Source of the DNA: Pseudomonadota bacterium
GTDB lineage: Bacteria > Desulfobacterota > Desulfobacteria > Desulfobacterales > Desulfolunaceae
Assembly: GCA_018818835.1 (NCBI GenBank)
Contig: JAHIRD010000027.1
Span: forward strand, 164,845-228,844
DNA length: 64,000 bases
Reading direction: 5' to 3'
Shown here one piece after another: positions 1 through 64,000 of the stretch (position 1 is the first letter of the stretch; every line of letters begins with the position of its first letter). The notes under the pieces are model-generated. The model was not told the DNA's origin. It did no database searches and saw only the letters and a list, made by a program, of their open reading frames with translations. Made by a program: the position numbers and the translations under genes.

Positions 1-2
1 GA

Positions 3-1247
3 AAAGATGCCATTGGCAAAGCCCAGACAGGTACTGGAAAAAGTGCGGCGTTTCTCGTTACCATTTTCACCCATATTCTGCGAAATCCGATCACGGGCGG
101 CCCACCCAAAGGTCAACCCCGCGCACTTATTTTAGCCCCCACCCGGGAGTTGGTTCTTCAAATAGAAAAGGATGCCTTAGGCCTCTGCAAATACACCCCC
201 ATCAAAATTTTATCGGTTTTCGGGGGTATCGGTTATGACAAGCAAATGCGTTTTCTTAAAGAACGGTCTTTTGATGTGATCGTCGCCACACCAGGACGGT
301 TGATTGATTTTAAAAACAAAAATCTCATCAAACTCGACAAGATCGAAATTCTTGTTCTTGACGAAGCGGACCGTATGCTGGATATGGGTTTTATGCCTGA
401 TGTACGTAATATTGTCTACAGTACGCCCCACAAGAATAAGCGCCAAACGTTTTTTTACAGCGCAACGGTTTCACCGGAAGTGACCCGCATGGCCGAGCAA
501 TGGACCACGGATCCGGTAAAAATTGAAATCGAACCGGAACAGGTGGCGTCGGATTCGGTAAAACAGGTCATTTATATCACCACGTCCAAAGAAAAATTTC
601 CCCTTTTATATAATCTCATCACCAAAGAAAATCTTGAACGGGTTCTTGTTTTTACAAATAGACGGGATCAGGCCAGAGATCTTGCGTTGAAACTCAGCCG
701 CTATGCCATTACAACATCCCTGATTTCAGGGGAGATTCATCAAAACAAGCGAATCAAAGCATTGGAAGACTTCCGTGAGGGTAAATGCCGCGTTCTCGTG
801 GCCACAGATGTTGCTGCCCGGGGGCTTCATGTGGATGATATCAGCCATGTCATAAACTTCAATCTACCCCAGGATGCTGAAAATTATGTGCATCGAATCG
901 GAAGAACCGGGAGAGCCGGTACAAAAGGCATTTCCGTCAGTTTCGCCTGTGAGGATGATTCCTTTCACATTCCTGATATCGAGGCTTTTCTTGGAAACGA
1001 TCTGATTTGTGAGCATCCGGACGACGAGCTTCTTAAAACGCTTCCCCCTCCGTCCCGTAGTGTTGCGGAAGTTGTTTCTGATGACAAACCCCAGCAAAGG
1101 AAAAGCCAGTCCCGTAATAGAACCGGTTCACGCCCAAACGAAAGGCCCCCTGGTTCACGAACAGGACGGCCCAGAAGACCCCGAACAGCGGGTAAGCCCA
1201 GAAACCCGGCTAAACCCGGAAACAACGCACCCACGTCCGGGGACTGA
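3..1247 (+). CDS. DEAD-box ATP-dependent RNA helicase, 5' end outside window
   Basis: The reading frame is open from the left window edge, so the N-terminus is missing; 414 residues are visible. Motif I (AQTGTGKS) lies at once at the start, followed by motif Ia (PTREL), DEAD near visible residue 120, SAT near 153 and HRIGRTGRAG near 297. This is a complete RecA-like helicase core of the RhlB/RhlE type. The last ~50 residues are a basic, Arg/Pro/Gly-rich tail, typical of RNA-binding tails on these enzymes. It unwinds short RNA duplexes using ATP, probably in ribosome assembly or mRNA turnover. A HAD phosphatase gene follows 23 bp downstream. It is one of three DEAD-box helicases in this window. 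The subfamily is not certain because the Q-motif region is cut off. Confidence 0.95.
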   Translation, partial: KDAIGKAQTGTGKSAAFLVTIFTHILRNPITGGPPKGQPRALILAPTRELVLQIEKDALGLCKYTPIKILSVFGGIGYDKQMRFLKERSFDVIVATPGRLIDFKNKNLIKLDKIEILVLDEADRMLDMGFMPDVRNIVYSTPHKNKRQTFFYSATVSPEVTRMAEQWTTDPVKIEIEPEQVASDSVKQVIYITTSKEKFPLLYNLITKENLERVLVFTNRRDQARDLALKLSRYAITTSLISGEIHQNKRIKALEDFREGKCRVLVATDVAARGLHVDDISHVINFNLPQDAENYVHRIGRTGRAGTKGISVSFACEDDSFHIPDIEAFLGNDLICEHPDDELLKTLPPPSRSVAEVVSDDKPQQRKSQSRNRTGSRPNERPPGSRTGRPRRPRTAGKPRNPAKPGNNAPTSGD

Positions 1248-1270
1248 CGTTTTTAAAGGAGGTGAGATCC

Positions 1271-1873
1271 ATGAACAGTCCAACCTTAATGTTCGATCTG
1301 GGTGGAGTTTTCATAGAGCTCACCGGCGTTACAAAGATGCTCGAATGGACCCAAAACAGGTTGAGTGTCGATGATCTCTGGGATATCTGGTTTGCATCAG
1401 ACCATGTCAAAGGCTTTGAAACAGGCCAGATGGATGATCTAACATTTGCACGTGGAATTGTGGATGAATTTGATTTGGCCATCAATTCCCATGAGTTTCT
1501 TTTTCATTTTTCATCCTGGTCCAATCACCTGTTTCCCGGTTCGCGTAAGCTGCTTTCCCATCTAAAAGAAAACTATACACTGGCATGTTTATCCAACACC
1601 AACGCCATCCATTGGAAAAACATGTGCGATAAATTTAACATTGATCGCTATTTTCATTTCAATTTTCCATCCCACATGATCGGCAAGGTCAAACCTGAAC
1701 TCGATACGTTTACGTTTGTGATTGATCAACTGGCAACTCCCCCTGACCAGATATATTTTTTTGATGACAATCCTGATAATATCCAGAATGCCGCAAAGGC
1801 CGGGTTAAAAGCATTTCGTGTTGTAGGCATTCAGGAACTGAATGAAACCCTGTCCAGGCTTTCTCTCGTCTGA
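1271..1873 (+). CDS. HAD-IA phosphatase, YihX-like
   Basis: A 200-residue haloacid-dehalogenase hydrolase. The start at 1271 is chosen because a full Shine-Dalgarno (AAAGGAGGTG) ends five to six bases before it; a GTG nine bases upstream falls inside that site. Motif I reads FDLGGV, with the second acid replaced by Gly, which is normal for the YihX branch. Motif II is LSNTN near residue 108. The lysine of motif III is in KVKPE and motif IV is FFDDNPDN near 157. YihX of E. coli is a sugar-phosphate (glucose-1-phosphate) phosphatase, but the substrate here cannot be read from sequence. It lies 23 bp behind the helicase gene and is probably co-transcribed with it. Confidence 0.88.
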   Translation: MNSPTLMFDLGGVFIELTGVTKMLEWTQNRLSVDDLWDIWFASDHVKGFETGQMDDLTFARGIVDEFDLAINSHEFLFHFSSWSNHLFPGSRKLLSHLKENYTLACLSNTNAIHWKNMCDKFNIDRYFHFNFPSHMIGKVKPELDTFTFVIDQLATPPDQIYFFDDNPDNIQNAAKAGLKAFRVVGIQELNETLSRLSLV

Positions 1874-1897
1874 TGCGTCAGGCCCATGTGTTATCTG

Positions 1898-1926
1898 TTG
1901 ACCTGGGGATTCAATCTCATTATATT
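1898..1926 (+). promoter_or_regulatory. sigma-70 promoter for the BMP/ABC operon
   Basis: A -35 box TTGACC (1898-1903), an exact 17-base spacer, and a -10 box TATATT (1921-1926) lie about 80 bp before the binding-protein start. Five of six bases match consensus in each box. Confidence 0.65.
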
Positions 1927-2002
1927 TCTCTTTTCAAAATGCTTATTTCCCAATGATTCTTTGCAATTTCATAGACCTTTTTGTAACCAAGGAGAATGCA
2001 CC

Positions 2003-3199
2003 ATGGCCACTAAACCTTTTGTGAAGATCTTTTTTGTCATAACCTTGTTTTTTTTATTTATATCCGGATCCCCGGCTCTTTCAGCCCAACCCGATCAGAC
2101 CTTTACCTTCGGTCTTCTTTTAGTCGGCCCCATGAATGACCATGGATGGAGCCAGGCCCATTTTGAGGCTGGAAAATATGTTGAGGAGCATCTCAAATCA
2201 AGCAAGATGTTATATATCGACAAGGTAAATCCAGCGGATCGTCCCGGCATAACAATCCCCCAACTTGCCGATGATATGATTGAAAAAGGTGCACGTCTTA
2301 TCATTGCAAATTCCGATGATATGAGCGACGGCATCATTGAAGCCGCCACCATGCATCCTGATATTTACTTCATCCATGTGTCGGGTGACGGGGCACTGAC
2401 CGGAAAAGCACCAAAAAACCTGAGTAATGTTATGGGGCGCATGGAATACGGTAAAATGATGGCCGGTTTTGCCGCTGCCATGACCACCAAGACAGGAAAA
2501 ATTGCCTACCTTGGCCCCCTGATCAATGATGAAACGCGTCGCTTGACCGTATCCTGTTATCTTGGTGCTCGTTATGCCTGGGAGCATGTTCTCAAGAGAA
2601 AACCCTCCGAGCTTCAATTCGAAGTCTCCTGGATTGGATTCTGGTTTAATATTCCCGGAGTTACCTCTGATCCGACCCAGGTCACCGGTTCATTCTTTAA
2701 TTCGGGTTACGATGTTGTTATTTCAGGAATCGATACATCCGAAGCATCCATTGTCGCTAACCAAAAACGCATGGCCAAAAAAGATGTCTACGCCATTCCC
2801 TACGATTATAAAAATGCCTGTGACGGGGCATCTGCTGTCTGCTTGGGTGTCCCCTATTACAACTGGGGACCCAGTTATGTGGACTTAATCAGTCAGACCA
2901 TGAAGGGTAATTTGAAACAGCAGTGGCTCTGGCTCTCTCCCAATTGGCAGGATATCAACAATCCGGATACCAGCCATGTTGGATTTATCAAAGGACCCGC
3001 TCTTTCAGATATCGCATCCAAAGCCCTGGATCTATTTATCTCTGATATGGGTACTGGAAAAATTCAATTATTCAAGGGACCCTTGAATTACCAGGATGGC
3101 TCTGTTTTTCTTGCACCCGATGAAGTGGCAAATGATAAAAAAATCTGGTATATGGAACAACTTCTTAGTGGTATGAAAGGCCAAAGCCGGGTTCAATAA
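2003..3199 (+). CDS. BMP-family nucleoside ABC transporter substrate-binding protein
   Basis: A 398-residue exported protein of the BMP/PnrA family (basic membrane protein, PF02608). The start at 2003 is preceded by AAGGAG nine bases upstream, and it yields a classical signal peptide (KxF, a run of ~17 hydrophobic residues, then SPALSA before the mature chain). The longer frame from 1886 lacks a ribosome site. GLLLVGPMNDHGWSQAH close to the mature N-terminus is the typical ligand-site region of BMP proteins. Members of this family bind purine or other nucleosides in the periplasm and pass them to an ABC importer. The next three genes encode exactly such an importer. No lipobox Cys is seen, so it is probably soluble rather than lipid-anchored. 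Confidence 0.92.
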   Translation: MATKPFVKIFFVITLFFLFISGSPALSAQPDQTFTFGLLLVGPMNDHGWSQAHFEAGKYVEEHLKSSKMLYIDKVNPADRPGITIPQLADDMIEKGARLIIANSDDMSDGIIEAATMHPDIYFIHVSGDGALTGKAPKNLSNVMGRMEYGKMMAGFAAAMTTKTGKIAYLGPLINDETRRLTVSCYLGARYAWEHVLKRKPSELQFEVSWIGFWFNIPGVTSDPTQVTGSFFNSGYDVVISGIDTSEASIVANQKRMAKKDVYAIPYDYKNACDGASAVCLGVPYYNWGPSYVDLISQTMKGNLKQQWLWLSPNWQDINNPDTSHVGFIKGPALSDIASKALDLFISDMGTGKIQLFKGPLNYQDGSVFLAPDEVANDKKIWYMEQLLSGMKGQSRVQ

Positions 3200-3221
3200 T
3201 ACCTGACTACAGGTGTAATGT

Positions 3222-4691
3222 GTGATTGAAATCATAGACATCCACAAACATTATGGTCATGTTAAAGCCAATAATGGTATTTCAATGACCATCAAAGACG
3301 GCTCCATTCATGCCATACTTGGAGAAAATGGTGCAGGGAAAAGCACCTTGATGAAAATTCTTTCCGGTTATATTCATCAAAATTCCGGATTGATCAAAAT
3401 CAATGACCAAATTGTTGATTTCTCTTCCACCTCAGTCGCCGCAACATTCGGCATAGGTATGCTCTACCAGGATCCAATGGATTTTCCCCAACTTTCTGTC
3501 ATCGATAATTTTATGATCGGGCAGGCTAAAGGAATTTTCATCAAAAAACGCACGTTTTTAAATCGATTTTATCACCTTTCACAATCTCTTGGTTTTTCAT
3601 TGGAGCCTGATTGTCTGGTTAAAACCCTGACCGTAGGTGAACGACAGCAACTCGAAATCCTACGTCTCTTGTCCCTTGGAACCCAGGTACTTATTCTTGA
3701 TGAACCCACCACTGGAATCTCAGATCTCCAGAAGGACACTCTTTTTTCAGCCCTCACCCGTTTAACCCGTGATGGTAAAAGTATTGTGCTTGTTTCTCAC
3801 AAACTCGAAGACGTTGAAACGCTTTGTGACACGATTACTGTCCTTAGACAAGGCAGGGTCAGCGGTCATATGGTGAAACCCTTTGATACAAATAAACTGC
3901 TTGATTTAATGTTTGAAACACGGTCTTCTCCTCCCGGACGACTTGTGACAAGCCAAGGCCCTGTTTTTTTCTCTCTTAATCAGGTTTCAGCCAAGGGTGG
4001 CCGTGTGGGTCTTAAAAACCTGAATCTCAAAATTCATCAACACGACGTTATCGGTCTGGCTGGACTGGAAGGAAGCGGACAAAGTGTTTTCCTTAAGGTT
4101 TCATCCGGTTTATTGCCTGTTCAATCCGGGACCATTTGTCTGGACAATAAAAACATTGTTGGCAAAAGCCACGTCTATTTTCAAAATTCCGGCATTACTT
4201 ATCTCCCGTCCTCTCGTCTTGAAGAAGGATTGGTACCCGGTTTAAGTATTACGCAGCATGTTTCACTGAGCGCTCGGCCCAAACCCCTTATTGTTAACCA
4301 CAAAAAAGCGCTTATCTCTTCCCGGGATGCCATTGACACCTTTCACATTAAAGCCCGACCAGACTCCTATGTAGAAACACTTTCCGGGGGAAACCAACAG
4401 CGCCTTTTGCTCTCTTTGCTGCCCTTAAAACCACGGCTTCTCCTCCTTGAGAACCCCACCAGAGGACTTGACCTTTCGTCTGCATATTTCGTATGGAACC
4501 ATCTTCAGGCGTTTTGCAAAACCGATCACACCTCCATACTGTTCACCTCTTCAGAAATTGATGAAATTATGATGGTATCAAACCGTATCCTCGTATTTTA
4601 CGACGGCAAGGTGGTTCTTGATAAAAAAACCGCCGAAACAACCATTCATGAAATCGGTGCAGCCATTGCCGGAAAGAGCGTACACCTATGA
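3222..4691 (+). CDS. ABC importer ATPase with two nucleotide-binding domains (nucleoside/sugar type)
   Basis: A 489-residue duplicated ATPase like RbsA and NupA/YufO. The start is GTG at 3222 with AGGTG upstream. Domain 1 has Walker A GENGAGKST (residues 34-42), a divergent signature LTVGERQQLE and Walker B LILDEPTTG. Domain 2 has a degenerate P-loop (GLEGSGQS, Gln in place of Lys), a full LSGGNQQR signature and LLLENPTRGLD. This asymmetry is usual for the family, in which one site hydrolyses ATP poorly. It powers the permease pair that follows. It sits 22 bp after the binding-protein gene. The 49-bp gap to the next gene holds a parS-like palindrome. Confidence 0.93.
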   Translation: MIEIIDIHKHYGHVKANNGISMTIKDGSIHAILGENGAGKSTLMKILSGYIHQNSGLIKINDQIVDFSSTSVAATFGIGMLYQDPMDFPQLSVIDNFMIGQAKGIFIKKRTFLNRFYHLSQSLGFSLEPDCLVKTLTVGERQQLEILRLLSLGTQVLILDEPTTGISDLQKDTLFSALTRLTRDGKSIVLVSHKLEDVETLCDTITVLRQGRVSGHMVKPFDTNKLLDLMFETRSSPPGRLVTSQGPVFFSLNQVSAKGGRVGLKNLNLKIHQHDVIGLAGLEGSGQSVFLKVSSGLLPVQSGTICLDNKNIVGKSHVYFQNSGITYLPSSRLEEGLVPGLSITQHVSLSARPKPLIVNHKKALISSRDAIDTFHIKARPDSYVETLSGGNQQRLLLSLLPLKPRLLLLENPTRGLDLSSAYFVWNHLQAFCKTDHTSILFTSSEIDEIMMVSNRILVFYDGKVVLDKKTAETTIHEIGAAIAGKSVHL

Positions 4692-4713
4692 TTTTATTTA
4701 TTATTTTTCACAT

Positions 4714-4729
4714 TGTTTCATGTGAAACA
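4714..4729. promoter_or_regulatory. parS-like ParB binding site 1
   Basis: TGTTTCATGTGAAACA matches the universal chromosomal parS palindrome TGTTTCACGTGAAACA at 15 of 16 positions; the one change is in the centre. It lies in the short gap between the ATPase and the first permease gene, about 19 kb from the likely origin. Confidence 0.7.
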
Positions 4730-4740
4730 CCGGAGCACCT

Positions 4741-5823
4741 ATGAAACGTCGTATGGAGTCTTATGGAAAGATGGTTCAGCTATTATTTATGAACCCTGTT
4801 TTTTTTATTGGAATATCCTTGCTGCTGGTTTTCATTATGACCAGCATGGTTCTTATATTAACCGGTGCCCCCCCTTTTTCTGTTTATAAGCAAATTTTTT
4901 TGGGGTCCCTGTCCACCGGTTCAAAATTTGGACATGTCATTAAAGCATGGATACCTCTGACGTTATGCGCCATCGGACTTCTGTACACTTTCCGAATTAA
5001 TCTTTGGAATATTGGTGTTGAAGGTCAAATGATCATAGGCGCTGTATTTTGCACCTTTATTATTCGCCTCTTTCCAAACAGCCCTTATCCTATCATGATT
5101 CTTTTTTTGGCTTTTTTTTCATCCATGATGGGAGGAGCCCTGTGGGCCTTGTTGGCTGGTTTTTTAAAAACAAAAGGTGGCGTCAATGAAATATTTGCGG
5201 GTTTGGGTTTAAATTTTGTGGCCCAAGGATTGATTCTCTGGCTTATCTTCGGCCCATGGAAACGTCCAGGTGTCGCGTCAATGAGTGGAACAGAAATTAT
5301 TCCCAAGGGATTGTGGCTTTCTTTAATTGAAAGAACTGCAATCCCCCCAGCCGGCCTTATCCTCACTTTTCTGGCACTTTTTGTTACGTATTTACTTCTT
5401 AAATACACTAAAATCGGACTTGGATTGAAAGCCATCGGATTAAACCCAAAGGCGTCACTTCTTTTTGGATTAAAACCTTCCCTCTACATGCTCCTGGCTA
5501 TGGTTTTCGGAGGAGGTCTTGCCGGTTTTGCCGGATGCATACAGGTGACCGGGGTTTATCATAGGCTTATTCCATCCATATCAAGCAACTATGGCTACCT
5601 TGCTCTTCTTGTCGTCATGTTGTCAAATTATGATATTAGGCTCGTTCCCATCGTCTCATTTTTCTTCTCCTGCCTTAATGTGGGAAGTATACAACTTCCC
5701 ATGGTCTTACACATAGACTCTTCTCTCAGCGGTGTTATTCAGGGGTCTCTTGTTTTGACATTTCTTGCACTCCATGCTCTACACAGAAGACTATCAACAC
5801 CCAAGGAGATACAGCCATCATGA
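4741..5823 (+). CDS. ABC transporter permease (nucleoside type, NupP-like)
   Basis: A 360-residue integral membrane protein with eight to ten hydrophobic segments, of the BPD_transp_2 family (as in RbsC, LivHM and NupP/YufP). The segment FRINLWNIGVEGQMIIGAVF is the conserved NxGxEGQ motif of BMP-linked nucleoside permeases, and GGVNEIFAGLGLNFVAQG is the other signature region. It forms one half of the membrane channel for the substrate delivered by the BMP protein. The next permease gene begins inside its stop region (ATGA overlap at 5820), so the two are translationally coupled. Confidence 0.92.
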   Translation: MKRRMESYGKMVQLLFMNPVFFIGISLLLVFIMTSMVLILTGAPPFSVYKQIFLGSLSTGSKFGHVIKAWIPLTLCAIGLLYTFRINLWNIGVEGQMIIGAVFCTFIIRLFPNSPYPIMILFLAFFSSMMGGALWALLAGFLKTKGGVNEIFAGLGLNFVAQGLILWLIFGPWKRPGVASMSGTEIIPKGLWLSLIERTAIPPAGLILTFLALFVTYLLLKYTKIGLGLKAIGLNPKASLLFGLKPSLYMLLAMVFGGGLAGFAGCIQVTGVYHRLIPSISSNYGYLALLVVMLSNYDIRLVPIVSFFFSCLNVGSIQLPMVLHIDSSLSGVIQGSLVLTFLALHALHRRLSTPKEIQPS

Positions 5824-6797
5824 ATGATTTTAGTGCCATGATGATCCTTTCAAGTATTATTGCCGCCGCCTGCCCCATTATATTTGCTGCCATCGGTGAA
5901 ACCATTACCGAAAAATCAGGCGTCATCAATTTATCTTTGGATGGAACCATTCTTTTATCGGCCATGACGGCTTTTGTCATATCCTATTCAACCGGTTCTG
6001 TCTTTCTTGGATTTTTCATGGCCTCTTTGGTGGGTGGTTTTGTGGCCTTGATTGTTGTTTTTTTTAGTATTTATCTTCGAGTATCCCAGGTGGCTGTGGG
6101 TTTTGTTTTAACCTTAACCTGCAGAGATCTCGCTTACTTTATCGGAAACCCTTATTCGCGTCTCCTTGGCCCACAGGTTCAACCCCTTCCTATCCCTTTT
6201 TTGTCCGACCTGCCATTTATTGGTACTGCTTTTTTCTCACATAATGTTGTTGTTTACGTTTGTTATATATTTTTTTTCTTTAGCTGGTTCTATATTGAAA
6301 AAACGCCCATGGGGCATATTCTTAAAGCCGTTGGAGAACATCCCCACGCAGCCTACTCTCGAGGCATACATCCCCATCGAATTCAACTTATATATGGTTT
6401 TGTGGGTGGTGTTTTTGTGGGCATTGCGGGTGCTTCATATTCCCTGTTTATGAAAGCAGGTTGGGGACGCCCCCAGGGATGTGAAGGAATTGGCTGGATT
6501 GCCTTGGCCCTTGTTATTTTCGGGGGTTGGAATATTTCAAGGGTTGTCATAGGATGTTATCTTTTCTCTTTTTTACAGGTCATGGGAATTTTCTTCCAGC
6601 AATGGTTTCCGACCTTTCCCTCACCTGTTTTCCAGGTCGCCCCTTTTCCATTGATGATTTTTTCTCTGGTGATCATTCATGTTTCTCAAAATGATAAAAT
6701 TCGTGAGTGGTCTAAAGATAAAAACGTTATTCTATTTTTTCTAAATCGATTTTCTCACTCAGCGCCAGCCCATCTGGGAAAACGTTTTCATGTATGA
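5820..6797 (+). CDS. ABC transporter permease (nucleoside type, NupQ-like)
   Basis: A 325-residue membrane protein, second permease of the nucleoside importer. ITEKSGVINLSLDGTIL near residues 28-44 is the hallmark of this half (ERSGVxNxGxEG in relatives), and GEHPHAAYSRGI near 178 is the conserved cytoplasmic loop that contacts the ATPase. It overlaps the previous gene by four bases. With the BMP protein, the double ATPase and the first permease this is a complete importer. The substrate is probably a nucleoside, by family only. It is the last clear gene before the convergent minus-strand block; the 184-bp gap holds a weak GC hairpin around 6919-6948. Confidence 0.92.
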   Translation: MNDFSAMMILSSIIAAACPIIFAAIGETITEKSGVINLSLDGTILLSAMTAFVISYSTGSVFLGFFMASLVGGFVALIVVFFSIYLRVSQVAVGFVLTLTCRDLAYFIGNPYSRLLGPQVQPLPIPFLSDLPFIGTAFFSHNVVVYVCYIFFFFSWFYIEKTPMGHILKAVGEHPHAAYSRGIHPHRIQLIYGFVGGVFVGIAGASYSLFMKAGWGRPQGCEGIGWIALALVIFGGWNISRVVIGCYLFSFLQVMGIFFQQWFPTFPSPVFQVAPFPLMIFSLVIIHVSQNDKIREWSKDKNVILFFLNRFSHSAPAHLGKRFHV

Positions 6798-6981
6798 AAA
6801 TTACAAGTGATCATGATAAATCAGAGGAATTTAAATCCCAGGCATCCGAAAAATGGCCCCGAAAAAGCCATCAAAACCGACGATCTCCCGCGCCTGAATA
6901 CCAAACCATACAAAGCAGGCCCGGGTGTATAAAAAGTTATATTTGGGCCCTATTTCAGGGCAGTCATATTTTTACACTCTT

Positions 6982-7797
6982 TTAATACCTAAAAACAAGG
7001 GCACACCACCCTGACTCTGATTTTTCCCAGATTAATTTTCCGTGATTGAATTTATAGGCATTCATTATTTTTTCTTTTTCTTCGTTTTTTATTCCGGATA
7101 AAACAATGAGTCCCTTTGGGGAAATCATCCGGGCAATGGGCTCTTGAAAATCCAAAAGTGTCGGAAAACGTAAATTGGCAATAATCAGATTGTACATCTC
7201 AAAATCTATAAATTTATCGCTAACCGTGATATTTTCCGACAGATGATTAATTTTTACATTTTCTTCCGCTTCACTGACAGACACAGGATCAATATCAATG
7301 GCCAGAACGTGTTTTGCACCAAGTTTTGATGCCACAATAGCCAAAACACCGGTTCCTGTTCCAATATCCAAAGCATGTGTAATTGAATGATTTGTTTTTT
7401 CGTTCATTTCAAAAAGAAAGCTAAGGGCTAAAATTGATAGTCGAGTGGTGGGGTGGGTTCCGCGACCAAAGGCGATTCCCTTATGGAGACTTACAACGTT
7501 TTCACCGAAATCGGATGAATATTCCACATCCGGGGGTTTAAGAATGACGTTGGCGGATATTCGAACAGGGCGGCTAAATGAGATGGACAGACAGGTTCTT
7601 CCATATAAATCCTGATATTCAATATCTCCCTGGGACACAAGTTTATTAATGATAGCCCGTGACTGTTTTCGATCAAAGCCCCAAGTATTTCTTATCTCCA
7701 TACAAAGCTCGGATGGGGTCATGACCTTTTGTCGTTCTTTCATATAATCAACAACCCAGGCATGAATCACGTCTGCCGACACACTGTGATCCATCAC
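6982..7797 (-). CDS. prmA: PrmA-like ribosomal protein L11 methyltransferase with extra N-terminal domain
   Basis: A 271-residue SAM-dependent methyltransferase. The PrmA substrate/AdoMet motif AFGRGTHPTTR is at residues 109-119 and SAM motif I DIGTGTG at 144-150. IIANLRF at 205-211 matches the NIL/NPP-like post-motif of PrmA. PrmA trimethylates lysines of ribosomal protein L11. The first ~70 residues do not look like the usual PrmA N-terminus; they resemble a small helix-turn-helix-like module (residues 25-70, MTPSELCMEI ... GDIEYQD). The exact target is therefore inferred. Its start overlaps the stop of the upstream 117-residue gene by four bases (7794-7797), so the two are coupled. Confidence 0.8.
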   Translation of the reverse strand: MMDHSVSADVIHAWVVDYMKERQKVMTPSELCMEIRNTWGFDRKQSRAIINKLVSQGDIEYQDLYGRTCLSISFSRPVRISANVILKPPDVEYSSDFGENVVSLHKGIAFGRGTHPTTRLSILALSFLFEMNEKTNHSITHALDIGTGTGVLAIVASKLGAKHVLAIDIDPVSVSEAEENVKINHLSENITVSDKFIDFEMYNLIIANLRFPTLLDFQEPIARMISPKGLIVLSGIKNEEKEKIMNAYKFNHGKLIWEKSESGWCALVFRY

Positions 7798-8147
7798 TCC
7801 AACTCACTGCCTTCTTTTTTAAGAAGATCAGCATACCAAAGGGAGAATTCAAACATTCCACGGTATTTATCATTATTGTTCATCAAGGCAAGGGCCATTT
7901 CAAAAACACCCTCTCCAAAAGAGACAGAACTTGTTTCTTCCCTGCGTGTCTGAAGAAACTCATGAACCAGCTCATGAATCGTGCGCTTAGTGATATCTTT
8001 GCGAATATCCAGGGGGTCTTTGGGCTCTTGAAAGGGGTCCCACTGATCATATCCCTGTCTTACAATTCTCTTTTGACCCCGTTTTCCCATGGAATCAAAA
8101 ATGGCTTTTTTTCTTTGTTCAATAACGTCTTTGCTTAATGCTTCCAT
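7794..8147 (-). CDS. conserved-looking small protein of unknown function
   Basis: A 117-residue, soluble, charged protein with no recognised motif, signal peptide or membrane segment. The N-terminal half is basic (KRGQKRIVRQGYDQWDPF) and the C-terminal half is predicted helical (GEGVFEMALALM ... MFEFSLWYADLL). It is tightly packed between the YkgJ-type gene (2-bp gap) and the PrmA-like gene (4-bp overlap), so these three are almost surely one transcript. The context suggests a role together with the Cys-cluster protein or the methyltransferase, but nothing in the sequence says which. Confidence 0.8.
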   Translation of the reverse strand: MEALSKDVIEQRKKAIFDSMGKRGQKRIVRQGYDQWDPFQEPKDPLDIRKDITKRTIHELVHEFLQTRREETSSVSFGEGVFEMALALMNNNDKYRGMFEFSLWYADLLKKEGSELE

Positions 8148-8149
8148 GA

Positions 8150-8809
8150 CTAATCCACAACCTTTAAACTTGGCAAACCCAGGTATTCTTCGTTATAATC
8201 CGTCAGAAGACACATGGACACGGGAACAAGAACATCCCCCATTTTCTTGAATTTTGATTTTATGTCAAAAACCATGCTGTTCGAAATACTATAAAGTTGT
8301 TTGTAGACACTATCCATATTTAACGTCGGATACGGTGTACCTTTTACAAATCCTGAAAGGCCGCAGGTGTGCCCTATGCCAGCCGCTGACGTGGGAATGC
8401 CGTAAACCCTGCATGCAATGGGTCTGTATTCATACATCATACAGGTATTGGTATCATCCAGTAAGGGGCAGGCAATTTTTTCCTTTGAAATCCTTTCGAT
8501 GATTTTATGACTATTTATACCCATCTTATCGGCTTCACTGGCATCTTTTTTTAGTTTAAATATTTTTCTGTCGGCTTTATCAGCATAGGTGATAATCTCG
8601 TGTTTTATTTTTCCGGCAAAATTTTCATCAAATTTCTGTTTAATATACATGGCCTCAATGAGGGTCAGATCAAAAAGTGCATGACAGCAATCGGCACAAC
8701 CGGGTTTACAGACAACGCAATCCCCATATTCATTTTTAACCTTGGCGCATACATCATCGATATTTTTAACCAAGGTTTCATATTTCTTGAAATAACTTGA
8801 AAAATCCAT
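8150..8809 (-). CDS. YkgJ-family Cys-cluster (metal-binding) protein
   Basis: A 219-residue protein of the YkgJ / UPF0153 family. Cysteines are grouped at residues 31, 34, 38, 41 and 42 (CxxCxxxCxxCC), then at 114, 123 and 133 (CPLLDDTNTC ... RPIAC), with a further Cys at 149. The phrase YEYRPIACRVYG is the family signature. Members are thought to coordinate zinc or an iron-sulfur cluster; their biochemical role is not established. It starts the three-gene unit with the 117-residue protein and the PrmA-like enzyme. A parS-like palindrome lies just upstream (8823-8838), between this gene and mnmE. Confidence 0.88.
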   Translation of the reverse strand: MDFSSYFKKYETLVKNIDDVCAKVKNEYGDCVVCKPGCADCCHALFDLTLIEAMYIKQKFDENFAGKIKHEIITYADKADRKIFKLKKDASEADKMGINSHKIIERISKEKIACPLLDDTNTCMMYEYRPIACRVYGIPTSAAGIGHTCGLSGFVKGTPYPTLNMDSVYKQLYSISNSMVFDIKSKFKKMGDVLVPVSMCLLTDYNEEYLGLPSLKVVD

Positions 8810-8822
8810 ACATCCTCTCTAT

Positions 8823-8838
8823 CGTTTCACGTGAAACA
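8823..8838. promoter_or_regulatory. parS-like ParB binding site 2
   Basis: CGTTTCACGTGAAACA matches TGTTTCACGTGAAACA at 15 of 16 positions, with an intact central CACGTG and a 14-base perfect palindrome. It fills the 29-bp gap between the mnmE stop codon and the YkgJ gene, about 15 kb from the likely origin. Confidence 0.85.
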
Positions 8839-10230
8839 TCATTTACCAATACAAAACGAATGAAATATTCGATCTAATATATCATCATGGACAAAACTAC
8901 CAATAATTTCTCCGAGACAATTTATACACTCGTTTAAATCTATTGCGATCAATTCACAGCCCCGATCTCCTTTAAGGCCATCAATGATTTGTTCATATAA
9001 CTGCAAGGCCGATTCAATCAACTGAATGTGTCGAACATTGGGAACAATGCTGCTCCTGTTTTCGGGCAATTCATCAAGGACAGCCTCGCATATTTTCTTT
9101 TTTAATTCATCGAGTCCTATTTTTTCCAAAACCGACAATCGAATATCAGGTTTAATTTTATTAAAAAGGGCTCCATGGGATGAATGTAAATCAATTTTAT
9201 TTTCAACAACAACTATTTTTTTTATTTGACGGTATTCATTGTAAATGTCTATCAATGATTTCTGTTCTTTTTCATTCAGAGACTGGGATCCATCAAACAT
9301 GAGTATAATCAAATCGGAAAGCTTCATACGATCAAAGGTCCTGAGAATACCGAGTTGTTCAACCTGATCCTGGGTATCCTGGATACCTGCCGTATCCGTT
9401 ATTTCAAAAGGAATGCCTTCAATATTAATTAAATCATCAATTAAATCGCGTGTGGTCCCCGGAACAGGTGTTACGATGGATTTTTCTTTATTTAAAAGAG
9501 CATTCAACAAACTCGATTTTCCAGAATTAGGGGGACCGGCAATGACAATTTTTATACCATCCCTGAAGATATTACTGTCATCAAAATTCTGTTTTAATTT
9601 CCGGAGGGGATTATAAACAAGCGTTTGCAGGCGATCAACCATCTGACGCTGATCAAGAATATCTCCAACATCATCCGGAAAATCAATGATGGCTTCGATC
9701 CTTGCACGATCATCTGAAAGAACATTTATAATTTCGTTTAATTGATCTTTGAGTTGCCCGCTGACCTGGGAAACTGCCATATCAAGGGATGTGCTTGTCC
9801 GGGCGTTAATAATATCAATTACGGCTTCAGCTTGGGTAAGATCGATGCGTCCATTTAAATACGCTCGCTTTGTAAACTCACCGGGTTCAGCAAGTTCAGC
9901 GCCGCATTTTAGAATTAAATCAAGAATTTTTCTTAAGACGATGGGGCTTGAATGGGATTGAATTTCGACAACATCTTCAGCCGTGTATGACTGAGGTCCA
10001 TTCATATAGAACAACAGGACTTCATCGATGTATTTGCTATTTTTATCAATTATATACCCATAATGGATGTGACGAGGCTTAATAAACCGTGGAGGGGTTT
10101 TATCGGGATAGACAAAAATTTTTATAGCAATACCAAGGGCATCAATACCGGAGATCCGGATAATACCAATCCCTCCGCGTCCGGAAGGTGTGGCAATTGC
10201 TGTTATGGTCGTATCCATAAAGTATTCCAT
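8839..10230 (-). CDS. mnmE: tRNA modification GTPase MnmE
   Basis: 463 residues from the ATG at 10230. A TTG at 10251 lies in a terminator stem, and a second ATG at 10218 gives the shortest family-like start, MDTTITAIATPSGRGG. With MnmG it installs the carboxymethylaminomethyl group on U34 of certain tRNAs. Visible parts are the N-terminal formyl-THF-binding domain beginning with ATPSGRGGIGIIRISG, the inserted GTPase domain with P-loop GPPNSGKSS, TTRD and the DTAGI switch, NKID, and the C-terminal FCIGK, which carries the catalytic Cys. The length is normal. It ends the classic rpmH-rnpA-yidD-yidC-jag-mnmE origin cluster. Confidence 0.97.
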   Translation of the reverse strand: MEYFMDTTITAIATPSGRGGIGIIRISGIDALGIAIKIFVYPDKTPPRFIKPRHIHYGYIIDKNSKYIDEVLLFYMNGPQSYTAEDVVEIQSHSSPIVLRKILDLILKCGAELAEPGEFTKRAYLNGRIDLTQAEAVIDIINARTSTSLDMAVSQVSGQLKDQLNEIINVLSDDRARIEAIIDFPDDVGDILDQRQMVDRLQTLVYNPLRKLKQNFDDSNIFRDGIKIVIAGPPNSGKSSLLNALLNKEKSIVTPVPGTTRDLIDDLINIEGIPFEITDTAGIQDTQDQVEQLGILRTFDRMKLSDLIILMFDGSQSLNEKEQKSLIDIYNEYRQIKKIVVVENKIDLHSSHGALFNKIKPDIRLSVLEKIGLDELKKKICEAVLDELPENRSSIVPNVRHIQLIESALQLYEQIIDGLKGDRGCELIAIDLNECINCLGEIIGSFVHDDILDRIFHSFCIGK

Positions 10231-10240
10231 AAAATAAAGA

Positions 10241-10274
10241 ACCTGCTCCAATGATAATATTCACCAGAGCAGGT
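10241..10274 (-). terminator. stem-loop/attenuator between jag and mnmE
   Basis: On the minus strand the arms ACCTGCTC and GAGCAGGT (8 bp, 18-base loop) are followed by a T-rich run (TTCTTTATTTT). It lies after the jag stop codon, and the T-run leads directly into the mnmE start region. It could stop part of the transcripts and lower mnmE expression. Confidence 0.6.
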
Positions 10275-10302
10275 TTCACGTTTCATAAATACTATCAAAT
10301 AA

Positions 10303-11178
10303 TTATGACTTTTTCTTCCTAATGCGACCCTTCTTAGGAAAAATAACAAGTCTTCGATAATAACCTTCACCCATGCTCTGGGTCCTTACATTTTTATTGT
10401 CTTTCAAAGCAAGATGAACGATTCGTCTGTCCTGGGAAGACATTTGGCTGATTGTAGAAGGTTTACCGGTTTCCTGGACCTTTTCAGACATTCGAATGGC
10501 CATTTTTTCTAAGTTTTCACGACGTTTTTCAAGATATCCTTCGACGTCAATCAAAACACGCTTTCTTTCCAGCGAATGTTTATTTACAATTTTATCGACG
10601 ATATATTGAATCGCTTCGAGATTTTGACCACGTTTTCCAATGATAACGGCCGAATCTTCACTTGAAACGTGGTAAATTAAACTTTCACCGTCAGACTCAA
10701 TGTTAACATCAAATACATCAGTAATATACTTGAGCATCAGGACAATGACTTCTTTCCCAATATCCTCAGGGGATTTGCCTTTATAAAAGTCAGATACAAC
10801 ACGTTCTTTTACCACAACCGGTTGATCAAGATTCTCATCGCTCAAATTATGTTGATTGCTTTGAGATTCTTTTCTGGGTTTTGGCTGCACAGGTCGAGTG
10901 CTTTTTTCTTTTCGTGGTACGTCGGTTTTTTCAACCTTCTGTTTTTTTACACCAAAAGCTTCATCCACAAGGTTTGAAACTTTTTGTCTGTTTCTATTCG
11001 CTGTTTCAACGCTAACTCTGATTTTAGCTTTTTTATTTCTTATAATCGAAAATATACCACTTGAACCATTAGAAATAACGTCATATTTGATTTGATTTTT
11101 TGAAATATTGAGAGTCTGGCAAGCCAGCTCAACAGCTTTTTCAACATTCTTGCCTTCAAATTCTCTACAAGAATTCAT
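10303..11178 (-). CDS. jag: Jag/KhpB RNA-binding protein
   Basis: A 291-residue protein with the standard Jag architecture. The N-terminal Jag_N domain covers residues 1-50. A charged Lys/Gln-rich linker runs from about 75 to 130. The KH domain is near 140-215 (VIIGKRGQNLEAIQYI is its GxxG loop region), and the C-terminal R3H domain is near 225-285 (DRRIVHLALKDNKNVRTQSMGEGYYRRLVI). Such proteins bind RNA and are genetically linked to cell-wall growth and YidC in other bacteria. It sits 14 bp after yidC and ends with an arginine/lysine-rich tail. Confidence 0.95.
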   Translation of the reverse strand: MNSCREFEGKNVEKAVELACQTLNISKNQIKYDVISNGSSGIFSIIRNKKAKIRVSVETANRNRQKVSNLVDEAFGVKKQKVEKTDVPRKEKSTRPVQPKPRKESQSNQHNLSDENLDQPVVVKERVVSDFYKGKSPEDIGKEVIVLMLKYITDVFDVNIESDGESLIYHVSSEDSAVIIGKRGQNLEAIQYIVDKIVNKHSLERKRVLIDVEGYLEKRRENLEKMAIRMSEKVQETGKPSTISQMSSQDRRIVHLALKDNKNVRTQSMGEGYYRRLVIFPKKGRIRKKKS

Positions 11179-11192
11179 TAATTCCTCCAGTA

Positions 11193-12830
11193 TTAAGCGT
11201 ACTTTTTCATGATGTAGTACTGCTGTAAAATCGAAACGATATTGTTAACCAGCCAGTACAAAACAAGACCTGAAGAAAAATTCATAAAAATAAAAGTCAT
11301 GAATACAGGCATAAACATCATCATTTTTGCCTGTGTCGGATCACCTGCAGGAGGGGACATTTTCTGCTGTAAAAACATTGAAGCGCCCATCAACAGGGTT
11401 AAAACAGGTATCCCGGTTGGGGGTTCAAAATAGGGAATGGTGAAATTGAATTGCAACAAACGATCCGGAGCTGACAGGTCTGTAATCCAGGCCACGAAGG
11501 GAGCGTGGCGAAGTTCTATTGCCGAATAAAGCATTCTGTAGAACGCAAAGAATATGGGCATCTGAACCACCATAGGTAGACACCCGCTTAATGGATTGAC
11601 TTTGTATGTTTTATACAAATTCATCATTTCTTCGTTCATTTTTTGCTTGTCACTCTTATGTTTTTCACGAATTTCAGCAACCAGGGGTTGAAGTTTTTTC
11701 ATGTCATTCATTGATTTGTAGCTCTTGTTTCCCAAGGGCCACAAAACCAGTTTGAAAAGAATGGTCAACATAATTATGGCAACCCCATAGTTTCCAATTA
11801 TTCGTTCATAAATGAAATCCATGAGCATCAGGCATGGTTTTGCAATGATATCAAACATGCCGAAATCGACGACTTTATCCATTTTAAAGCCGATCTTTTT
11901 CATGATCGATAAACTTTTTGGCCCTGAATAAATCGAATAATGAAATACTTTTTGTGATCCCGGAACCATGGTTCCTGTGTTTTCTAAAAACTGGGCGTTA
12001 ATAATCTCACTATCTTTTGAATAAGACAAAAACACATCTGATTCAGACTGTTCATCGGGAATCAAACTCATCAAGAAATAACGGTCTTGGATAGCAACCC
12101 AGCGTATATCACCTTTAAAATGATTGCTGTCCTCAATTTTACTTGGTTTAATTTCTTCTAATTTATTATTTAGATAGACAGAAGGACCTTCAAAAGAAAT
12201 ATTGCTTTTTTCAATAAGGCGATTGGTGAGATTAATAACAAGGTCATCATTAAAATTTTGATCTGACGCATTATTTAATGTTACTTTGTAATCAATAAGA
12301 TAGGTATCTGGCTTAAATTCAAACGTTTTTTGAACGATGAATCCATTGTCGGATACCCATGTGTAGGTCAGTGTGCGGCTGCCCTCCTGAATATCGACCA
12401 CATCATCCGTTTCTGATACGGAAAAGACGGCATTCTCCATACCTTTCATACCATGGTTTTTAAATTCAATTCCATATGTCCCAACGGGTAATCCGGGATC
12501 AATTAATGATTTTAAATCAGACTCGGGAGAATTGTTTTCTTTAAACTTTTTCAGCCTGATCTGCTTTACAACGGCACCATAATTTGAAATTGAAATTTCA
12601 TAAAGGGGGGTTATAACCGTTGTAATCTTGAGTTTTTCAGTGGGCTGAACCGCAATTGTTTCATCTTTTTTTTCAAAAGTCGTGATTGTATCTTTAGTTG
12701 GATTTATCACCTCCTTTTGTGTGTTTTCAACCGGTTGCACATCCGGTTGAGCAGGCATAAAAAAATAATTCCACACCACAAATACAATAACTGAAAGTAT
12801 TATGGCTGTGAACAAATTCTTCTGTTCCAT
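11193..12830 (-). CDS. yidC: membrane protein insertase YidC
   Basis: A 545-residue inner-membrane insertase of the Gram-negative type. It has an N-terminal membrane segment (residues ~6-24), a large periplasmic beta-sandwich domain (~50-335), and then the conserved C-terminal membrane core (~345-543) with MNDMKKLQPLVAEIREKHKSD as the cytoplasmic hairpin, NPLSGCLPMVVQMPIFFAFY, and the last two helices ending in SILQQYYIMKKY. It inserts small membrane proteins alone and others together with SecYEG. The presence of the periplasmic domain supports a diderm host. It lies between yidD and jag on the minus strand. Confidence 0.97.
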   Translation of the reverse strand: MEQKNLFTAIILSVIVFVVWNYFFMPAQPDVQPVENTQKEVINPTKDTITTFEKKDETIAVQPTEKLKITTVITPLYEISISNYGAVVKQIRLKKFKENNSPESDLKSLIDPGLPVGTYGIEFKNHGMKGMENAVFSVSETDDVVDIQEGSRTLTYTWVSDNGFIVQKTFEFKPDTYLIDYKVTLNNASDQNFNDDLVINLTNRLIEKSNISFEGPSVYLNNKLEEIKPSKIEDSNHFKGDIRWVAIQDRYFLMSLIPDEQSESDVFLSYSKDSEIINAQFLENTGTMVPGSQKVFHYSIYSGPKSLSIMKKIGFKMDKVVDFGMFDIIAKPCLMLMDFIYERIIGNYGVAIIMLTILFKLVLWPLGNKSYKSMNDMKKLQPLVAEIREKHKSDKQKMNEEMMNLYKTYKVNPLSGCLPMVVQMPIFFAFYRMLYSAIELRHAPFVAWITDLSAPDRLLQFNFTIPYFEPPTGIPVLTLLMGASMFLQQKMSPPAGDPTQAKMMMFMPVFMTFIFMNFSSGLVLYWLVNNIVSILQQYYIMKKYA

Positions 12831-12901
12831 ATTAACTCCTGATTTTAATACAGGTGAAGTAACAAAAAAAATCGGCGGGTTTTTTAAAAAGAAATGAATT
12901 T

Positions 12902-13129
12902 TTATGGTACAGGATCAAAGCCCCCAGGATGAAATGGATGACACTTGAATATTCGCCTGATAGAAAGGTAGGCGCCTTTAAGTAAACCGTGTCGTTCAAA
13001 AGCCTGATAAGCGTATTCTGAACAAGTAGGATAAAAACGACAAGAAGGACCTGTTAAAGGCGACAAAAATGTTTGATATATTCTGATCAACATCAGTATC
13101 GGTATGTTTAATACAGATTTAATTGTCAA
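12902..13129 (-). CDS. yidD: YidD membrane protein insertion efficiency factor
   Basis: A 75-residue protein. The family signature is complete: [29 protein letters not shown] with its three conserved cysteines, and [13 protein letters not shown] at the C-terminus. YidD is a small amphipathic protein at the inner membrane that helps YidC. The start overlaps the 3' end of rnpA by 11 bp, the usual arrangement in this operon. Confidence 0.95.
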
Positions 13130-13463
13130 TTTTTATAGTAACTTCCTTCAGAGACTTAAACAGGTTATGACTTTGTTTAAATGATGCGGATTTTTTTGCA
13201 ATAAAATTTAAATCCACATGTTTAAAAAGCATAGACCTGTTTATTCGAAAAAATTCACGTATTATTCTTTTTATTCTGTTTCTTTCAACAGCGCAGCCGA
13301 CTTTTTTTGATACGGTAATTCCCAAGCGTGAATTAATTAATTCATTGATTTTATAAACAAGAATAAAATCCTTGTTTTCAATTTTCTTTCCGCTAAATCG
13401 AAGTACCTGATATTCCTTCGATTTTAATAATTTATCTTGTTTATTTAAAGAAAATTCACGCAA
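13119..13463 (-). CDS. rnpA: ribonuclease P protein component
   Basis: 114 residues, matching the family size. The start is TTG at 13463, with no better in-frame codon nearby. The conserved RNA-binding helix [13 protein letters not shown] is near residues 62-74, preceded by [14 protein letters not shown]. RnpA binds the RNase P RNA and helps mature the 5' ends of tRNAs. It follows rpmH by 23 bp and overlaps yidD. The RNase P RNA gene was not found in the window. Confidence 0.95.
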
Positions 13464-13486
13464 TGACCTATGTCCGTAATACGAAA

Positions 13487-13621
13487 TTAAGCGGAAAGTT
13501 TCTTTCGTCCTCTGGCACGACGTCTGTTAATGACCCTTCTACCAGCAGCAGATGCCATTCTGATTAAAAAACCGTGTTTTCTTGACCGTTTGATTTTGCT
13601 GGGCTGATATGTTCTTTTCAT
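13487..13621 (-). CDS. rpmH: ribosomal protein L34
   Basis: This 44-residue gene is encoded from an ATG at 13621 to a TAA at 13487. The protein starts [18 protein letters not shown], contains [22 protein letters not shown] and ends in SA, which is textbook L34. It is a structural protein of the large ribosomal subunit. It leads the rpmH-rnpA-yidD-yidC-jag-mnmE block, and a strong promoter lies 80-110 bp upstream. In many bacteria dnaA lies divergently beside rpmH. Here rng is in that position. Confidence 0.97.
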
Positions 13622-13700
13622 TTTTTAAGACCTTTATCCCTTATATATTATAGAATATCTCATTGTAATAGTTATATTTTATCCACCAGTTAACCTGAAG

Positions 13701-13729
13701 ATATAAACATACTTTTTTAATTTTGTCAA
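13701..13729 (-). promoter_or_regulatory. sigma-70 promoter of rpmH operon
   Basis: On the minus strand TTGACA (13729-13724), a 17-base spacer and TTATAT (13706-13701) form a near-consensus promoter. Its -35 box overlaps the last codons of rng. A DnaA-box-like 9-mer TTATCCACC (plus strand 13679-13687, 8 of 9) lies just downstream. Confidence 0.7.
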
Positions 13730-15249
13730 TATTGAATTTTTTCAGTTATTTCAAATTCTTCAATATGATAATTGGCGTTTTTTTGTATTCTGATATGGCG
13801 TCCCAACTCTTTTTCAAGTCGCAATACAATATTGGACTCTTCTCTCAAAATATAATCAGCCATTTCAGGATTAACACGGACGATAAATTCAGACCCGGCC
13901 ATATCCCTGCAGTGCCGATTTATCTCCCTATATATTTTCTGCACAACGGTTTTTTTGGATAAAATAAATCCATCTCCACCACAGTTAGGACAGTTTTCAC
14001 ATAAAATTTTGTTCAGGGATTTTCTTACCCTTTTTCGTGTCATTTGAATCAGACCAATTTCAGACATGGGTAAAATATTGGTTTTACTTTTATCGTTTTT
14101 AAAGACCTCTTTGAGTTCTTCAAAAATACGAAGTTTATTTTCTTCGTTTTCCATATCTATGACATCAAGAATGATAATACCACCAATATTTCGGAGTCTG
14201 ATCTGGTAAGCAATCTCTTTGATGGCTTCCAGGTTTGTTTTAAATATGGTTTCTTCAAAATTCTGCTTACCCACATATCTCCCCGTATTGACATCGATGG
14301 ATGTCAAGGCTTCGGTATGCTCTATAACGATATAACCACCTGATTTAAGCCAAACTTTCTTTTTTAAAGCACGAGATATGTCACCTTCGATATTGTAAAA
14401 ATCATAAATGGGCTCCTGACCATCGTAAAGTTCAACTTTTACTTTGAGTTCAGGCATTATTTTCCGTAAAAAACTTTTTATGGATTCATAACCGATACTT
14501 GAATCAATGATCAGTTTATTGGCCTCATGGGTGATCAAATCCCTGATGGCCCTGAATGTTACTTTTAAATCACGGTGGAGTGTGTACGGGGCACTATACT
14601 GTCTGTATCGTCTTTTTATATTTTCCCATGAATTGACAAGTAAGTCTATTTCAGTGCTTAGCTGGTCATCATCTATCCCTTCACTGGCCGTTCTAAATAT
14701 ATAACCATATTTGACCTTACGGTTTGTAAACAGTATTTCTTTGAGACGAGTTCTTTCCTCTTCATTATTAATGCGTTTTGAAATACCAATATGATCCACA
14801 TTGGGCATAAGAACCAGATATCGTCCCGGAATAGAAATATACATGGAAACGCGTGCTCCTTTTGTGCCTATTGGAGCTTTAACGATTTGTACCATGATCT
14901 GCTGACCATCACGGAGCAGTTGTTCAATGGGTATATTTCGTGATGTATTATCAGGCAGGAAATCTTCTTTATCCTGAATAACAATTCCGTTTTCCGGGGG
15001 TTCATCCGCATCAAGATTCTGTTTTTTAATAACATCATCCACATATAAAAATGCGGCTTGTTTTAAACCTATATCCACAAAGGCGGCCTGCATGCCTGGG
15101 AGAACACGCTGAACCGTCCCTTTATAAATATTCCCTGTGATGTTTTCTTCATCACCACGCTCAATGAATAATTCCGTGATATTACCATCTTCAATTAAGG
15201 CGACACGGGTTTCATTTTCTGTAACGTTTACAATTAACTCTTTATACAT
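13726..15249 (-). CDS. rng: ribonuclease G (RNase E/G family)
   Basis: A 507-residue endoribonuclease. The S1 domain occupies residues ~38-130 (NIYKGTVQRVLPGMQAAFVDIGL). The catalytic DNase I-like region contains the two metal-binding aspartates, in SIDVNTGRYVG near residue 314 and ILDVIDME near 363. The Zn-link cysteines (CENCPNCGGDG) are near 417. It lacks the long C-terminal degradosome scaffold, so it is the RNase G type. It matures 16S rRNA and starts mRNA decay by cutting 5'-monophosphate RNAs. It starts 5 bp after the radical SAM gene, with which it is probably co-transcribed. Confidence 0.95.
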   Translation of the reverse strand: MYKELIVNVTENETRVALIEDGNITELFIERGDEENITGNIYKGTVQRVLPGMQAAFVDIGLKQAAFLYVDDVIKKQNLDADEPPENGIVIQDKEDFLPDNTSRNIPIEQLLRDGQQIMVQIVKAPIGTKGARVSMYISIPGRYLVLMPNVDHIGISKRINNEEERTRLKEILFTNRKVKYGYIFRTASEGIDDDQLSTEIDLLVNSWENIKRRYRQYSAPYTLHRDLKVTFRAIRDLITHEANKLIIDSSIGYESIKSFLRKIMPELKVKVELYDGQEPIYDFYNIEGDISRALKKKVWLKSGGYIVIEHTEALTSIDVNTGRYVGKQNFEETIFKTNLEAIKEIAYQIRLRNIGGIIILDVIDMENEENKLRIFEELKEVFKNDKSKTNILPMSEIGLIQMTRKRVRKSLNKILCENCPNCGGDGFILSKKTVVQKIYREINRHCRDMAGSEFIVRVNPEMADYILREESNIVLRLEKELGRHIRIQKNANYHIEEFEITEKIQY

Positions 15250-15254
15250 AATAA

Positions 15255-17786
15255 TCAGCTTAAATGCTTAATTTTTAAAATATCTGCCTGATTCATTTTC
15301 TCATCAGGAATGTGAAAAATATGTTTAACCACATCTTCCGGTCGAATGTTTATGCCATGGATGCAGTGTATTTCAAAGCTGATTTTTCCGGTGTCTTCAA
15401 TTTTAAGGGAATGAACGAACTCTTTTAAATTAATTATTTTCACAATTCCCTTTTTGTTAATTTTTTCAAACGTCACATGATCTTGTTTTTTAAATTCATC
15501 AATACAGGACTGGGAAAATTCAAAATTCTTAATAAAAACGGAAAAAAGCTTGTTTGGTTTTTCAAGTGCGTCAAATTTATTTTTTACAGTGCTTGAATCT
15601 ATAATTTTCAAACCCATGGGAATTTGATCATTTAATTCGGACACGAGTCTATTAGTATCAAAATCATCATGAACTTCAATGATAAAAAATTCATCAAGAC
15701 TTTCATAACCCACAGGTATGGGATTACTGAAGACAATTTTTATTATTTTATGGTAGCCGCTTGTGTATTTAACCGGTATTCCAGCTCGTCTTATGGCCTT
15801 ACAAAATGTATTTACCATTTCAAGATGACCGTAAAACCTGGCATCTCCGATTTTTTCAAATCTGCATTTTATTTTTTTAAAAAATTTAACACTTTTTTCT
15901 GTATCTATCTTTTCCGGCGACTCATAATTTATTTTTTTTTCTATACGAGGATAAATATCTTTAAAATTACAGATACCACAACCTGAACACTCCCCATTTC
16001 TGCAATCTTCGGTTAATTCACCTATAAGGGACCGTTCATATTCACGAATCATAAACTCTTTTTTTATTCCCGAATCAATATGATCCCAGGGTAATGGTTC
16101 ATCACATAAACGCAATCGGGTTGAAAATTCATCCGGGTTTATATTTTCTTCTGAAATGGCTTCTTTCCAAAGATCATATTTGAAATATTCACTCCATCCA
16201 TCAAGACGACACCCTTTGTTGTAGGCTCTTATTATAACAGGTGTTATCCTTCGGTCTCCCCGTGACATAAGGCCTTCTAAAAAACTGATCTGAGTTTTTC
16301 CCCATTTAAAAATAACGTTTCTCATGTTCAAATTATCTTTAAGCCACATTATTCTTTCCCAAGCTTCCTGTTCATTCAGTTGTTTTTCCCACTGAAAAGG
16401 ACTATGAGATTTGGGTATAAACGTAGACACACTGACATTGATCTGTCGTTTTTTTCCTTTGGAACAACTGATTTTAGAAAGCTTTCTGACCAGTTCAACC
16501 ATCTGGTCAAGGTCATCTTGATTTTCTGTGGGAAGCCCGATCATAAAATAAAGTTTAATCACAGACCAGCCCAGATCAAATGCACTTTGAACCGTTGTGA
16601 TGATATCTTCTTCATTAATACCTTTGTTAATAACATCCCTTAAACGCTGTGAACCGGCTTCAGGAGCGATTGTAAATCCTGTTTTTCTAACCCTTTTTAT
16701 GGTTTCCATCATTTCTTCATTCAATTTACCGGCCCGGATGGATGGCAAAGAAAATGACAAATGTCCGCTGGTGTATTTTTGCTGGTCGGATGCATCCATC
16801 AATTTTAGCATCAAGGTGTTAAGATTGACATAATCACCGGTGCTCAAGGATAAAAGAGAAAGATCTTCATGACCTGAATTGCGTACGGCTGTTCCGGTCA
16901 GTTCAAGAAGGGTGTCTGTTTTTCTTTCTCTAACAGGTCTGTATATCATACCTGCCTGACAGAATCTGCATCCTCGACTACACCCCCTTGAAATCTCAAG
17001 GCGTAGTCTTTCATGTATAGGTCTTCCACAAGGAATAACCGGAGAATCAGGAAAATCAGCCGTTTCAAGGTCAGGGAGTATGGCTCTTTTTACGCTCTGA
17101 TAGTGATCATACAAAGGACGCAGATCCTGGATAAAAACCCCATTAATATTTTTATAATCAGGTTTAAAAAATGAAGGGATGTAAACGCCTTGAATCCTGG
17201 ACCATGAAAGGAGAAGTTCATGTTTTGGAGCCCCTGTTTTCTTCCAATCCATATATGACTGGGAAACGCTTAAAATAACCTCTTCCCCATCGCCTATTAT
17301 CATGGCATCGAATAGATCGGCAACAGGTTCAGGATTAAATGTACAAGGACCCCCGGCTATAATAACAGGATACCGATCATCCCTCTGTGAGGACAAAAAA
17401 GGAATACCGGCCAAATCCAATATTGTCAAAATATTGGTATAATTAAGTTCATAAAGAAGGCTGAAACCAATAATATCAAAATCATTCAGAGGTGTTTTTG
17501 TTTCACGTGAAAATATGGGAATCTGGTTTTCACGCAACTCTTTTTCCATATCAGGGGCCGGTGTATAAACACGTTCCGCTAATATATGGGGATTCTTATT
17601 TAATATGTGATACAGAATCTGTATACCAAAATGTGATGTCCCGATTTCATACAAATCAGGAAAAGCGAGAACCATTTTAAGGTCATACGTCTGATTCTTT
17701 TTTATAATTGCATTAAATTCAGCACCTGCATAACGGCTTGGCTGATCGACAGATTTGATGACTTCTTGTATACTTTTAAAACCCAT
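15255..17786 (-). CDS. B12-binding/radical SAM protein of TIGR03960 type fused to a DUF2344 domain
   Basis: An 843-residue protein. The N-terminal third is Rossmann-like (cobalamin-binding-like) with FDIIGFSLLYELNYTNIL and GDGEE. The radical SAM cluster motif CSRGCRFCQ lies near residue 267. A second Cys group (CRNGECSGCGIC) is near 595 and could hold another Fe-S cluster. The last ~200 residues (KCRFEKIGDARFYGHLEMVNTFCKAIRRAGIPVKYTSGYH onward) are the DUF2344/TIGR03936 module. This two-part protein is commonly found next to RNase E/G genes. A role in RNA or ribosome modification has been suspected but is not proven. A parS-like site lies inside the coding region. Confidence 0.88.
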   Translation of the reverse strand: MGFKSIQEVIKSVDQPSRYAGAEFNAIIKKNQTYDLKMVLAFPDLYEIGTSHFGIQILYHILNKNPHILAERVYTPAPDMEKELRENQIPIFSRETKTPLNDFDIIGFSLLYELNYTNILTILDLAGIPFLSSQRDDRYPVIIAGGPCTFNPEPVADLFDAMIIGDGEEVILSVSQSYMDWKKTGAPKHELLLSWSRIQGVYIPSFFKPDYKNINGVFIQDLRPLYDHYQSVKRAILPDLETADFPDSPVIPCGRPIHERLRLEISRGCSRGCRFCQAGMIYRPVRERKTDTLLELTGTAVRNSGHEDLSLLSLSTGDYVNLNTLMLKLMDASDQQKYTSGHLSFSLPSIRAGKLNEEMMETIKRVRKTGFTIAPEAGSQRLRDVINKGINEEDIITTVQSAFDLGWSVIKLYFMIGLPTENQDDLDQMVELVRKLSKISCSKGKKRQINVSVSTFIPKSHSPFQWEKQLNEQEAWERIMWLKDNLNMRNVIFKWGKTQISFLEGLMSRGDRRITPVIIRAYNKGCRLDGWSEYFKYDLWKEAISEENINPDEFSTRLRLCDEPLPWDHIDSGIKKEFMIREYERSLIGELTEDCRNGECSGCGICNFKDIYPRIEKKINYESPEKIDTEKSVKFFKKIKCRFEKIGDARFYGHLEMVNTFCKAIRRAGIPVKYTSGYHKIIKIVFSNPIPVGYESLDEFFIIEVHDDFDTNRLVSELNDQIPMGLKIIDSSTVKNKFDALEKPNKLFSVFIKNFEFSQSCIDEFKKQDHVTFEKINKKGIVKIINLKEFVHSLKIEDTGKISFEIHCIHGINIRPEDVVKHIFHIPDEKMNQADILKIKHLS
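17499..17514. promoter_or_regulatory. parS-like ParB binding site 3, inside a gene
   Basis: TGTTTCACGTGAAAAT matches TGTTTCACGTGAAACA at 14 of 16 positions, with the core TTTCACGTGAAA intact. It lies within the radical SAM coding region about 6.5 kb from the likely origin. Intragenic parS sites are common in other genomes. Confidence 0.65.
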
Positions 17787-18003
17787 GATATATTTATACT
17801 TTATATAGTTTCAGACGCATAAAAAAAATTAAAATAACCATTCATTATATTAATTTATTTAAAAATTGCAAATTTTATTATTTTAATTTCCTGTTGACGT
17901 CATTGAAAATATAAAAAATTTCTTTTTATATGGAGTTTATTCTACTAATACAAATAGACCTCTTTATCACAATCAACCAACACTCTAATATGGACCATAT
18001 CAC

Positions 18004-19386
18004 ATGAAACGTATTAAAATTGCGGATATATGGAAAGATCAAAGAATTTCAGGTCCCGTTCTTGTTAAAGGGTGGATCAGGACCTTGAGAAATTCAAAAC
18101 ATTTTTCATTTATTGAACTTAATGATGGTTCATGCCTGACAAATATTCAAATTATAGCGGATAACACGCTCTTAAATTACACGGATGTTGAATCACTGAC
18201 CACTGGATCAGCGCTTGCTGTATCCGGGACACTACGTAATTCTCCAGGACAAGGCCAGTCCGTTGAAATTCATGCCGATACCATCACAATTATCAATAAA
18301 ACCCCTGACTCCTATCCTCTCCAAAAGAAAAGGCATAGCGATGAATTTCTTCGATCTATTGCCCATCTGAGACCGCGATCAAATAAATATGGAGCCATGT
18401 TCCGAATCAGATCCCATGTGTCCATGTTTATACACAATTATTTTCAAAATAAAGGTTTCTTTTACATTCATACTCCCGTCATCACAGGATCTGATTGTGA
18501 AGGTGCCGGAGAAATGTTCAGGGTGTCCAATATAAAACCAGGCCAAATGATTACGCAAAATGGAAAGCCTGATTTTTCATCTGATTTTTTTGGAAAAGAA
18601 ACCAATCTAACTGTATCAGGACAACTTTCTGCTGAAATGTTTGCCTTGTCACTGGGAGATGTTTACACCTTCGGTCCGACATTCAGGGCTGAAAATTCAA
18701 ACACAAGCCGTCATGCTGCCGAATTCTGGATGGTCGAACCGGAAATGGCCTTCTGTGATCTGACAGATACAATGACAATTGCTGAAGAATTTATAAAATA
18801 TGTGGTGAAATCTTATCTTGAAACGTGTCAGGAGGATTTTTCTCTATTTTCGCGCTTTGTGGATACTGAACTTCCACATGTTATGAATACCATTCTATCT
18901 TCTGATTTTGAACGTATCTCTTATCTTGAGGCTGTAAATATTCTTATAAATTCAGGTAAATCATTTGAATTCAAAGTTGAATTCAATTCCGATCTTCAAT
19001 CGGAACATGAACGTTTCTTATCCGAGGAATATTTTAAAAAACCTGTTTTTATTTATAATTATCCTAAAAATATAAAACCCTTTTATATGAGAATGAATGA
19101 TGATGATCAAACCGTTGCTGCCATGGATCTTCTGGTTCCCAATATTGGAGAATTAATTGGAGGCAGCCAGAGGGAAGAGCGGCTGGATTATCTAATTAAA
19201 CGTATGAAAGACATGGGTTTAAAACAAGAGGATTACTGGTGGTATATAGATTCCCGAAAATATGGTTCTGTTCCCCACAGCGGATTTGGACTTGGTTTTG
19301 AACGGTTGTTGATGCTTTTAACCGGTGTGACAAATATCCGAGATGTCATCCCGTTCCCTAGAACACCTGGACATATTGAATTTTGA
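18004..19386 (+). CDS. asnS: asparaginyl-tRNA synthetase
   Basis: A 460-residue class IIb synthetase. The N-terminal OB-fold anticodon-binding domain (residues 1-110) begins KRIKIADIWKDQRISGPVLVKGWIRTLRNSKHFSFIELNDGS. Motif 2 is seen in FGPTFRAENSNTSRHAAEFWMVEPEMAF and motif 3 in GLGFERLLMLLTGVTNIRDVIPFPRTPG. It charges tRNA-Asn with asparagine, so the cell need not rely on the transamidation route for Asn-tRNA. It is the only plus-strand gene in the 7-25 kb block and has its own AT-rich 217-bp upstream region. Its stop codon lies within a copy of the interspersed repeat family 1. Confidence 0.97.
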   Translation: MKRIKIADIWKDQRISGPVLVKGWIRTLRNSKHFSFIELNDGSCLTNIQIIADNTLLNYTDVESLTTGSALAVSGTLRNSPGQGQSVEIHADTITIINKTPDSYPLQKKRHSDEFLRSIAHLRPRSNKYGAMFRIRSHVSMFIHNYFQNKGFFYIHTPVITGSDCEGAGEMFRVSNIKPGQMITQNGKPDFSSDFFGKETNLTVSGQLSAEMFALSLGDVYTFGPTFRAENSNTSRHAAEFWMVEPEMAFCDLTDTMTIAEEFIKYVVKSYLETCQEDFSLFSRFVDTELPHVMNTILSSDFERISYLEAVNILINSGKSFEFKVEFNSDLQSEHERFLSEEYFKKPVFIYNYPKNIKPFYMRMNDDDQTVAAMDLLVPNIGELIGGSQREERLDYLIKRMKDMGLKQEDYWWYIDSRKYGSVPHSGFGLGFERLLMLLTGVTNIRDVIPFPRTPGHIEF

Positions 19387-19425
19387 TGGCGTCGTAAAAA
19401 GGTCCATATACGGCGTTATGGTGTT
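19385..19425 (+). repeat. interspersed repeat family 1, copy a
   Basis: The stretch beginning GATGGCGTCGTAAAAAG continues with CCATATACGGCGTTATGGTGTTT. It is nearly the same as the left end of the palindromic element at 25653. It starts at the asnS stop codon and fills the gap to the convergent gene. Confidence 0.7.
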
Positions 19426-20238
19426 TTACATCTCAAGGATACGTCCAATTTCCTGGGTCAGTTGTTCCATTTTAAATGGTTTCTGAATAAATGAACTTCT
19501 GCCCTCCCTGATAATGGCGTCAACATCCAGATTTTTCCTGTATCCGCTGGAAAAAAGTACTTTTATTTCCGGATTGATTTTTTTTAATTCATGATAGGTT
19601 TCTATACCGTTCATACCAGGCATAATTAAATCCAGAATAACCATATCAATTTTTTTATAATCTTTTATATATATATCCAAAGCTCGTTGACCGCTTTTTG
19701 CCACAATCACTTCAATTCCGGTTCTCTCCAACATCTGTTTACCAACATCAATAATCATACTATCATCGTCAACCATAAGAACAGTATTTGAACCCGAATA
19801 CACTTTTTCATAGACTTTCAATGCCTGGATTCCAGGAGGGCCATACGTATTTTTTATCAACTGACTGTTGATTGTTTTTTTTATTTCACTTTTCAGTCTG
19901 TTTATATTTGTAAGGGGTATCTCTTTGTATTTTAGATTGGGTTCATAGACCCCTTCATTTAAAAAATCAAAGAGTTTTTCGGTGATTTTCACACCACCTT
20001 CCACATTTTTTTCAATATCTTTCAGTTTAGTGAAAAGTTTATCCGTTTGATTCATATCTAAAAAAATAAGGGATAAATTACCTTGTATACCCATTAATAA
20101 ATTATTGAATTCATGACCAATACTTCCAATAATTCTATTTCTTTCCATGCGCTTTTCATAGGATTCATTATACCCCTGGCTCTCTTTTAATTGCCTTATT
20201 AGTTCTTCAAGTTCTTCGTATGTGGGTTTGTTATCCAT
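19426..20238 (-). CDS. HisKA phosphoacceptor domain joined to a response-regulator receiver, no ATPase domain
   Basis: 270 residues from the ATG at 20238 (a GTG at 20250 is also possible). It opens with the coil KPTYEELEELIRQLKESQ typical of sensor kinases in Desulfobacterota. An H-box follows (GHEFNNLLMGIQGN, His42). The chain then goes directly, via ~90 residues without N, G1 or G2 boxes, to a full receiver domain: VDDD at 156-159, phospho-acceptor Asp203 in ILDLIMPG, Ser in FSSG, and Lys253 in QKPF. It cannot phosphorylate itself. It could pass phosphate between a partner kinase and its own receiver, or be a decayed hybrid kinase. It is placed between asnS and gyrB. Confidence 0.85.
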   Translation of the reverse strand: MDNKPTYEELEELIRQLKESQGYNESYEKRMERNRIIGSIGHEFNNLLMGIQGNLSLIFLDMNQTDKLFTKLKDIEKNVEGGVKITEKLFDFLNEGVYEPNLKYKEIPLTNINRLKSEIKKTINSQLIKNTYGPPGIQALKVYEKVYSGSNTVLMVDDDSMIIDVGKQMLERTGIEVIVAKSGQRALDIYIKDYKKIDMVILDLIMPGMNGIETYHELKKINPEIKVLFSSGYRKNLDVDAIIREGRSSFIQKPFKMEQLTQEIGRILEM

Positions 20239-20325
20239 GAAAATATCCACGCCATTATTTTTCTTTTATATTTTAAATATCGGTTTTATTACATATCCTA
20301 TTAAGAATTTTTTATTATTCAGTCA

Positions 20326-20358
20326 AAAAAAAACGGGTTTTTAATAAAACCCGTTTTT
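20326..20358. terminator. bidirectional rho-independent terminator between gyrB and the HisKA-REC gene
   Basis: The arms ACGGGTTTTT and AAAACCCGT enclose a three-to-four-base loop, with A-runs on one side and T-runs on the other. It serves as a terminator on the minus strand after gyrB, where nine T bases follow. Confidence 0.9.
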
Positions 20359-20387
20359 AAATTTAATAAATATATGTTTTTTTTCTA

Positions 20388-23941
<3,554 letters not shown>

Positions 23942-24350
23942 AAGTTCATCCAGATCATTGGTGTTGTTGTTATCATTTGTTTTCAGATAATATCAGGGGC
24001 ACCCCTTGTGAAAACACACCCTATCCATAGTCATAAATAACTAAAATATCAATATTATAATAATATAAAAAAAGTCTATTTTATTTAAAGGGCGAGAAAC
24101 ACATGTTTTTTAAACATCGTTGTTCTTTGTTTAATTATTTATTTAATAAAAGAATAATAATGGTAATAAGCTTTGTTTATAAGTGTAATAATTCTTTAAC
24201 TCTTTTATTTTATTAAAAAATTGCATCAAAAATAATGATGAAAAAATAATCATGTAGGGTATTATAAATACCGGGTTATCAACATAACACAATTCATTGT
24301 TCATAAGTCAAAAGTTATTAACATTATTTTGATATGTCATGAACAAAGAT
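23942..24350. other. candidate chromosomal replication origin (oriC)
   Basis: A 409-bp gene-free, extremely AT-rich stretch directly upstream of dnaN. DnaA-box-like 9-mers (consensus TTATCCACA) are TTATCAACA at 24276 (8 of 9), TTATTAACA at 24315, CTATCCATA at 24021, and in the other orientation TGTTTATAA at 24174 and TGTTCATAA at 24298 (7 of 9 each). The part 24040-24270 is nearly pure A/T and could be the unwinding element. Position next to dnaN-gyrB, close to the rpmH cluster and near parS sites fits an origin. No dnaA gene is beside it. It must also carry the dnaN promoter. Confidence 0.6.
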
Positions 24351-24878
24351 TCAGGCTTTTATCCAAACCTTCATGGAATTAAGGATATCTGTTTTCCATT
24401 TTTCAGAAAGACGTAGCTTAAGAAAGTCTGAAAAGACCTGATCTATAAGCTCAACAGCCTTAGAATATAAATAAATTTTTTCAAGAAGAGCCCCTTCCCT
24501 GTCTTCTTTTTTTGTAATTTTTTCAGTTTCAGGATGCTTGAAACCGGTGAAATGAAAGTTTTCTCCTTTGAGATTGAATTCCCAATGTTGTTCAAGATAA
24601 TTCAATGATAAACTGAGTTCTGTGACAACAGAACCTTTTCTAAGAGCCAGGAGACCTTCTTCAAGACCCGCGTTATCCCCTTTTATAATGACTGTTTCCA
24701 CAGTATTGTCTTCCACGATGTTTTCACAGACAATCCTGTTGCCGATAATCAGAGAAAAAGAGGATCCTGATGAATCGGTAAATGCACCTTGATCCCGTGC
24801 AATAACATACCAGAGCCAGGTTAAAAATTCATGACCCAAAAATTTATATTTATTATAAGAGACCGCAATATCAAGCAT
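24351..24878 (-). CDS. second gene of RdgC-like pair; putative C-terminal RdgC portion
   Basis: A 175-residue protein with no signal peptide or membrane helix. It starts at 24878 only three bases after the stop of the RdgC-like gene, and the GGAG ribosome site lies inside the end of that gene. The segment FLGHEFLTWLWYVIARDQ and the position suggest that it corresponds to the C-terminal half of longer RdgC proteins, giving a split RdgC. This is an inference, since I cannot align it here. It could instead be an independent partner protein. It borders the origin candidate directly. Confidence 0.75.
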   Translation of the reverse strand: MLDIAVSYNKYKFLGHEFLTWLWYVIARDQGAFTDSSGSSFSLIIGNRIVCENIVEDNTVETVIIKGDNAGLEEGLLALRKGSVVTELSLSLNYLEQHWEFNLKGENFHFTGFKHPETEKITKKEDREGALLEKIYLYSKAVELIDQVFSDFLKLRLSEKWKTDILNSMKVWIKA

Positions 24879-24881
24879 ATA

Positions 24882-25496
24882 TTACTCCATAAAAGATTCT
24901 GGCTTAAGTTTCAGCAAAAGGTCTTTTTCCGCATCGGAAAGACCCAGTTCAAAATCAGCAAGGGTATAAGGGAAAAGTTTTATGAGACTGATATTGAATG
25001 ATTTTAAAAAAAGACTTTCAAGTTCTTCATTTGCAGCTTTCTGGGTTGAGAAGAACCATAGTCTGTTTGTGTCATAATCCCATATAATATCAAAAATATT
25101 GGGAACAGAGGGAACCTTCATTAAAAGAATATTTTTAACATCGTCCTTTAATTGTTTTTTTTCGTTTTTGGAAAGAAACTCCCGGCCACTTTCAGCAAGT
25201 CTTTTTTTCTCTTCAATATCAACGTATTTGTTAATCACTTTAACGGGCACGGATTTTTTATCAATCCTCAGAGAAAAAACAAAAAAAGAAGCCACAAGAA
25301 AAGAAGACCCTTCAAAATCAGGGTTAAACGGATCAAAAAGACTGGTCCATCCCACGGATAATTCAGAGGGTTCGTTATCAATATCCTGAATTTTAAATTT
25401 TCTTATTCCCTCTTCGACATGCTCAATCGGAGCATCACTGAATGAACCGTTGACTCTGTAACGGGTCAGAGATACGGTTGAAGATAATATTCCCAT
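24882..25496 (-). CDS. rdgC: RdgC-like recombination-associated protein (N-terminal portion)
   Basis: 204 residues. The pattern matches RdgC of E. coli (303 residues): an N-terminal SLTRYRV-type strand, a mid-region with basic KKRLAESGREFLSKNEKKQLKDDVKNILLMKVPSVPN (compare [25 protein letters not shown]), WDYDTNRLWFFSTQKAANEELESLF and a final LSDAEKDLLLKL. RdgC forms a ring round duplex DNA and limits RecA action at forks. This copy is shorter at the C-terminus, and the missing part may be the next gene. It is upstream of the pair and next to a 370-bp gap. Confidence 0.75.
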   Translation of the reverse strand: MGILSSTVSLTRYRVNGSFSDAPIEHVEEGIRKFKIQDIDNEPSELSVGWTSLFDPFNPDFEGSSFLVASFFVFSLRIDKKSVPVKVINKYVDIEEKKRLAESGREFLSKNEKKQLKDDVKNILLMKVPSVPNIFDIIWDYDTNRLWFFSTQKAANEELESLFLKSFNISLIKLFPYTLADFELGLSDAEKDLLLKLKPESFME

Positions 25497-25866
25497 ACAT
25501 AAACTCCAATAAAAAAAATTGTGAGATTTAAAAAACGGCTGCCCGAACGATGACGGCTTAATCAGATTCCATCATGATTATTTGAATTACGGATAGACAG
25601 CGTAATTGAATTGGAATATATATTTTTTAAAAAAGGGAAACAAGTTAATTATGATGGCGTCGTAAAAAGTCCCATATGCGGCGTTATAGTGTTTGGCCGG
25701 ACGTTAAATATACTAAAAAGTATGTCTTCACGCCCGGCCAAACACTATGCCTTGCCTATGGACCTTTTTCCATAGCCATCCATCTGTCGACTTTTTAAGA
25801 GATCGTTAATTATTATAGTGTTTTTTATATGTTATTTAACAGAGAATATCATGAGGTTTAATTTGA
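25497..25866. other. intergenic region with palindromic repeat element
   Basis: Between the divergent rdgC-like gene and the plus-strand pair. The first ~155 bp are AT-rich, likely promoter DNA, with no clear gene. The rest is the family 1 palindromic element (25653-25803) followed by an AT-rich leader for the next gene. Confidence 0.6.
25653..25803. repeat. palindromic interspersed element, repeat family 1 copy b
   Basis: A ~150-bp element. It starts GATGGCGTCGTAAAAAG and ends near GTCGACTTTTTAAGAGATC. The inner arms TAGTGTTTGGCCGGACG (25687-25703) and CGCCCGGCCAAACACTA (25731-25747) pair at 16 of 17 positions. The outer parts (AAAAAGTCCCATATGC, and GCCTATGGACCTTTTT) pair imperfectly, so the whole can fold into one long hairpin. 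No ORF. It looks like a MITE or REP-like unit; partial copies lie at 19385, 57027 and 61833. Confidence 0.75.
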
Positions 25867-26238
25867 ATGGATAATAAAAACGGCGTGGAAAAAATAAAAC
25901 TTACAAATGGTGAAACCCTTGAAATCCATGACCGTTCTCGAATGGTTATTGAAAATATCTGGCAAATATCACTGGTTTTTATAATAAATATTGATTTAAA
26001 ACAAAAAAAATTCAATGAATTAAAAAATATAACCGATGAACAGATAAAAGATAAATTTGGAAACACGATTATCTATGAAGTTAAACACGAACGAAATTTT
26101 ATAAAAGATGAACAGAAGAACGATACTTATAATAAAATAAAGGATTCTTTTTTGAATACGAATTTGAAATATTTATCGCATCCGGATTTTGCAGTGAAAT
26201 ATTCCATAAAGAAATATAATGAAAAAAAACGGTATTAG
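25867..26238 (+). CDS. small hypothetical protein upstream of lytic transglycosylase
   Basis: A 123-residue, lysine- and asparagine-rich soluble protein without recognised motif. The AT-rich codon use is like that of the 7-26 kb block. The N-terminal half is rich in beta-forming residues (KIKLTNGETLEIHDRSRMVIENIWQISLVFIINI), and the C-terminal half is charged helix. It overlaps the transglycosylase gene by 20 bp, so the two are probably one operon. The function is unknown and the start codon ATG lacks a strong Shine-Dalgarno. Confidence 0.6.
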   Translation: MDNKNGVEKIKLTNGETLEIHDRSRMVIENIWQISLVFIINIDLKQKKFNELKNITDEQIKDKFGNTIIYEVKHERNFIKDEQKNDTYNKIKDSFLNTNLKYLSHPDFAVKYSIKKYNEKKRY

Positions 26239-26803
26239 ATGTGTTGCCATTCATATTGTTTTATTTCTGATTGGTGTATCTGTTAACGTTACGGCGGCAG
26301 AGATTTACAAGTATGTGGATGAAGATGGGGTCATTCATTTTACAGATTCCCCCACCAAAGATGAGATGGTTCTTTACATTAAAACAGGCCCTGAAAACGC
26401 CAAAGCATATCCCTATACACCGGATAAATATGATGATATTATACTCAAAGCATCACGTGAAAACGGATTATCTTTTTCGTTAATTAAAGCAATTATTAAG
26501 GTGGAATCGGATTTTAATACCTATGCTATTTCCCGAATGGGTGCCAAGGGTTTGATGCAGATCATGCCTAAAAACATGAAAGAACTTCATATTAATGACC
26601 CGTACAATCCATATGAAAACATAATGGGCGGAACGCTTTATTTAAAAAAAATGCTTATTCGTTTTGAAGGGCAACTTATATTAGCCCTTGCAGCATATAA
26701 TGCAGGCCCAACTGTCGTGGAAAAATATAATGCGATCCCACCTTATAAAGAAACCCGACATTACGTGGATAAGGTTTTAAAATATAATTACAAATATAAG
26801 TAG
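26219..26803 (+). CDS. lytic transglycosylase with DUF4124 domain
   Basis: A 194-residue exported protein. The signal peptide covers residues 1-27 (VLFLIGVSVNVTAAE). A DUF4124 segment follows (IYKYVDEDGVIHFTDSP, 29-45), and then the SLT/goose-lysozyme domain. Key motifs are the catalytic Glu96 in IKVESDFN, GLMQIMP at 111-117 and AAYNAGP near 158. It cleaves peptidoglycan strands in the periplasm to give 1,6-anhydromuropeptides. The size is minimal for the family. It follows the 123-residue gene with a 20-bp overlap and is monocistronic downstream. Confidence 0.93.
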   Translation: MKKNGIRCVAIHIVLFLIGVSVNVTAAEIYKYVDEDGVIHFTDSPTKDEMVLYIKTGPENAKAYPYTPDKYDDIILKASRENGLSFSLIKAIIKVESDFNTYAISRMGAKGLMQIMPKNMKELHINDPYNPYENIMGGTLYLKKMLIRFEGQLILALAAYNAGPTVVEKYNAIPPYKETRHYVDKVLKYNYKYK

Positions 26804-27010
26804 AGTCCCTAAAAGGCATATAACGTCCAATGCCGCAGTTCACTGGGTTTTAATATCCTCTTTAAGAATTAATATTCTTATAATTCCATTGACTATGCTG
26901 TGAATCGTATTATTTTTCATTGAAATCCGCCAGTTATTTAATCCCCTTTTTTATTTGATAAAGGCGTATGAGAGAAACGATATTATTTTAATACATAAGG
27001 AAAAAGTGCA

Positions 27011-28576
27011 ATGGCTAAAACCAGCTCAAAAATAACGACACGACGATGGCGCATAGAAGATATTCCCGGAGTTATAGAATGCAGTAAAGCGGCGTATCAA
27101 GATTATACAGATGAATATTTTCTGACACAACGGCAGTATGAAATGCAGTTCAAAGCCTTTCCCGATGGTCAGTTTGTGGCAGTTTATCAGGGGAAAATCA
27201 TCGGTTATGCCAATGCGATCATTGTAAATATTGAAGACGAATTTTGGTATTCGGTGGATGAAATAACAGGCGCAGGAACATTCAGCACCCACAACCCGGA
27301 TGGGGATACACTTTATGGAGCAGATATTGCGGTTCATCCTGATTTCAGGCGGAGGGGTGTATCCGGACTTTTATATAAACGAAGAAAAGCGCTTTTGACC
27401 CGGCATAATCTTAAACGAATGATCGCCTACGGAAGAATTCCGGGATATAAAGAATATGCTGGTAAAATGTCCGCTGAACAGTATGTAAAAAAGGTCGTAA
27501 ATGGTGAGCTTAAAGATTATGCCCTGAACTCCCATCTAAAAGCCGGTTACCAGGTAAAAAAAGTCCAACTGGATATAACCGTGGATCGGTCCAGTTTGAA
27601 TTATTCCACATTTATAGAAATGCCCAACCCTGATTTTAATGTAGCCAAACGAAAAATTGCCTCAGCTATTATGCCCAAAAGACAGACACGGCGGATAAGG
27701 GTATGCGCAGCCCAGTACAACATGAAACCCATTAAGTGCTGGGAGGATATGGAAAGCAGTGTTGAATTTTTTGTGAGTTCAGCCGATTCATACCATTGTC
27801 ATTTTCTGCTTTTTCCTGAAAACTTCACCCATCAACTCTTAAGTTTTATGAAAGGCATGACCATCAAGGAAATGATCCTGGAACTGGCCAACCAGCGTGA
27901 CAGATATATTGATATGTTTAAACGGTTTGCTCAAAAATACAACCTCTATATTATTGGCGGGTCCCATCCCATGCTCCGTGACGGACTTATTTACAACACG
28001 GCCCATCTGTTCACTCCCAGCGGAAATGTTTATACACAAGATAAGCTTCACATCACTCCGGCCGAGAGAAACGAAGGAGATATACAGCCAGGGGCTGGGA
28101 TACGGGTTTTTGAAACACCTCTGGCGAGAATTGCTATTCAGGTCTGTTATGATATCGAATTTCCGGAAGTATCACGACTACTGACCCTTGCCGGGGCAGA
28201 AGTTATTTTCGTTCCATTTTATACCGAGGAAAAAAAGGCCTATTACAGAGTGAGGCATTGCTCCCAAGCCCGGGCCGTTGAAAATTTCGTCTATGTTGTC
28301 ATCACCGGAAATGTGGGAAATATGAAAACCGAAGTGGGTTCATTCATGAATTACAGTCAGGCAGCTATTCTGACTCCCAGCGATTTTTCTTTTCCTGAAA
28401 AAGGCATTGAAGGGGAAGCCGATCCCAATGTCGAAGCGGTGGTTGTTTCGGAACTGGCCCTATCCTCCTTGGCACAGCAACGTCACGTGGCCACAGTCAG
28501 ACCCCTCCATGATCTCAGGCCCGATCTGTATGAGCTCAGGGCACGCCAACGCATTGAAATTATAAAAACAGAATAG
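27011..28576 (+). CDS. GNAT acetyltransferase fused to a nitrilase-family carbon-nitrogen hydrolase
   Basis: A 521-residue two-domain enzyme. Residues ~8-200 form a GNAT domain (GADIAVHPDFRRRGVSGLLYKRRK is the acetyl-CoA loop). Residues ~225-515 form a carbon-nitrogen hydrolase with the Glu-Lys-Cys triad: Glu in LLFPENF near 266, Lys in QDKLHITP near 344 and Cys in QVCYDIEFPE near 378. Similar fusions are widespread and annotated as bifunctional amidohydrolase/acetyltransferase. The substrate is unknown. The start has AAGGAAAA upstream. It stands alone between gaps of ~200 and ~90 bp. Confidence 0.92.
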   Translation: MAKTSSKITTRRWRIEDIPGVIECSKAAYQDYTDEYFLTQRQYEMQFKAFPDGQFVAVYQGKIIGYANAIIVNIEDEFWYSVDEITGAGTFSTHNPDGDTLYGADIAVHPDFRRRGVSGLLYKRRKALLTRHNLKRMIAYGRIPGYKEYAGKMSAEQYVKKVVNGELKDYALNSHLKAGYQVKKVQLDITVDRSSLNYSTFIEMPNPDFNVAKRKIASAIMPKRQTRRIRVCAAQYNMKPIKCWEDMESSVEFFVSSADSYHCHFLLFPENFTHQLLSFMKGMTIKEMILELANQRDRYIDMFKRFAQKYNLYIIGGSHPMLRDGLIYNTAHLFTPSGNVYTQDKLHITPAERNEGDIQPGAGIRVFETPLARIAIQVCYDIEFPEVSRLLTLAGAEVIFVPFYTEEKKAYYRVRHCSQARAVENFVYVVITGNVGNMKTEVGSFMNYSQAAILTPSDFSFPEKGIEGEADPNVEAVVVSELALSSLAQQRHVATVRPLHDLRPDLYELRARQRIEIIKTE

Positions 28577-28668
28577 ATTTTTTATACCATCCACTTGATA
28601 AAAAAAGGTTTTATATAATGTTGTCGGGTATTGATATTTGAGTAAACCAACTGATTTCTGGAGTTGTT

Positions 28669-29454
28669 ATGCATCTGTTTGACAGGGATATGAGTCTTGA
28701 TACCCGGGGAGAATCTGAATTCAGCGGAACATTGAGTGACGAGTGGTCGATTAATGGAAATCCCAACGGGGGATATCTGATGGCTGTCATGGCATCAGCT
28801 ATGATGAAAAAGAGTGAAAAAAAACGACCTGCCATTATCACGGCAAATTTTCTTTCACGTTCCGAACGCAAAGAATTCCTACTGGATGTGGAAAAGATTT
28901 CACAAAGCAAGAGCTTCAATCGATTACAAGCAAAATTGATTCAGAATGGAAATGAAAAAATAAGAGCCTGGGCAACCTTTTCAGATGATGGGGACTGCCC
29001 GGGTGAAAAACGATATGAGAGAAAAGAGCCGGACATGGAAGCCCTTGATTCATGCATCCCCATTCCGGAATTCGGACGATATACTCTCTACAGAAACATG
29101 GATGTCAGATTAGACCCGGCATGCGCAGGCTGGTTTCAAGGAAAGCTGACCGACATATCCGAGCATAAAGGCTGGATTAAATTTAAAGACGATCGGCCCA
29201 TGGATGCCCTGTCCCTGATGTTGATGGCCGATTCATTCCCGCCCCCTGTCATGGCAAGCCGAGGCATGGTAGCCTGGGTGCCTACCATTGAGTTTTCAGT
29301 GAATATCCGGTCTATCCCTGAAACCAGGTGGTTAAAAGCCTGTTTCAGGTCCCGCTATATCACCTGCGGCCTGGTAGAAGAAGATGGAGAACTCTGGGAT
29401 GAAAAAGGAGAACTTGTTGCTATTTGCAGGCAAATAGCCCAGTTTAGGAAATAA
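28669..29454 (+). CDS. acyl-CoA thioesterase family protein (double hot-dog, TesB-like)
   Basis: A 261-residue protein of the 4HBT_3 / TesB-like group. The N-terminal hot-dog contains the typical phrase WSINGNPNGGYLMAVMASAM (residues ~23-42), and the C-terminal hot-dog has FPPPVMASRGMVAWVPTIEFSVNIRSIP with the final LVEEDGELWDEKGELVAICRQIAQFRK, which is the standard ending of this family. Such proteins split acyl-CoA into free acid and CoA, but substrates differ widely. It has no signal peptide. A large hairpin and a repeat copy follow the stop codon. Confidence 0.88.
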   Translation: MHLFDRDMSLDTRGESEFSGTLSDEWSINGNPNGGYLMAVMASAMMKKSEKKRPAIITANFLSRSERKEFLLDVEKISQSKSFNRLQAKLIQNGNEKIRAWATFSDDGDCPGEKRYERKEPDMEALDSCIPIPEFGRYTLYRNMDVRLDPACAGWFQGKLTDISEHKGWIKFKDDRPMDALSLMLMADSFPPPVMASRGMVAWVPTIEFSVNIRSIPETRWLKACFRSRYITCGLVEEDGELWDEKGELVAICRQIAQFRK

Positions 29455-29500
29455 AAAAAAGGTACTTATTCACAGGGGTAATTCCTTTCTTTGGCCTTTC

Positions 29501-29544
29501 TTCGTGCTCTTCGTGTCCTTCAGTGAGCTACGCGAACGGGTGGT
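29501..29544 (+). repeat. interspersed repeat family 2, copy a
   Basis: TTCGTGCTCTTCGTGTCCTT followed by a GAGCTACGCGAACGGGTGGT end. The same pattern (GTGCTCTTC, then CGACCAACGGGAACGGGTGGT-like) occurs at 34261-34304 and, inverted, at 46250-46292 and 46459-46500. Confidence 0.65.
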
Positions 29545-29551
29545 GGATAAA

Positions 29552-29608
29552 AAAGACCCCAACGTTTCATTCCCAGGCAATGCCAGGGAATGAAACGTTG
29601 GGGTCTTT
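29552..29608. terminator. 23-bp perfect inverted repeat (hairpin)
   Basis: The arms at 29552-29574 and 29586-29608 (beginning AAAGACCCCAACGTTTC) are perfectly complementary over 23 bases with an 11-base loop. The right arm ends in TCTTTCTTC. Because both flanks are A- or T-rich it could act as a terminator in both directions, most likely for the thioesterase gene. Confidence 0.7.
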
Positions 29609-29848
29609 CTTCACTTTTATTTCCACATAAAACCTTTTTGAAACATTTTGCTATGTAATTAGATTCATAATCGGATAAGAGATATTTTCAATTATTCAAT
29701 ATATTCAGATAAATAATTATATACATAAACAATGGTACGACAATTGCAATTTGATTATTCATGGATTCATGACTTATCGGAATAGCAGTGACGGTAAGGG
29801 AAAATTAAAGACGTTTTTCATTGTTTGTTGTACTCCTTTCATTTGGTT

Positions 29849-29881
29849 GGGGCGGCTTTTTTTAAGCCGCCCCGTTTTTTT
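29849..29881 (+). terminator. strong rho-independent terminator with no coding gene upstream
   Basis: The arms GGGGCGGCTT and AAGCCGCCCC (10 bp), with a five-T loop, are followed by G and seven T bases. No coding gene lies between the previous hairpin (29608) and this site, so it probably ends a small RNA or an attenuated leader. Confidence 0.85.
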
Positions 29882-30181
29882 GCCTGCAATCAGATTCTAC
29901 CCATAGGCTTCGAGCCAATCCTTGGCAGCGATGATTAAAAAATAGTGTTTTTATCCATCACCTGTTGAATGATTTCCTTCTTAAAAACCGAGTATAGACC
30001 GATATAAGAATGAGGCTTAATTGTCTTGGAATTTAAATGGCGGATATAATAATTCTATTTAATTTCAGGTGTTTTTTATTAATTGCATAATAATAACCAG
30101 TGTGGTATTGTACACGGTTTTTGTAAGTTTAACATTTTTAAGAATGTTCCGGGAAACAGGAGCAGATATGGAAAGACAGAT

Positions 30182-32002
30182 ATGGGTTTTGAAAAATTAG
30201 GTTTAAACAGTCAACTGGTTGATGCGGTTTTAAGGATGGGTTTTGAACAACCCACCCCTATTCAGAAAAAAGCCATTCCTGAAATTATAGAAGGCACTAA
30301 GGATCTGGTGGGATTGGCACAGACCGGAACGGGAAAAACAGCCGCGTTTGGACTTCCCATGGTCCAGTTGATTGATTTTAGATCACGGAATACCCAGGGC
30401 CTGGTCATCTGCCCAACACGTGAATTATGCCTGCAGATCACCAAAGATTTCAATGATTTTTGCAGCACAAGCAAAGAGGCCTCAATTGTTGCAGTGTACG
30501 GCGGGGCAAGCATTTCCGATCAGATCCGTTTAATTAAAAAGGGTGCCCATGTGATTGTGGCAACCCCCGGGCGTCTCTTGGATCTAATGAACCGGAAAGT
30601 TGTGAATTTATCCTTTACCAAATACCTGGTTTTGGATGAAGCCGATGAAATGTTGAATATGGGCTTTCAAGAAGACCTGGATTCAATTTTAAACAATACA
30701 CCCAAAGAAAAACGCACCTGGCTTTTTTCAGCCACCATGCCCGCGGAAGTATCTAAGATTGCCTCCAAATATATGCATGATCCCGTTGAAATTACAGTGG
30801 GGAAAAAGAACAGCAGTGCTGCCAATATTGAGCATGTAAATTACGTGATCAAGGAAAAAGACAGGTATCAGGCCCTTAAACGGGTGATTGATTTTTATCC
30901 GGATATTTATGGTCTGATCTTCTGCAGAACTAGGATTGAAACCCAGGAAATTGCAGAAAAACTGCTTAAGGACGGCTACGATGCCGAAGCCCTTCATGGG
31001 GATTTGAGCCAGGCCATCCGTGATAAGGTCATGGGGCGCTTTAGAGAAAAAAATCTCCAGATCCTCGTGGCCACCGATGTGGCGGCAAGGGGTATTGATG
31101 TTAAAGATATCACCCATGTCATCCATTACAAACTGCCCGATGAAATAGAAAGCTACACCCACAGAAGCGGACGTACGGCACGTGCGGGCAAATCCGGTGT
31201 GGCCATTGTTCTGATGAACACCCGTGAAAGCAGAAAGCTTCAGGATGTGGAACGCAAAGCCGGCATTCGCTTTACCCAGAAAAAGGTTCCCGGAGGTACA
31301 GCTGTTTGTGAAAAACAGCTTTTTTCCATGGTGGGGAAACTGGTCAGTGTGGAGGTGAATGAAACGGAAATAGGTCGTTTTCTTCCCCCTGTGTATGACA
31401 CCCTTGCCGGACTCAGCCGTGAGGAGTTGATCAAACGGTTTGTCTCCCTCGAGTTCAACCGTTTTTTGACTTATTATCAGGATTCCGAAGACATCAACGT
31501 TGAAGACCACAAACGGGACAAGAGATCGTATAAAGATAAATGGGACAGTGCGGAAAAAAAATCCCGTGGCCGTGACAGCTTGGGTAAAACCCCCCGTGGC
31601 CGGGATGTTTCGTTTAAAAAAGAACGCGACAGGGGTGATTTTGACAAAAAAGAAAAGGGCATTAAAGGTGGCGTTTCAACCCGTCGTTTTTTTGCCAGCG
31701 CGGGTGATATGGATAATCTTAACAAAGGAGCCCTGGTCAGGTTGATTTGCGACCGTTCGGGCATCCGCTCCGATAAAATCGGTACCATCGAAATTATGAG
31801 GGAGTTCTCTTTTTTTGATGTGGACGCAACCGTGGCTGATAGGGTCAAGGAAACCCTGAAAGATGCTTCCCTTGACGGTCGAAAGCTGACCGTTGATTAT
31901 GCTGCTCCCAAAGCACCCTCGGATAAAAAAGATTTCTCACGTCCCGAAAAACGAAAAAGGCCTGGACGCGTCAAAAAGAAATCCAGCCAAGCGGATTACT
32001 GA
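30182..32002 (+). CDS. deaD: DEAD-box RNA helicase with DbpA-type C-terminal RNA-binding domain (DeaD/CsdA-like)
   Basis: 606 residues from the ATG at 30182; the frame is open further upstream to 30083 but the protein similarity begins at GFEKLGLN. The Q-motif (FEQPTPIQKKAIP) is followed by motif I AQTGTGKT near 44, PTREL, DEAD near 152, SAT and HRSGRTARAG near 327. A charged Lys/Arg/Asp linker (~445-500) leads to a DbpA-type RRM domain (RRFFASAGDMDNLNKGALVRLICDRSGI, ~500-575) and a basic tail. This architecture is that of DeaD/CsdA, which helps ribosome assembly at low temperature. A long untranslated leader and a hairpin right after the gene fit cold regulation. Confidence 0.95.
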   Translation: MGFEKLGLNSQLVDAVLRMGFEQPTPIQKKAIPEIIEGTKDLVGLAQTGTGKTAAFGLPMVQLIDFRSRNTQGLVICPTRELCLQITKDFNDFCSTSKEASIVAVYGGASISDQIRLIKKGAHVIVATPGRLLDLMNRKVVNLSFTKYLVLDEADEMLNMGFQEDLDSILNNTPKEKRTWLFSATMPAEVSKIASKYMHDPVEITVGKKNSSAANIEHVNYVIKEKDRYQALKRVIDFYPDIYGLIFCRTRIETQEIAEKLLKDGYDAEALHGDLSQAIRDKVMGRFREKNLQILVATDVAARGIDVKDITHVIHYKLPDEIESYTHRSGRTARAGKSGVAIVLMNTRESRKLQDVERKAGIRFTQKKVPGGTAVCEKQLFSMVGKLVSVEVNETEIGRFLPPVYDTLAGLSREELIKRFVSLEFNRFLTYYQDSEDINVEDHKRDKRSYKDKWDSAEKKSRGRDSLGKTPRGRDVSFKKERDRGDFDKKEKGIKGGVSTRRFFASAGDMDNLNKGALVRLICDRSGIRSDKIGTIEIMREFSFFDVDATVADRVKETLKDASLDGRKLTVDYAAPKAPSDKKDFSRPEKRKRPGRVKKKSSQADY

Positions 32003-32017
32003 TAGACCCATGATCAG

Positions 32018-32043
32018 CCGGGACACACCATGATGTGTCCCGG
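32018..32043 (+). terminator. hairpin after deaD
   Basis: The arms CCGGGACACA and TGTGTCCCGG, 10 bp perfect with a 6-base loop, lie 16 bp after the deaD stop. No T-run follows, so it may stabilise the mRNA end or act with a termination factor. Confidence 0.55.
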
Positions 32044-32079
32044 TTGGTGACCTTAAATCTCTGCTAAAAATAATCCACC

Positions 32080-32129
32080 CGAAACCCATAGATCCCATGG
32101 GACCCATGAGACCTATGGGACTTATGAAA
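32080..32129. repeat. CCATAGGTC-type palindromic repeat, copy 1
   Basis: A 9-bp period of the form CCCATGGGA / CCCATGAGA / CCTATGGGA. This copy is the near reverse complement of copy 2 at 32311-32366. Confidence 0.8.
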
Positions 32130-32310
32130 AATCGCCCCAACTAAGCCCCCTTATCAGGATACCTCAACACCTGAAAATGTGATTGAAAAATTCTGTTGTA
32201 GTCAAGTTTCAATCAACGGACAAGGGCAACCACGGGGGGATTGCCCCTACACGTGTCGATCAGTTCAGGATATCTCAGGCAGGAAAAATATGACCCTTAA
32301 ATCGTTGCGC

Positions 32311-32366
32311 CGGAACCCCATAGGTCCCATGGGTCTCATAGGTCCCATAGGACCTATGGGGTTCGG
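32311..32366. repeat. CCATAGGTC-type palindromic repeat, copy 2
   Basis: Units CATAGGTCC, CATGGGTCT, CATAGGTCC, CATAGGACC in a row, ending GGGGTTCGG. The unit series is self-complementary and could form a long hairpin. Inverted relative to copy 1, including part of the flanks (CCGAA next to AAATA). Confidence 0.8.
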
Positions 32367-32417
32367 ATTGTATATTTTTCTGAAACGAAAGTTGCAGTCA
32401 TCGACGTTGCGCGTCCA

Positions 32418-33800
32418 TTATAATATTTTTTGTAACCAGATCACTGTTTCAGGAAACGTTTTAAATGTCACTTCCGTTCCTTTCTCGTCGTAGGATTCGT
32501 GGATGATACCGGCTTTGGTCCTTAACTGCCCGAGAAGGTGACCCTTGTCGTAGGGGATCGTCAATGTGGTTTCGATCATGTTTGACTCGAAGACGTGAAG
32601 AATTTTTATTCTAAGGGTTTCGACATCCTCGGGGTTATGGGCAGAGATGAAGATTCCTTCGGGAAATTCAGGTTTCAGTTTTTCAAGCTCATCGGGTGAG
32701 AGTTTGTCAATTTTGTTCAGGATCAGTCGGCTTGGAATTGTCTCTCCACCAATTTCTTTCAGGACTTTTTTTGTCACAGCCAATTGAGATCGAAATGCCG
32801 GATCAGAAACATCGACCGTAAATAAAAGCAAGGAAGCGGCAAGTGCCTCATCCAAGGTTGATTGGAAAGATGCCACTAAATCATGGGGTAATTTTTTTAT
32901 AAATCCCACGGTATCGGAGACGAGTATCGGAGGGAAAACCTCAGGCTGCATGGCTTTTATACGGGTATCAAGTGTTGCAAATAGTTTATCCTCCACCAGG
33001 ACATCGCTATGGGTCAGCTTGCGCATCAGGGATGACTTTCCGGCATTGGTATAACCGACAAGAGCCACCTGGAAATTTTCTTTCCTGCGGCTGCGCCGTC
33101 TGTTTTGCTCGTCGTGAATGTCAACAAGCTTTGCCTTCAGCTCGGATATGCGGTCTCTGATACGACGTTTGTCGAGTTCGTGGGCTGTCTCACCCGCTCC
33201 TTTGGCGCCAAGGCTGCCGCCTTGACGATCACCGCCAATACGGGATGCCCTTAATCTTGGCGCCATGTAAGCAAGTTTGGCAATCTCCACTTGAATAAGG
33301 GCCTCCCTGCTTTTGGCATGACGGCTGAATATTTCGAGGATCACACCGGTTCGGTCCAACACTTCGACGCCGGTGGCTTGTTCCAGGTTTTGCAATTGCT
33401 TGGTTGAAATTTCACCATCATAGATGACAAAATCGGCTTTCACATCCGGTTCATCGCCTGAACCCTCTTCATCCGATTCATCGAAATCGTCGACCGGATA
33501 ATCATCGTCCGTGTCGTCGCAGGTATTATCTTCCGATTTCCGGCTAAATCCTTCAACAATTCCGGTGCCGCCGGTATAGCCTGCAAGTTCTTTTAATTTC
33601 CCAGCCCCTAACAGGGTTCCTTTATCAGGTTTCGGGCGACGTTGTGATAGCGTTGCGACGACCTCAAGGCCCATGGTTTTAACCAGACGCCTGAGTTCAA
33701 TGAGAGACGAATCATTCTCTTCATCGGATACACCCTGGGTTTGAACTGAAAACAAGACCGCTGTCTTCTTTCCTTTGATATCATTTGATTGTTCGACCAT
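32418..33800 (-). CDS. hflX: ribosome-associated GTPase HflX
   Basis: A 460-residue GTPase. The N-terminal HflX domain contains QRRPKPDKGTLLGAGKLKEL (residues ~53-72) and FVIYDGEISTKQLQNLEQATGVEVLDRTGVILEIFSRHA. The glycine-rich loop GGDRQGGSLGAKGAGETAHELDKRRI leads to the helical linker. The G domain begins near 250 with GYTNAGKSS, then DTVGFIKKLPHDLVASFQSTL and NKID. HflX rescues stalled ribosomes by splitting them, notably after heat stress. Residues 89-120 are an unusual Asp/Glu-rich insertion inside the N-terminal domain. It is monocistronic and convergent with deaD. Confidence 0.96.
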   Translation of the reverse strand: MVEQSNDIKGKKTAVLFSVQTQGVSDEENDSSLIELRRLVKTMGLEVVATLSQRRPKPDKGTLLGAGKLKELAGYTGGTGIVEGFSRKSEDNTCDDTDDDYPVDDFDESDEEGSGDEPDVKADFVIYDGEISTKQLQNLEQATGVEVLDRTGVILEIFSRHAKSREALIQVEIAKLAYMAPRLRASRIGGDRQGGSLGAKGAGETAHELDKRRIRDRISELKAKLVDIHDEQNRRRSRRKENFQVALVGYTNAGKSSLMRKLTHSDVLVEDKLFATLDTRIKAMQPEVFPPILVSDTVGFIKKLPHDLVASFQSTLDEALAASLLLFTVDVSDPAFRSQLAVTKKVLKEIGGETIPSRLILNKIDKLSPDELEKLKPEFPEGIFISAHNPEDVETLRIKILHVFESNMIETTLTIPYDKGHLLGQLRTKAGIIHESYDEKGTEVTFKTFPETVIWLQKIL

Positions 33801-34605
33801 TCGTTTTATTTACAAACCTTATTCAATTTAAATTGTTGTTTTTATAATATCATATTAATTTATCCTTTTTGTCGTAAGAAAGCAACAGATCAAAATCGAA
33901 CGGGGTTTTTACTCTTGCTCACCGCTGAATACGTTCTCTGACATAGCAGAAAAAAAGTTTAACCATGAAGGCCGATGGACAGTGTCCTGAAATAGTCTTC
34001 GTGTCTCCGTGTTTCTCCAACTCACCTCCACCTGGAGGGGCCTAAGACTTGCCAAACGTAGGAATTACATGGTACGTTTATTGCGATTATTCAAGGGGGT
34101 ACAGACGTCATCTGATCCCCATGCTCCCAGGGAGTTCGCCTATGAGTGTGCCCAAAAACGTTTAACCAGAGCATGAAGAAAAAGAAAAAACAAATTTACC
34201 ACAAAGCACACAGAGAAATTGCTTCCGGAGGTAAGATCCCGGCTCCCGACGTTGCCATTGTGCTTCTTCGGCGTGCTCTTCAGCGACCAACGGGAACGGG
34301 TGGTTAGTAAAAAATGTATGCGGCCCATGCCGGAGTTTAGAAATGAGTGGGGCTTACCCCGTGAACGAATATAAAAAAGTTTTTGAAAGTATGGGCTGAA
34401 ACGTTGCCAAACATGATGAAAATAGCTTTTTTAAAGTAAATCAGGATCTAACCAGGATAATGCCGACGACACAAAAAGCCATCCGGCTGATTAGCGGCGA
34501 TATGAATCCTCATCCTTCTGCCGCCCCCGACCCTTTAATTTTACGTTGCATTTATTGATATTCAACGGTAAATAACGCCAGATATCCAAAGGAGGGATCA
34601 GTACC
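33801..34605. other. 805-bp gene-free region with decayed repeats and leader of the RhlE-like helicase
   Basis: I see no credible gene here. Pieces resemble repeat family 2 (CTTCGTGTCTCCGTGTTTC at 33991-34015, ACCACAAAGCACACAGAGAAA near 34198, and the full copy at 34261-34304). The last ~170 bp (34430-34605) lead into the helicase and carry its AAAGGAGGGATCAGTACC ribosome site. The leader is long and GC-mixed, with several small inverted segments. Confidence 0.55.
34261..34304 (+). repeat. interspersed repeat family 2, copy b
   Basis: TGCTTCTTCGGCGTGCTCTT followed by CAGCGACCAACGGGAACGG and GTGGT. It is clearly related to 29501-29544, and to the inverted copies near 46.25 and 46.46 kb. Confidence 0.65.
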
Positions 34606-35841
34606 ATGAAATTTGAAACATACCCAATTTCAGAAGAAATTAAAAAAAACTTAAGCTTAATGGGGTTCAAGCGGCCCACGGATATCCAGTTTAAGTCCAT
34701 TCCCTCTATCCTGAATGGAGAGGATGTTCTGGCTATTGCCCAGACTGGTACAGGAAAAACAGCGGCCTTTGCCATTCCTGTCATCGCAAAAATCCACCAG
34801 GCCAAAACCAGTAAACGGACCATGGGAATCAAATGCCTGGTCATGGTACCCACCCGTGAACTTGCCATGCAGATCGGCGAGGTTTTTAATCAGCTGGCCA
34901 AGCATACCCGGGTGAAGATTTTCGCCCTTTATGGAGGCATTGAACAGGATGCCCAGATCAAAAAACTCCAGGATGGTATAGATATTCTGGTGGCCACGCC
35001 CGGTCGCATGTTTGATCTGATCAGCCAGGGCCACCTCCGGCTGAGCAACATAGACACTCTGGTTCTTGATGAAGCGGACCGCATGCTGGACCTGGGATTT
35101 ATTGAAGACATCACGCAGGTTAAGAAAAAAATCACCCGCAGACACCAGACGCTGTTCTTTTCTGCCACCATCAACAGCACCATCAAAAAACTCGCGTTTT
35201 CCCAGGTGAAAAGTACGGCCATCCGGATCCAAATTTCACCCGAAGACAGGGTATCAAAAAATGTGACCCATGGGGTGATGTTTGTGGACATGGATGACAA
35301 GCGTTTCTTTCTGGAGAGATACATCAATGAAAATCCGGAAGCCAAAATCATTGTGTTCGTCAGGACCAAGGTCAGAGCCGAAAGAGTGTATAAGGCTATG
35401 GAACGGGTGGGTATAGCCACCGTCACCATCCATGGAGACAAAGACCAGTTAGAGCGTTCCCAAGGCATGGCCGCATTCAGACAGGGGGCTTGCAGAATTC
35501 TTGTTGCAACGGATGTCAGCGCCCGTGGGATTGATATTCCTGATGTCACCGTTGTGATCAACTACGATCTGCCCACAGAACCCGAGTACTATGTCCACCG
35601 GGTGGGGCGAACCGGCCGGGGCGTAAACAAGGGCATCGCCATATCTTTTTGCAGCCCTGAAGAAAAAGAAAGCCTTGATGCCATTGAAACGTTTCTGAAC
35701 GCACCCATCGAACGTCTGACCGTATCCAAAAGGGACTATGCCGAAACACTTGAGCTTCCTGGAGGAAACCATGATGTCATGGCCCTGATTGAAGCCAATG
35801 AGAATCGTAAAAAGAAGCGCAAAAATAAGGCAGGAAAATAA
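34606..35841 (+). CDS. rhlE: DEAD-box RNA helicase, RhlE-like
   Basis: 411 residues with a strong AAAGGAGGG ribosome site. The Q-motif (GFKRPTDIQFKSIP) leads to AQTGTGKT near 44, PTRELAMQIG, LVLDEADRMLDLGF near 155, FFSATI and HRVGRTGRG near 330. The C-terminal extension is short and basic (ENRKKKRKNKAGK). The compact core plus the RMLDLGF wording fit RhlE, an RNA helicase involved in ribosome maturation. It has its own long leader. It is the third DEAD-box helicase in this window and is ~2.6 kb from the second. Confidence 0.93.
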   Translation: MKFETYPISEEIKKNLSLMGFKRPTDIQFKSIPSILNGEDVLAIAQTGTGKTAAFAIPVIAKIHQAKTSKRTMGIKCLVMVPTRELAMQIGEVFNQLAKHTRVKIFALYGGIEQDAQIKKLQDGIDILVATPGRMFDLISQGHLRLSNIDTLVLDEADRMLDLGFIEDITQVKKKITRRHQTLFFSATINSTIKKLAFSQVKSTAIRIQISPEDRVSKNVTHGVMFVDMDDKRFFLERYINENPEAKIIVFVRTKVRAERVYKAMERVGIATVTIHGDKDQLERSQGMAAFRQGACRILVATDVSARGIDIPDVTVVINYDLPTEPEYYVHRVGRTGRGVNKGIAISFCSPEEKESLDAIETFLNAPIERLTVSKRDYAETLELPGGNHDVMALIEANENRKKKRKNKAGK

Positions 35842-35998
35842 CGGCTAAGGCCACAATTATTTTTCAGTCTCCATTAAAATGGACTTGATGCAGCCAGTGA
35901 AATTAACGTATATGAATAAGGCAAAAATCAGCCGGAAAATCGTTTAAGCGGTAAAACTTATATCTTTTTTTAACTTAATTCATAACATGGGGGGTATG

Positions 35999-36613
35999 AT
36001 GAAAAAATTGATAATGATCCTTGTCTTCATGGGCGTGATGGTGAACCTGTCAATGGCCGACGATCCCAAACAAGAGGCCATGGACAGCCTTTCCACAGCC
36101 CAGAGCATGATCAAACAGGGCAATATCAACAAAGCTGTGGAAGAAATCAACTATGCCTTGAGCAAACTCAATGAAGTCAGTGCAACGAAAATGTTGACAT
36201 TTATTCCGGAAGCCCCCGAAGGCTTTACCCTGGAAAGTAAAAATTCCCAGGGCATGGGTCAGGGTGCCTCCATGGTGGGTAATGCCGGGGCAGAAGGTCA
36301 TTACATCGGCCAGGATGACTCACGGGTTAAACTCTCCATCGCCACCGGTGGCGTCACCGGAAAATTGGGCAGCCTTGCCAGTTTTGGTTCCATGTTTGCC
36401 GGCATGTCCCAGGATGGGGGCGTGAAAAGCGTTCGCATTCAAGGGTTCACAGGAACCCTCCAGTACGACACAAATTCAAAAAGCGGTAACCTGACCATTC
36501 AGGTTGGAGAAAAAACGTCGGTTCAGGTCGAGGGAGACAATGTCGCATCAGACAAAATTCTGAAATCATTTGCTGAAAAAATGGATTTATCAAAACTTTC
36601 CACATCTTTTTAA
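35999..36613 (+). CDS. exported protein of unknown function
   Basis: 204 residues. Of three ATGs (35987, 35996, 35999) the last is best spaced behind the GGGGGG ribosome site. The signal peptide is MKKLIMILVFMGVMVNLSMA with cleavage before DDPK. Residues ~25-60 form a helix (EAMDSLSTAQSMIKQGNINKAVEEINYALSKLNE) like a short tetratricopeptide unit. The rest is glycine-rich beta (GAEGHYIGQDDSRVKLSIATGGVTGKLGSLASFGS) and ends in KLSTSF. It is likely periplasmic. I do not recognise the family. It is monocistronic, with a good terminator 11 bp behind the stop. Confidence 0.8.
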   Translation: MKKLIMILVFMGVMVNLSMADDPKQEAMDSLSTAQSMIKQGNINKAVEEINYALSKLNEVSATKMLTFIPEAPEGFTLESKNSQGMGQGASMVGNAGAEGHYIGQDDSRVKLSIATGGVTGKLGSLASFGSMFAGMSQDGGVKSVRIQGFTGTLQYDTNSKSGNLTIQVGEKTSVQVEGDNVASDKILKSFAEKMDLSKLSTSF

Positions 36614-36623
36614 GATCCTCTCA

Positions 36624-36660
36624 ATGCCCCCGGTCAAATCCCAGGTCCGGGGGCATTTTA
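36624..36660 (+). terminator. rho-independent terminator
   Basis: The arms ATGCCCCCGG and CCGGGGGCAT (10 bp) enclose a 13-base loop and are followed by TTTAT. It lies right after the exported protein gene. Confidence 0.85.
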
Positions 36661-36857
36661 TCCGCCCTTCATATGCTTCCAGATTAAGCTGTTTTTAATC
36701 ACGCTCAGGCTCTTCCTGGGAGTTTCATCCAGTGATGGGGGCCCAGTTGAATAAATACGAATAAACATTGCCCCAGGACTTGATTTGGTTTAATATTAAC
36801 GATTGAATCTTCACGTACAATCTATCGATCACCTTAGAAAAGGTCCTTGACAAACCC

Positions 36858-37223
36858 ATGAAAGCTCTGCTGATTCTGGCCCATGGAAGCCGGAAAAAAG
36901 AATCCAATGACGAAGTGTATCAACTTGCTAAATCTCTTGATGATTTGGATGACAGTGGTTTTGACTTTGTTCTCTGTGCATTTAACCAATTCAGCAGCCC
37001 ATCTGCAGAAGATCAGATTCAGGTCCTTTTTGAAAAAGGGGTTAAGAAAATCATAGTTTTACCCTATTTTATCGCTGCCGGGAGTCATGTTTTAACGGAC
37101 ATTCCCGAACTGGTCCGCAAGGCCAAAGAAAATTACCCGGAGGTACTGTTCCAGGTGAGCCCTCATTTCGGTGCGTTCAAAGGCGTGAAAAACCTTATTT
37201 TATCTGAACTTTCACGGGGATAA
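36858..37223 (+). CDS. cbiX: CbiX-type sirohydrochlorin chelatase (short form)
   Basis: 121 residues, the size of the small CbiX(S) proteins. The metal-site histidines are in LAHGSRK (His9) and AAGSHVLTDIPELV (His ~75). The repeated pattern KKIIVLPYFIAAG is also typical. It inserts cobalt (or iron/nickel) into sirohydrochlorin in the cobalamin or siroheme pathway. Small CbiX enzymes of archaea and some bacteria act as homodimers. No other cobalamin genes are close, but the next gene is a B12-type radical SAM protein. Confidence 0.9.
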   Translation: MKALLILAHGSRKKESNDEVYQLAKSLDDLDDSGFDFVLCAFNQFSSPSAEDQIQVLFEKGVKKIIVLPYFIAAGSHVLTDIPELVRKAKENYPEVLFQVSPHFGAFKGVKNLILSELSRG

Positions 37224-37412
37224 AATCCCGCGCACAATCCCTTCCCCTCTCCTTGAAAAGCACCTTGCCCATGAATATATGTCCCTGGCGATATGATGAT
37301 TGATTGTCCATTGATGGTTTTTTCTACCCATCACTAACTATCCAGGCTTTCGATCATCGGGTCAACCCTTTCAACCAGGTCTTTTAAGACCGGATATGTG
37401 AGGAAACATACC

Positions 37413-39191
37413 ATGGCAACCTTGAAACGTATTCTTCTGGTATACCCCGAGATCCCCGGCAACACATACTGGAGCTTTAAATATGCACTGAAATTCATTG
37501 ACAAAAAAAGCTCCATGCCCCCCCTGGGCCTTCTGACACTGGCGGCTTTGTTTCCCGATGATATCACACTCAAACTGGTGGATATGAACATTGAGAAACT
37601 TGCGGATCAAGCAATTCTTAAGGCGGATGCCGTTTTTATTTCGGCTATGATCATCCAGAAGGACTCAACAAAACAATTGGCCTTACGATGTAAAAAACTT
37701 GGTCGAACCGTTGTTCTGGGCGGCCCTTATCCCACAGGAAGTTACCAGGACATTGATTTTGCAGATCACATGATTCTGGGAGAAGTGGAAGAAACCCTTA
37801 AACCCTTTCTTATCGACATGGAACAGGGCCAGGCCAAACCTATTTATTTCCCGGGCAAACACCCTGATATCACTGATATTCCCGTTCCCCGGTTTGATCT
37901 TTTAAATTTCAAGGCATATGGATCCATGGCTATTCAATACAGCCGGGGCTGTCCTTACACCTGTGAATTTTGCGATATCTGGAAAACATACGGCAACAAA
38001 CCCCGACTAAAAAATCACGCAAGCCTGATTCGTGAAATCGATACTTTATACCGTCTGGGTTGGCGTGGGGCTGTTTTTGTTGTGGATGACAATTTCATCG
38101 GGAATAAACAAAAAGTTAAAACCCATCTTCTTCCAGCCCTTGCTGAGTGGCAGAAAAACCACCGCTACCCCTTTCGTTTTTTCACCGAAGCCAGTATCAA
38201 TCTGGCCGATGATGAAGAGTTGCTTTCGGCCATGAGGAATGCAGGGTTCAACGAGGTGTTTGTGGGCATTGAAACCCCGGAAAAAGAAGCCCTCATGGGC
38301 GTGGGCAAAAAACAGAACCTGGCCACGGATATGGCCGTGGCTGTTCGGAAAATCCAGTCCTGCGGGTTGGAAGTTATGGGGGGGTTTATCCTTGGTTTTG
38401 ACAGTGATACAAAAGACACCTTTCAGCATCAGATCAATTTTATCTCCCGTACGGCCATACCCAAGGCCATGGTGGGATTATTGAGCGCCCTTCCGGGAAC
38501 CACCCTCTACCATCGTCTGGAAAAGGAAAACAGAATTATTTCCTCTGCCTACGGAAACAATACCCACAGTATGACCACCAATTTCATAACCACCATGGAC
38601 ACACCTGAACTCAAAAAAGGCTATGCCCATGTCTTGTCTTTTTTGTACGGATCAAATCTGAAAAATTATTTTTCAAGGTGCAGTGACCTTCTGGACAACC
38701 TGGGTCACACAACCTATTTCCAGAGAAACATTGGGGTCAAAGAAATCATCATGCTTGCCAAATCCTTAGCCATTCAGCCCTTTACCCGGTATGGCACCCA
38801 ATACATAAAATTTATGGTGAGGAATTTCATCAAGCACCGAAATCTGTTTGGTGAAGCGGTTAGATGCTGCATCACCGGTCATCATTTCCATGTGATCACC
38901 CGTGAAATGATGAAAATGCACCAACTGGAATCCTGGCTTGAAAACAGCTACATCTCCATCCGGGACCAGTTGAAAGCCTGTACAGCCACCGTGGGTGAAA
39001 ATTCCTCCGAGACAAGAAAACAGATTACTGAGCTGTGGGAACAAACCTGTGTGCTTATGAAAAAGGCCCGTAAAAAAATCAAACACGTTCATCGTGATTT
39101 TAGAAATGACATACAGAAAAGCTACTGGGAGAACTCGAATAAAATCAAACGACTGTTCGATGGATTAATTATTAAAGAAAAAAGGCAGTGA
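37413..39191 (+). CDS. B12-binding-type radical SAM protein, DUF4070-like C-terminus
   Basis: 592 residues from the ATG at 37413, with GAGG nine bases upstream. The N-terminal ~150 residues resemble a B12-binding Rossmann fold (LLTLAALFPDDITLKLVDMNIE, ADAVFISAMIIQKDS, VVLGGPYPTG) but lack a clear DxHxxG cobalamin His. The radical SAM cluster CPYTCEFC is near residue 180. The last ~200 residues (GSNLKNYFSRCSDLLDNL onward) are of the DUF4070 type, ending in a helical, lysine-rich tail. It is related to many uncharacterised methyltransferase-like radical SAM enzymes. The substrate is not known. Confidence 0.85.
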   Translation: MATLKRILLVYPEIPGNTYWSFKYALKFIDKKSSMPPLGLLTLAALFPDDITLKLVDMNIEKLADQAILKADAVFISAMIIQKDSTKQLALRCKKLGRTVVLGGPYPTGSYQDIDFADHMILGEVEETLKPFLIDMEQGQAKPIYFPGKHPDITDIPVPRFDLLNFKAYGSMAIQYSRGCPYTCEFCDIWKTYGNKPRLKNHASLIREIDTLYRLGWRGAVFVVDDNFIGNKQKVKTHLLPALAEWQKNHRYPFRFFTEASINLADDEELLSAMRNAGFNEVFVGIETPEKEALMGVGKKQNLATDMAVAVRKIQSCGLEVMGGFILGFDSDTKDTFQHQINFISRTAIPKAMVGLLSALPGTTLYHRLEKENRIISSAYGNNTHSMTTNFITTMDTPELKKGYAHVLSFLYGSNLKNYFSRCSDLLDNLGHTTYFQRNIGVKEIIMLAKSLAIQPFTRYGTQYIKFMVRNFIKHRNLFGEAVRCCITGHHFHVITREMMKMHQLESWLENSYISIRDQLKACTATVGENSSETRKQITELWEQTCVLMKKARKKIKHVHRDFRNDIQKSYWENSNKIKRLFDGLIIKEKRQ

Positions 39192-39234
39192 TGCCATATC
39201 CTTTTAGGAATTGAACCTGACCGTGTGCCGCCAG

Positions 39235-39618
39235 CTATTTTTTTTTGTGTTTGCGGTGCTGGTAAGCTTTGACAAAGGTTACAATGGCCTGAAGTTGCTT
39301 ATCTTTGGATCCCGTAAATTCGACACCGGACAGATAATGACCCGTGGTCGGATTCTCGGCAGAATATATCAGACGTCCTTCAACGCGGACATCGTTGCCG
39401 TCCAGATCAATGGTCATCAACATGACAAATGCACCCTTCAAGGCTTTCTGGGTTTTCAAAAGAAGCCCGTTCTGGCTGAGGTTAATGGTGCGCCCCGTTC
39501 CCTGATCAATGGTTTTACGATCAAGGTCGAATATGGTGTATCCCACAAAGTTGGATGTTTCTATCCGGGGCTTACGCCTCTGTTCTTTAGTGTTGTCCTG
39601 ATCTTTTTGTCTTTCCAT
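39235..39618 (-). CDS. PilZ-domain protein (c-di-GMP receptor type)
   Basis: 127 residues. The PilZ signature has both halves: the RxxxR switch (RRKPR at residues ~14-18) and NLSQNGLLL (N/DxSxxG) near 46-53. It also has the beta-strand series ending GVEFTG. A very basic C-terminal tail (HRKHKKK) follows. PilZ proteins bind cyclic di-GMP and act on motility, polysaccharide or regulation; the output is unknown here. It is convergent with the preceding radical SAM gene. Confidence 0.88.
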   Translation of the reverse strand: MERQKDQDNTKEQRRKPRIETSNFVGYTIFDLDRKTIDQGTGRTINLSQNGLLLKTQKALKGAFVMLMTIDLDGNDVRVEGRLIYSAENPTTGHYLSGVEFTGSKDKQLQAIVTFVKAYQHRKHKKK

Positions 39619-39820
39619 ACCTGCCGTGTCCCTTGGTCGATCAGATGACCCTGCCTATAATAATGTTTCTTTTTTTGGTGGACATCCTACCATTTTCAGA
39701 ACCATCTCTCAAGCATGAATTTTCAGCAAAAGCAAGGAATAAATTATTTTTACCCGGAATCTGTTGCCCTCTTTCTCCAATATGATATGATAAACCCTTT
39801 ATTAAGGAGCTTTTATACAT

Positions 39821-40471
39821 ATGATCAAAGCCATTTTGTGGGATAATGACGGGGTCCTTGTGGACACGGAAAAATTTTTTTTTAAGGCCACCCAAGACAT
39901 CCTGGCTTCAGCGGGTATGAATCTGAGCGAGGAACTCTTCATGGAATATTCCCTGGTCAAGGGTTTTGGTTTCATGGATTACATGAAAGCGGGTGGGCTT
40001 GATCCGGGCCGATGCGAAGCCCTTCGCATGGCACGCAACAAACGCTATTCCGAGCTTCTGACCGGTACATCCACGTTGATAGAGGGTGTCAGCCAGACCC
40101 TCAGTGCCCTCCATGGCCGTTACATCATGGGGGTCGTAACAAGTTCCCAGCGGGAACATTTCGACATTATCCACCAAGCCACCGGCATTCTGGATTATTT
40201 TCATTTTGTGATCACATCGGATGAATGCACGCAGACCAAACCACACCCTGAGCCCTATCTTAAAGGCCTCACGCGTGCCGGAGTGAACCCCGATGAATGC
40301 GTGGTGGTTGAAGATTCGGCAAGGGGATTGATGGCCGCTAACCGTGCAGGTATTCAGTGCCTGATGATCCCCCACGCCTTGTCTGATCCCAATACCTACC
40401 AGGGCAGATATCTGCTGCTCAAAAGCATCCGAGATATAGAAACAGCCCTGACATGCCTTGACAAAAAATGA
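39821..40471 (+). CDS. HAD-IA phosphatase, beta-phosphoglucomutase-like
   Basis: 216 residues. Motif I is LWDNDGVLVDTEK (catalytic Asp9 and Asp11), followed by a helical cap domain to ~90. Motif II is VVTSSQRE near 105. The motif III Lys is in CTQTKPHPEP near 143 and motif IV is VVEDSARGLMAA near 168. The DGVLVDTE wording and cap type fit phosphoglycolate phosphatase or beta-phosphoglucomutase relatives; the substrate is unspecified. It has its own AAGGAG ribosome site. Followed by a ~190-bp gap with no gene. Confidence 0.9.
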   Translation: MIKAILWDNDGVLVDTEKFFFKATQDILASAGMNLSEELFMEYSLVKGFGFMDYMKAGGLDPGRCEALRMARNKRYSELLTGTSTLIEGVSQTLSALHGRYIMGVVTSSQREHFDIIHQATGILDYFHFVITSDECTQTKPHPEPYLKGLTRAGVNPDECVVVEDSARGLMAANRAGIQCLMIPHALSDPNTYQGRYLLLKSIRDIETALTCLDKK

Positions 40472-40660
40472 ACTTATTTTTGGTAAGCCTCTGGTAAACT
40501 TGTAAAAAACATCTTTTATCTTGAGAAAAACAATGCTATGAACTTAATTAGATTCTTCATGGATATGTTAAGGTCCTCGTTACGTTTGAGGTAGCACACA
40601 AATCAGCCGGATGTGTTTTTGTTAAATGATGATCGTTTGGTTTCACATTGGAATGACTCT

Positions 40661-42133
40661 ATGATACGCGTTTTACTGGTTTGTATCTTCGTGCTGCTGC
40701 TGTGCCCACCTCTGCATTTTAACATATCCTTAGGCATAGATACAAGTTATGCTCAGGAAGACATACTCGACGGTTTTGGAGATGATTTCAATGACTTTAG
40801 CACCCCGGAACAAGGATCAGTAGATGAGGTTGCAACGTCTTCGGCTGACCAAGAAAAATCGGCCTTGTCCCTGCCTTTTGATTGCGGTGGCAGCCTGAGC
40901 CTGATGGCAACCTTTAACACGTCCCATCACGCTCCTGAGCCGGGAGAGATTGACTGGCGAGGACTATCCGCCTTGAGATCAGAATTGAAACTTGAATTTC
41001 AGGATAAGATATTTCAGTCATTCAGGTGGTTCGTGGGAATCAAAGCGTCCCATGATTTTGTATATGGAATCCGTCACTCGGATAATTTTTCCTCGGATTT
41101 GACCGAAGACCGCGAGATGGTTCCGGAACTGGACAAAGCCTATATCGGGGGTCGCATCACCGATTATATGGATGTCAGCTTCGGCCGTCAGATTGTGGTT
41201 TGGGGAAAATCGGATTCCATCCGAGTGGTGGATGTGATTAATCCCCTGGATATGAGGGAACCGGGCCTTACAGACATCGAAGACCTGAGGCGCCCCTTAA
41301 CCATGTCCAGGCTGGATTTTTTCTGGGGAGACTGGACATTGAAAGCCATTGCCATCCATGAAATCCGTTTTGATGCCCTACCGGTCTGGGGCAGTGATTA
41401 TTATCCATCCCCAACTCCTCTGCCCGCTGAATACAAACCCGAAAGCCGATTTGAAAACACGGAATATGCCGTTTCACTGGGAAAAACCTTTAACGGTGGA
41501 GATGTTTCACTGTACTATGCCTATCTGTTCAATGATGCATTCCATTTTGAAAGCTTGTCCCGGGAGAATCCCCCCCAATATCTGCCACACCTTGAACATG
41601 ATCGTATCACCATGGTGGGATTTGATTTCAACAAAGCCCTGGGTAATTTTATGTTTAAAACCGAAATGGCCCTTTTCCTCGACATGGCATATATCAACCC
41701 GGCCCTGCTTGAGGATGGAAACCTTGTACGTGGAGATAACGCCGGGTACACCCGTTATGACGGTCTGATCGGATTTGAGTACATGGGTTTCAATGACACC
41801 GTGATCAGTTTTGACGCGGTTGTAAGAACCATTGATGATTTTGATCTCCTGCTTGAAACCTCTCCCTTGAACCCCAGAGAAAAAGAAGAACAATGGGTGG
41901 CAAGACTCTCTCGCACATTCAAAAATGAAACCCTGACAGCAGAGCTTCTGGTATCGGGTTATGGATGGAGCGGTGACGACGGCGCCTTTGAACGGTTCAA
42001 GCTACAATATAACCTGACAGACGACATCATGCTGACAGGAGGATTTATCATATATCAGTCCGGAGCAGCCATTCCCATTGAAACCATTGGCGACAATGAC
42101 CGGATTTTCTGCGATATGGAGTACAGTTTTTGA
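40661..42133 (+). CDS. DUF1302-like outer-membrane beta-barrel protein
   Basis: 490 residues from the ATG at 40661, which starts a signal peptide (IRVLLVCIFVLLLCPPLHF ... DTSYA, then QEDIL). A GTG at 40613 would add 16 residues before it. A short acidic stretch (DGFGDDFNDFSTPE) is followed by ~440 residues of alternating beta-strand pattern, with aromatic belts (WRGLSALRSELKLEF, GRQIVVWGKSDSIRVVDVINPLDMREPG). The last residues DRIFCDMEYSF end in a C-terminal Phe, as in outer-membrane barrels. The text GRQxVxWGxSD ... NPLD is typical of DUF1302 proteins, often linked with RND transport of lipids. The adjacent lipoprotein (42175) is its likely partner. Confidence 0.88.
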   Translation: MIRVLLVCIFVLLLCPPLHFNISLGIDTSYAQEDILDGFGDDFNDFSTPEQGSVDEVATSSADQEKSALSLPFDCGGSLSLMATFNTSHHAPEPGEIDWRGLSALRSELKLEFQDKIFQSFRWFVGIKASHDFVYGIRHSDNFSSDLTEDREMVPELDKAYIGGRITDYMDVSFGRQIVVWGKSDSIRVVDVINPLDMREPGLTDIEDLRRPLTMSRLDFFWGDWTLKAIAIHEIRFDALPVWGSDYYPSPTPLPAEYKPESRFENTEYAVSLGKTFNGGDVSLYYAYLFNDAFHFESLSRENPPQYLPHLEHDRITMVGFDFNKALGNFMFKTEMALFLDMAYINPALLEDGNLVRGDNAGYTRYDGLIGFEYMGFNDTVISFDAVVRTIDDFDLLLETSPLNPREKEEQWVARLSRTFKNETLTAELLVSGYGWSGDDGAFERFKLQYNLTDDIMLTGGFIIYQSGAAIPIETIGDNDRIFCDMEYSF

Positions 42134-42174
42134 TCAGGAATAATTGTTCATGTGATGACGGAGGTAGAAGGATC

Positions 42175-45100
42175 ATGATTCCGAAAAATGTTATGAAAAC
42201 GGCTATTTCGATTCTGGTATGTTTAACCTTTCTTTCCTGTGGATCCGTGACAGAAAAACAGCCTGTCTTTCTGTCAGGCAACGTGGATTTCGGGAGCCTT
42301 GACCAGAAAAATCTAGGCCCTGTTTTTGTGGCGGTTCTCAGCCAGAGCCCGGTTGAAAACAATAGCTCCATCTCCGATTCCCTGCTAGATATTCAGTCCA
42401 TTGATAAAAATCAGGCCGAATTCCGGTTTCAGTTGACCGACAAAGCCATTGCCCCCGGGGATCCTGTCTATATTATTGCTTTTGCGGACAATGATTTTGC
42501 CAACGGAATTCCCCTTCCAGGCCCTGGGGATTATATCGGTTATTATCTGGACAAGGAAAATCTGAGCCCAGCCTATATTCTTAAGGCTGGAGAAAACACA
42601 GGTGTCGAAATTTCAATCACCAAGGGCGTGTTTGATTTTAAGGCAGCCCTGGCAGGACAGGTCCTTGGAAGCGAAACCGGAACCATGATGGTCTTTGCCT
42701 ATGCAGGAGAGATTAACAGCCTGGATTTTTCAAACATGGATCCATACAAGATTCTGGGATACACCCAGTTTGAAAAAGGCCCCGAACCCCAGGACTTTAC
42801 CCTGGACATTCTTCCCTATGGCTGGAATGTCCCCATTTCAGATGTTTATCTTCTCGCCTTCCTGGATAGAAATGCAAACGGCAAACCTGACGGAGGCGAC
42901 CTGTTCGGGTTTTACGCCGATGAAAACAACATGCCTAATTCATTTATCATTTATGAGGGAACCGCGCCCGGGTTTACGCTTTCCATGTCCATGGATGTGC
43001 CCGAGCCCTCGGGTTATAACCTGAGCATCCAGGGTCATATCGATGTTCCCGATGATATCCAGGCCATCATCAGAGACAAGGATCTGTTTGTTGCCCTGGT
43101 CAGTGCCGATGAAAACACGGATCTGAGTGCCCTTGCCCAGGGAGACCTGGCAAGCCTTGCCTATTATTCAAAACTTTCTTCACCTGAACGGGATTTCGAT
43201 TTTGATCTGTCCGGTACCGGACTGGCTCCGGGGGATGAGGTCATCGCCATTGTTTTTTGTGACATGAATTACCAGTCAGGCTTTCCAAACCTGGCCACGG
43301 GTGATTACATGGGTTACTATCTGGATGTGGCCAGCTTGGGCCCCGAGATCAGCCTCAAGGAAGGGGTGAACAGCGGAATTGATATTCGGCTGGACAAAAA
43401 GGTCTATGATTACAAGGCTTCCGTATCCGGTGTAATTTCCGGCACACCCGTGGGCCTCGTGTCCGTATTCGCCTATGCCGGGGAAATCAATTCCTTGGAT
43501 TATTCAGCCATTGACCCTGATAAAATCATCGCATATACACGGGTGTCAAAGACAAGCCTTGAGGCATCCTACACCCTGGATATCCTTCCCTATGGCAATG
43601 AATTACCCCTTGAAAACATTTATCTCTTTGCCTTTCTGGATACGAACGTAAATGACACTCCCGATGCGGGTGATGTCGTCGGCTTTTATACCCTTAGCCA
43701 GGGCACGCCCCAGCTGATCACAATTCTGGGAGAAGAGGCCCAGGGGTATGATATCCAGTTAAACATGGAGGTTCCCGTCCCCTCGGGTGACCAGATCAGG
43801 ATCAGTGGTTCCGTTGACATTCCTGGGGCACTGAACGAGACCCTTTCTGACAAACCGATTTTTCTCATGATGGTCAGGGCCGATAACCAGCTCGATTTCA
43901 ATGCCCTGATGGAGGGGGATGTTTCCCACCTGATCCTTTTTTCAAAATTAGCCATAGGCACCCGAACCTTTGACATAGACCTTTCCGATACAGGCCTTGC
44001 CGCAGGAGATCAGATAATTGTTCTGGCCATGGTTGATATGCAGTACACCTCAGGGTTTCCGGACATTGGGGAAGGTGATTATGTTGGATATTACCTGAAC
44101 TATGAGACCCTTGGGCCTGAACTTACAGTCAATGCGGGTGACAATAACGGCATTGTGGTCACCCTGGACAAAGAAGTCTACGACTATGAATCCTCCCTGT
44201 CAGGCAGAATCCCCTCAGGACTTACGGGAATCGCCACGGTCTTTGCCTATGCCGGAGAAATCACCAGCTCGGATTTTTCCGAAATAGACCCCAACGACAT
44301 GATCGGTTACAGCCGCCTGGTACTTACCGGTGAGGCTACGGACTATACCGTTCCCATTTTTCCCTATGGCCGCAACCTTCCCATTGAAAATGTCTACCTG
44401 ATGATTTACCTGGATGCCAATGGGAATAATCAGATGGATGCAGGTGATTCCCTGGGATTTTACTCGGATCAATCGGGGATGCCCCAACTGATCTCCATCA
44501 CGGACGGGGATCAGCCGGACCTTGATCTGGTCATGAGCATGGAAATGTCTGCGCCTTCGGGTGAAGACATTCGCCTTAGCGGACACATTGATGTGCCGAG
44601 CTCCCTGACGGGCATCATCGACAACCAGGAACTTTTCTTATTCGTGTTCAAGGCTGATGACAATATGGATATAAGCAGCCTATCATCAGGGGATATGTCA
44701 AGCGTTGCTTATTTTAAAAAACTACCCTCCAATAGCCGTGACTTCAGCGTTGATTTATCAAACACCGATCTTATGCCAGGAGACCAGGTGCTTGTGGTGG
44801 TCCTGTGCGACATGGACTATCAGGCCGGGTTCCCGAATCCCACCGTGGGGGACTATTTGGGTTACTTCATCAATGCCTCGGGCATGGGACCTGAATTGAC
44901 TCTCCTGGAAGGTTTGAACGAGGATGTGGACATCACCCTGGGCAAAGAAGTTTTTGATTATGCGGCCTCCCTGTCAGGGCAGGTCTCGGGCATGCAAACC
45001 GGTGAAGTGACTGTTTTTGCCTATGCCGGAGATATCACATCGTTAGACTTCTCCCAGTTTGATCCCAATGAAATCGTTGGGTACACCCGGATTGACAAAA

Positions 45101-46197
45101 TCAGCCCCACCCAAGCCTTTAATTTTTCCATTCTTCCCTATGGCCACAATGTGCCCATTGAAAATGTATATCTGTTTGCATTTCTGGATGATAACGCAAA
45201 CGGTGTGCCGGATGCCGGAGACAGCATCGGGTTTTATGCCAATGATCAGGGCTTGCCCAAACTTCTGACCATCAACCCGGGTAGCCAAGATAATCTGACC
45301 GTCACTCTTTCCATGGAACTCCCAGAGCCCTCAGGCTATACCATGAGTATGGAAGGGAGTGTGGTGGTGGCTTCAAGCCTTGATGTGACCAACAAACCCA
45401 TCTTTATCCTTGTGATCCGTTCCGGGGATGAGCCTGATATTTCCGCCATGATGGAGGGCAACCTGGACGATGTGGCTTATTTTTACAAAATGCTTCCCAA
45501 TACCCGTAATTTTTCCTTTGATCTGTCAGAAACAGACCTGTATCCCGGTGAAAAAGTCATGGTTGTTGCGGTCTGTGACCGGCAGTTTGTGGCGGGTTTC
45601 CCGGATATCACCGCGGGTGATTATATGGGATATTATCAGGATAAAGCCCTTATGGATGAAAGCTACATCCTAAGCCAGGGTGTCAACCATGTTGAAGGCT
45701 ACGGTGACAAGACCTTCACCTTAAATAAAATTTTGTATGAACATTCGGCCTCCATCCTTTTTCAACTGGACGATGCAAACCTCGATTCCGAGAATCCCAG
45801 TGTCTACCTGGATCCGGGCGAACATGTCACCGTGGTGGCTGTACACGAGGACGGCGTTGATTTGACAGGGGATATGTCCATGGATATGGATTATATCGTC
45901 GGTTTTGCCTCGGTTACAATCCCTGCGGGTGGGAATGACGGCCACACCTACGTCATGGATGTTCTGGCCCCCATTGACTACCGGGTGCCGGTCCAGAGCC
46001 CCTTTGCCATTGAAGATGTCTACATTTTCGCTATCTTTGACGGGAACCTGAACGGCCAGGCCGGCCAGAACAACTATGTGGGCTTTTACTGGAGGCCCTA
46101 TCTTCTGTACTACATGTACCCCAAGGTATTTTCCGAAATCATAGACGGTATAAACATTCTGGACAAAACCGTACGGTTTACGACCCAGACCATGTGA
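42175..46197 (+). CDS. giant repetitive lipoprotein, five ~258-residue repeats with Ca-type loops
   Basis: 1340 residues from ATG 42175, which has GGAGG upstream. The signal peptide ends in LTFLSCG, a lipobox with Cys22. The rest is a tandem of a ~258-residue unit. Each unit has an a-half (e.g. RLSGHIDVPSSL ... CDMDYQAGFPNPTVGDYLGYF) and a b-half (e.g. VFAYAGEITSSDFSEIDP ... FPYGRNLPIENVYL and a D-x-N-x-N-G-x-x-D-x-G-D loop). VFAYAG occurs at DNA positions 42691, 43465, 44239 and 45013, exactly 774 bp apart each time. The DxNxNG loops are also 774 bp apart. The fifth b-half is diverged. It probably sits on the outer membrane and binds calcium. Function unknown. Confidence 0.85.
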   Translation: MIPKNVMKTAISILVCLTFLSCGSVTEKQPVFLSGNVDFGSLDQKNLGPVFVAVLSQSPVENNSSISDSLLDIQSIDKNQAEFRFQLTDKAIAPGDPVYIIAFADNDFANGIPLPGPGDYIGYYLDKENLSPAYILKAGENTGVEISITKGVFDFKAALAGQVLGSETGTMMVFAYAGEINSLDFSNMDPYKILGYTQFEKGPEPQDFTLDILPYGWNVPISDVYLLAFLDRNANGKPDGGDLFGFYADENNMPNSFIIYEGTAPGFTLSMSMDVPEPSGYNLSIQGHIDVPDDIQAIIRDKDLFVALVSADENTDLSALAQGDLASLAYYSKLSSPERDFDFDLSGTGLAPGDEVIAIVFCDMNYQSGFPNLATGDYMGYYLDVASLGPEISLKEGVNSGIDIRLDKKVYDYKASVSGVISGTPVGLVSVFAYAGEINSLDYSAIDPDKIIAYTRVSKTSLEASYTLDILPYGNELPLENIYLFAFLDTNVNDTPDAGDVVGFYTLSQGTPQLITILGEEAQGYDIQLNMEVPVPSGDQIRISGSVDIPGALNETLSDKPIFLMMVRADNQLDFNALMEGDVSHLILFSKLAIGTRTFDIDLSDTGLAAGDQIIVLAMVDMQYTSGFPDIGEGDYVGYYLNYETLGPELTVNAGDNNGIVVTLDKEVYDYESSLSGRIPSGLTGIATVFAYAGEITSSDFSEIDPNDMIGYSRLVLTGEATDYTVPIFPYGRNLPIENVYLMIYLDANGNNQMDAGDSLGFYSDQSGMPQLISITDGDQPDLDLVMSMEMSAPSGEDIRLSGHIDVPSSLTGIIDNQELFLFVFKADDNMDISSLSSGDMSSVAYFKKLPSNSRDFSVDLSNTDLMPGDQVLVVVLCDMDYQAGFPNPTVGDYLGYFINASGMGPELTLLEGLNEDVDITLGKEVFDYAASLSGQVSGMQTGEVTVFAYAGDITSLDFSQFDPNEIVGYTRIDKISPTQAFNFSILPYGHNVPIENVYLFAFLDDNANGVPDAGDSIGFYANDQGLPKLLTINPGSQDNLTVTLSMELPEPSGYTMSMEGSVVVASSLDVTNKPIFILVIRSGDEPDISAMMEGNLDDVAYFYKMLPNTRNFSFDLSETDLYPGEKVMVVAVCDRQFVAGFPDITAGDYMGYYQDKALMDESYILSQGVNHVEGYGDKTFTLNKILYEHSASILFQLDDANLDSENPSVYLDPGEHVTVVAVHEDGVDLTGDMSMDMDYIVGFASVTIPAGGNDGHTYVMDVLAPIDYRVPVQSPFAIEDVYIFAIFDGNLNGQAGQNNYVGFYWRPYLLYYMYPKVFSEIIDGINILDKTVRFTTQTM

Positions 46198-46215
46198 CAC
46201 AAAAATGAATAATCT

Positions 46216-46242
46216 CCGTGGGCACGGCTGCCGTGCCCACGG
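46216..46242 (+). terminator. hairpin after the lipoprotein gene
   Basis: The arms CCGTGGGCACGG and CCGTGCCCACGG, 12 bp perfect with a 3-base loop, lie 19 bp after the stop codon. No T-run follows. Confidence 0.6.
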
Positions 46243-46252
46243 ATCGTTACCA

Positions 46253-46332
46253 CCCGCTCCCTTTGGTCGCTTGCGAACACGAAGAGCACAGTACTGCAAA
46301 GCCACAACCAAAAAGCCTCGTCTCTCACAGAG
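46253..46332. repeat. direct repeat A (repeat family 2, inverted copy c)
   Basis: CCCGCTCCCTTTGGTCGCTT, then GAACACGAAGAGCACAG and TGCAAAGCCACAACCAAAAA with GCCTCGTCTCTC. About 80% the same as 46461-46543 in the same orientation. Confidence 0.75.
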
Positions 46333-46460
46333 GCACAGAGATCACGGAGAAGTGCAAAAAGCAATTTAACCATGAAATACCCGATTATACATTCAAAGCC
46401 CCACAAACCCCGCAAAATTCTCACCCCATAACCGACAACACCCACAGCCATTTTCCACAA

Positions 46461-46543
46461 CCCGCTCCCGCTGGTAGCTGAAGAACACGAAGAACACAGC
46501 GCTGCAAAGCCACAACCAAAAAAGCCTCGTCTCTCTCACAGAG
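46461..46543. repeat. direct repeat B (repeat family 2, inverted copy d)
   Basis: Starts CCCGCTCCCGCTGGTAGCTG, then GAACACGAAGAACACAGCGC, TGCAAAGCCACAACC and AAAAAAGCCTCGTCTC. It pairs with 46253-46332 as an imperfect direct repeat and borders the remnant genes. Confidence 0.75.
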
Positions 46544-46549
46544 AGAGAG

Positions 46550-46729
46550 CATGAAGTCGATTTCATTGTCAGGAAACAGGACAAATCACATATGCTTGTC
46601 CAGGTCTGTGAAACCCTGGTTGATCCCAAAACCCGCAAGCGTGAAATCACGGCCCTCACCCAAGCGATGAACGAGCTGGACCTGGACACAGGCATCATTG
46701 TGACACGCCATGCTGACATGACATCATAG
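46550..46729 (+). pseudogene. remnant of a DUF4143-type AAA ATPase (C-terminal part)
   Basis: An open frame with no start codon: EVDFIVRK, MLVQVCETLVDPKTRKREITAL, DTGIIVTR, then a stop. This is the typical C-terminal nuclease-like end of DUF4143 ATPases (EVDFVV ... LIQVCYDL ... TRKRE). Only ~50 residues of an expected ~400 remain. The last few residues overlap the hipA remnant in the opposite direction, so the junction at about 46705 is the scar of a rearrangement. Confidence 0.75.
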
Positions 46730-47331
46730 ACCGGTGTAAGGCTGTAACGCCCACCCGGCATCAAAAAGACGCTGAAATTTTTTGCATGACCGTCAATGGC
46801 TCCGAGGAGCCAGAACAAAAACTGGGTTTTTAAAAAGAGATGCCTGTCGGGAAAAGCCTGGGCCGAGCCTAAAAGGAGGGTCATGATTTTTTCCATACCG
46901 GGTCCGCCATCACTTTGATATTTCAAGGCCGGAGGGATTGATAGGGCCTGGCACATATCCTCCTGGGGAAGCCGGATCAGCCAGGACCTGTCATCGGCCC
47001 ATCGTCGGTCAAACCGCTGGACCACCAGAGCCTTGACATCTTCGAAAACCGCCATGGACGCATGGACCACAGGAATGCCAAAGGCCTTGAGGATCTTAAG
47101 GCATAACCATTCATTTTCCACGCTGTCAGTCAGATCCATATCCCCGTGATGGGTTCTTCCGATAGGAAGTTTGAGAATATGGGAGGTGGGTGTCACCCCC
47201 ACGGGCCTAATCCATCGGTCATCAATCCTTAGCAGGGCTGTCTTTTCCTGGGCACCGGCCAGGGATATGCGAAAGTCATCTTGGTCTATGCCCAGGGGCA
47301 GAGTTGCGTAATTAGGATATTTTTGGGCTTA
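46705..47331 (-). pseudogene. hipA-like serine/threonine kinase toxin remnant
   Basis: The minus-strand frame from 47331 to about 46705 carries middle HipA motifs: DDFRISLAGAQEKTALL, GVTPTSHILKLP, DRRWADDRSWLIRLPQEDMCQAL, and the catalytic-loop region LLGAIDGHAKNFSVF with SLTPVYDVMSAW. The first ~110 residues, including any start codon, and the last ~100 residues are missing. The frame that continues past 46705 shows no HipA similarity. No hipB antitoxin gene was seen. Intact HipA kinases inactivate translation factors or tRNA synthetases; this one is surely inactive. Confidence 0.8.
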
Positions 47332-47598
47332 TGACCCGGCCCGGACATAAGGCCAAATCCCTTTAAAATTATGTATTGATAAAAATTATAAACGCGCTAT
47401 GATACCTCAAAAAAAGGGGATACGACCATCTCCATTTACAAGGGAAAGCGCAATACCATTGCCAGAATCAGATCCGGCATTTTTTTATAAGGCCATACCT
47501 TCCACGATATGAGAGCCCTTATGTTTCGATCCCGTGGCATGACGGGGATGGTCAACGAATCACATAACATTATGAGCAACTGAACAGGAAAAACAGTC

Positions 47599-49521
47599 AT
47601 GACTGCAAGCAGGTATGATGCAGATTCCATTGAAGTATTAAAAGGGCTTGATCCGGTAAGGCGACGTCCCGGCATGTATACGGACACGGACAGACCCAAT
47701 CATCTGGGCCAGGAGGTCATCGACAATGCTGTGGATGAGGCCATCGGCGGATTTGCCGACAAAATAGAGGTGATCCTTCACCCGGACAATTCCCTTGAAG
47801 TCAGTGACAACGGTAGGGGAATGCCTGTGGATATCCATCCGGAAGAAGGCATCACCGGGGTTGAACTGATCCTCACCAAACTTCACGCCGGAGCCAAATT
47901 CTCCAATAAGAACTACCAGTTTTCAGGGGGCCTCCATGGTGTGGGCGTATCTGTGGTCAACGCTCTATCCACACGCCTTACCGTGGAAATCAGACGGGGG
48001 GGAAACAAGTATCAGATTTCTTTTGAAAACGGATATAAAAGCCAGGAACTTGAACTCATCGGAACGGTCGGCATCCGCAACACCGGAACCACCGTGCATT
48101 TCTGGCCTGACACAGGGTATTTTGACAACCCAAAATTTTCATTAAAAAACCTCCGTCATGTTCTTAGGGCCAAAGCAGTTCTCTGCCCCGGACTCAGAGT
48201 ATTATTTCTTGATGCTGCAACCGGAGACAAAAATGAATGGTATTATGAAGATGGCCTGAAAGATTATCTTAAAGACAGCCTTTTAGAATCCGAATGCCTG
48301 CCCGAAGAACCCTTTGTGGGTCATTTTGAATCGTCCAATGAAACGGCCAGCTGGGCTGTTCTCTGGCTGCCCGAGGGGGGTGATCTGATCACGGAAAGCT
48401 ATGTAAACCTCATCCCCACTGCCCAGGGCGGCACCCATGTCAACGGATTTCGAACCGGGCTTCTTTCATCAATCCGTGAATTCTGTGATTTCAGAAAACT
48501 GCTGCCAAGGGGTGTGAAACTGGCCCCGGAAGATATTTGGGAGCGTTGTTCATACCTTCTTTCTGTCAAAATGGCAGACCCCCAGTTTTCCGGTCAGACC
48601 AAAGAACGTCTGTCTTCCCGTCAGAGCGCGGCCTTTGTCTCCGGTGTGGTCAAAGATTCCTTCAGTCTGTGGTTGAACAAAAACACGGATGTGGGTGAAC
48701 TCCTGGCTGACATGGCCATCAATAATGCCCATAAGCGTCTGAAAGCCGGGAAAAAAATAGCCCGTAAGCGCATCATGGCAGGCCCTGCCCTGCCAGGTAA
48801 ACTGGCAGACTGCACGGTTCAGGATCCCTTTAAATCAGAACTTTTTCTGGTTGAAGGCGATTCGGCTGGAGGTTCGGCCAAACAGGCCAGGGACCGCCAG
48901 TACCAAGCCATCATGCCATTACGGGGAAAAATCTTGAACACCTGGGAAGTGGACCAGGACATGATTTTAAATTCTAAGGAAATTCATGATATTTCCGTGG
49001 CCATTGGCGTGGATCCCGGATCGCCGGACCTGACCAGTCTGCGCTACGGAAAGGTATGTATCCTGGCCGATGCCGATTCCGATGGGCTCCACATCGCCAC
49101 CCTCTTGTGCGCCTTGTTTCTGAAACATTTCCCGGCCCTTGTTTCCGCAGGCCATGTGTTCGTGGCCATGCCCCCCCTTTACAGGATTGATGTGGGCAAA
49201 CAGGTTTACTACGCCCTGGATGATTCAGAAAAAAACGGCATTATCGATCGGATCAAGGCAGAAAAAAAACCGGGAAAAGTGAATGTCCAGCGTTTCAAGG
49301 GCCTGGGTGAAATGAACCCTCTCCAGCTCAGGGAAACCACCATGGCCTCCGACACTCGACGACTTGTGCAATTAACGGTGGACAGCCTGGCCATTGAAGC
49401 CGAGGAAGGGGGAGCATTCAGTGTTCTGGATATGCTTCTGTCCAAAAAACGGGCCGGGGATCGAAAGACGTGGCTTGAAAGCAAAGGGGAACTGGTCACC
49501 ATCCCGAAGGAAGAACTATGA
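47599..49521 (+). CDS. parE: DNA topoisomerase IV subunit B
   Basis: 640 residues. It starts [46 protein letters not shown]; the [18 protein letters not shown] wording is the gamma-proteobacterial ParE type rather than GyrB. Other motifs are [46 protein letters not shown] and [13 protein letters not shown], and the C-terminal [18 protein letters not shown]. It lacks the ~170-residue insert of E. coli-type GyrB. With ParC it decatenates daughter chromosomes. The stop overlaps the parC start by four bases (ATGA), so they are coupled. Confidence 0.96.
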
Positions 49522-51827
49522 ATGATTTCAGTTTGGAAGGGGTCGAACAACTCCCCTTGAAAATATTTACGGAAAACGCCTACCTGGAATATTCCATGTA
49601 CGTGATTCTGGATCGGGCACTGCCCCACATCGGTGACGGGCTGAAACCGGTTCAACGACGTATCGTCTATGCCATGTCCGAGTTGGGCCTCAAGTCCACA
49701 GCCAAATACAAGAAATCCGCCCGAACCGTGGGTGATGTCCTGGGTAAATTCCATCCCCATGGTGATTCGGCCTGTTACGAAGCCATGGTGCTTATGGCCC
49801 AACCCTTTTCCTACAGATATCCCCTGGTTGACGGACAGGGAAACTGGGGGGCACCGGACGATCCCAAATCCTTTGCAGCCATGCGCTACACCGAGGCCCG
49901 ACTTTCGGCCTATGCCCAGGTTCTGCTCCGTGAACTGGACCTGGGTACGGTCAAATGGGTGCCCAATTTTGATGGAACACTGGATGAACCCGACGTCCTT
50001 CCGGCAAGGTTGCCCAATATTCTTTTAAACGGCAGCACAGGCATCGCCGTGGGCATGGCCACGGATATCCCCCCCCATAATCTCAGAGAAGTGACCAATG
50101 CCCTGATCCATCTGCTTGACAATCCCCAGGCTTCGGTGACAGACCTCTGCCACTTTATCAAAGGTCCGGATTACCCAACGGAAGCGGAGATCATCACCCC
50201 TGCAGACAGCATCATCAAAATGTATGAAAGCGGAAACGGCAGCCTGAAAATGCGGGCGGTATACAGCCTTGAAAACGGTGATATTGTTATCACTGCGCTG
50301 CCCCACCAGGTTTCCGGTGCCAGGGTTCTGGAACAGATTGCCGCCCAGATGCAGGCCAAAAAGCTGCCCATGGTGGAGGATCTTAGGGATGAATCCGACC
50401 ATGAATCCCCCACCCGGCTTGTCATTGTTCCACGGTCCAATCGCATCGATAAAGACGCCGTGATGGCACACCTTTTTGCCACCACGGACTTGGAGAGAAA
50501 CTACCGGGTCAATATGAACCTGATCGGCACCAATGGCAAACCACAGGTCAAGCGCCTGGATGTTCTTTTAAGTGAATGGCTTGAATTCAGGCGGGATGTG
50601 GTGACCAAACGCCTGACCTACCGCCTGGAAAAGGTCAAGGACCGGTTGCATATTCTGGACGGTCTTCTGATCGCCTTTTTAAATATCGACGAAGTGATCC
50701 TTATCATCCGTAGCGAGGACAAGCCAAAACCCGTTTTGATCGAGCGTTTTGCCCTGACAGATATCCAGGCTGAGGCCATATTGGAACTTAAACTCCGTCA
50801 CCTGGCCAAACTTGAAGAAATGAAAATCAGGGGTGACCAACAGGATCTGGCAGAAGAACGCGATATGCTGGAAAAAATTCTGGGCTCCAAGGCCCGGATG
50901 AACACCCTTATCCGTAAAGAACTCAAGGAAGACGCCAAGGAGCATGGCGACGACCGTCGTTCTCCCATTGTTGAGCGCATGGAAGCCCAGGCCATGACGC
51001 CTTCGGACATCATCCCTACGGAACCCGTGACCGTGATCCTCTCTAAAAACGGATGGATCCGCTCGGCCAAGGGGCATGATTATGATGAAAGCAAAGTAAA
51101 ATTCAAGTCAGGCGACCAGATTCTGTCCACGGCCTACGGCAAAAGCGACCAGATGGTGGTGATTCTGGATTCCACAGGGCGGACCTACGCTATCCAGGCC
51201 CATGCCCTGCCTTCGGCCAGGGGGCAGGGAGAGCCAGTCACCGGCCGCATGAACATTCCACCTGAGGCCACGGTCTGTGATGCCCTGATGGGTGAACCCG
51301 AGGATCTGGTTCTCATGGCCAGTGACGCCGGATACGGATTTATCGCCAGCCTGTCGGATCTCTACACCAAAAATAGAAACGGCAAAGTTGTGCTTAGCCT
51401 TCCGGATCAGGCCCAACCCCTGAAGCCCATTAAAATCAAGGAGATGACATCAAACCTCCTTGCGGCCATCAGCAATGAGGGCCGGATGCTGCTCTTCCCC
51501 TTAAAAGACCTGCCCACACTGGCGCGGGGTAAGGGAAACAAGATCATCAATATTTCATCCCGAAGGGCAAAAGCCCGGGAGGAACTGCTCCAGACCCTTT
51601 TTATTATTCCTCCGGACAGCCAGCTGATCATTTATTCAGGAAAACGTCATTTCACCTTGAAAGAGGGCAATCTGGCCAGTTACGTTGGCTCACGGGGTCT
51701 ACGCGGGAAAAAGCTGCCCCGGGGGTATCAAAAAGTAGACAATTATGAGATTATCTTGAAGTTAAAAGACCCTGATCAGATAGATCCTATACCTGAAGAC
51801 CCGTCAGAGGATTCTGACTCAAAATGA
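49518..51827 (+). CDS. parC: DNA topoisomerase IV subunit A
   Basis: 769 residues. The breakage-reunion domain begins [47 protein letters not shown]. The catalytic Tyr is in the RYTEARLS region near residue 121. [19 protein letters not shown] and [15 protein letters not shown] are conserved (the quinolone-determining area has S and E in the standard places). A coiled coil runs from ~370 to 460, and five-bladed-propeller type C-terminal repeats follow (~505-740). It acts with ParE. The 3' end overlaps the convergent ilvE gene by nine bases. Confidence 0.96.
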
Positions 51828-52679
51828 ATTTCCAGCAACTATCGCAAGAAAAGCTTTTTTCAGATCCAGCGAAAGGGGGCCTGGAGTGCCTGACCCGATG
51901 ATGCGTCCGTCAATACGGACCACGGGAATCAACTCGGCGGCGGTACCCGTTAGAAAGCATTCGTCGGCCGTGTAAAGATCATAGACCGTCACAGCCTTCA
52001 CCCCTGTCTCAATACCGATTTCCCGTGCAGCATCAAGGACCGTGTTCCGGGTGATGCCTTCTAGGGCTCCCTGGGAACTTTCAGGCGTGATAAGAACCTT
52101 ATTTTTTAAGTAAAAAATATTATCTCCTGTGCATTCGGTGACATAGCCCTCCCGGTTGAGCAAAAGGGCTTCCAGGCATCCGGCCTGAATGGCCTCGATC
52201 TTGGCCATGATGTTGTTCAGGTAATTCAGAGACTTGATTTTTGGGTCCAGACAATCCGGGGGCATGCGCCTTACCGATGCTGTTATGATGGCGATGCCCT
52301 CCTGATAACACGCCTGGGGATACAGCTGAATATCATCCACAATGATGATCACCGTGGCTTTTTCACAGGTAAAGGGATTCAGGCCGAGATTTCCCTTGCC
52401 CCGGGTGATGATCAGCCGGATATATCCCTCGTGTTTCTTATTCATTTGCACGGTTTTTAAGACGTCCCTGGCCAGGTCTTCCGGGTCCATGGGGATGGTC
52501 AGAAGAATAGCCTTGGCACTGTCATAAAGTCGGGTCAAATGCTCCCTGAGTTTGAAGACAACTCCCTTGTATATTCGAATCCCTTCAAAAACCCCGTCTC
52601 CGTAAAGGAGACCGTGATCATAGACAGATATTTTGGCTTCGTCTTTATCGTAAAAGGCCCCGTCAATATAGATTTTCAT
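51819..52679 (-). CDS. ilvE: branched-chain amino acid aminotransferase (class IV)
   Basis: A 286-residue PLP enzyme of fold type IV. The PLP-binding Lys149 lies in IKSLNYLNN and the second site is [11 protein letters not shown] near 178-188. [20 protein letters not shown] is the conserved N-terminus. Relatives are IlvE (valine, leucine and isoleucine transamination) and D-amino-acid transaminase; the text [10 protein letters not shown] and the 286-residue length fit IlvE slightly better. Its start overlaps the stop of the upstream TrmB-type regulator by four bases, so the regulator probably controls or reads out this pathway. No other branched-chain genes lie nearby. Confidence 0.85.
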
Positions 52680-53488
52680 GGAATATCCTTATCTTCAAAA
52701 ATATTTCTAAGATGGGCATAATTGTCCCCGAATTTTCTGATCAGCAAATCATCAAACCGATTTACGATCTTCATAATGTATATGTCATGCTTGATATAGT
52801 CCTCGGCCAGGGTGATAAAGCCCTGGTTAGCGCTGACAGCACCGTGAACCCGAAGGTCCATATCAATGGTTCCCATGAGGGCCGCATTGAAGTCGGTGAT
52901 CAGCAAGAGCCCACGCCCACCCTTTTCCCGATAGATGGTATCCTCTATGGGATGGTGAAACACGGTACCGGCCACGGTGTCTCCTTTTCCAAAATGGATG
53001 GCCGCAATGTCCACTTCCCGTTTTTGAGCGTCTATCAGACAGGTCTCCAATAAATCTCTCTCGGTTTTCCAGGCTGACAGGAGGATTCTCCCGGATGCCT
53101 CTTCAATCATTGTCTTGGCTTTGTCCATGAGCACATGATAGTCGCTGATATTCCAGATAAAAGATACGGCCTTTTCGTTCTGAAGCTCAGGCAGCTTGGT
53201 CTCAAGGACCGACAAGGTTTTATTGAAATGGTTCCGCTGACGTTCGATGAACTCTTTGGGAAGGAGAGCCATATATTTTTTCTTTGTACCTTCCCCATCG
53301 GGCATAAACACCTGTTTTTCAACCATGCGAGATATGATTTCATAAATCTTGGACGAAGGAATGCCCGATGCCTGGGCGATTTCATAGGGTGTTGCCGGTT
53401 GAATCTTGAGCAGACATAGGTATGCCTTGGCTTCGTATTCGGAAAAACCCAGGCTTTTAATCGGATTTATGAGATCATTGACTACCAT
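52676..53488 (-). CDS. TrmB-family transcriptional regulator
   Basis: 270 residues from the ATG at 53488 (a TTG at 53512 is possible). The N-terminal winged helix (~5-75) reads GFSEYEAKAYLCLLKIQPATPYEIAQASGIPSSKIYEIISRMVEKQ. The C-terminal ligand-binding domain follows (HVLMDKAKTMIEEASGRILLSAWK). Family members sense sugars or other metabolites and control transport or metabolism. This one is the first gene before ilvE and overlaps it by four bases. A palindrome (ACTACCATAGTAGT, 53481-53494) spans its own start codon and is a plausible autoregulatory operator. Confidence 0.87.
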   Translation of the reverse strand: MVVNDLINPIKSLGFSEYEAKAYLCLLKIQPATPYEIAQASGIPSSKIYEIISRMVEKQVFMPDGEGTKKKYMALLPKEFIERQRNHFNKTLSVLETKLPELQNEKAVSFIWNISDYHVLMDKAKTMIEEASGRILLSAWKTERDLLETCLIDAQKREVDIAAIHFGKGDTVAGTVFHHPIEDTIYREKGGRGLLLITDFNAALMGTIDMDLRVHGAVSANQGFITLAEDYIKHDIYIMKIVNRFDDLLIRKFGDNYAHLRNIFEDKDIP

Positions 53489-53494
53489 AGTAGT
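53481..53494. promoter_or_regulatory. operator-like palindrome over the TrmB-type start
   Basis: ACTAC and GTAGT arms with a 4-base centre; the ATG of the regulator (53488) lies in it. TrmB-type operators often contain TACT-N-AGTA half-sites, so this is a reasonable site for self-control. Confidence 0.4.
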
Positions 53495-53533
53495 TAATAT
53501 AAGCCGATCCAAAATTCAGGTCAAGATTTTTTT

Positions 53534-54412
53534 TCAGGATTTTTCAGGAAAGGTGACCTGGGACAGACCCATACCGAAGAGAATAAACGCTGCTCCGATC
53601 AAGCCCCGGATTCCCAGATGCTCTCCACTGATCACAAAGGCGCAAAGGGCTGCAAACACAGGTTCCATACAAAAAATCAGGGCTGTATTGGACGGGGAGA
53701 TATACTGCTGCATGGTGGTTTGAACCAAATAGGCGAAAACAGTTGCGAAAATAACACAGATAATCAGTGCAGTTAGAATCTCCCGATGAAAAACAAACAC
53801 CTTCTGTCCGGTTCCCAGGGCAAACAGGATACTCAAAAAAGCGATCATTCCGATTTGGAGGGTGGTCAGCCAATAGATGTCACAGGCACCTACGTACCGT
53901 CCTGTATAGATGATATGAATGGCAATGAACATGGCGCAAAGAAGGCCCAGAATGTCTCCACCGTTAAGCGCCCAGCCCTGCTTGGCGCATAAAAGATAAA
54001 GCCCTGTAAAGGCAAAGACAACACCCGCCTTCAAGGTGAAGACAATCTTCTGCTTGAAAACAAGGGAAGACAACAGAGGCACGAACACCACATTCAAACC
54101 GGTCAAAAAGGCCGTGTTTGATGCGGATGTATGCAAAAGAGCCAGGGTCTGCAGAGCAAAACCCCCGAACAGCATAAGGCCCAGCAGAAGCCCCCGGCTT
54201 AAGGTATATCGTGTCAGGCGGCGTTTGGCAAAGGGACAGGCCACAATGAGAATGATAAAGGCCAGGGTAAAGCGTTGGGCAAGAAAAACAAAGACGTCCA
54301 CCCTATTGATGGCATCTTTGACAACTACAAACGTGACACCCCAGAAAAAGGTGGTCAGGATAAGCAGGGCGTTGGCACCCACATTTTTTAAACGTGAAGC
54401 TGATAAAATCAT
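53534..54412 (-). CDS. EamA/DMT-family metabolite exporter
   Basis: 292 residues with ten predicted hydrophobic segments in two EamA repeats of five each (segments begin near residues 12, 37, 70, 95, 122 in repeat 1). The phrase LTTFFWGVTFVVVKDAI near the start and FCMEPVFAALCAFVISGEHLG near 246-266 are typical of the drug/metabolite exporter group. The substrate is unknown. It shares the minus strand with the TrmB-type regulator and ilvE, 45 bp from the former. It is divergent from the amino-acid ABC operon. Confidence 0.88.
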   Translation of the reverse strand: MILSASRLKNVGANALLILTTFFWGVTFVVVKDAINRVDVFVFLAQRFTLAFIILIVACPFAKRRLTRYTLSRGLLLGLMLFGGFALQTLALLHTSASNTAFLTGLNVVFVPLLSSLVFKQKIVFTLKAGVVFAFTGLYLLCAKQGWALNGGDILGLLCAMFIAIHIIYTGRYVGACDIYWLTTLQIGMIAFLSILFALGTGQKVFVFHREILTALIICVIFATVFAYLVQTTMQQYISPSNTALIFCMEPVFAALCAFVISGEHLGIRGLIGAAFILFGMGLSQVTFPEKS

Positions 54413-54449
54413 TTTTTAAATAAAAGCGATGTGTTATAAATTTTACTTA

Positions 54450-54499
54450 CCCCAGTTCCCCGCATACCTCTCAAAAAGAGGTGAGACTATACACTGGGG
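54450..54499. other. nested hairpin between divergent operons
   Basis: Outer arms CCCCAGT (54450-54456) and ACTGGGG (54493-54499), inner arms CCTCT (54467) and AGAGG (54477). It lies about 100 bp before the amino-acid binding protein. It might be a transcript leader structure or an operator. No riboswitch family was recognised. Confidence 0.4.
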
Positions 54500-54595
54500 G
54501 AACAGTGAACACAAATAAAAAACCATGTGTTATTTGACATTTTAGAACCGTATCGGCATGATACCGGTCAAAAAAATCACGCTCAGGAGGAAAAT

Positions 54596-55348
54596 ATGAA
54601 ATTTTTTCAGGTAGTTGCAAAGTCAATGCTCATCGGAATCCTGTTATTCGTGCCCATGACGGCACATGCCTTGGAAGATGAACTCATCGTCACAGTGGCT
54701 TCCGATGCCACCTGGCCTCCCATGGAAATGCTGGATGCCAACAAGCACCTGGTCGGTTATGATATCGACTTCATGAATGCCGTTGCCAGAGAGGCCGGTT
54801 TTAAAGTCCTCATTGAAAATACCGCCTGGGACGGAATCTTTGCAGGTGTTGCCTCGGGGAAATACGATGCCATCATTTCCTCGGTGACCATTGACGAAAA
54901 AAGAAAAAAATCAGTCGATTTCTCTGACCCGTACATCAACGCCGGCCAGGTTCTTGTCGTACCCAACGCATCGGTTGCCAAGGTTCTTTCTGACCTTAAA
55001 GGAAAGCAGGTTGGAGCCCAGATCGGAACAACCGGATCTTTTGAAATCAATAAAGTAGCGGGTGTTAATCTTAAAGCCTATGATGAACTGGGACTTGCCT
55101 TTGAAGACATGGTGGCTGGCCGCATTGACGCCATCGTATGCGACACGCCCATCGCTGCCAATTATGCCCTTCAGAAAGTTGAGTACAAGGGAAAATTCAA
55201 AATTGCGGGAGAGCCCTTTACCGATGAAAATTATGGCATCGTTGTGAAAAAGGGTAACAAAAAACTGCTTGACCTTATCAATGCCGGCATCCGTGCTGTT
55301 AAAGCCAAAGGGATTGATCAGGAGCTAAAGACCAAATGGTTCAAATAA
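54596..55348 (+). CDS. polar amino-acid ABC transporter substrate-binding protein
   Basis: 250 residues with a strong AGGAGG site and a signal peptide (KFFQVVAKSMLIGILLF ... AHA, then LEDEL). It belongs to the SBP_bac_3 family: VTVASDATWPPMEM at the mature N-terminus, GYDIDFMNAVAREAGF, KYDAIISSVTIDEKRKKSVDFSDPY near 100 and GAQIGTTGS. It binds an amino acid (probably Gln, Arg, His or similar) in the periplasm. A longer frame from 54527 lacks a signal. A palindromic element separates it from the permease gene, as is common where the binding protein is made in excess. Confidence 0.94.
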   Translation: MKFFQVVAKSMLIGILLFVPMTAHALEDELIVTVASDATWPPMEMLDANKHLVGYDIDFMNAVAREAGFKVLIENTAWDGIFAGVASGKYDAIISSVTIDEKRKKSVDFSDPYINAGQVLVVPNASVAKVLSDLKGKQVGAQIGTTGSFEINKVAGVNLKAYDELGLAFEDMVAGRIDAIVCDTPIAANYALQKVEYKGKFKIAGEPFTDENYGIVVKKGNKKLLDLINAGIRAVKAKGIDQELKTKWFK

Positions 55349-55389
55349 TATAAGGGAAACCGCATCTTTCGGCCTGATACGGCGTTCTC

Positions 55390-55442
55390 GGAATTTTTTG
55401 ATCCTCAACGTAGCGCTGCTACGCCTCCGGTCAAAAAATTCC
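55390..55442. repeat. palindromic (REP-like) element between binding protein and permease
   Basis: Outer arms GGAATTTTTTGA and TCAAAAAATTCC are perfect, and the inner arms CGTAGC and GCTACG close a GCT loop. It forms one stable hairpin. It is likely to protect the 3' end of the binding-protein message, or may be a mobile repeat. Confidence 0.7.
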
Positions 55443-55479
55443 TGCGGCCTTAAAACAAATGATAAATTCAAAGGTTGCC

Positions 55480-56268
55480 ATGCCGAAACCATGGAAAAAA
55501 AAGCAATCGCACATTGAGGTGTCTGAGGGTGGGGCCATTCCCACCAGGAATGACTGGGGATTATTTTCTGCATGGCGGATCGCTTTTTTTGGTGCCATCC
55601 TCATGGTTGTTTGCCTGGTTTTTTTTAAGCCTGATCCCTATCTGGATATCCTGAAGTTTCTTCCCGACGGTATCCTTGTCACCTTTAAAGTGACCCTGAT
55701 GTCCATTGCCTTGTCCCTGGTGTTCGGACTGATTGCCGGGCTTGGACGGATATCAGAAAACAGACTTTTCAATGGCATCTCTTCACTTTATGTGGAAATC
55801 ATCCGGGGAATTCCTCTTCTGGTCCAGCTTTTTTACATCTACTATGCCCTGGGCCAGGTGGTCAACCTGTCAGCCATCACCTGTGCTGTCGTCTCCATGT
55901 CCATATGCTATGGTGCCTATATCGCCGAAATATTCAGGGCCGGAATTAAGTCCATTCCCGAGGGTCAGACCGAAGCGGCCAGATCCCTGGGCATGACACC
56001 ATTTCAGACCATGCGTTACGTGATCCTTCCCCAGGCAGTAAAAACAATCCTGCCACCGGTCGGCAACGAGTTTGTGGCCCTTCTCAAAGATTCATCTCTG
56101 GTATCCATCCTGGCTGTTTCGGATCTTTTAAGACGAGGCAGGGAGTTTGCCGCCCAGAGCTTTGATTATTTTGAAGCCTTTACCATGGTGGCTCTTTTTT
56201 ATCTGATCATCACCCTTATTCTTTCCAAGCTTGTGGGCATTATGGAGGATAAAATCAATGTCGACTGA
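55480..56268 (+). CDS. amino-acid ABC transporter permease
   Basis: 262 residues from the ATG at 55480, which has AAAGG five bases upstream; an ATG at 55459 has none. It has a cytoplasmic N-terminus and about five hydrophobic segments. The EAA loop [29 protein letters not shown] near 175-203 is the ABC coupling segment of the HisMQ/GlnP family. [17 protein letters not shown] near 115 is another family hallmark. It is the membrane part of the importer and, as a single permease gene, probably forms a homodimer. Confidence 0.94.
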
Positions 56269-56998
56269 TCAGATCATTGTCCAAATCGAGCATGTGAGTA
56301 AGTATTTCGGATCCTTCAAGGCCCTTTCCGATGTCAGCCTGGATGTTTATGACGGTGAAAAACTGGTGATTATCGGCCCCAGCGGCTCAGGGAAAAGCAC
56401 CCTCCTTCGAGCCATCAACCTTCTTGAGTGTGTGGATGAAGGAAGAATCATCGTCGATGGAACCAATATTGTGGACCCCACGGCAGATATCAATAAAATC
56501 CGGGAGGAAGTGGGTATGGTGTTTCAGTCCTTTAACCTGTTTCCGCATAAGACCGTGATGGAAAATGTGAACCTTGCCCAGATGATTGTCCGCAAACGCT
56601 CCAAAGAAGAGGCCACAAAAATTTCCACAGAACTCTTGAAAAAAGTGGACATACTGGAAAAAGAAAATGACTATCCCGGAAAGCTTTCAGGTGGTCAACA
56701 GCAGCGAGTTGCTATTGCAAGGGCCCTGGCCATGAAGCCCAAGATCATGCTCTTTGACGAACCCACATCGGCTCTTGACCCGGAGATGATTGGAGAAGTT
56801 CTCACTGTCATGAAAAAACTTGCCCGGGAAGGAATCACCATGATCGTTGTGACCCATGAAATGGGTTTTGCTCGGGAAGTTGCTGATAGAATAATTTTTA
56901 TGGATTCCGGAATGATTGTTGAACAGGGGACCCCCCGTGACTTTTTCGAACATACCAAGAATGAAAGGGCCAAAGCATTCCTTGACAAAATTTTGTAG
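56258..56998 (+). CDS. amino-acid ABC transporter ATPase (GlnQ-like)
   Basis: 246 residues from the ATG at 56258, inside the permease 3' end; GGAGG lies nine bases before it. Walker A is [10 protein letters not shown] near 37-46, the Q-loop [20 protein letters not shown], the signature [15 protein letters not shown], Walker [15 protein letters not shown], and the switch His is in VVTHEMG. The full set of motifs is intact. It powers uptake of the polar amino acid. The importer is complete with three genes (binding protein, permease, ATPase). Confidence 0.95.
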
Positions 56999-57317
56999 CC
57001 CGTCCTTTTCTCACCCTCCGAATCTTGATGAACTCGTAACAAATCGACGGATGGCTATGGGAAAAAATGCATATGATTTAAGCAATCTTCCAATTGACAC
57101 TAACACATCGGTTTGATAGGTTATTTTGATAGCGCATCATCATGTTTTTATGGATTTTACTTACAGTGATTAGAAGATGAGCCGTTGTTATCTTTCTGAT
57201 ATTATGATTGATTTATGGTTTTATATCACATACCCAATTCGGTTTTTTAAGGGTATTCCCAAAGGGGATTGACACGAGAGTTTACCCGTCCATTTGATTG
57301 AAAGGAATACTGACACG
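56999..57317. other. intergenic region with repeat family 1 piece
   Basis: Holds a family 1 copy (57027-57070) and an AT-rich stretch. TTGACA at 57094 is a possible -35 box with a poor -10 partner, and another TTGACA at 57269 is followed by TTTGAT at 18-base spacing. Either may start the next gene. Confidence 0.45.
57027..57070 (+). repeat. interspersed repeat family 1, copy c (partial)
   Basis: GATGAACTCGTAACAAATCG followed by ACGGATGGCTATGGGAAAAA. It corresponds to the right end of the element at 25653-25803 in reverse. Confidence 0.6.
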
Positions 57318-59522
57318 ATGGAAATTGAAGTTGGCGGCCAGATTCAGGGAATATCCTTGGGCTCATTTCTGCAGATTGTCCATATGGACAAAACGACCTG
57401 TACCTTAAAAATCTATTCCAACGATGATATCGGCTATCTTTACCTGAAGGATGGAGCTCTTGTGGCTGCTGAAACAGGCCAGCTTGAAAACGTGGAAGCG
57501 GCCTATGAAATACTCAGCTGGAATAAAGCGGTTATCATCATTGACAATGCCCCCATCCCTGACCAGAGAATCACCGTCTCCCTGATGAGCATTCTCATGG
57601 AAGGATTGAGGCGTAAAGACGAAAAAAATGCTCAGATCAGTCCAGTGGACGTGGATCAAAAAAAAGAACTGGACGTGGAATTTGACCCCGACACATATCT
57701 GAGCCGCGATGAACAGATTGCCTCTCAATTTGTCGTCGATACCCAAACCAAACCGCTTGTGGATGAAACAAAGAATACGCCCGAGCCCCCTCCCGAACCC
57801 CCTGAACTAAAGCCTGTTGAGACAGACATAACGCAAGGCCCGCGGCCGGAACCTGTGGCCACTGAGAGCGAAGACCTTGTTGAAAAAGATCAGGAACCCG
57901 TTCATTTCGAAGGGGAGGAGGATATTGTCCAATCCAGGCCACCCTCATCACTGGCCTTTCGCTCATTGATGGCTTTGTTGATTCTCTCGAGCATTACCTT
58001 CGGGGGGCTTTATATCTATAAACTTTATCTGTCTAAAGAAAATTATCAGCGGGTGATTTCCCAAGTCACCGCCCAGGATAAACTTGAGACAATGAAGCGC
58101 GTCCTCACCACTTATATAAACAGTCAGGATGATGACAATACCTATATTCTTGATGCCATATCCAAAATGAACGACCTGAATCTTCTGATGGATGTTGAAC
58201 GAAAGATAGCAGTTCTTTCACTTGACGACGATTACAAGGAAAAAGCGACCGAATTGTACCGCAGCCACCTCAAGACGCATCAAGAATCCTTTCTTAAAAA
58301 CTATATTACCGTGAAAATTTCAGAGATCCCTAAGATCCTGGAAGCCTATGATTATAAAAAGCTGGCACTGATTTCTGATAAGAACCGCAAAGAACGTATG
58401 AAGGTCTACCGGGCTTTTTTAACCAATTATCCCGATACAAAAAACAAACAGTCTGTTCAGAACTTGATAGCTGCCATAGGAGACGAATTTTTTACAGATC
58501 TTTCTCAAGAAATCAAGACCTGCAACAAAGTGGGCAACTGGGATAAATGTCTCCGGCTTGCCGATGATTTCATCACCGAATTTCCCGAGGATACCCGTAT
58601 TTTGGAAATCAAGGATGTCCGAAAAAAAATGCAGGACCGTGCTGAATATGCTGACATGCAGTTCAAGTCGTCTGCCATGGGGTTCAATGACGCAAAAAAA
58701 ATGTATTATGACTATCTTCAGAAATACCCCGAAACGTCCCTAAAAAAAGAAATTCGCGGAGAGATAACCCTGCTAAACCGAAAAATTGATTTCCAGTCAA
58801 AATGGGAAGAAACTCGTTCATACTGCACCAATCCCCAGGTCAGCCTGAACAACAGAATCAAGGAACTCAAGGATTATATTGAAAGAGATTATTCCGGTCT
58901 ATTCAAAACCCAATCCGATGCCTTGATGAACGATCTGAAAAAAGAGGAAAAAATTGGAAGGGTTCGCATGGCCCAACTCCTGAAGGAGAGACAGGAACGT
59001 GAACGTCTTGAGAAAATTCAGGCTGAAAAAGACAGAATTGCCAGGGAAAAAGAGATGGCCCGTCTGGCTGAAATCAAACGAAAAGAACGGGATAAACGAC
59101 TTACTGAAGAATCCGTTCGAATTACAAAAATCCTTGATGAATCACGTGGCCGCTTCAAAGTGCATTCTGACCGGACGGTTACAGATACCCGAACCGGAAA
59201 AATCTGGTGTTTGATTGATTCAAACATCGCCGAGGGCGAGTGTATGAATTATGATGGTGCAAGGGATTATGTCAAGAATTTGAACACTGGCGGATATAAA
59301 GATTGGAGGATGCCTGATTCCGGTGAGCTGGCGATTCTTTACAACAGCCAGCCCTATTTCCCTTCAAGTGGTGCCACATGGTACTGGACACTCAATGCCA
59401 GTGAACAGGTTTGGGGCCGTGAACAAAAAGCAGCTGTTTTTTTCCCTGATAAAAAAGATGAATTCGAGCATGTATTCAAAGACCAGAAAGATTGTGGCTT
59501 TGTCCATGCCGTAAGACCTTGA
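57318..59522 (+). CDS. PATAN (DUF4388)-transmembrane-coiled-coil-DUF1566 protein
   Basis: 734 residues from ATG 57318 (GAAAGGA upstream). Residues ~5-100 are a PATAN/DUF4388 domain (LGSFLQIVHMDKTTCTLKIYSNDDIGYLYLKDGALVAAETGQLENVEAAYEILSW). A Pro/Glu-rich linker (~165-225) leads to one membrane segment (SLMALLILSSITFGGLYIY, ~225-243). Then follow ~380 residues of helical repeats and a charged coiled coil (ERQERERLEKIQAEKDRIAREKEMARLAEIKRKERDKR, ~560-600). The C-terminal ~100 residues are a DUF1566 (Lcl) domain (VTDTRTGKIWCL ... YKDWRMPDSGELAILYN). PATAN domains are part of signalling proteins and DUF1566 is usually extracytoplasmic, so it may link inside to outside. Function unknown. Confidence 0.85.
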   Translation: MEIEVGGQIQGISLGSFLQIVHMDKTTCTLKIYSNDDIGYLYLKDGALVAAETGQLENVEAAYEILSWNKAVIIIDNAPIPDQRITVSLMSILMEGLRRKDEKNAQISPVDVDQKKELDVEFDPDTYLSRDEQIASQFVVDTQTKPLVDETKNTPEPPPEPPELKPVETDITQGPRPEPVATESEDLVEKDQEPVHFEGEEDIVQSRPPSSLAFRSLMALLILSSITFGGLYIYKLYLSKENYQRVISQVTAQDKLETMKRVLTTYINSQDDDNTYILDAISKMNDLNLLMDVERKIAVLSLDDDYKEKATELYRSHLKTHQESFLKNYITVKISEIPKILEAYDYKKLALISDKNRKERMKVYRAFLTNYPDTKNKQSVQNLIAAIGDEFFTDLSQEIKTCNKVGNWDKCLRLADDFITEFPEDTRILEIKDVRKKMQDRAEYADMQFKSSAMGFNDAKKMYYDYLQKYPETSLKKEIRGEITLLNRKIDFQSKWEETRSYCTNPQVSLNNRIKELKDYIERDYSGLFKTQSDALMNDLKKEEKIGRVRMAQLLKERQERERLEKIQAEKDRIAREKEMARLAEIKRKERDKRLTEESVRITKILDESRGRFKVHSDRTVTDTRTGKIWCLIDSNIAEGECMNYDGARDYVKNLNTGGYKDWRMPDSGELAILYNSQPYFPSSGATWYWTLNASEQVWGREQKAAVFFPDKKDEFEHVFKDQKDCGFVHAVRP

Positions 59523-59656
59523 TTTTCAATATATGAGCATGTTGTACAGTTTTAAGTGTTATCATCGTACAAAGGTCGGCTATAGCACTTGTGAGCACGT
59601 TTGTTTTACGTTCGTTAAATCATTAAAATGAAAAACAACTAACAAATCAGGGGTTT

Positions 59657-60010
59657 ATGGAAAAGAAAAACAGGAAGAACACACGAAACAAAGTCTGGCC
59701 GGAAACTGAAGTTCAACTGAAGTTCAGAGATAAAGCTGAGTTGCATTCGAACAGCATCACAAAAATCAAAGCCAAGGTGGATAATCTAAGTGCCAGTGGA
59801 CTTTTTGCCCTGACCGAAGAACGCATATCTTCCCAAACAGAGGTGGACATCAAAATTGATTTCCAACCCGGTGAAAAAAAGAGCAATTTCATCCATGCCA
59901 CCGGCATTGTCCTAAGACAGGAGGACAATGGGGTCGCTGTTCAGTTCACAAAAATTGACACACAACTCCTGGGGGAATGCATTATGGCGAAATTGAATTC
60001 ACAGAAATGA
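59657..60010 (+). CDS. PilZ-domain protein
   Basis: 117 residues. The RxxxR motif is RKNTR (residues 6-10) and the second motif is VDNLSASGLFAL near 41-52, so both c-di-GMP contact elements are present. Beta-strand segments (EVDIKIDFQPGEK, HATGIVLRQEDNGVAVQFT) complete a small PilZ barrel. Unlike the copy at 39.2 kb it has no long basic tail. It follows the PATAN protein by ~135 bp and may belong to the same signalling set. Convergent with the M15 peptidase gene. Confidence 0.85.
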   Translation: MEKKNRKNTRNKVWPETEVQLKFRDKAELHSNSITKIKAKVDNLSASGLFALTEERISSQTEVDIKIDFQPGEKKSNFIHATGIVLRQEDNGVAVQFTKIDTQLLGECIMAKLNSQK

Positions 60011-60027
60011 GTGGCTTGAGCCAGGGA

Positions 60028-60870
60028 TCAACCGACTTTGATATGCCACGGTTCAAAACGGACACCCAAATTGTTTTTCCGTGTGTATCTTAACGTTGCA
60101 TATCCTGAATCAAGGAGTTTTTTATAAACCTCTGATTCTGTAAATCGCCAGGTGAAATTATCTAATCCATAACCGGTCTGGCCCACATCAAAATCCCCCA
60201 CGCCATGGTATGAGTATCCGGGTGGGGCAAGGGACCGTGATGCCTGGGACAGATTCCCCTTTCGCTGTGCAGCTTTGTTTAAAAACAGCATGAACTGTTT
60301 GGTGACACTTCTCAGTCCTGATGTCAGGATGATGTCATCACCGATTATCTGTTTTATTTTCAGGTACGTTTCAATGGAAAGCCCTTTGTAGAGATGATTC
60401 CCCGTTCCTGTAATCTTGATCGTTTTGTTCTGATTGAGTGAGTCTGTAAACCCGGGGAGTGGCTTTTCACCCAGAAAACCATAGAGTGTCCCGTCTTTAT
60501 AAAAAATCATTTCAAGAAAATCGAGCTCCCTTTGGGGGAATGGCTCTATGGATGAATATATACGGGCGGTTTTAATGGCCTGATCAATACTGATCAGGGC
60601 AAAATTTCCGTGACCCACTGTATTTTCGACTCTTATCAGGCGTTTCAGAGAAGAATACAATAACGGAAGCGTCTTTTCATCTAAAAAAAAATCGTTTTCA
60701 TGGGGCTCGTCAAAGTGCTCTATCTTGAACAGATAGTCTTTGATATGCGCATCGCAAACAAGATGAGATGAACCATTCGGATGATACTTAATTGCGCCGT
60801 AAGCATCACATGGAATAACATAATACATGAATCCAAGGGAAACCATGCTTAAAAAAGTTCGTCTATTCAT
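60028..60870 (-). CDS. M15-family (VanY-like) D,D-carboxypeptidase, twin-arginine-like signal
   Basis: 280 residues. The N-terminus NRRTFLSMVSLGFMYYVIP looks like a Tat signal (RRTFLS then a hydrophobic run). The C-terminal ~110 residues are an M15 domain: ILTSGLRSVTKQFMLFLNKA, SYHGVGDFDVG near 222 with the metal His and Asp, and FEPWHIKVG with Glu and the last metal His. It cuts the terminal D-Ala of peptidoglycan stem peptides. The ~160-residue region in between is not recognised. The gene runs opposite to its neighbours. Confidence 0.85.
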   Translation of the reverse strand: MNRRTFLSMVSLGFMYYVIPCDAYGAIKYHPNGSSHLVCDAHIKDYLFKIEHFDEPHENDFFLDEKTLPLLYSSLKRLIRVENTVGHGNFALISIDQAIKTARIYSSIEPFPQRELDFLEMIFYKDGTLYGFLGEKPLPGFTDSLNQNKTIKITGTGNHLYKGLSIETYLKIKQIIGDDIILTSGLRSVTKQFMLFLNKAAQRKGNLSQASRSLAPPGYSYHGVGDFDVGQTGYGLDNFTWRFTESEVYKKLLDSGYATLRYTRKNNLGVRFEPWHIKVG

Positions 60871-61192
60871 GAGAGAAAGCTTTCGACAAAGGGATATTTT
60901 GAGTTTGACACAAATCGGATTTTATGAAAGTTCATTATGATCATAACTTATTTTATTATACAATAAGGGCATGATTAAAAAAAAGTTATTTTTTAATATT
61001 TTACAAACGTTCCTTCGTGAGAAAAACAAAAATCCATTGAAGCTGATCTTTTTCCGGACTACCTCAAGCAGCCGGATGGGATGTTATGTATGCTAAAAAG
61101 CTCTGTTTATTACGCTGCTGAACTCCATACAGCAGCTCTCAAACATGCCATAGGGCGCTGCCTGCGTCCACCCGTAAAAGGAGAAAGGGATA
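60871..61192. other. 322-bp intergenic region
   Basis: AT-rich divergent promoter DNA on the left (60900-61000). On the right is a 36-codon frame (61089-61199) that overlaps the start of the 2H phosphodiesterase; it is not convincing. No repeat or RNA gene was recognised. Confidence 0.4.
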
Positions 61193-61768
61193 GTGGGTAA
61201 TGCCATTAAAAATGAGGATGTTCGGCAGTTTGTCGCCATCATACCCGGGCAGGGCACATTGGATAGTATTGAAGAAATCCTTGGACCCTGTAAAAGCGAC
61301 ATCTGGTCAAAAAATATTCGCTGGCAGGCCAGGGACAGCATCCATCTGACCTTACGATTTTTAGGGAAAACCCGAAAAGAGCAGTCTGATCGTCTTAAAT
61401 CAGCACTTTCGGACCTCTGTCGTTCCATGGATAATTTTGCTCTTAATCTGGGATTTCTCACCGTTCTTCCGGGCCTTACCAAAGCTCGGGTGGTCTGCGT
61501 GGGCATCAAACAAAATCACGCGCTTGAACACCTTGCAAAGCATATTGAGCAGATCGCCATAAACTGTAGTTTTGCACCGGAAAAAAAACCGTTTAAGCCC
61601 CACATCACGTTAGGGCGTTGCAGAAATCTTGATTTACGAAAATATGAGCCAAAGAGGGATTTTCAGAGCATTTCGATGCATGTCACCGGGGTTGATCTGG
61701 TCCGAAGTACCCTTTACACCCACGGAGCTGTATACAATTCACTATCAACCTTCGGGTTTGCACGGTAA
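61193..61768 (+). CDS. thpR: RNA 2',3'-cyclic phosphodiesterase (2H family)
   Basis: 191 residues from the GTG at 61193 (AAAAGGAGAAAGG just upstream). The two HxT motifs are HLTLRF near 51 and HITLGR near 137, spaced as in ThpR/LigT proteins, with FVAIIP near the start and FKPHITLGRCRN as the second-box wording. These enzymes open or join 2',3'-cyclic phosphates in RNA. The length is normal. It probably forms a pair with the TS-like gene that follows ~97 bp downstream, separated by a repeat piece. Confidence 0.92.
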   Translation: MGNAIKNEDVRQFVAIIPGQGTLDSIEEILGPCKSDIWSKNIRWQARDSIHLTLRFLGKTRKEQSDRLKSALSDLCRSMDNFALNLGFLTVLPGLTKARVVCVGIKQNHALEHLAKHIEQIAINCSFAPEKKPFKPHITLGRCRNLDLRKYEPKRDFQSISMHVTGVDLVRSTLYTHGAVYNSLSTFGFAR

Positions 61769-61832
61769 CTCTGATCAATGAAAAGAAGTGTAAATTTATA
61801 GAATTCGTTGGATATCCCGGGGCAATAATTTT

Positions 61833-61852
61833 GATGAACTCGTAAAAAGTCG
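61833..61852 (+). repeat. interspersed repeat family 1, copy d (partial)
   Basis: GATGAACTCGTAAAAAGTCG ends directly before the AAGGAG ribosome site of the next gene. It matches the 57027 and 25653 elements. Confidence 0.6.
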
Positions 61853-61865
61853 AAGGAGTAAGGCC

Positions 61866-62666
61866 ATGTTAGAACCCATCCATATCCGAGCAACGAACCT
61901 GTCCGATGCGTGGTTTCAAACACTTTATCGCTGTGTCGAGCGTGGGCAGTCCTTTATTATTGACCGCGGCTCCTTTGAGGGGCAAAAAAGGCTTGAATTT
62001 GATTATATTTCCATCCATATCACGCACCCGGCTGCCCTGCCTTTGCTTCCCCAGGTGAATCCTGCATTAGGATTCCCCAATCCGGTGGAGGATGATTATC
62101 TTGACGACTATCTGCCGTATCTGATGACCGGCGAGGAAAAAGACGGTGAGTCCTATACCTACGGACAGAGGATATGCAGTTGCCCCCTTCATGTTCTTCC
62201 CGATGATTATAAACGCATGAAGGATATCCTGATTCAAGATAAAGACATCTGGGAAGACCGTAAAATTCTCGTCAAAACCGAGGATGGCTTCTGCCTGAAC
62301 CAGATGGAGCTGATGATATGGACCTACAAAAACAAAGGACACCGCAATAACCAGATGATCCTCCAGGTGGGTCAACCCACGGACATGACCCTGATCGACC
62401 CACCTTGCTTGAGGCACATTGATACGCGGATTCAGGATGGTAAACTTCATTTCTTTCCCTATTTCAGGTCCTGGGACCTTTACGGAGGTTTTCCTGCAAA
62501 CCTTGCTGCAATAGAAATGATGAAACAGTACTGTGCCGAAGCCATCGGAGTGGATAACGGTGAAATCATCGCTTCCTCCAAGGGCCTTCATATATACGAT
62601 TATGTTTTTGAAATTGCTGAAGCCCTTCGGGGACGTACCATTGAAGAGTTTTCAAAAGGAAAATAA
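61866..62666 (+). CDS. thymidylate-synthase-like protein (archaeal-type)
   Basis: 266 residues with AAGGAG seven bases before the ATG. It shows the ThyA-type landmarks in order: YGQR near 99, QMILQVGQPTDM near 160-172, the active Cys in DPPCLR near 180, RSWDLYGGFPANLAAIEMM near 201 (the RSxDxxxGLPFN folate/dUMP helix), and GLHIYDY near 241 (the GxxHiY motif). The wording PCLRHIDTRIQDGKLHFF is closer to the archaeal/methanogen TS branch than to bacterial ThyA. It may make dTMP or a related modified nucleotide such as a hydroxymethylated pyrimidine. It ends at a hairpin terminator. Confidence 0.8.
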   Translation: MLEPIHIRATNLSDAWFQTLYRCVERGQSFIIDRGSFEGQKRLEFDYISIHITHPAALPLLPQVNPALGFPNPVEDDYLDDYLPYLMTGEEKDGESYTYGQRICSCPLHVLPDDYKRMKDILIQDKDIWEDRKILVKTEDGFCLNQMELMIWTYKNKGHRNNQMILQVGQPTDMTLIDPPCLRHIDTRIQDGKLHFFPYFRSWDLYGGFPANLAAIEMMKQYCAEAIGVDNGEIIASSKGLHIYDYVFEIAEALRGRTIEEFSKGK

Positions 62667-62697
62667 ACGTTTTTGTACATAGCATCCTAATCCCTAT

Positions 62698-62722
62698 GGC
62701 CGCCCTGAAAGCGGCCATTTGT
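62698..62722 (+). terminator. terminator of the TS-like gene
   Basis: The arms GGCCGC (62698-62703) and GCGGCC (62711-62716) close a 7-base loop and are followed by ATTTGTTT. Confidence 0.7.
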
Positions 62723-62921
62723 TTATCTAAATATCATCATTGACGGCATATGATCTGCCTTCCGTTGATATTTCACCCCCCCCCTTATACAATTTTACCC
62801 ATCAATTTACAAAATAAAAAATATGATTCCAGTTGGTTATAAGTGGAATTTACTGCCGTGGCATATTTATTGGATGAACAGGGAACAGCATCGAAATTAA
62901 TGCTCCAGGAGGAACAGACAA

Positions 62922-64000
62922 ATGAAATATGTTTTAAACCAAAACCCGATGAACACCGCGAATAAGCAGATACGAAAAATGATTCGTTTTATTGCATCCA
63001 GTATACTTTGCGCACTTATACTTCACATGTTAGCCGTTCGTGCCAACGCTTTGGATGTTGGGCTTCAGTGGGACACCAACAATGACGCAGAATATTATGT
63101 TGTTTATTACGGAACAGACTCCGGAAATTACACCGCCGAAACAGAACAGATCCCAGCTCCACAAATCCAGTATGCCTTCAGCGGACTGGCAGACACCACA
63201 TGGTATTTTGCGGTCAAGGCCTTCAACTCATGTGGGAATTCAAGCGATTTTTCAGATGAAGTCGTTTATTCACCCACAAGCACTCCTGCCCCGAGCCCCC
63301 TTACGGCCGCCATTGAATCTCCGTCTCAGGATGTATCTATCATAGAAGGGGCTTCCGTGAATTTTCAAGGCTATGTCACCGGCGGAACCACGCCTTATGC
63401 CTATAACTGGTACTTTGACAACAGCGGCGCTTCTGAAAGATCTGTAGAAGATCCGGGATCGGTCACCTTCACCAGTGCTGGGACGTATGACGTCACCTTC
63501 ACCGTGGACGACAACACAGGCAACTCTGTCAGCGCCACAGTGAGAGTTAATGTGGCGTCTGCCTATGTGGATGTCAACCCCACGGCAAGCATCGCCAGCC
63601 CCTCTGCTAATGTAAGCATCACTGCTGGTGGCTCCGTGAATTTCCAGGCATCCGTTTCCAGCGGGAATGCCCCCTTGACCCATGCATGGAATTTCGGCAC
63701 CGGCGGTCCTTCTGCACGGACGGTTGAAGATCCGGGCAGCGTGACCTTCCCCACAGCGGGATCCTACACCGTCACCTATACAGTCAGGGACAATGATGGC
63801 GATACAAGCAGCGACACCGTGCTTGTTACCGTCAATGCAGCCTATGTGGATGTGAACCCCACGGCAAGCATCACCAGCCCCTCTGCCAATGTGAGCATCA
63901 CTGCGGGCGGCTCAGTAAATTTCCAGGCATCCGTTTCCAGTGGGAATGCCCCCTTGACCCATGCATGGAATTTCGGCACCGGCGGTCCTTCTGCACGGAC
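62922..64000 (+). CDS. secreted FN3-PKD repeat protein, 3' end outside window
   Basis: The frame opens at ATG 62922 behind AGGAGG and stays open to the right edge (359 codons visible). After a long N-terminus with a signal segment (FIASSILCALILHMLAVRANA) comes a fibronectin type III domain (VGLQWDTNNDAEYYVVYYGTDSG, ~45-130). A first PKD domain follows (AIESPSQDVSIIEGASVNFQG ... NWYFDNSG ... FTVDDNTGNS, ~135-210). Then two or more near-identical PKD units of 93 residues start at 63561 and 63840 (NPTASI ... SPSANVSITAGGSVNFQASVSSGNAPL). PKD/FN3 stalks carry adhesins or surface enzymes; the effector part is not visible. Confidence 0.85.
   Translation, partial: MKYVLNQNPMNTANKQIRKMIRFIASSILCALILHMLAVRANALDVGLQWDTNNDAEYYVVYYGTDSGNYTAETEQIPAPQIQYAFSGLADTTWYFAVKAFNSCGNSSDFSDEVVYSPTSTPAPSPLTAAIESPSQDVSIIEGASVNFQGYVTGGTTPYAYNWYFDNSGASERSVEDPGSVTFTSAGTYDVTFTVDDNTGNSVSATVRVNVASAYVDVNPTASIASPSANVSITAGGSVNFQASVSSGNAPLTHAWNFGTGGPSARTVEDPGSVTFPTAGSYTVTYTVRDNDGDTSSDTVLVTVNAAYVDVNPTASITSPSANVSITAGGSVNFQASVSSGNAPLTHAWNFGTGGPSAR
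63561..64000 (+). repeat. tandem 279-bp PKD coding repeat
   Basis: Units begin at 63561 and 63840 with GCCTATGTGGATGT. They differ by only a few silent or conservative bases over the compared ~160 bp. The period is exactly 279 bp (93 codons). More units may follow outside the window. Confidence 0.85.

Follow-up and report, generated by a model that had tools for sequence, protein, structure and literature searches.

A repeat-built lipoprotein that tracks a DUF1302 barrel subfamily: candidate component of an envelope transport route

Introduction

Little characterisation exists of DUF1302 barrels that accompany proteins of the LolA type and HAE3/MMPL pumps, and three of the closest known systems are described here from excerpts of their reports. 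AmeABCD of Castellaniella defragrans comprises a DUF1302 barrel, a DUF1329 protein of the LolA superfamily, a COG4447 protein and an HAE3 pump, and acts on hydrophobic substrates, namely monoterpenes; in addition to the LolA-type protein, Ame cassettes encode another periplasmic one (PMC6394551). The DUF1302/DUF1329 set PP_0765/PP_0766/PP_2018/PP_2019 of P. putida is required for growth on Tween 20, and a transport system was proposed for it on the basis of predicted contacts (PMC10866462). BstABC of Methylococcus is a sterol transporter whose component BstC was likened to the T-component Tp0956 (PF16811) (PMC10942540). Here, we analysed a 64,000-nt stretch of DNA (the window), from a bacterium allied to Desulfoluna, in which the gene of a giant predicted lipoprotein, P0001, lies 3' of the gene of a DUF1302 barrel, P0002. 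The lipoprotein described below, which tracks a single barrel subfamily, would give the DUF1302 route a concrete new part.

Results and Discussion

Domain architecture of the lipoprotein

The P0001 gene (42175..46197, forward strand, as are all features below) encodes 1340 residues with ten predicted beta-sandwich domains. A Shine-Dalgarno-like GGAGGTAGAAGG (42160..42171) precedes its ATG, and a gap of 41 nt separates this codon from the stop codon of the barrel gene. A lipobox cysteine after a signal peptide is a motif of bacterial lipoproteins. The signal peptide and lipobox read in the P0001 sequence (42175..42240), with FLSC at residues 19-22 and F rather than the usual L at -3, end at Cys22, followed by Gly; this cysteine is nearly invariant in an 18-row family alignment. 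The 1340-residue chain with lipobox Cys22 given in a preliminary description of this DNA was thereby borne out, and the lipobox and the Gly after Cys suggest that P0001 is lipidated and located in the outer membrane.

Eight of the domains form four units of 258 residues, each consisting of two halves, A and B, of ~129 aa that are homologous by profile-profile comparison (98% probability, E 7.5e-14, 81 columns). In the unit tree, unit 1 (A1 and B1, 42253..43026) emerged as the family's conserved first unit; units 2 (A2 and B2, 43027..43800), 3 (A3 and B3, 43801..44574) and 4 (A4 and B4, 44575..45348) are lineage-specific copies according to both the tree and the copy alignment. They are followed by a terminal A5 domain (45349..45729) and a divergent terminal domain B' (45730..46194, delineated in part from a structure model), both with approximate boundaries. 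Structure prediction gave a confident all-beta model for the last four domains (pLDDT 86.7, pTM 0.78). Relatives of P0001 have 2 to 14 domains, including short forms of 310 and about 565 aa.

Domains B1 to B4 each contain an EF-hand-like loop (42865..42900, 43639..43674, 44413..44448 and 45187..45222, respectively), the last being flanked by two strands in the structure model. The ligand positions of an EF-hand calcium loop are 1, 3, 5, 9 and 12. Ligand-type residues at these positions were kept in 160 of the 165 full units of the family and position 1 was D in all 165, in a count that includes duplicate proteins, in line with the earlier reading of these loops as calcium-type. In a profile search, EF-hand_1 matched 8 of 18 relatives weakly and P0001 not at all. 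Calcium may stiffen the P0001 rod.

Periodicity and duplication history

P0001 had been described as having an exact 774-bp period, with diverged units free of insertions and deletions between the markers and a unit length that seemed to be under strong selection. All marker coordinates checked: VFAYAG (42691, 43465, 44239, 45013) and the D.N.N..[PM]D.GD loops (42865, 43639, 44413, 45187) advance in 774 bp steps throughout, and offsets 258, 516 and 774 ranked first to third in the self-comparison. However, the fifth copy, located with GDYxGYY markers, comes 256 residues on instead of 258, and copy 1 required gaps in its alignment with each of copies 2, 3 and 4. Copies 2, 3 and 4 align gap-free with one another over 258 residues at 45-50% identity (121 identical residues for copies 2-3, 130 for 2-4 and 116 for 3-4). 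As identity at their third codon positions is 36-40%, their divergence looks old, and indels in these copies were probably selected against.

Strict unit length is no rule of the family. When homologues were compared, spacing at one A-half anchor ranged from 250 to 296 residues (254 in 69 of 165 intervals), and 13 of the 47 proteins with two or more intervals had them all equal; for two B-half anchors, this was the case in 10 and 18 of 43 proteins, with spacing reaching 305 if the divergent terminal domain is counted (these tallies exclude intervals of 320 or more, and several locus proteins duplicate database ones). Of 31 first units in the tree, 26 fall outside the groups of inner units, and the inner units mostly cluster by lineage. 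The inner copies are thus largely lineage-specific duplications, multiplied lineage by lineage. Together with the range of spacing, this indicates that the exact 774 bp of P0001 is for the most part a record of past duplications, in which few indels were tolerated.

One could go further and take the spacing as a mere trace of tandem duplication, with unit length unselected and the barrel of the window a chance neighbour. The lineage-wise grouping of inner units and the differences in spacing among lineages agree with this, but copies 2-4 have stayed gap-free despite their low third-position identity, and we consider the combined explanation possible, if doubtful.

The barrel and its association with the lipoprotein

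P0002 (40661..42133, 490 aa) is a predicted outer-membrane barrel. It matched PF06980 with an E of 3.5e-19 (69.7 bits, curated cut-off 23.2), which supports its initial assignment as DUF1302-like, and structure comparison found the barrel porin-like. Two alignments placed it outside the subfamily of the lipoprotein's usual partner, with 14-21% identity between the two types. The usual-type barrel of the window genome lies on another contig, C178, alongside genes for an MMPL pump and a LolA-like protein, the window itself having no MMPL pump; this barrel scored 20.6 bits against PF06980, below the cut-off. Among the 22 barrels of the usual-partner set (barrel set A2), P0002 included, 20 matched PF06980 at E up to 0.01 and two were unmatched.

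Comparing two lists over 389 genomes, we found the lipoprotein in 39, the usual barrel in 36 and both in 35 (hypergeometric p 3e-44, kinship ignored). The lipoprotein therefore tracks one DUF1302 barrel subfamily nearly one to one. A barrel gene is immediately 5' of the lipoprotein gene in 29 of the 39 genomes, a figure that counts the window, where the barrel is of the other type, and leaves unjudged 5 further genomes in which the lipoprotein match is without its N-terminus. In named loci with the lipoprotein start present, 21 of 25 have the barrel immediately upstream, and 18 of these 21 pairs overlap by 11-14 nt. The culturable relative Desulfoluna limicola (locus L031) has the two genes in a single operon. 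Co-occurrence and adjacency thus support the previously suggested two-part system for the family, although the barrel found in the window belongs to the other subfamily. The two proteins may be in physical contact.

Of the 389 genomes, 65 have a barrel of the P0002 subfamily and 54 of these lack the lipoprotein, as would be expected of a chance neighbour. Against this, the lipoprotein gene of one genome that lacks the usual barrel (G078) also abuts a barrel of the P0002 subfamily, in convergent orientation with a 4-nt overlap. Barrels of this subfamily elsewhere are accompanied by the same kinds of genes, such as the pump and the LolA-like gene, in the three genomes read. P0002 may be a second partner for the lipoprotein.

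Pump and carrier neighbours

Of 35 named loci, 14 have an MMPL pump and 17 a LolA-like gene. We scanned 20 of 23 locus pumps and all 17 carriers, plus one of each from the window genome: all 21 pumps matched PF03176, and all 18 carriers matched PF17131 and no other Pfam family, DUF1329 included. The match of a pump to the HAE3 model was partial (183 bits, cut-off 352). A TRAP T-component family is encoded 3' of the lipoprotein in 10 of the 35 loci (Pfam check done for locus L007). The window genome has retained the partners, on C178, although its lipoprotein gene stands apart.

The pair had been suggested to serve secretion, adhesion or transport. The pump and LolA-like genes nearby favour transport among these roles, whereas secretion and adhesion found no specific support. 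P0001 might also be a surface stalk or adhesin, for instance one gripping insoluble substrate or particles, that is merely co-regulated with the barrel and takes no part in transport. It resembles pilins and fimbrilins at the domain level, and its repeats vary in number, as those of adhesins do; the fold involved is a common one, though, and a profile search matched P0001 to no Pfam or NCBIfam family, adhesive domains included. The near one-to-one relation with one barrel subfamily also argues against an adhesin, a role that we consider quite improbable.

Proposed mechanism

Given the co-occurrence with the usual barrel and the frequent inner-membrane pump neighbours, P0001 is likely an extendable arm of an envelope machine for greasy molecules. 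On balance, we lean towards P0001 being an undescribed lipoprotein component of an AmeABCD-like route, in which pump, LolA-like carrier and DUF1302 barrel would handle a hydrophobic molecule. Anchored in the outer membrane, its chain of ten beta-sandwich domains would serve as an accessory arm on the barrel, and MMPL pump, LolA-like carrier and barrel would form the path of the cargo between inner membrane and cell surface. From the observed domain repeats, kept metal-type loops, barrel co-occurrence, gene neighbourhood and lineage-wise multiplication of inner units, we infer transport, its direction, the nature of the substrate and the surface exposure of the arm. In the window genome, the arm gene lies apart from the usual C178 cassette, 3' of a sister-subfamily barrel.

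The weakest step is that the arm would point outward and not span both membranes. Lipoproteins face the periplasm by default, and this, like the short forms of 310 and about 565 aa, suits a periplasmic bridge, a lipoprotein that would reach from the outer membrane into the periplasm, link the barrel with the pump or LolA-like carrier and take the AmeC slot. A beta-sandwich domain is about 4 nm long, so a straight ten-domain form would be longer than the periplasm, and 2 to 14 domains fit a gap of constant width poorly. We find a bridge unlikely, even with the second periplasmic protein beside the LolA-type one that the excerpt on Ame cassettes describes (PMC6394551). Since domain number varies about sevenfold and the periplasm is presumably constant, an outward arm is likelier than a membrane-to-membrane bridge.

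In its fullest form, offered here very tentatively, the outward arm would represent a new class of envelope lipid-transport component in sulfate reducers and spirochaetes. It would be stiffened by calcium and rise outside the cell from a DUF1302 barrel, and tandem copying of its two-domain unit would set its length at 2 to 14 domains. It would pass greasy cargo between the surface and the MMPL pump and LolA-like shuttle, and could change partner to a barrel of a second subfamily, as the window would exemplify. Pairing with the lipoprotein indicates which barrels make up a functional class and yields testable pairs, and the variable domain number is a natural experiment on the reach required of the arm.

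Comparison with known systems

B repeats of the SdrD type are repeats of Gram-positive surface proteins. Like CNA-B and SdrD-type repeats, P0001 has predicted tandem beta-sandwich domains with DxNxNGxxDxG loops, but it matches no such sequence family (0 Pfam matches), is built of a two-domain unit and would have a lipid anchor in a two-membrane cell. In alginate export, AlgE exports a polysaccharide and its partner AlgK is a helical TPR protein, unlike the present pair; the AlgE-type fold likeness of the barrel is common to OprD-type porins. BstABC shares with our loci an MMPL-family pump, and the BstC-like T-component family (PF16811) is the one found 3' of the lipoprotein, whereas BstB is a phosphonate-type binding protein and the excerpt describes neither a DUF1302 barrel nor a repeat lipoprotein (PMC10942540). 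In the P. putida set, too, a DUF1302 barrel goes with a DUF1329 protein, a periplasmic protein and a transporter; there, DUF1329 replaces PF17131, gene numbers suggest two loci, and the excerpt mentions no repeat lipoprotein (PMC10866462). As far as its partial description goes, AmeABCD likewise clusters a DUF1302 barrel, a LolA-type periplasmic protein and a pump with a fourth component, but here the carrier matches PF17131 instead of DUF1329 and the additional part is a lipoprotein built of repeats (PMC6394551).

Results

Repeat structure of the lipoprotein gene

The ORF at 42175-46197 (+), whose ATG is preceded by a Shine-Dalgarno-like sequence, encodes P0001, a predicted lipoprotein 1340 residues long, in whose sequence a signal peptide and a lipobox cysteine (position 22) can be read. 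It is separated by 41 nt from an upstream gene for a DUF1302-family predicted barrel (P0002, 40661-42133, +). HAD and radical-SAM genes are found upstream in the window and parE-parC (47599-51827, +) downstream, while a gyrB-like gene and dnaN (20388-23941, -) lie about 24 kb from the latter pair. Adjoining parE, a HipA_C-type fragment of 269 aa (46393-47202, -) looks like a decayed toxin gene, since its match spans residues 3-172 only and the rest reads like a frame-shifted tail. A perfect 13-pair inverted repeat (46215-46243), directly after the lipoprotein stop, was scored terminator-like on the minus strand.

The preliminary description had reported an exact 774-bp periodicity in this gene. 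All of its marker positions were confirmed, and 258 residues was the dominant offset when P0001 was compared with itself. Unit 1 covers residues 27-284 and units 2, 3, and 4 cover residues 285-1058; the chain then ends with a half unit (A5) and a divergent domain. Units 2-4 aligned without gaps at 45-50% identity, with an agreement of only 36-40% at third codon positions. Gaps were required to align unit 1 with them, and A5 follows unit 4 at a spacing of 256 residues. Each unit consists of two homologous domains of ~129 residues in tandem (profile comparison: probability 98%, E 7.5e-14, 81 columns), so that the true repeat is a domain pair; when the barrel profile was set against the A half as a control, the probability was 0.08% (hhalign, with a warning on alignment format).

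The lipoprotein family

A protein search recovered 39 sequences including the query (813-1855 residues, some being fragments), and the family had no name in the family libraries searched. Members with a phylum or family in their record belong to Desulfobacterota or Spirochaetota, and a few are labelled just Proteobacteria or Deltaproteobacteria. Lengths step by ~258 residues because unit number varies: about 565 aa corresponds to one unit, 820 to two, 1340-1410 to four, and 1850 to six, while 310-aa forms in genomes G332 and G371 seemingly have none. A distant relative of 764 aa (loci L044/L049, G007:C275; 26-30% identity), from the window's own family, was excluded from the family counts.

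Many proteins have near-constant unit spacing, but its value varies from lineage to lineage (251, 254, 258, or 260-262 residues, and up to 296 in P0029). Exact spacing is therefore best read as inherited through duplication and retained through low indel tolerance. A tree was built from 85 units belonging to 31 proteins. First units separated from inner units in 26 of these proteins; those of P0012, P0017, P0022, P0025, and P0026 were closer to the inner units of their own protein. Grouping among inner units was mostly by lineage, with the P0001 units joining those of P0004. Among the units of multi-unit proteins (77 in all), the closest other unit came from the same protein in 21 cases, from the same position class of a different protein in 50 (a count raised by close relatives in the set), and from elsewhere in 6.

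The preliminary description had also noted calcium-type loops. In the loop D-x-N-x-[N/S]-x-x-x-D-x-x-D, positions 1, 3, 5, 9, and 12 are all occupied by residues acceptable as metal ligands in 160 of 165 full units, which include some proteins twice; this pattern corresponds to the EF-hand loop. In the predicted model of the last four domains of P0001, the unit 4 loop sits between two strands.

Association with a DUF1302 barrel and a pump cassette

The pairing of lipoprotein and barrel was examined in 35 named loci and in 389 genomes sampled from the class. The lipoprotein start was present in 25 loci and absent from the other 10; a barrel gene lay directly upstream in 21 of the 25, overlapping the lipoprotein gene by 11-14 nt in 18 (overlaps were larger in L003, L015, and L021 under mechanical start choice). 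The barrel was 5.7 kb downstream in L008, and none was found within the stretch covered in the Desulfoluna loci L018, L019, and L020. A SPOR domain matched 2 of 22 barrel ORFs in a set including P0002, probably the longest two (L003, L021).

The lipoprotein occurred in 39 of the 389 genomes (24/201 among good assemblies) and the DUF1302 subfamily that normally accompanies it, the usual barrel, in 36 (threshold E 1e-100). As genome handles were identical, both surveys were taken as one sample. List comparison found both in 35 genomes, with 3.6 expected by chance. The usual barrel occurred without the lipoprotein in G351 (60% complete), and the lipoprotein without the usual barrel in G078, G183, G201, and G342. 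A barrel lay immediately upstream in 29 of the 39 genomes (which partly overlap the named loci), counting the window, whose barrel is of another type, and was not upstream in G001, G002, G003, G005, and G078. The lipoprotein match lacked the N-terminus in G183, G201, G232, G291, and G342, which fell outside this judgement because the neighbour could not be assessed.

Within the stretch covered, the 35 loci contained an MMPL-family gene in 14 cases, a LolA-like gene in 17, and at least one of either in 19. All 21 MMPL proteins scanned matched PF03176 and all 18 LolA-like proteins PF17131, one each being from the window genome. A frequent order was MMPL, MMPL, LolA-like, barrel, lipoprotein (L002, L007, L028, L030, L032); the LolA-like gene comes after, on the opposite strand, in L010, L021, and L033. 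A T-component (TAtT family) gene, checked against Pfam in L007, followed the lipoprotein in 10 loci (L002, L005, L006, L007, L011, L013, L014, L016, L017, L024). DctP was also present in 9 of these or similar loci, and further TRAP genes lie beyond where the contig extends that far.

The barrel in the window

P0002 is a member of a different, large DUF1302 subfamily (1442 matches, best 69%), present in 65 of the 389 genomes and shared with the lipoprotein in 11 versus 6.5 expected (p 0.04). The window genome's usual barrel is on contig C178, flanked by an MMPL gene on one side and a LolA-like gene on the other, and is 49% identical to that of L008. G003, in which the lipoprotein shows a 100% match to a Desulfoluna locus, is split like the window genome: its pump, barrel, and LolA-like genes form a set (L067) that does not include the lipoprotein. 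In L008, an intermediate case, the lipoprotein gene precedes such a set by a few kb. In three further genomes that were inspected (L065, L066, L068), P0002-type barrels adjoin genes of the LolA-like and MMPL kinds, and in G078, without the usual barrel, one is convergent with the lipoprotein gene (4-nt overlap). These two cases, the window genome and G078, suggest that the barrel partner may have been swapped.

The window genome has an additional MMPL, LolA-like, and DUF1302 set (L060, G000:C83:1-9000), whose 433-aa barrel is of a third type, and, at G000:C229:8279-9850, a sequence containing one in-frame TGA that matches DUF1302 strongly (306.7 bits).

Discussion

The periodicity first described is real, but the weight placed on 774 bp was misplaced: the striking point is a modular lipoprotein family linked to a single type of DUF1302 barrel and to that barrel's pump/LolA-like cassette. 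The lipoprotein would act as an accessory of the barrel, either as a periplasmic bridge or as an arm reaching outward. A bridge is the less attractive option because domain number ranges from 2 to 14, and by this argument, rather than any measurement, we prefer the outward arm.

The nearest characterised sets are AmeABCD (PMC6394551), concerned with monoterpene handling, and a Pseudomonas putida set (PMC10866462), concerned with that of Tween 20. Each contains a DUF1302 barrel together with a DUF1329 (LolA-type) protein and a transporter. The sterol-binding protein BstC was likened to a T-component by its authors (PMC10942540). On the basis of these precedents, we infer that the cargo of the lipoprotein/barrel cassette would likewise be hydrophobic.
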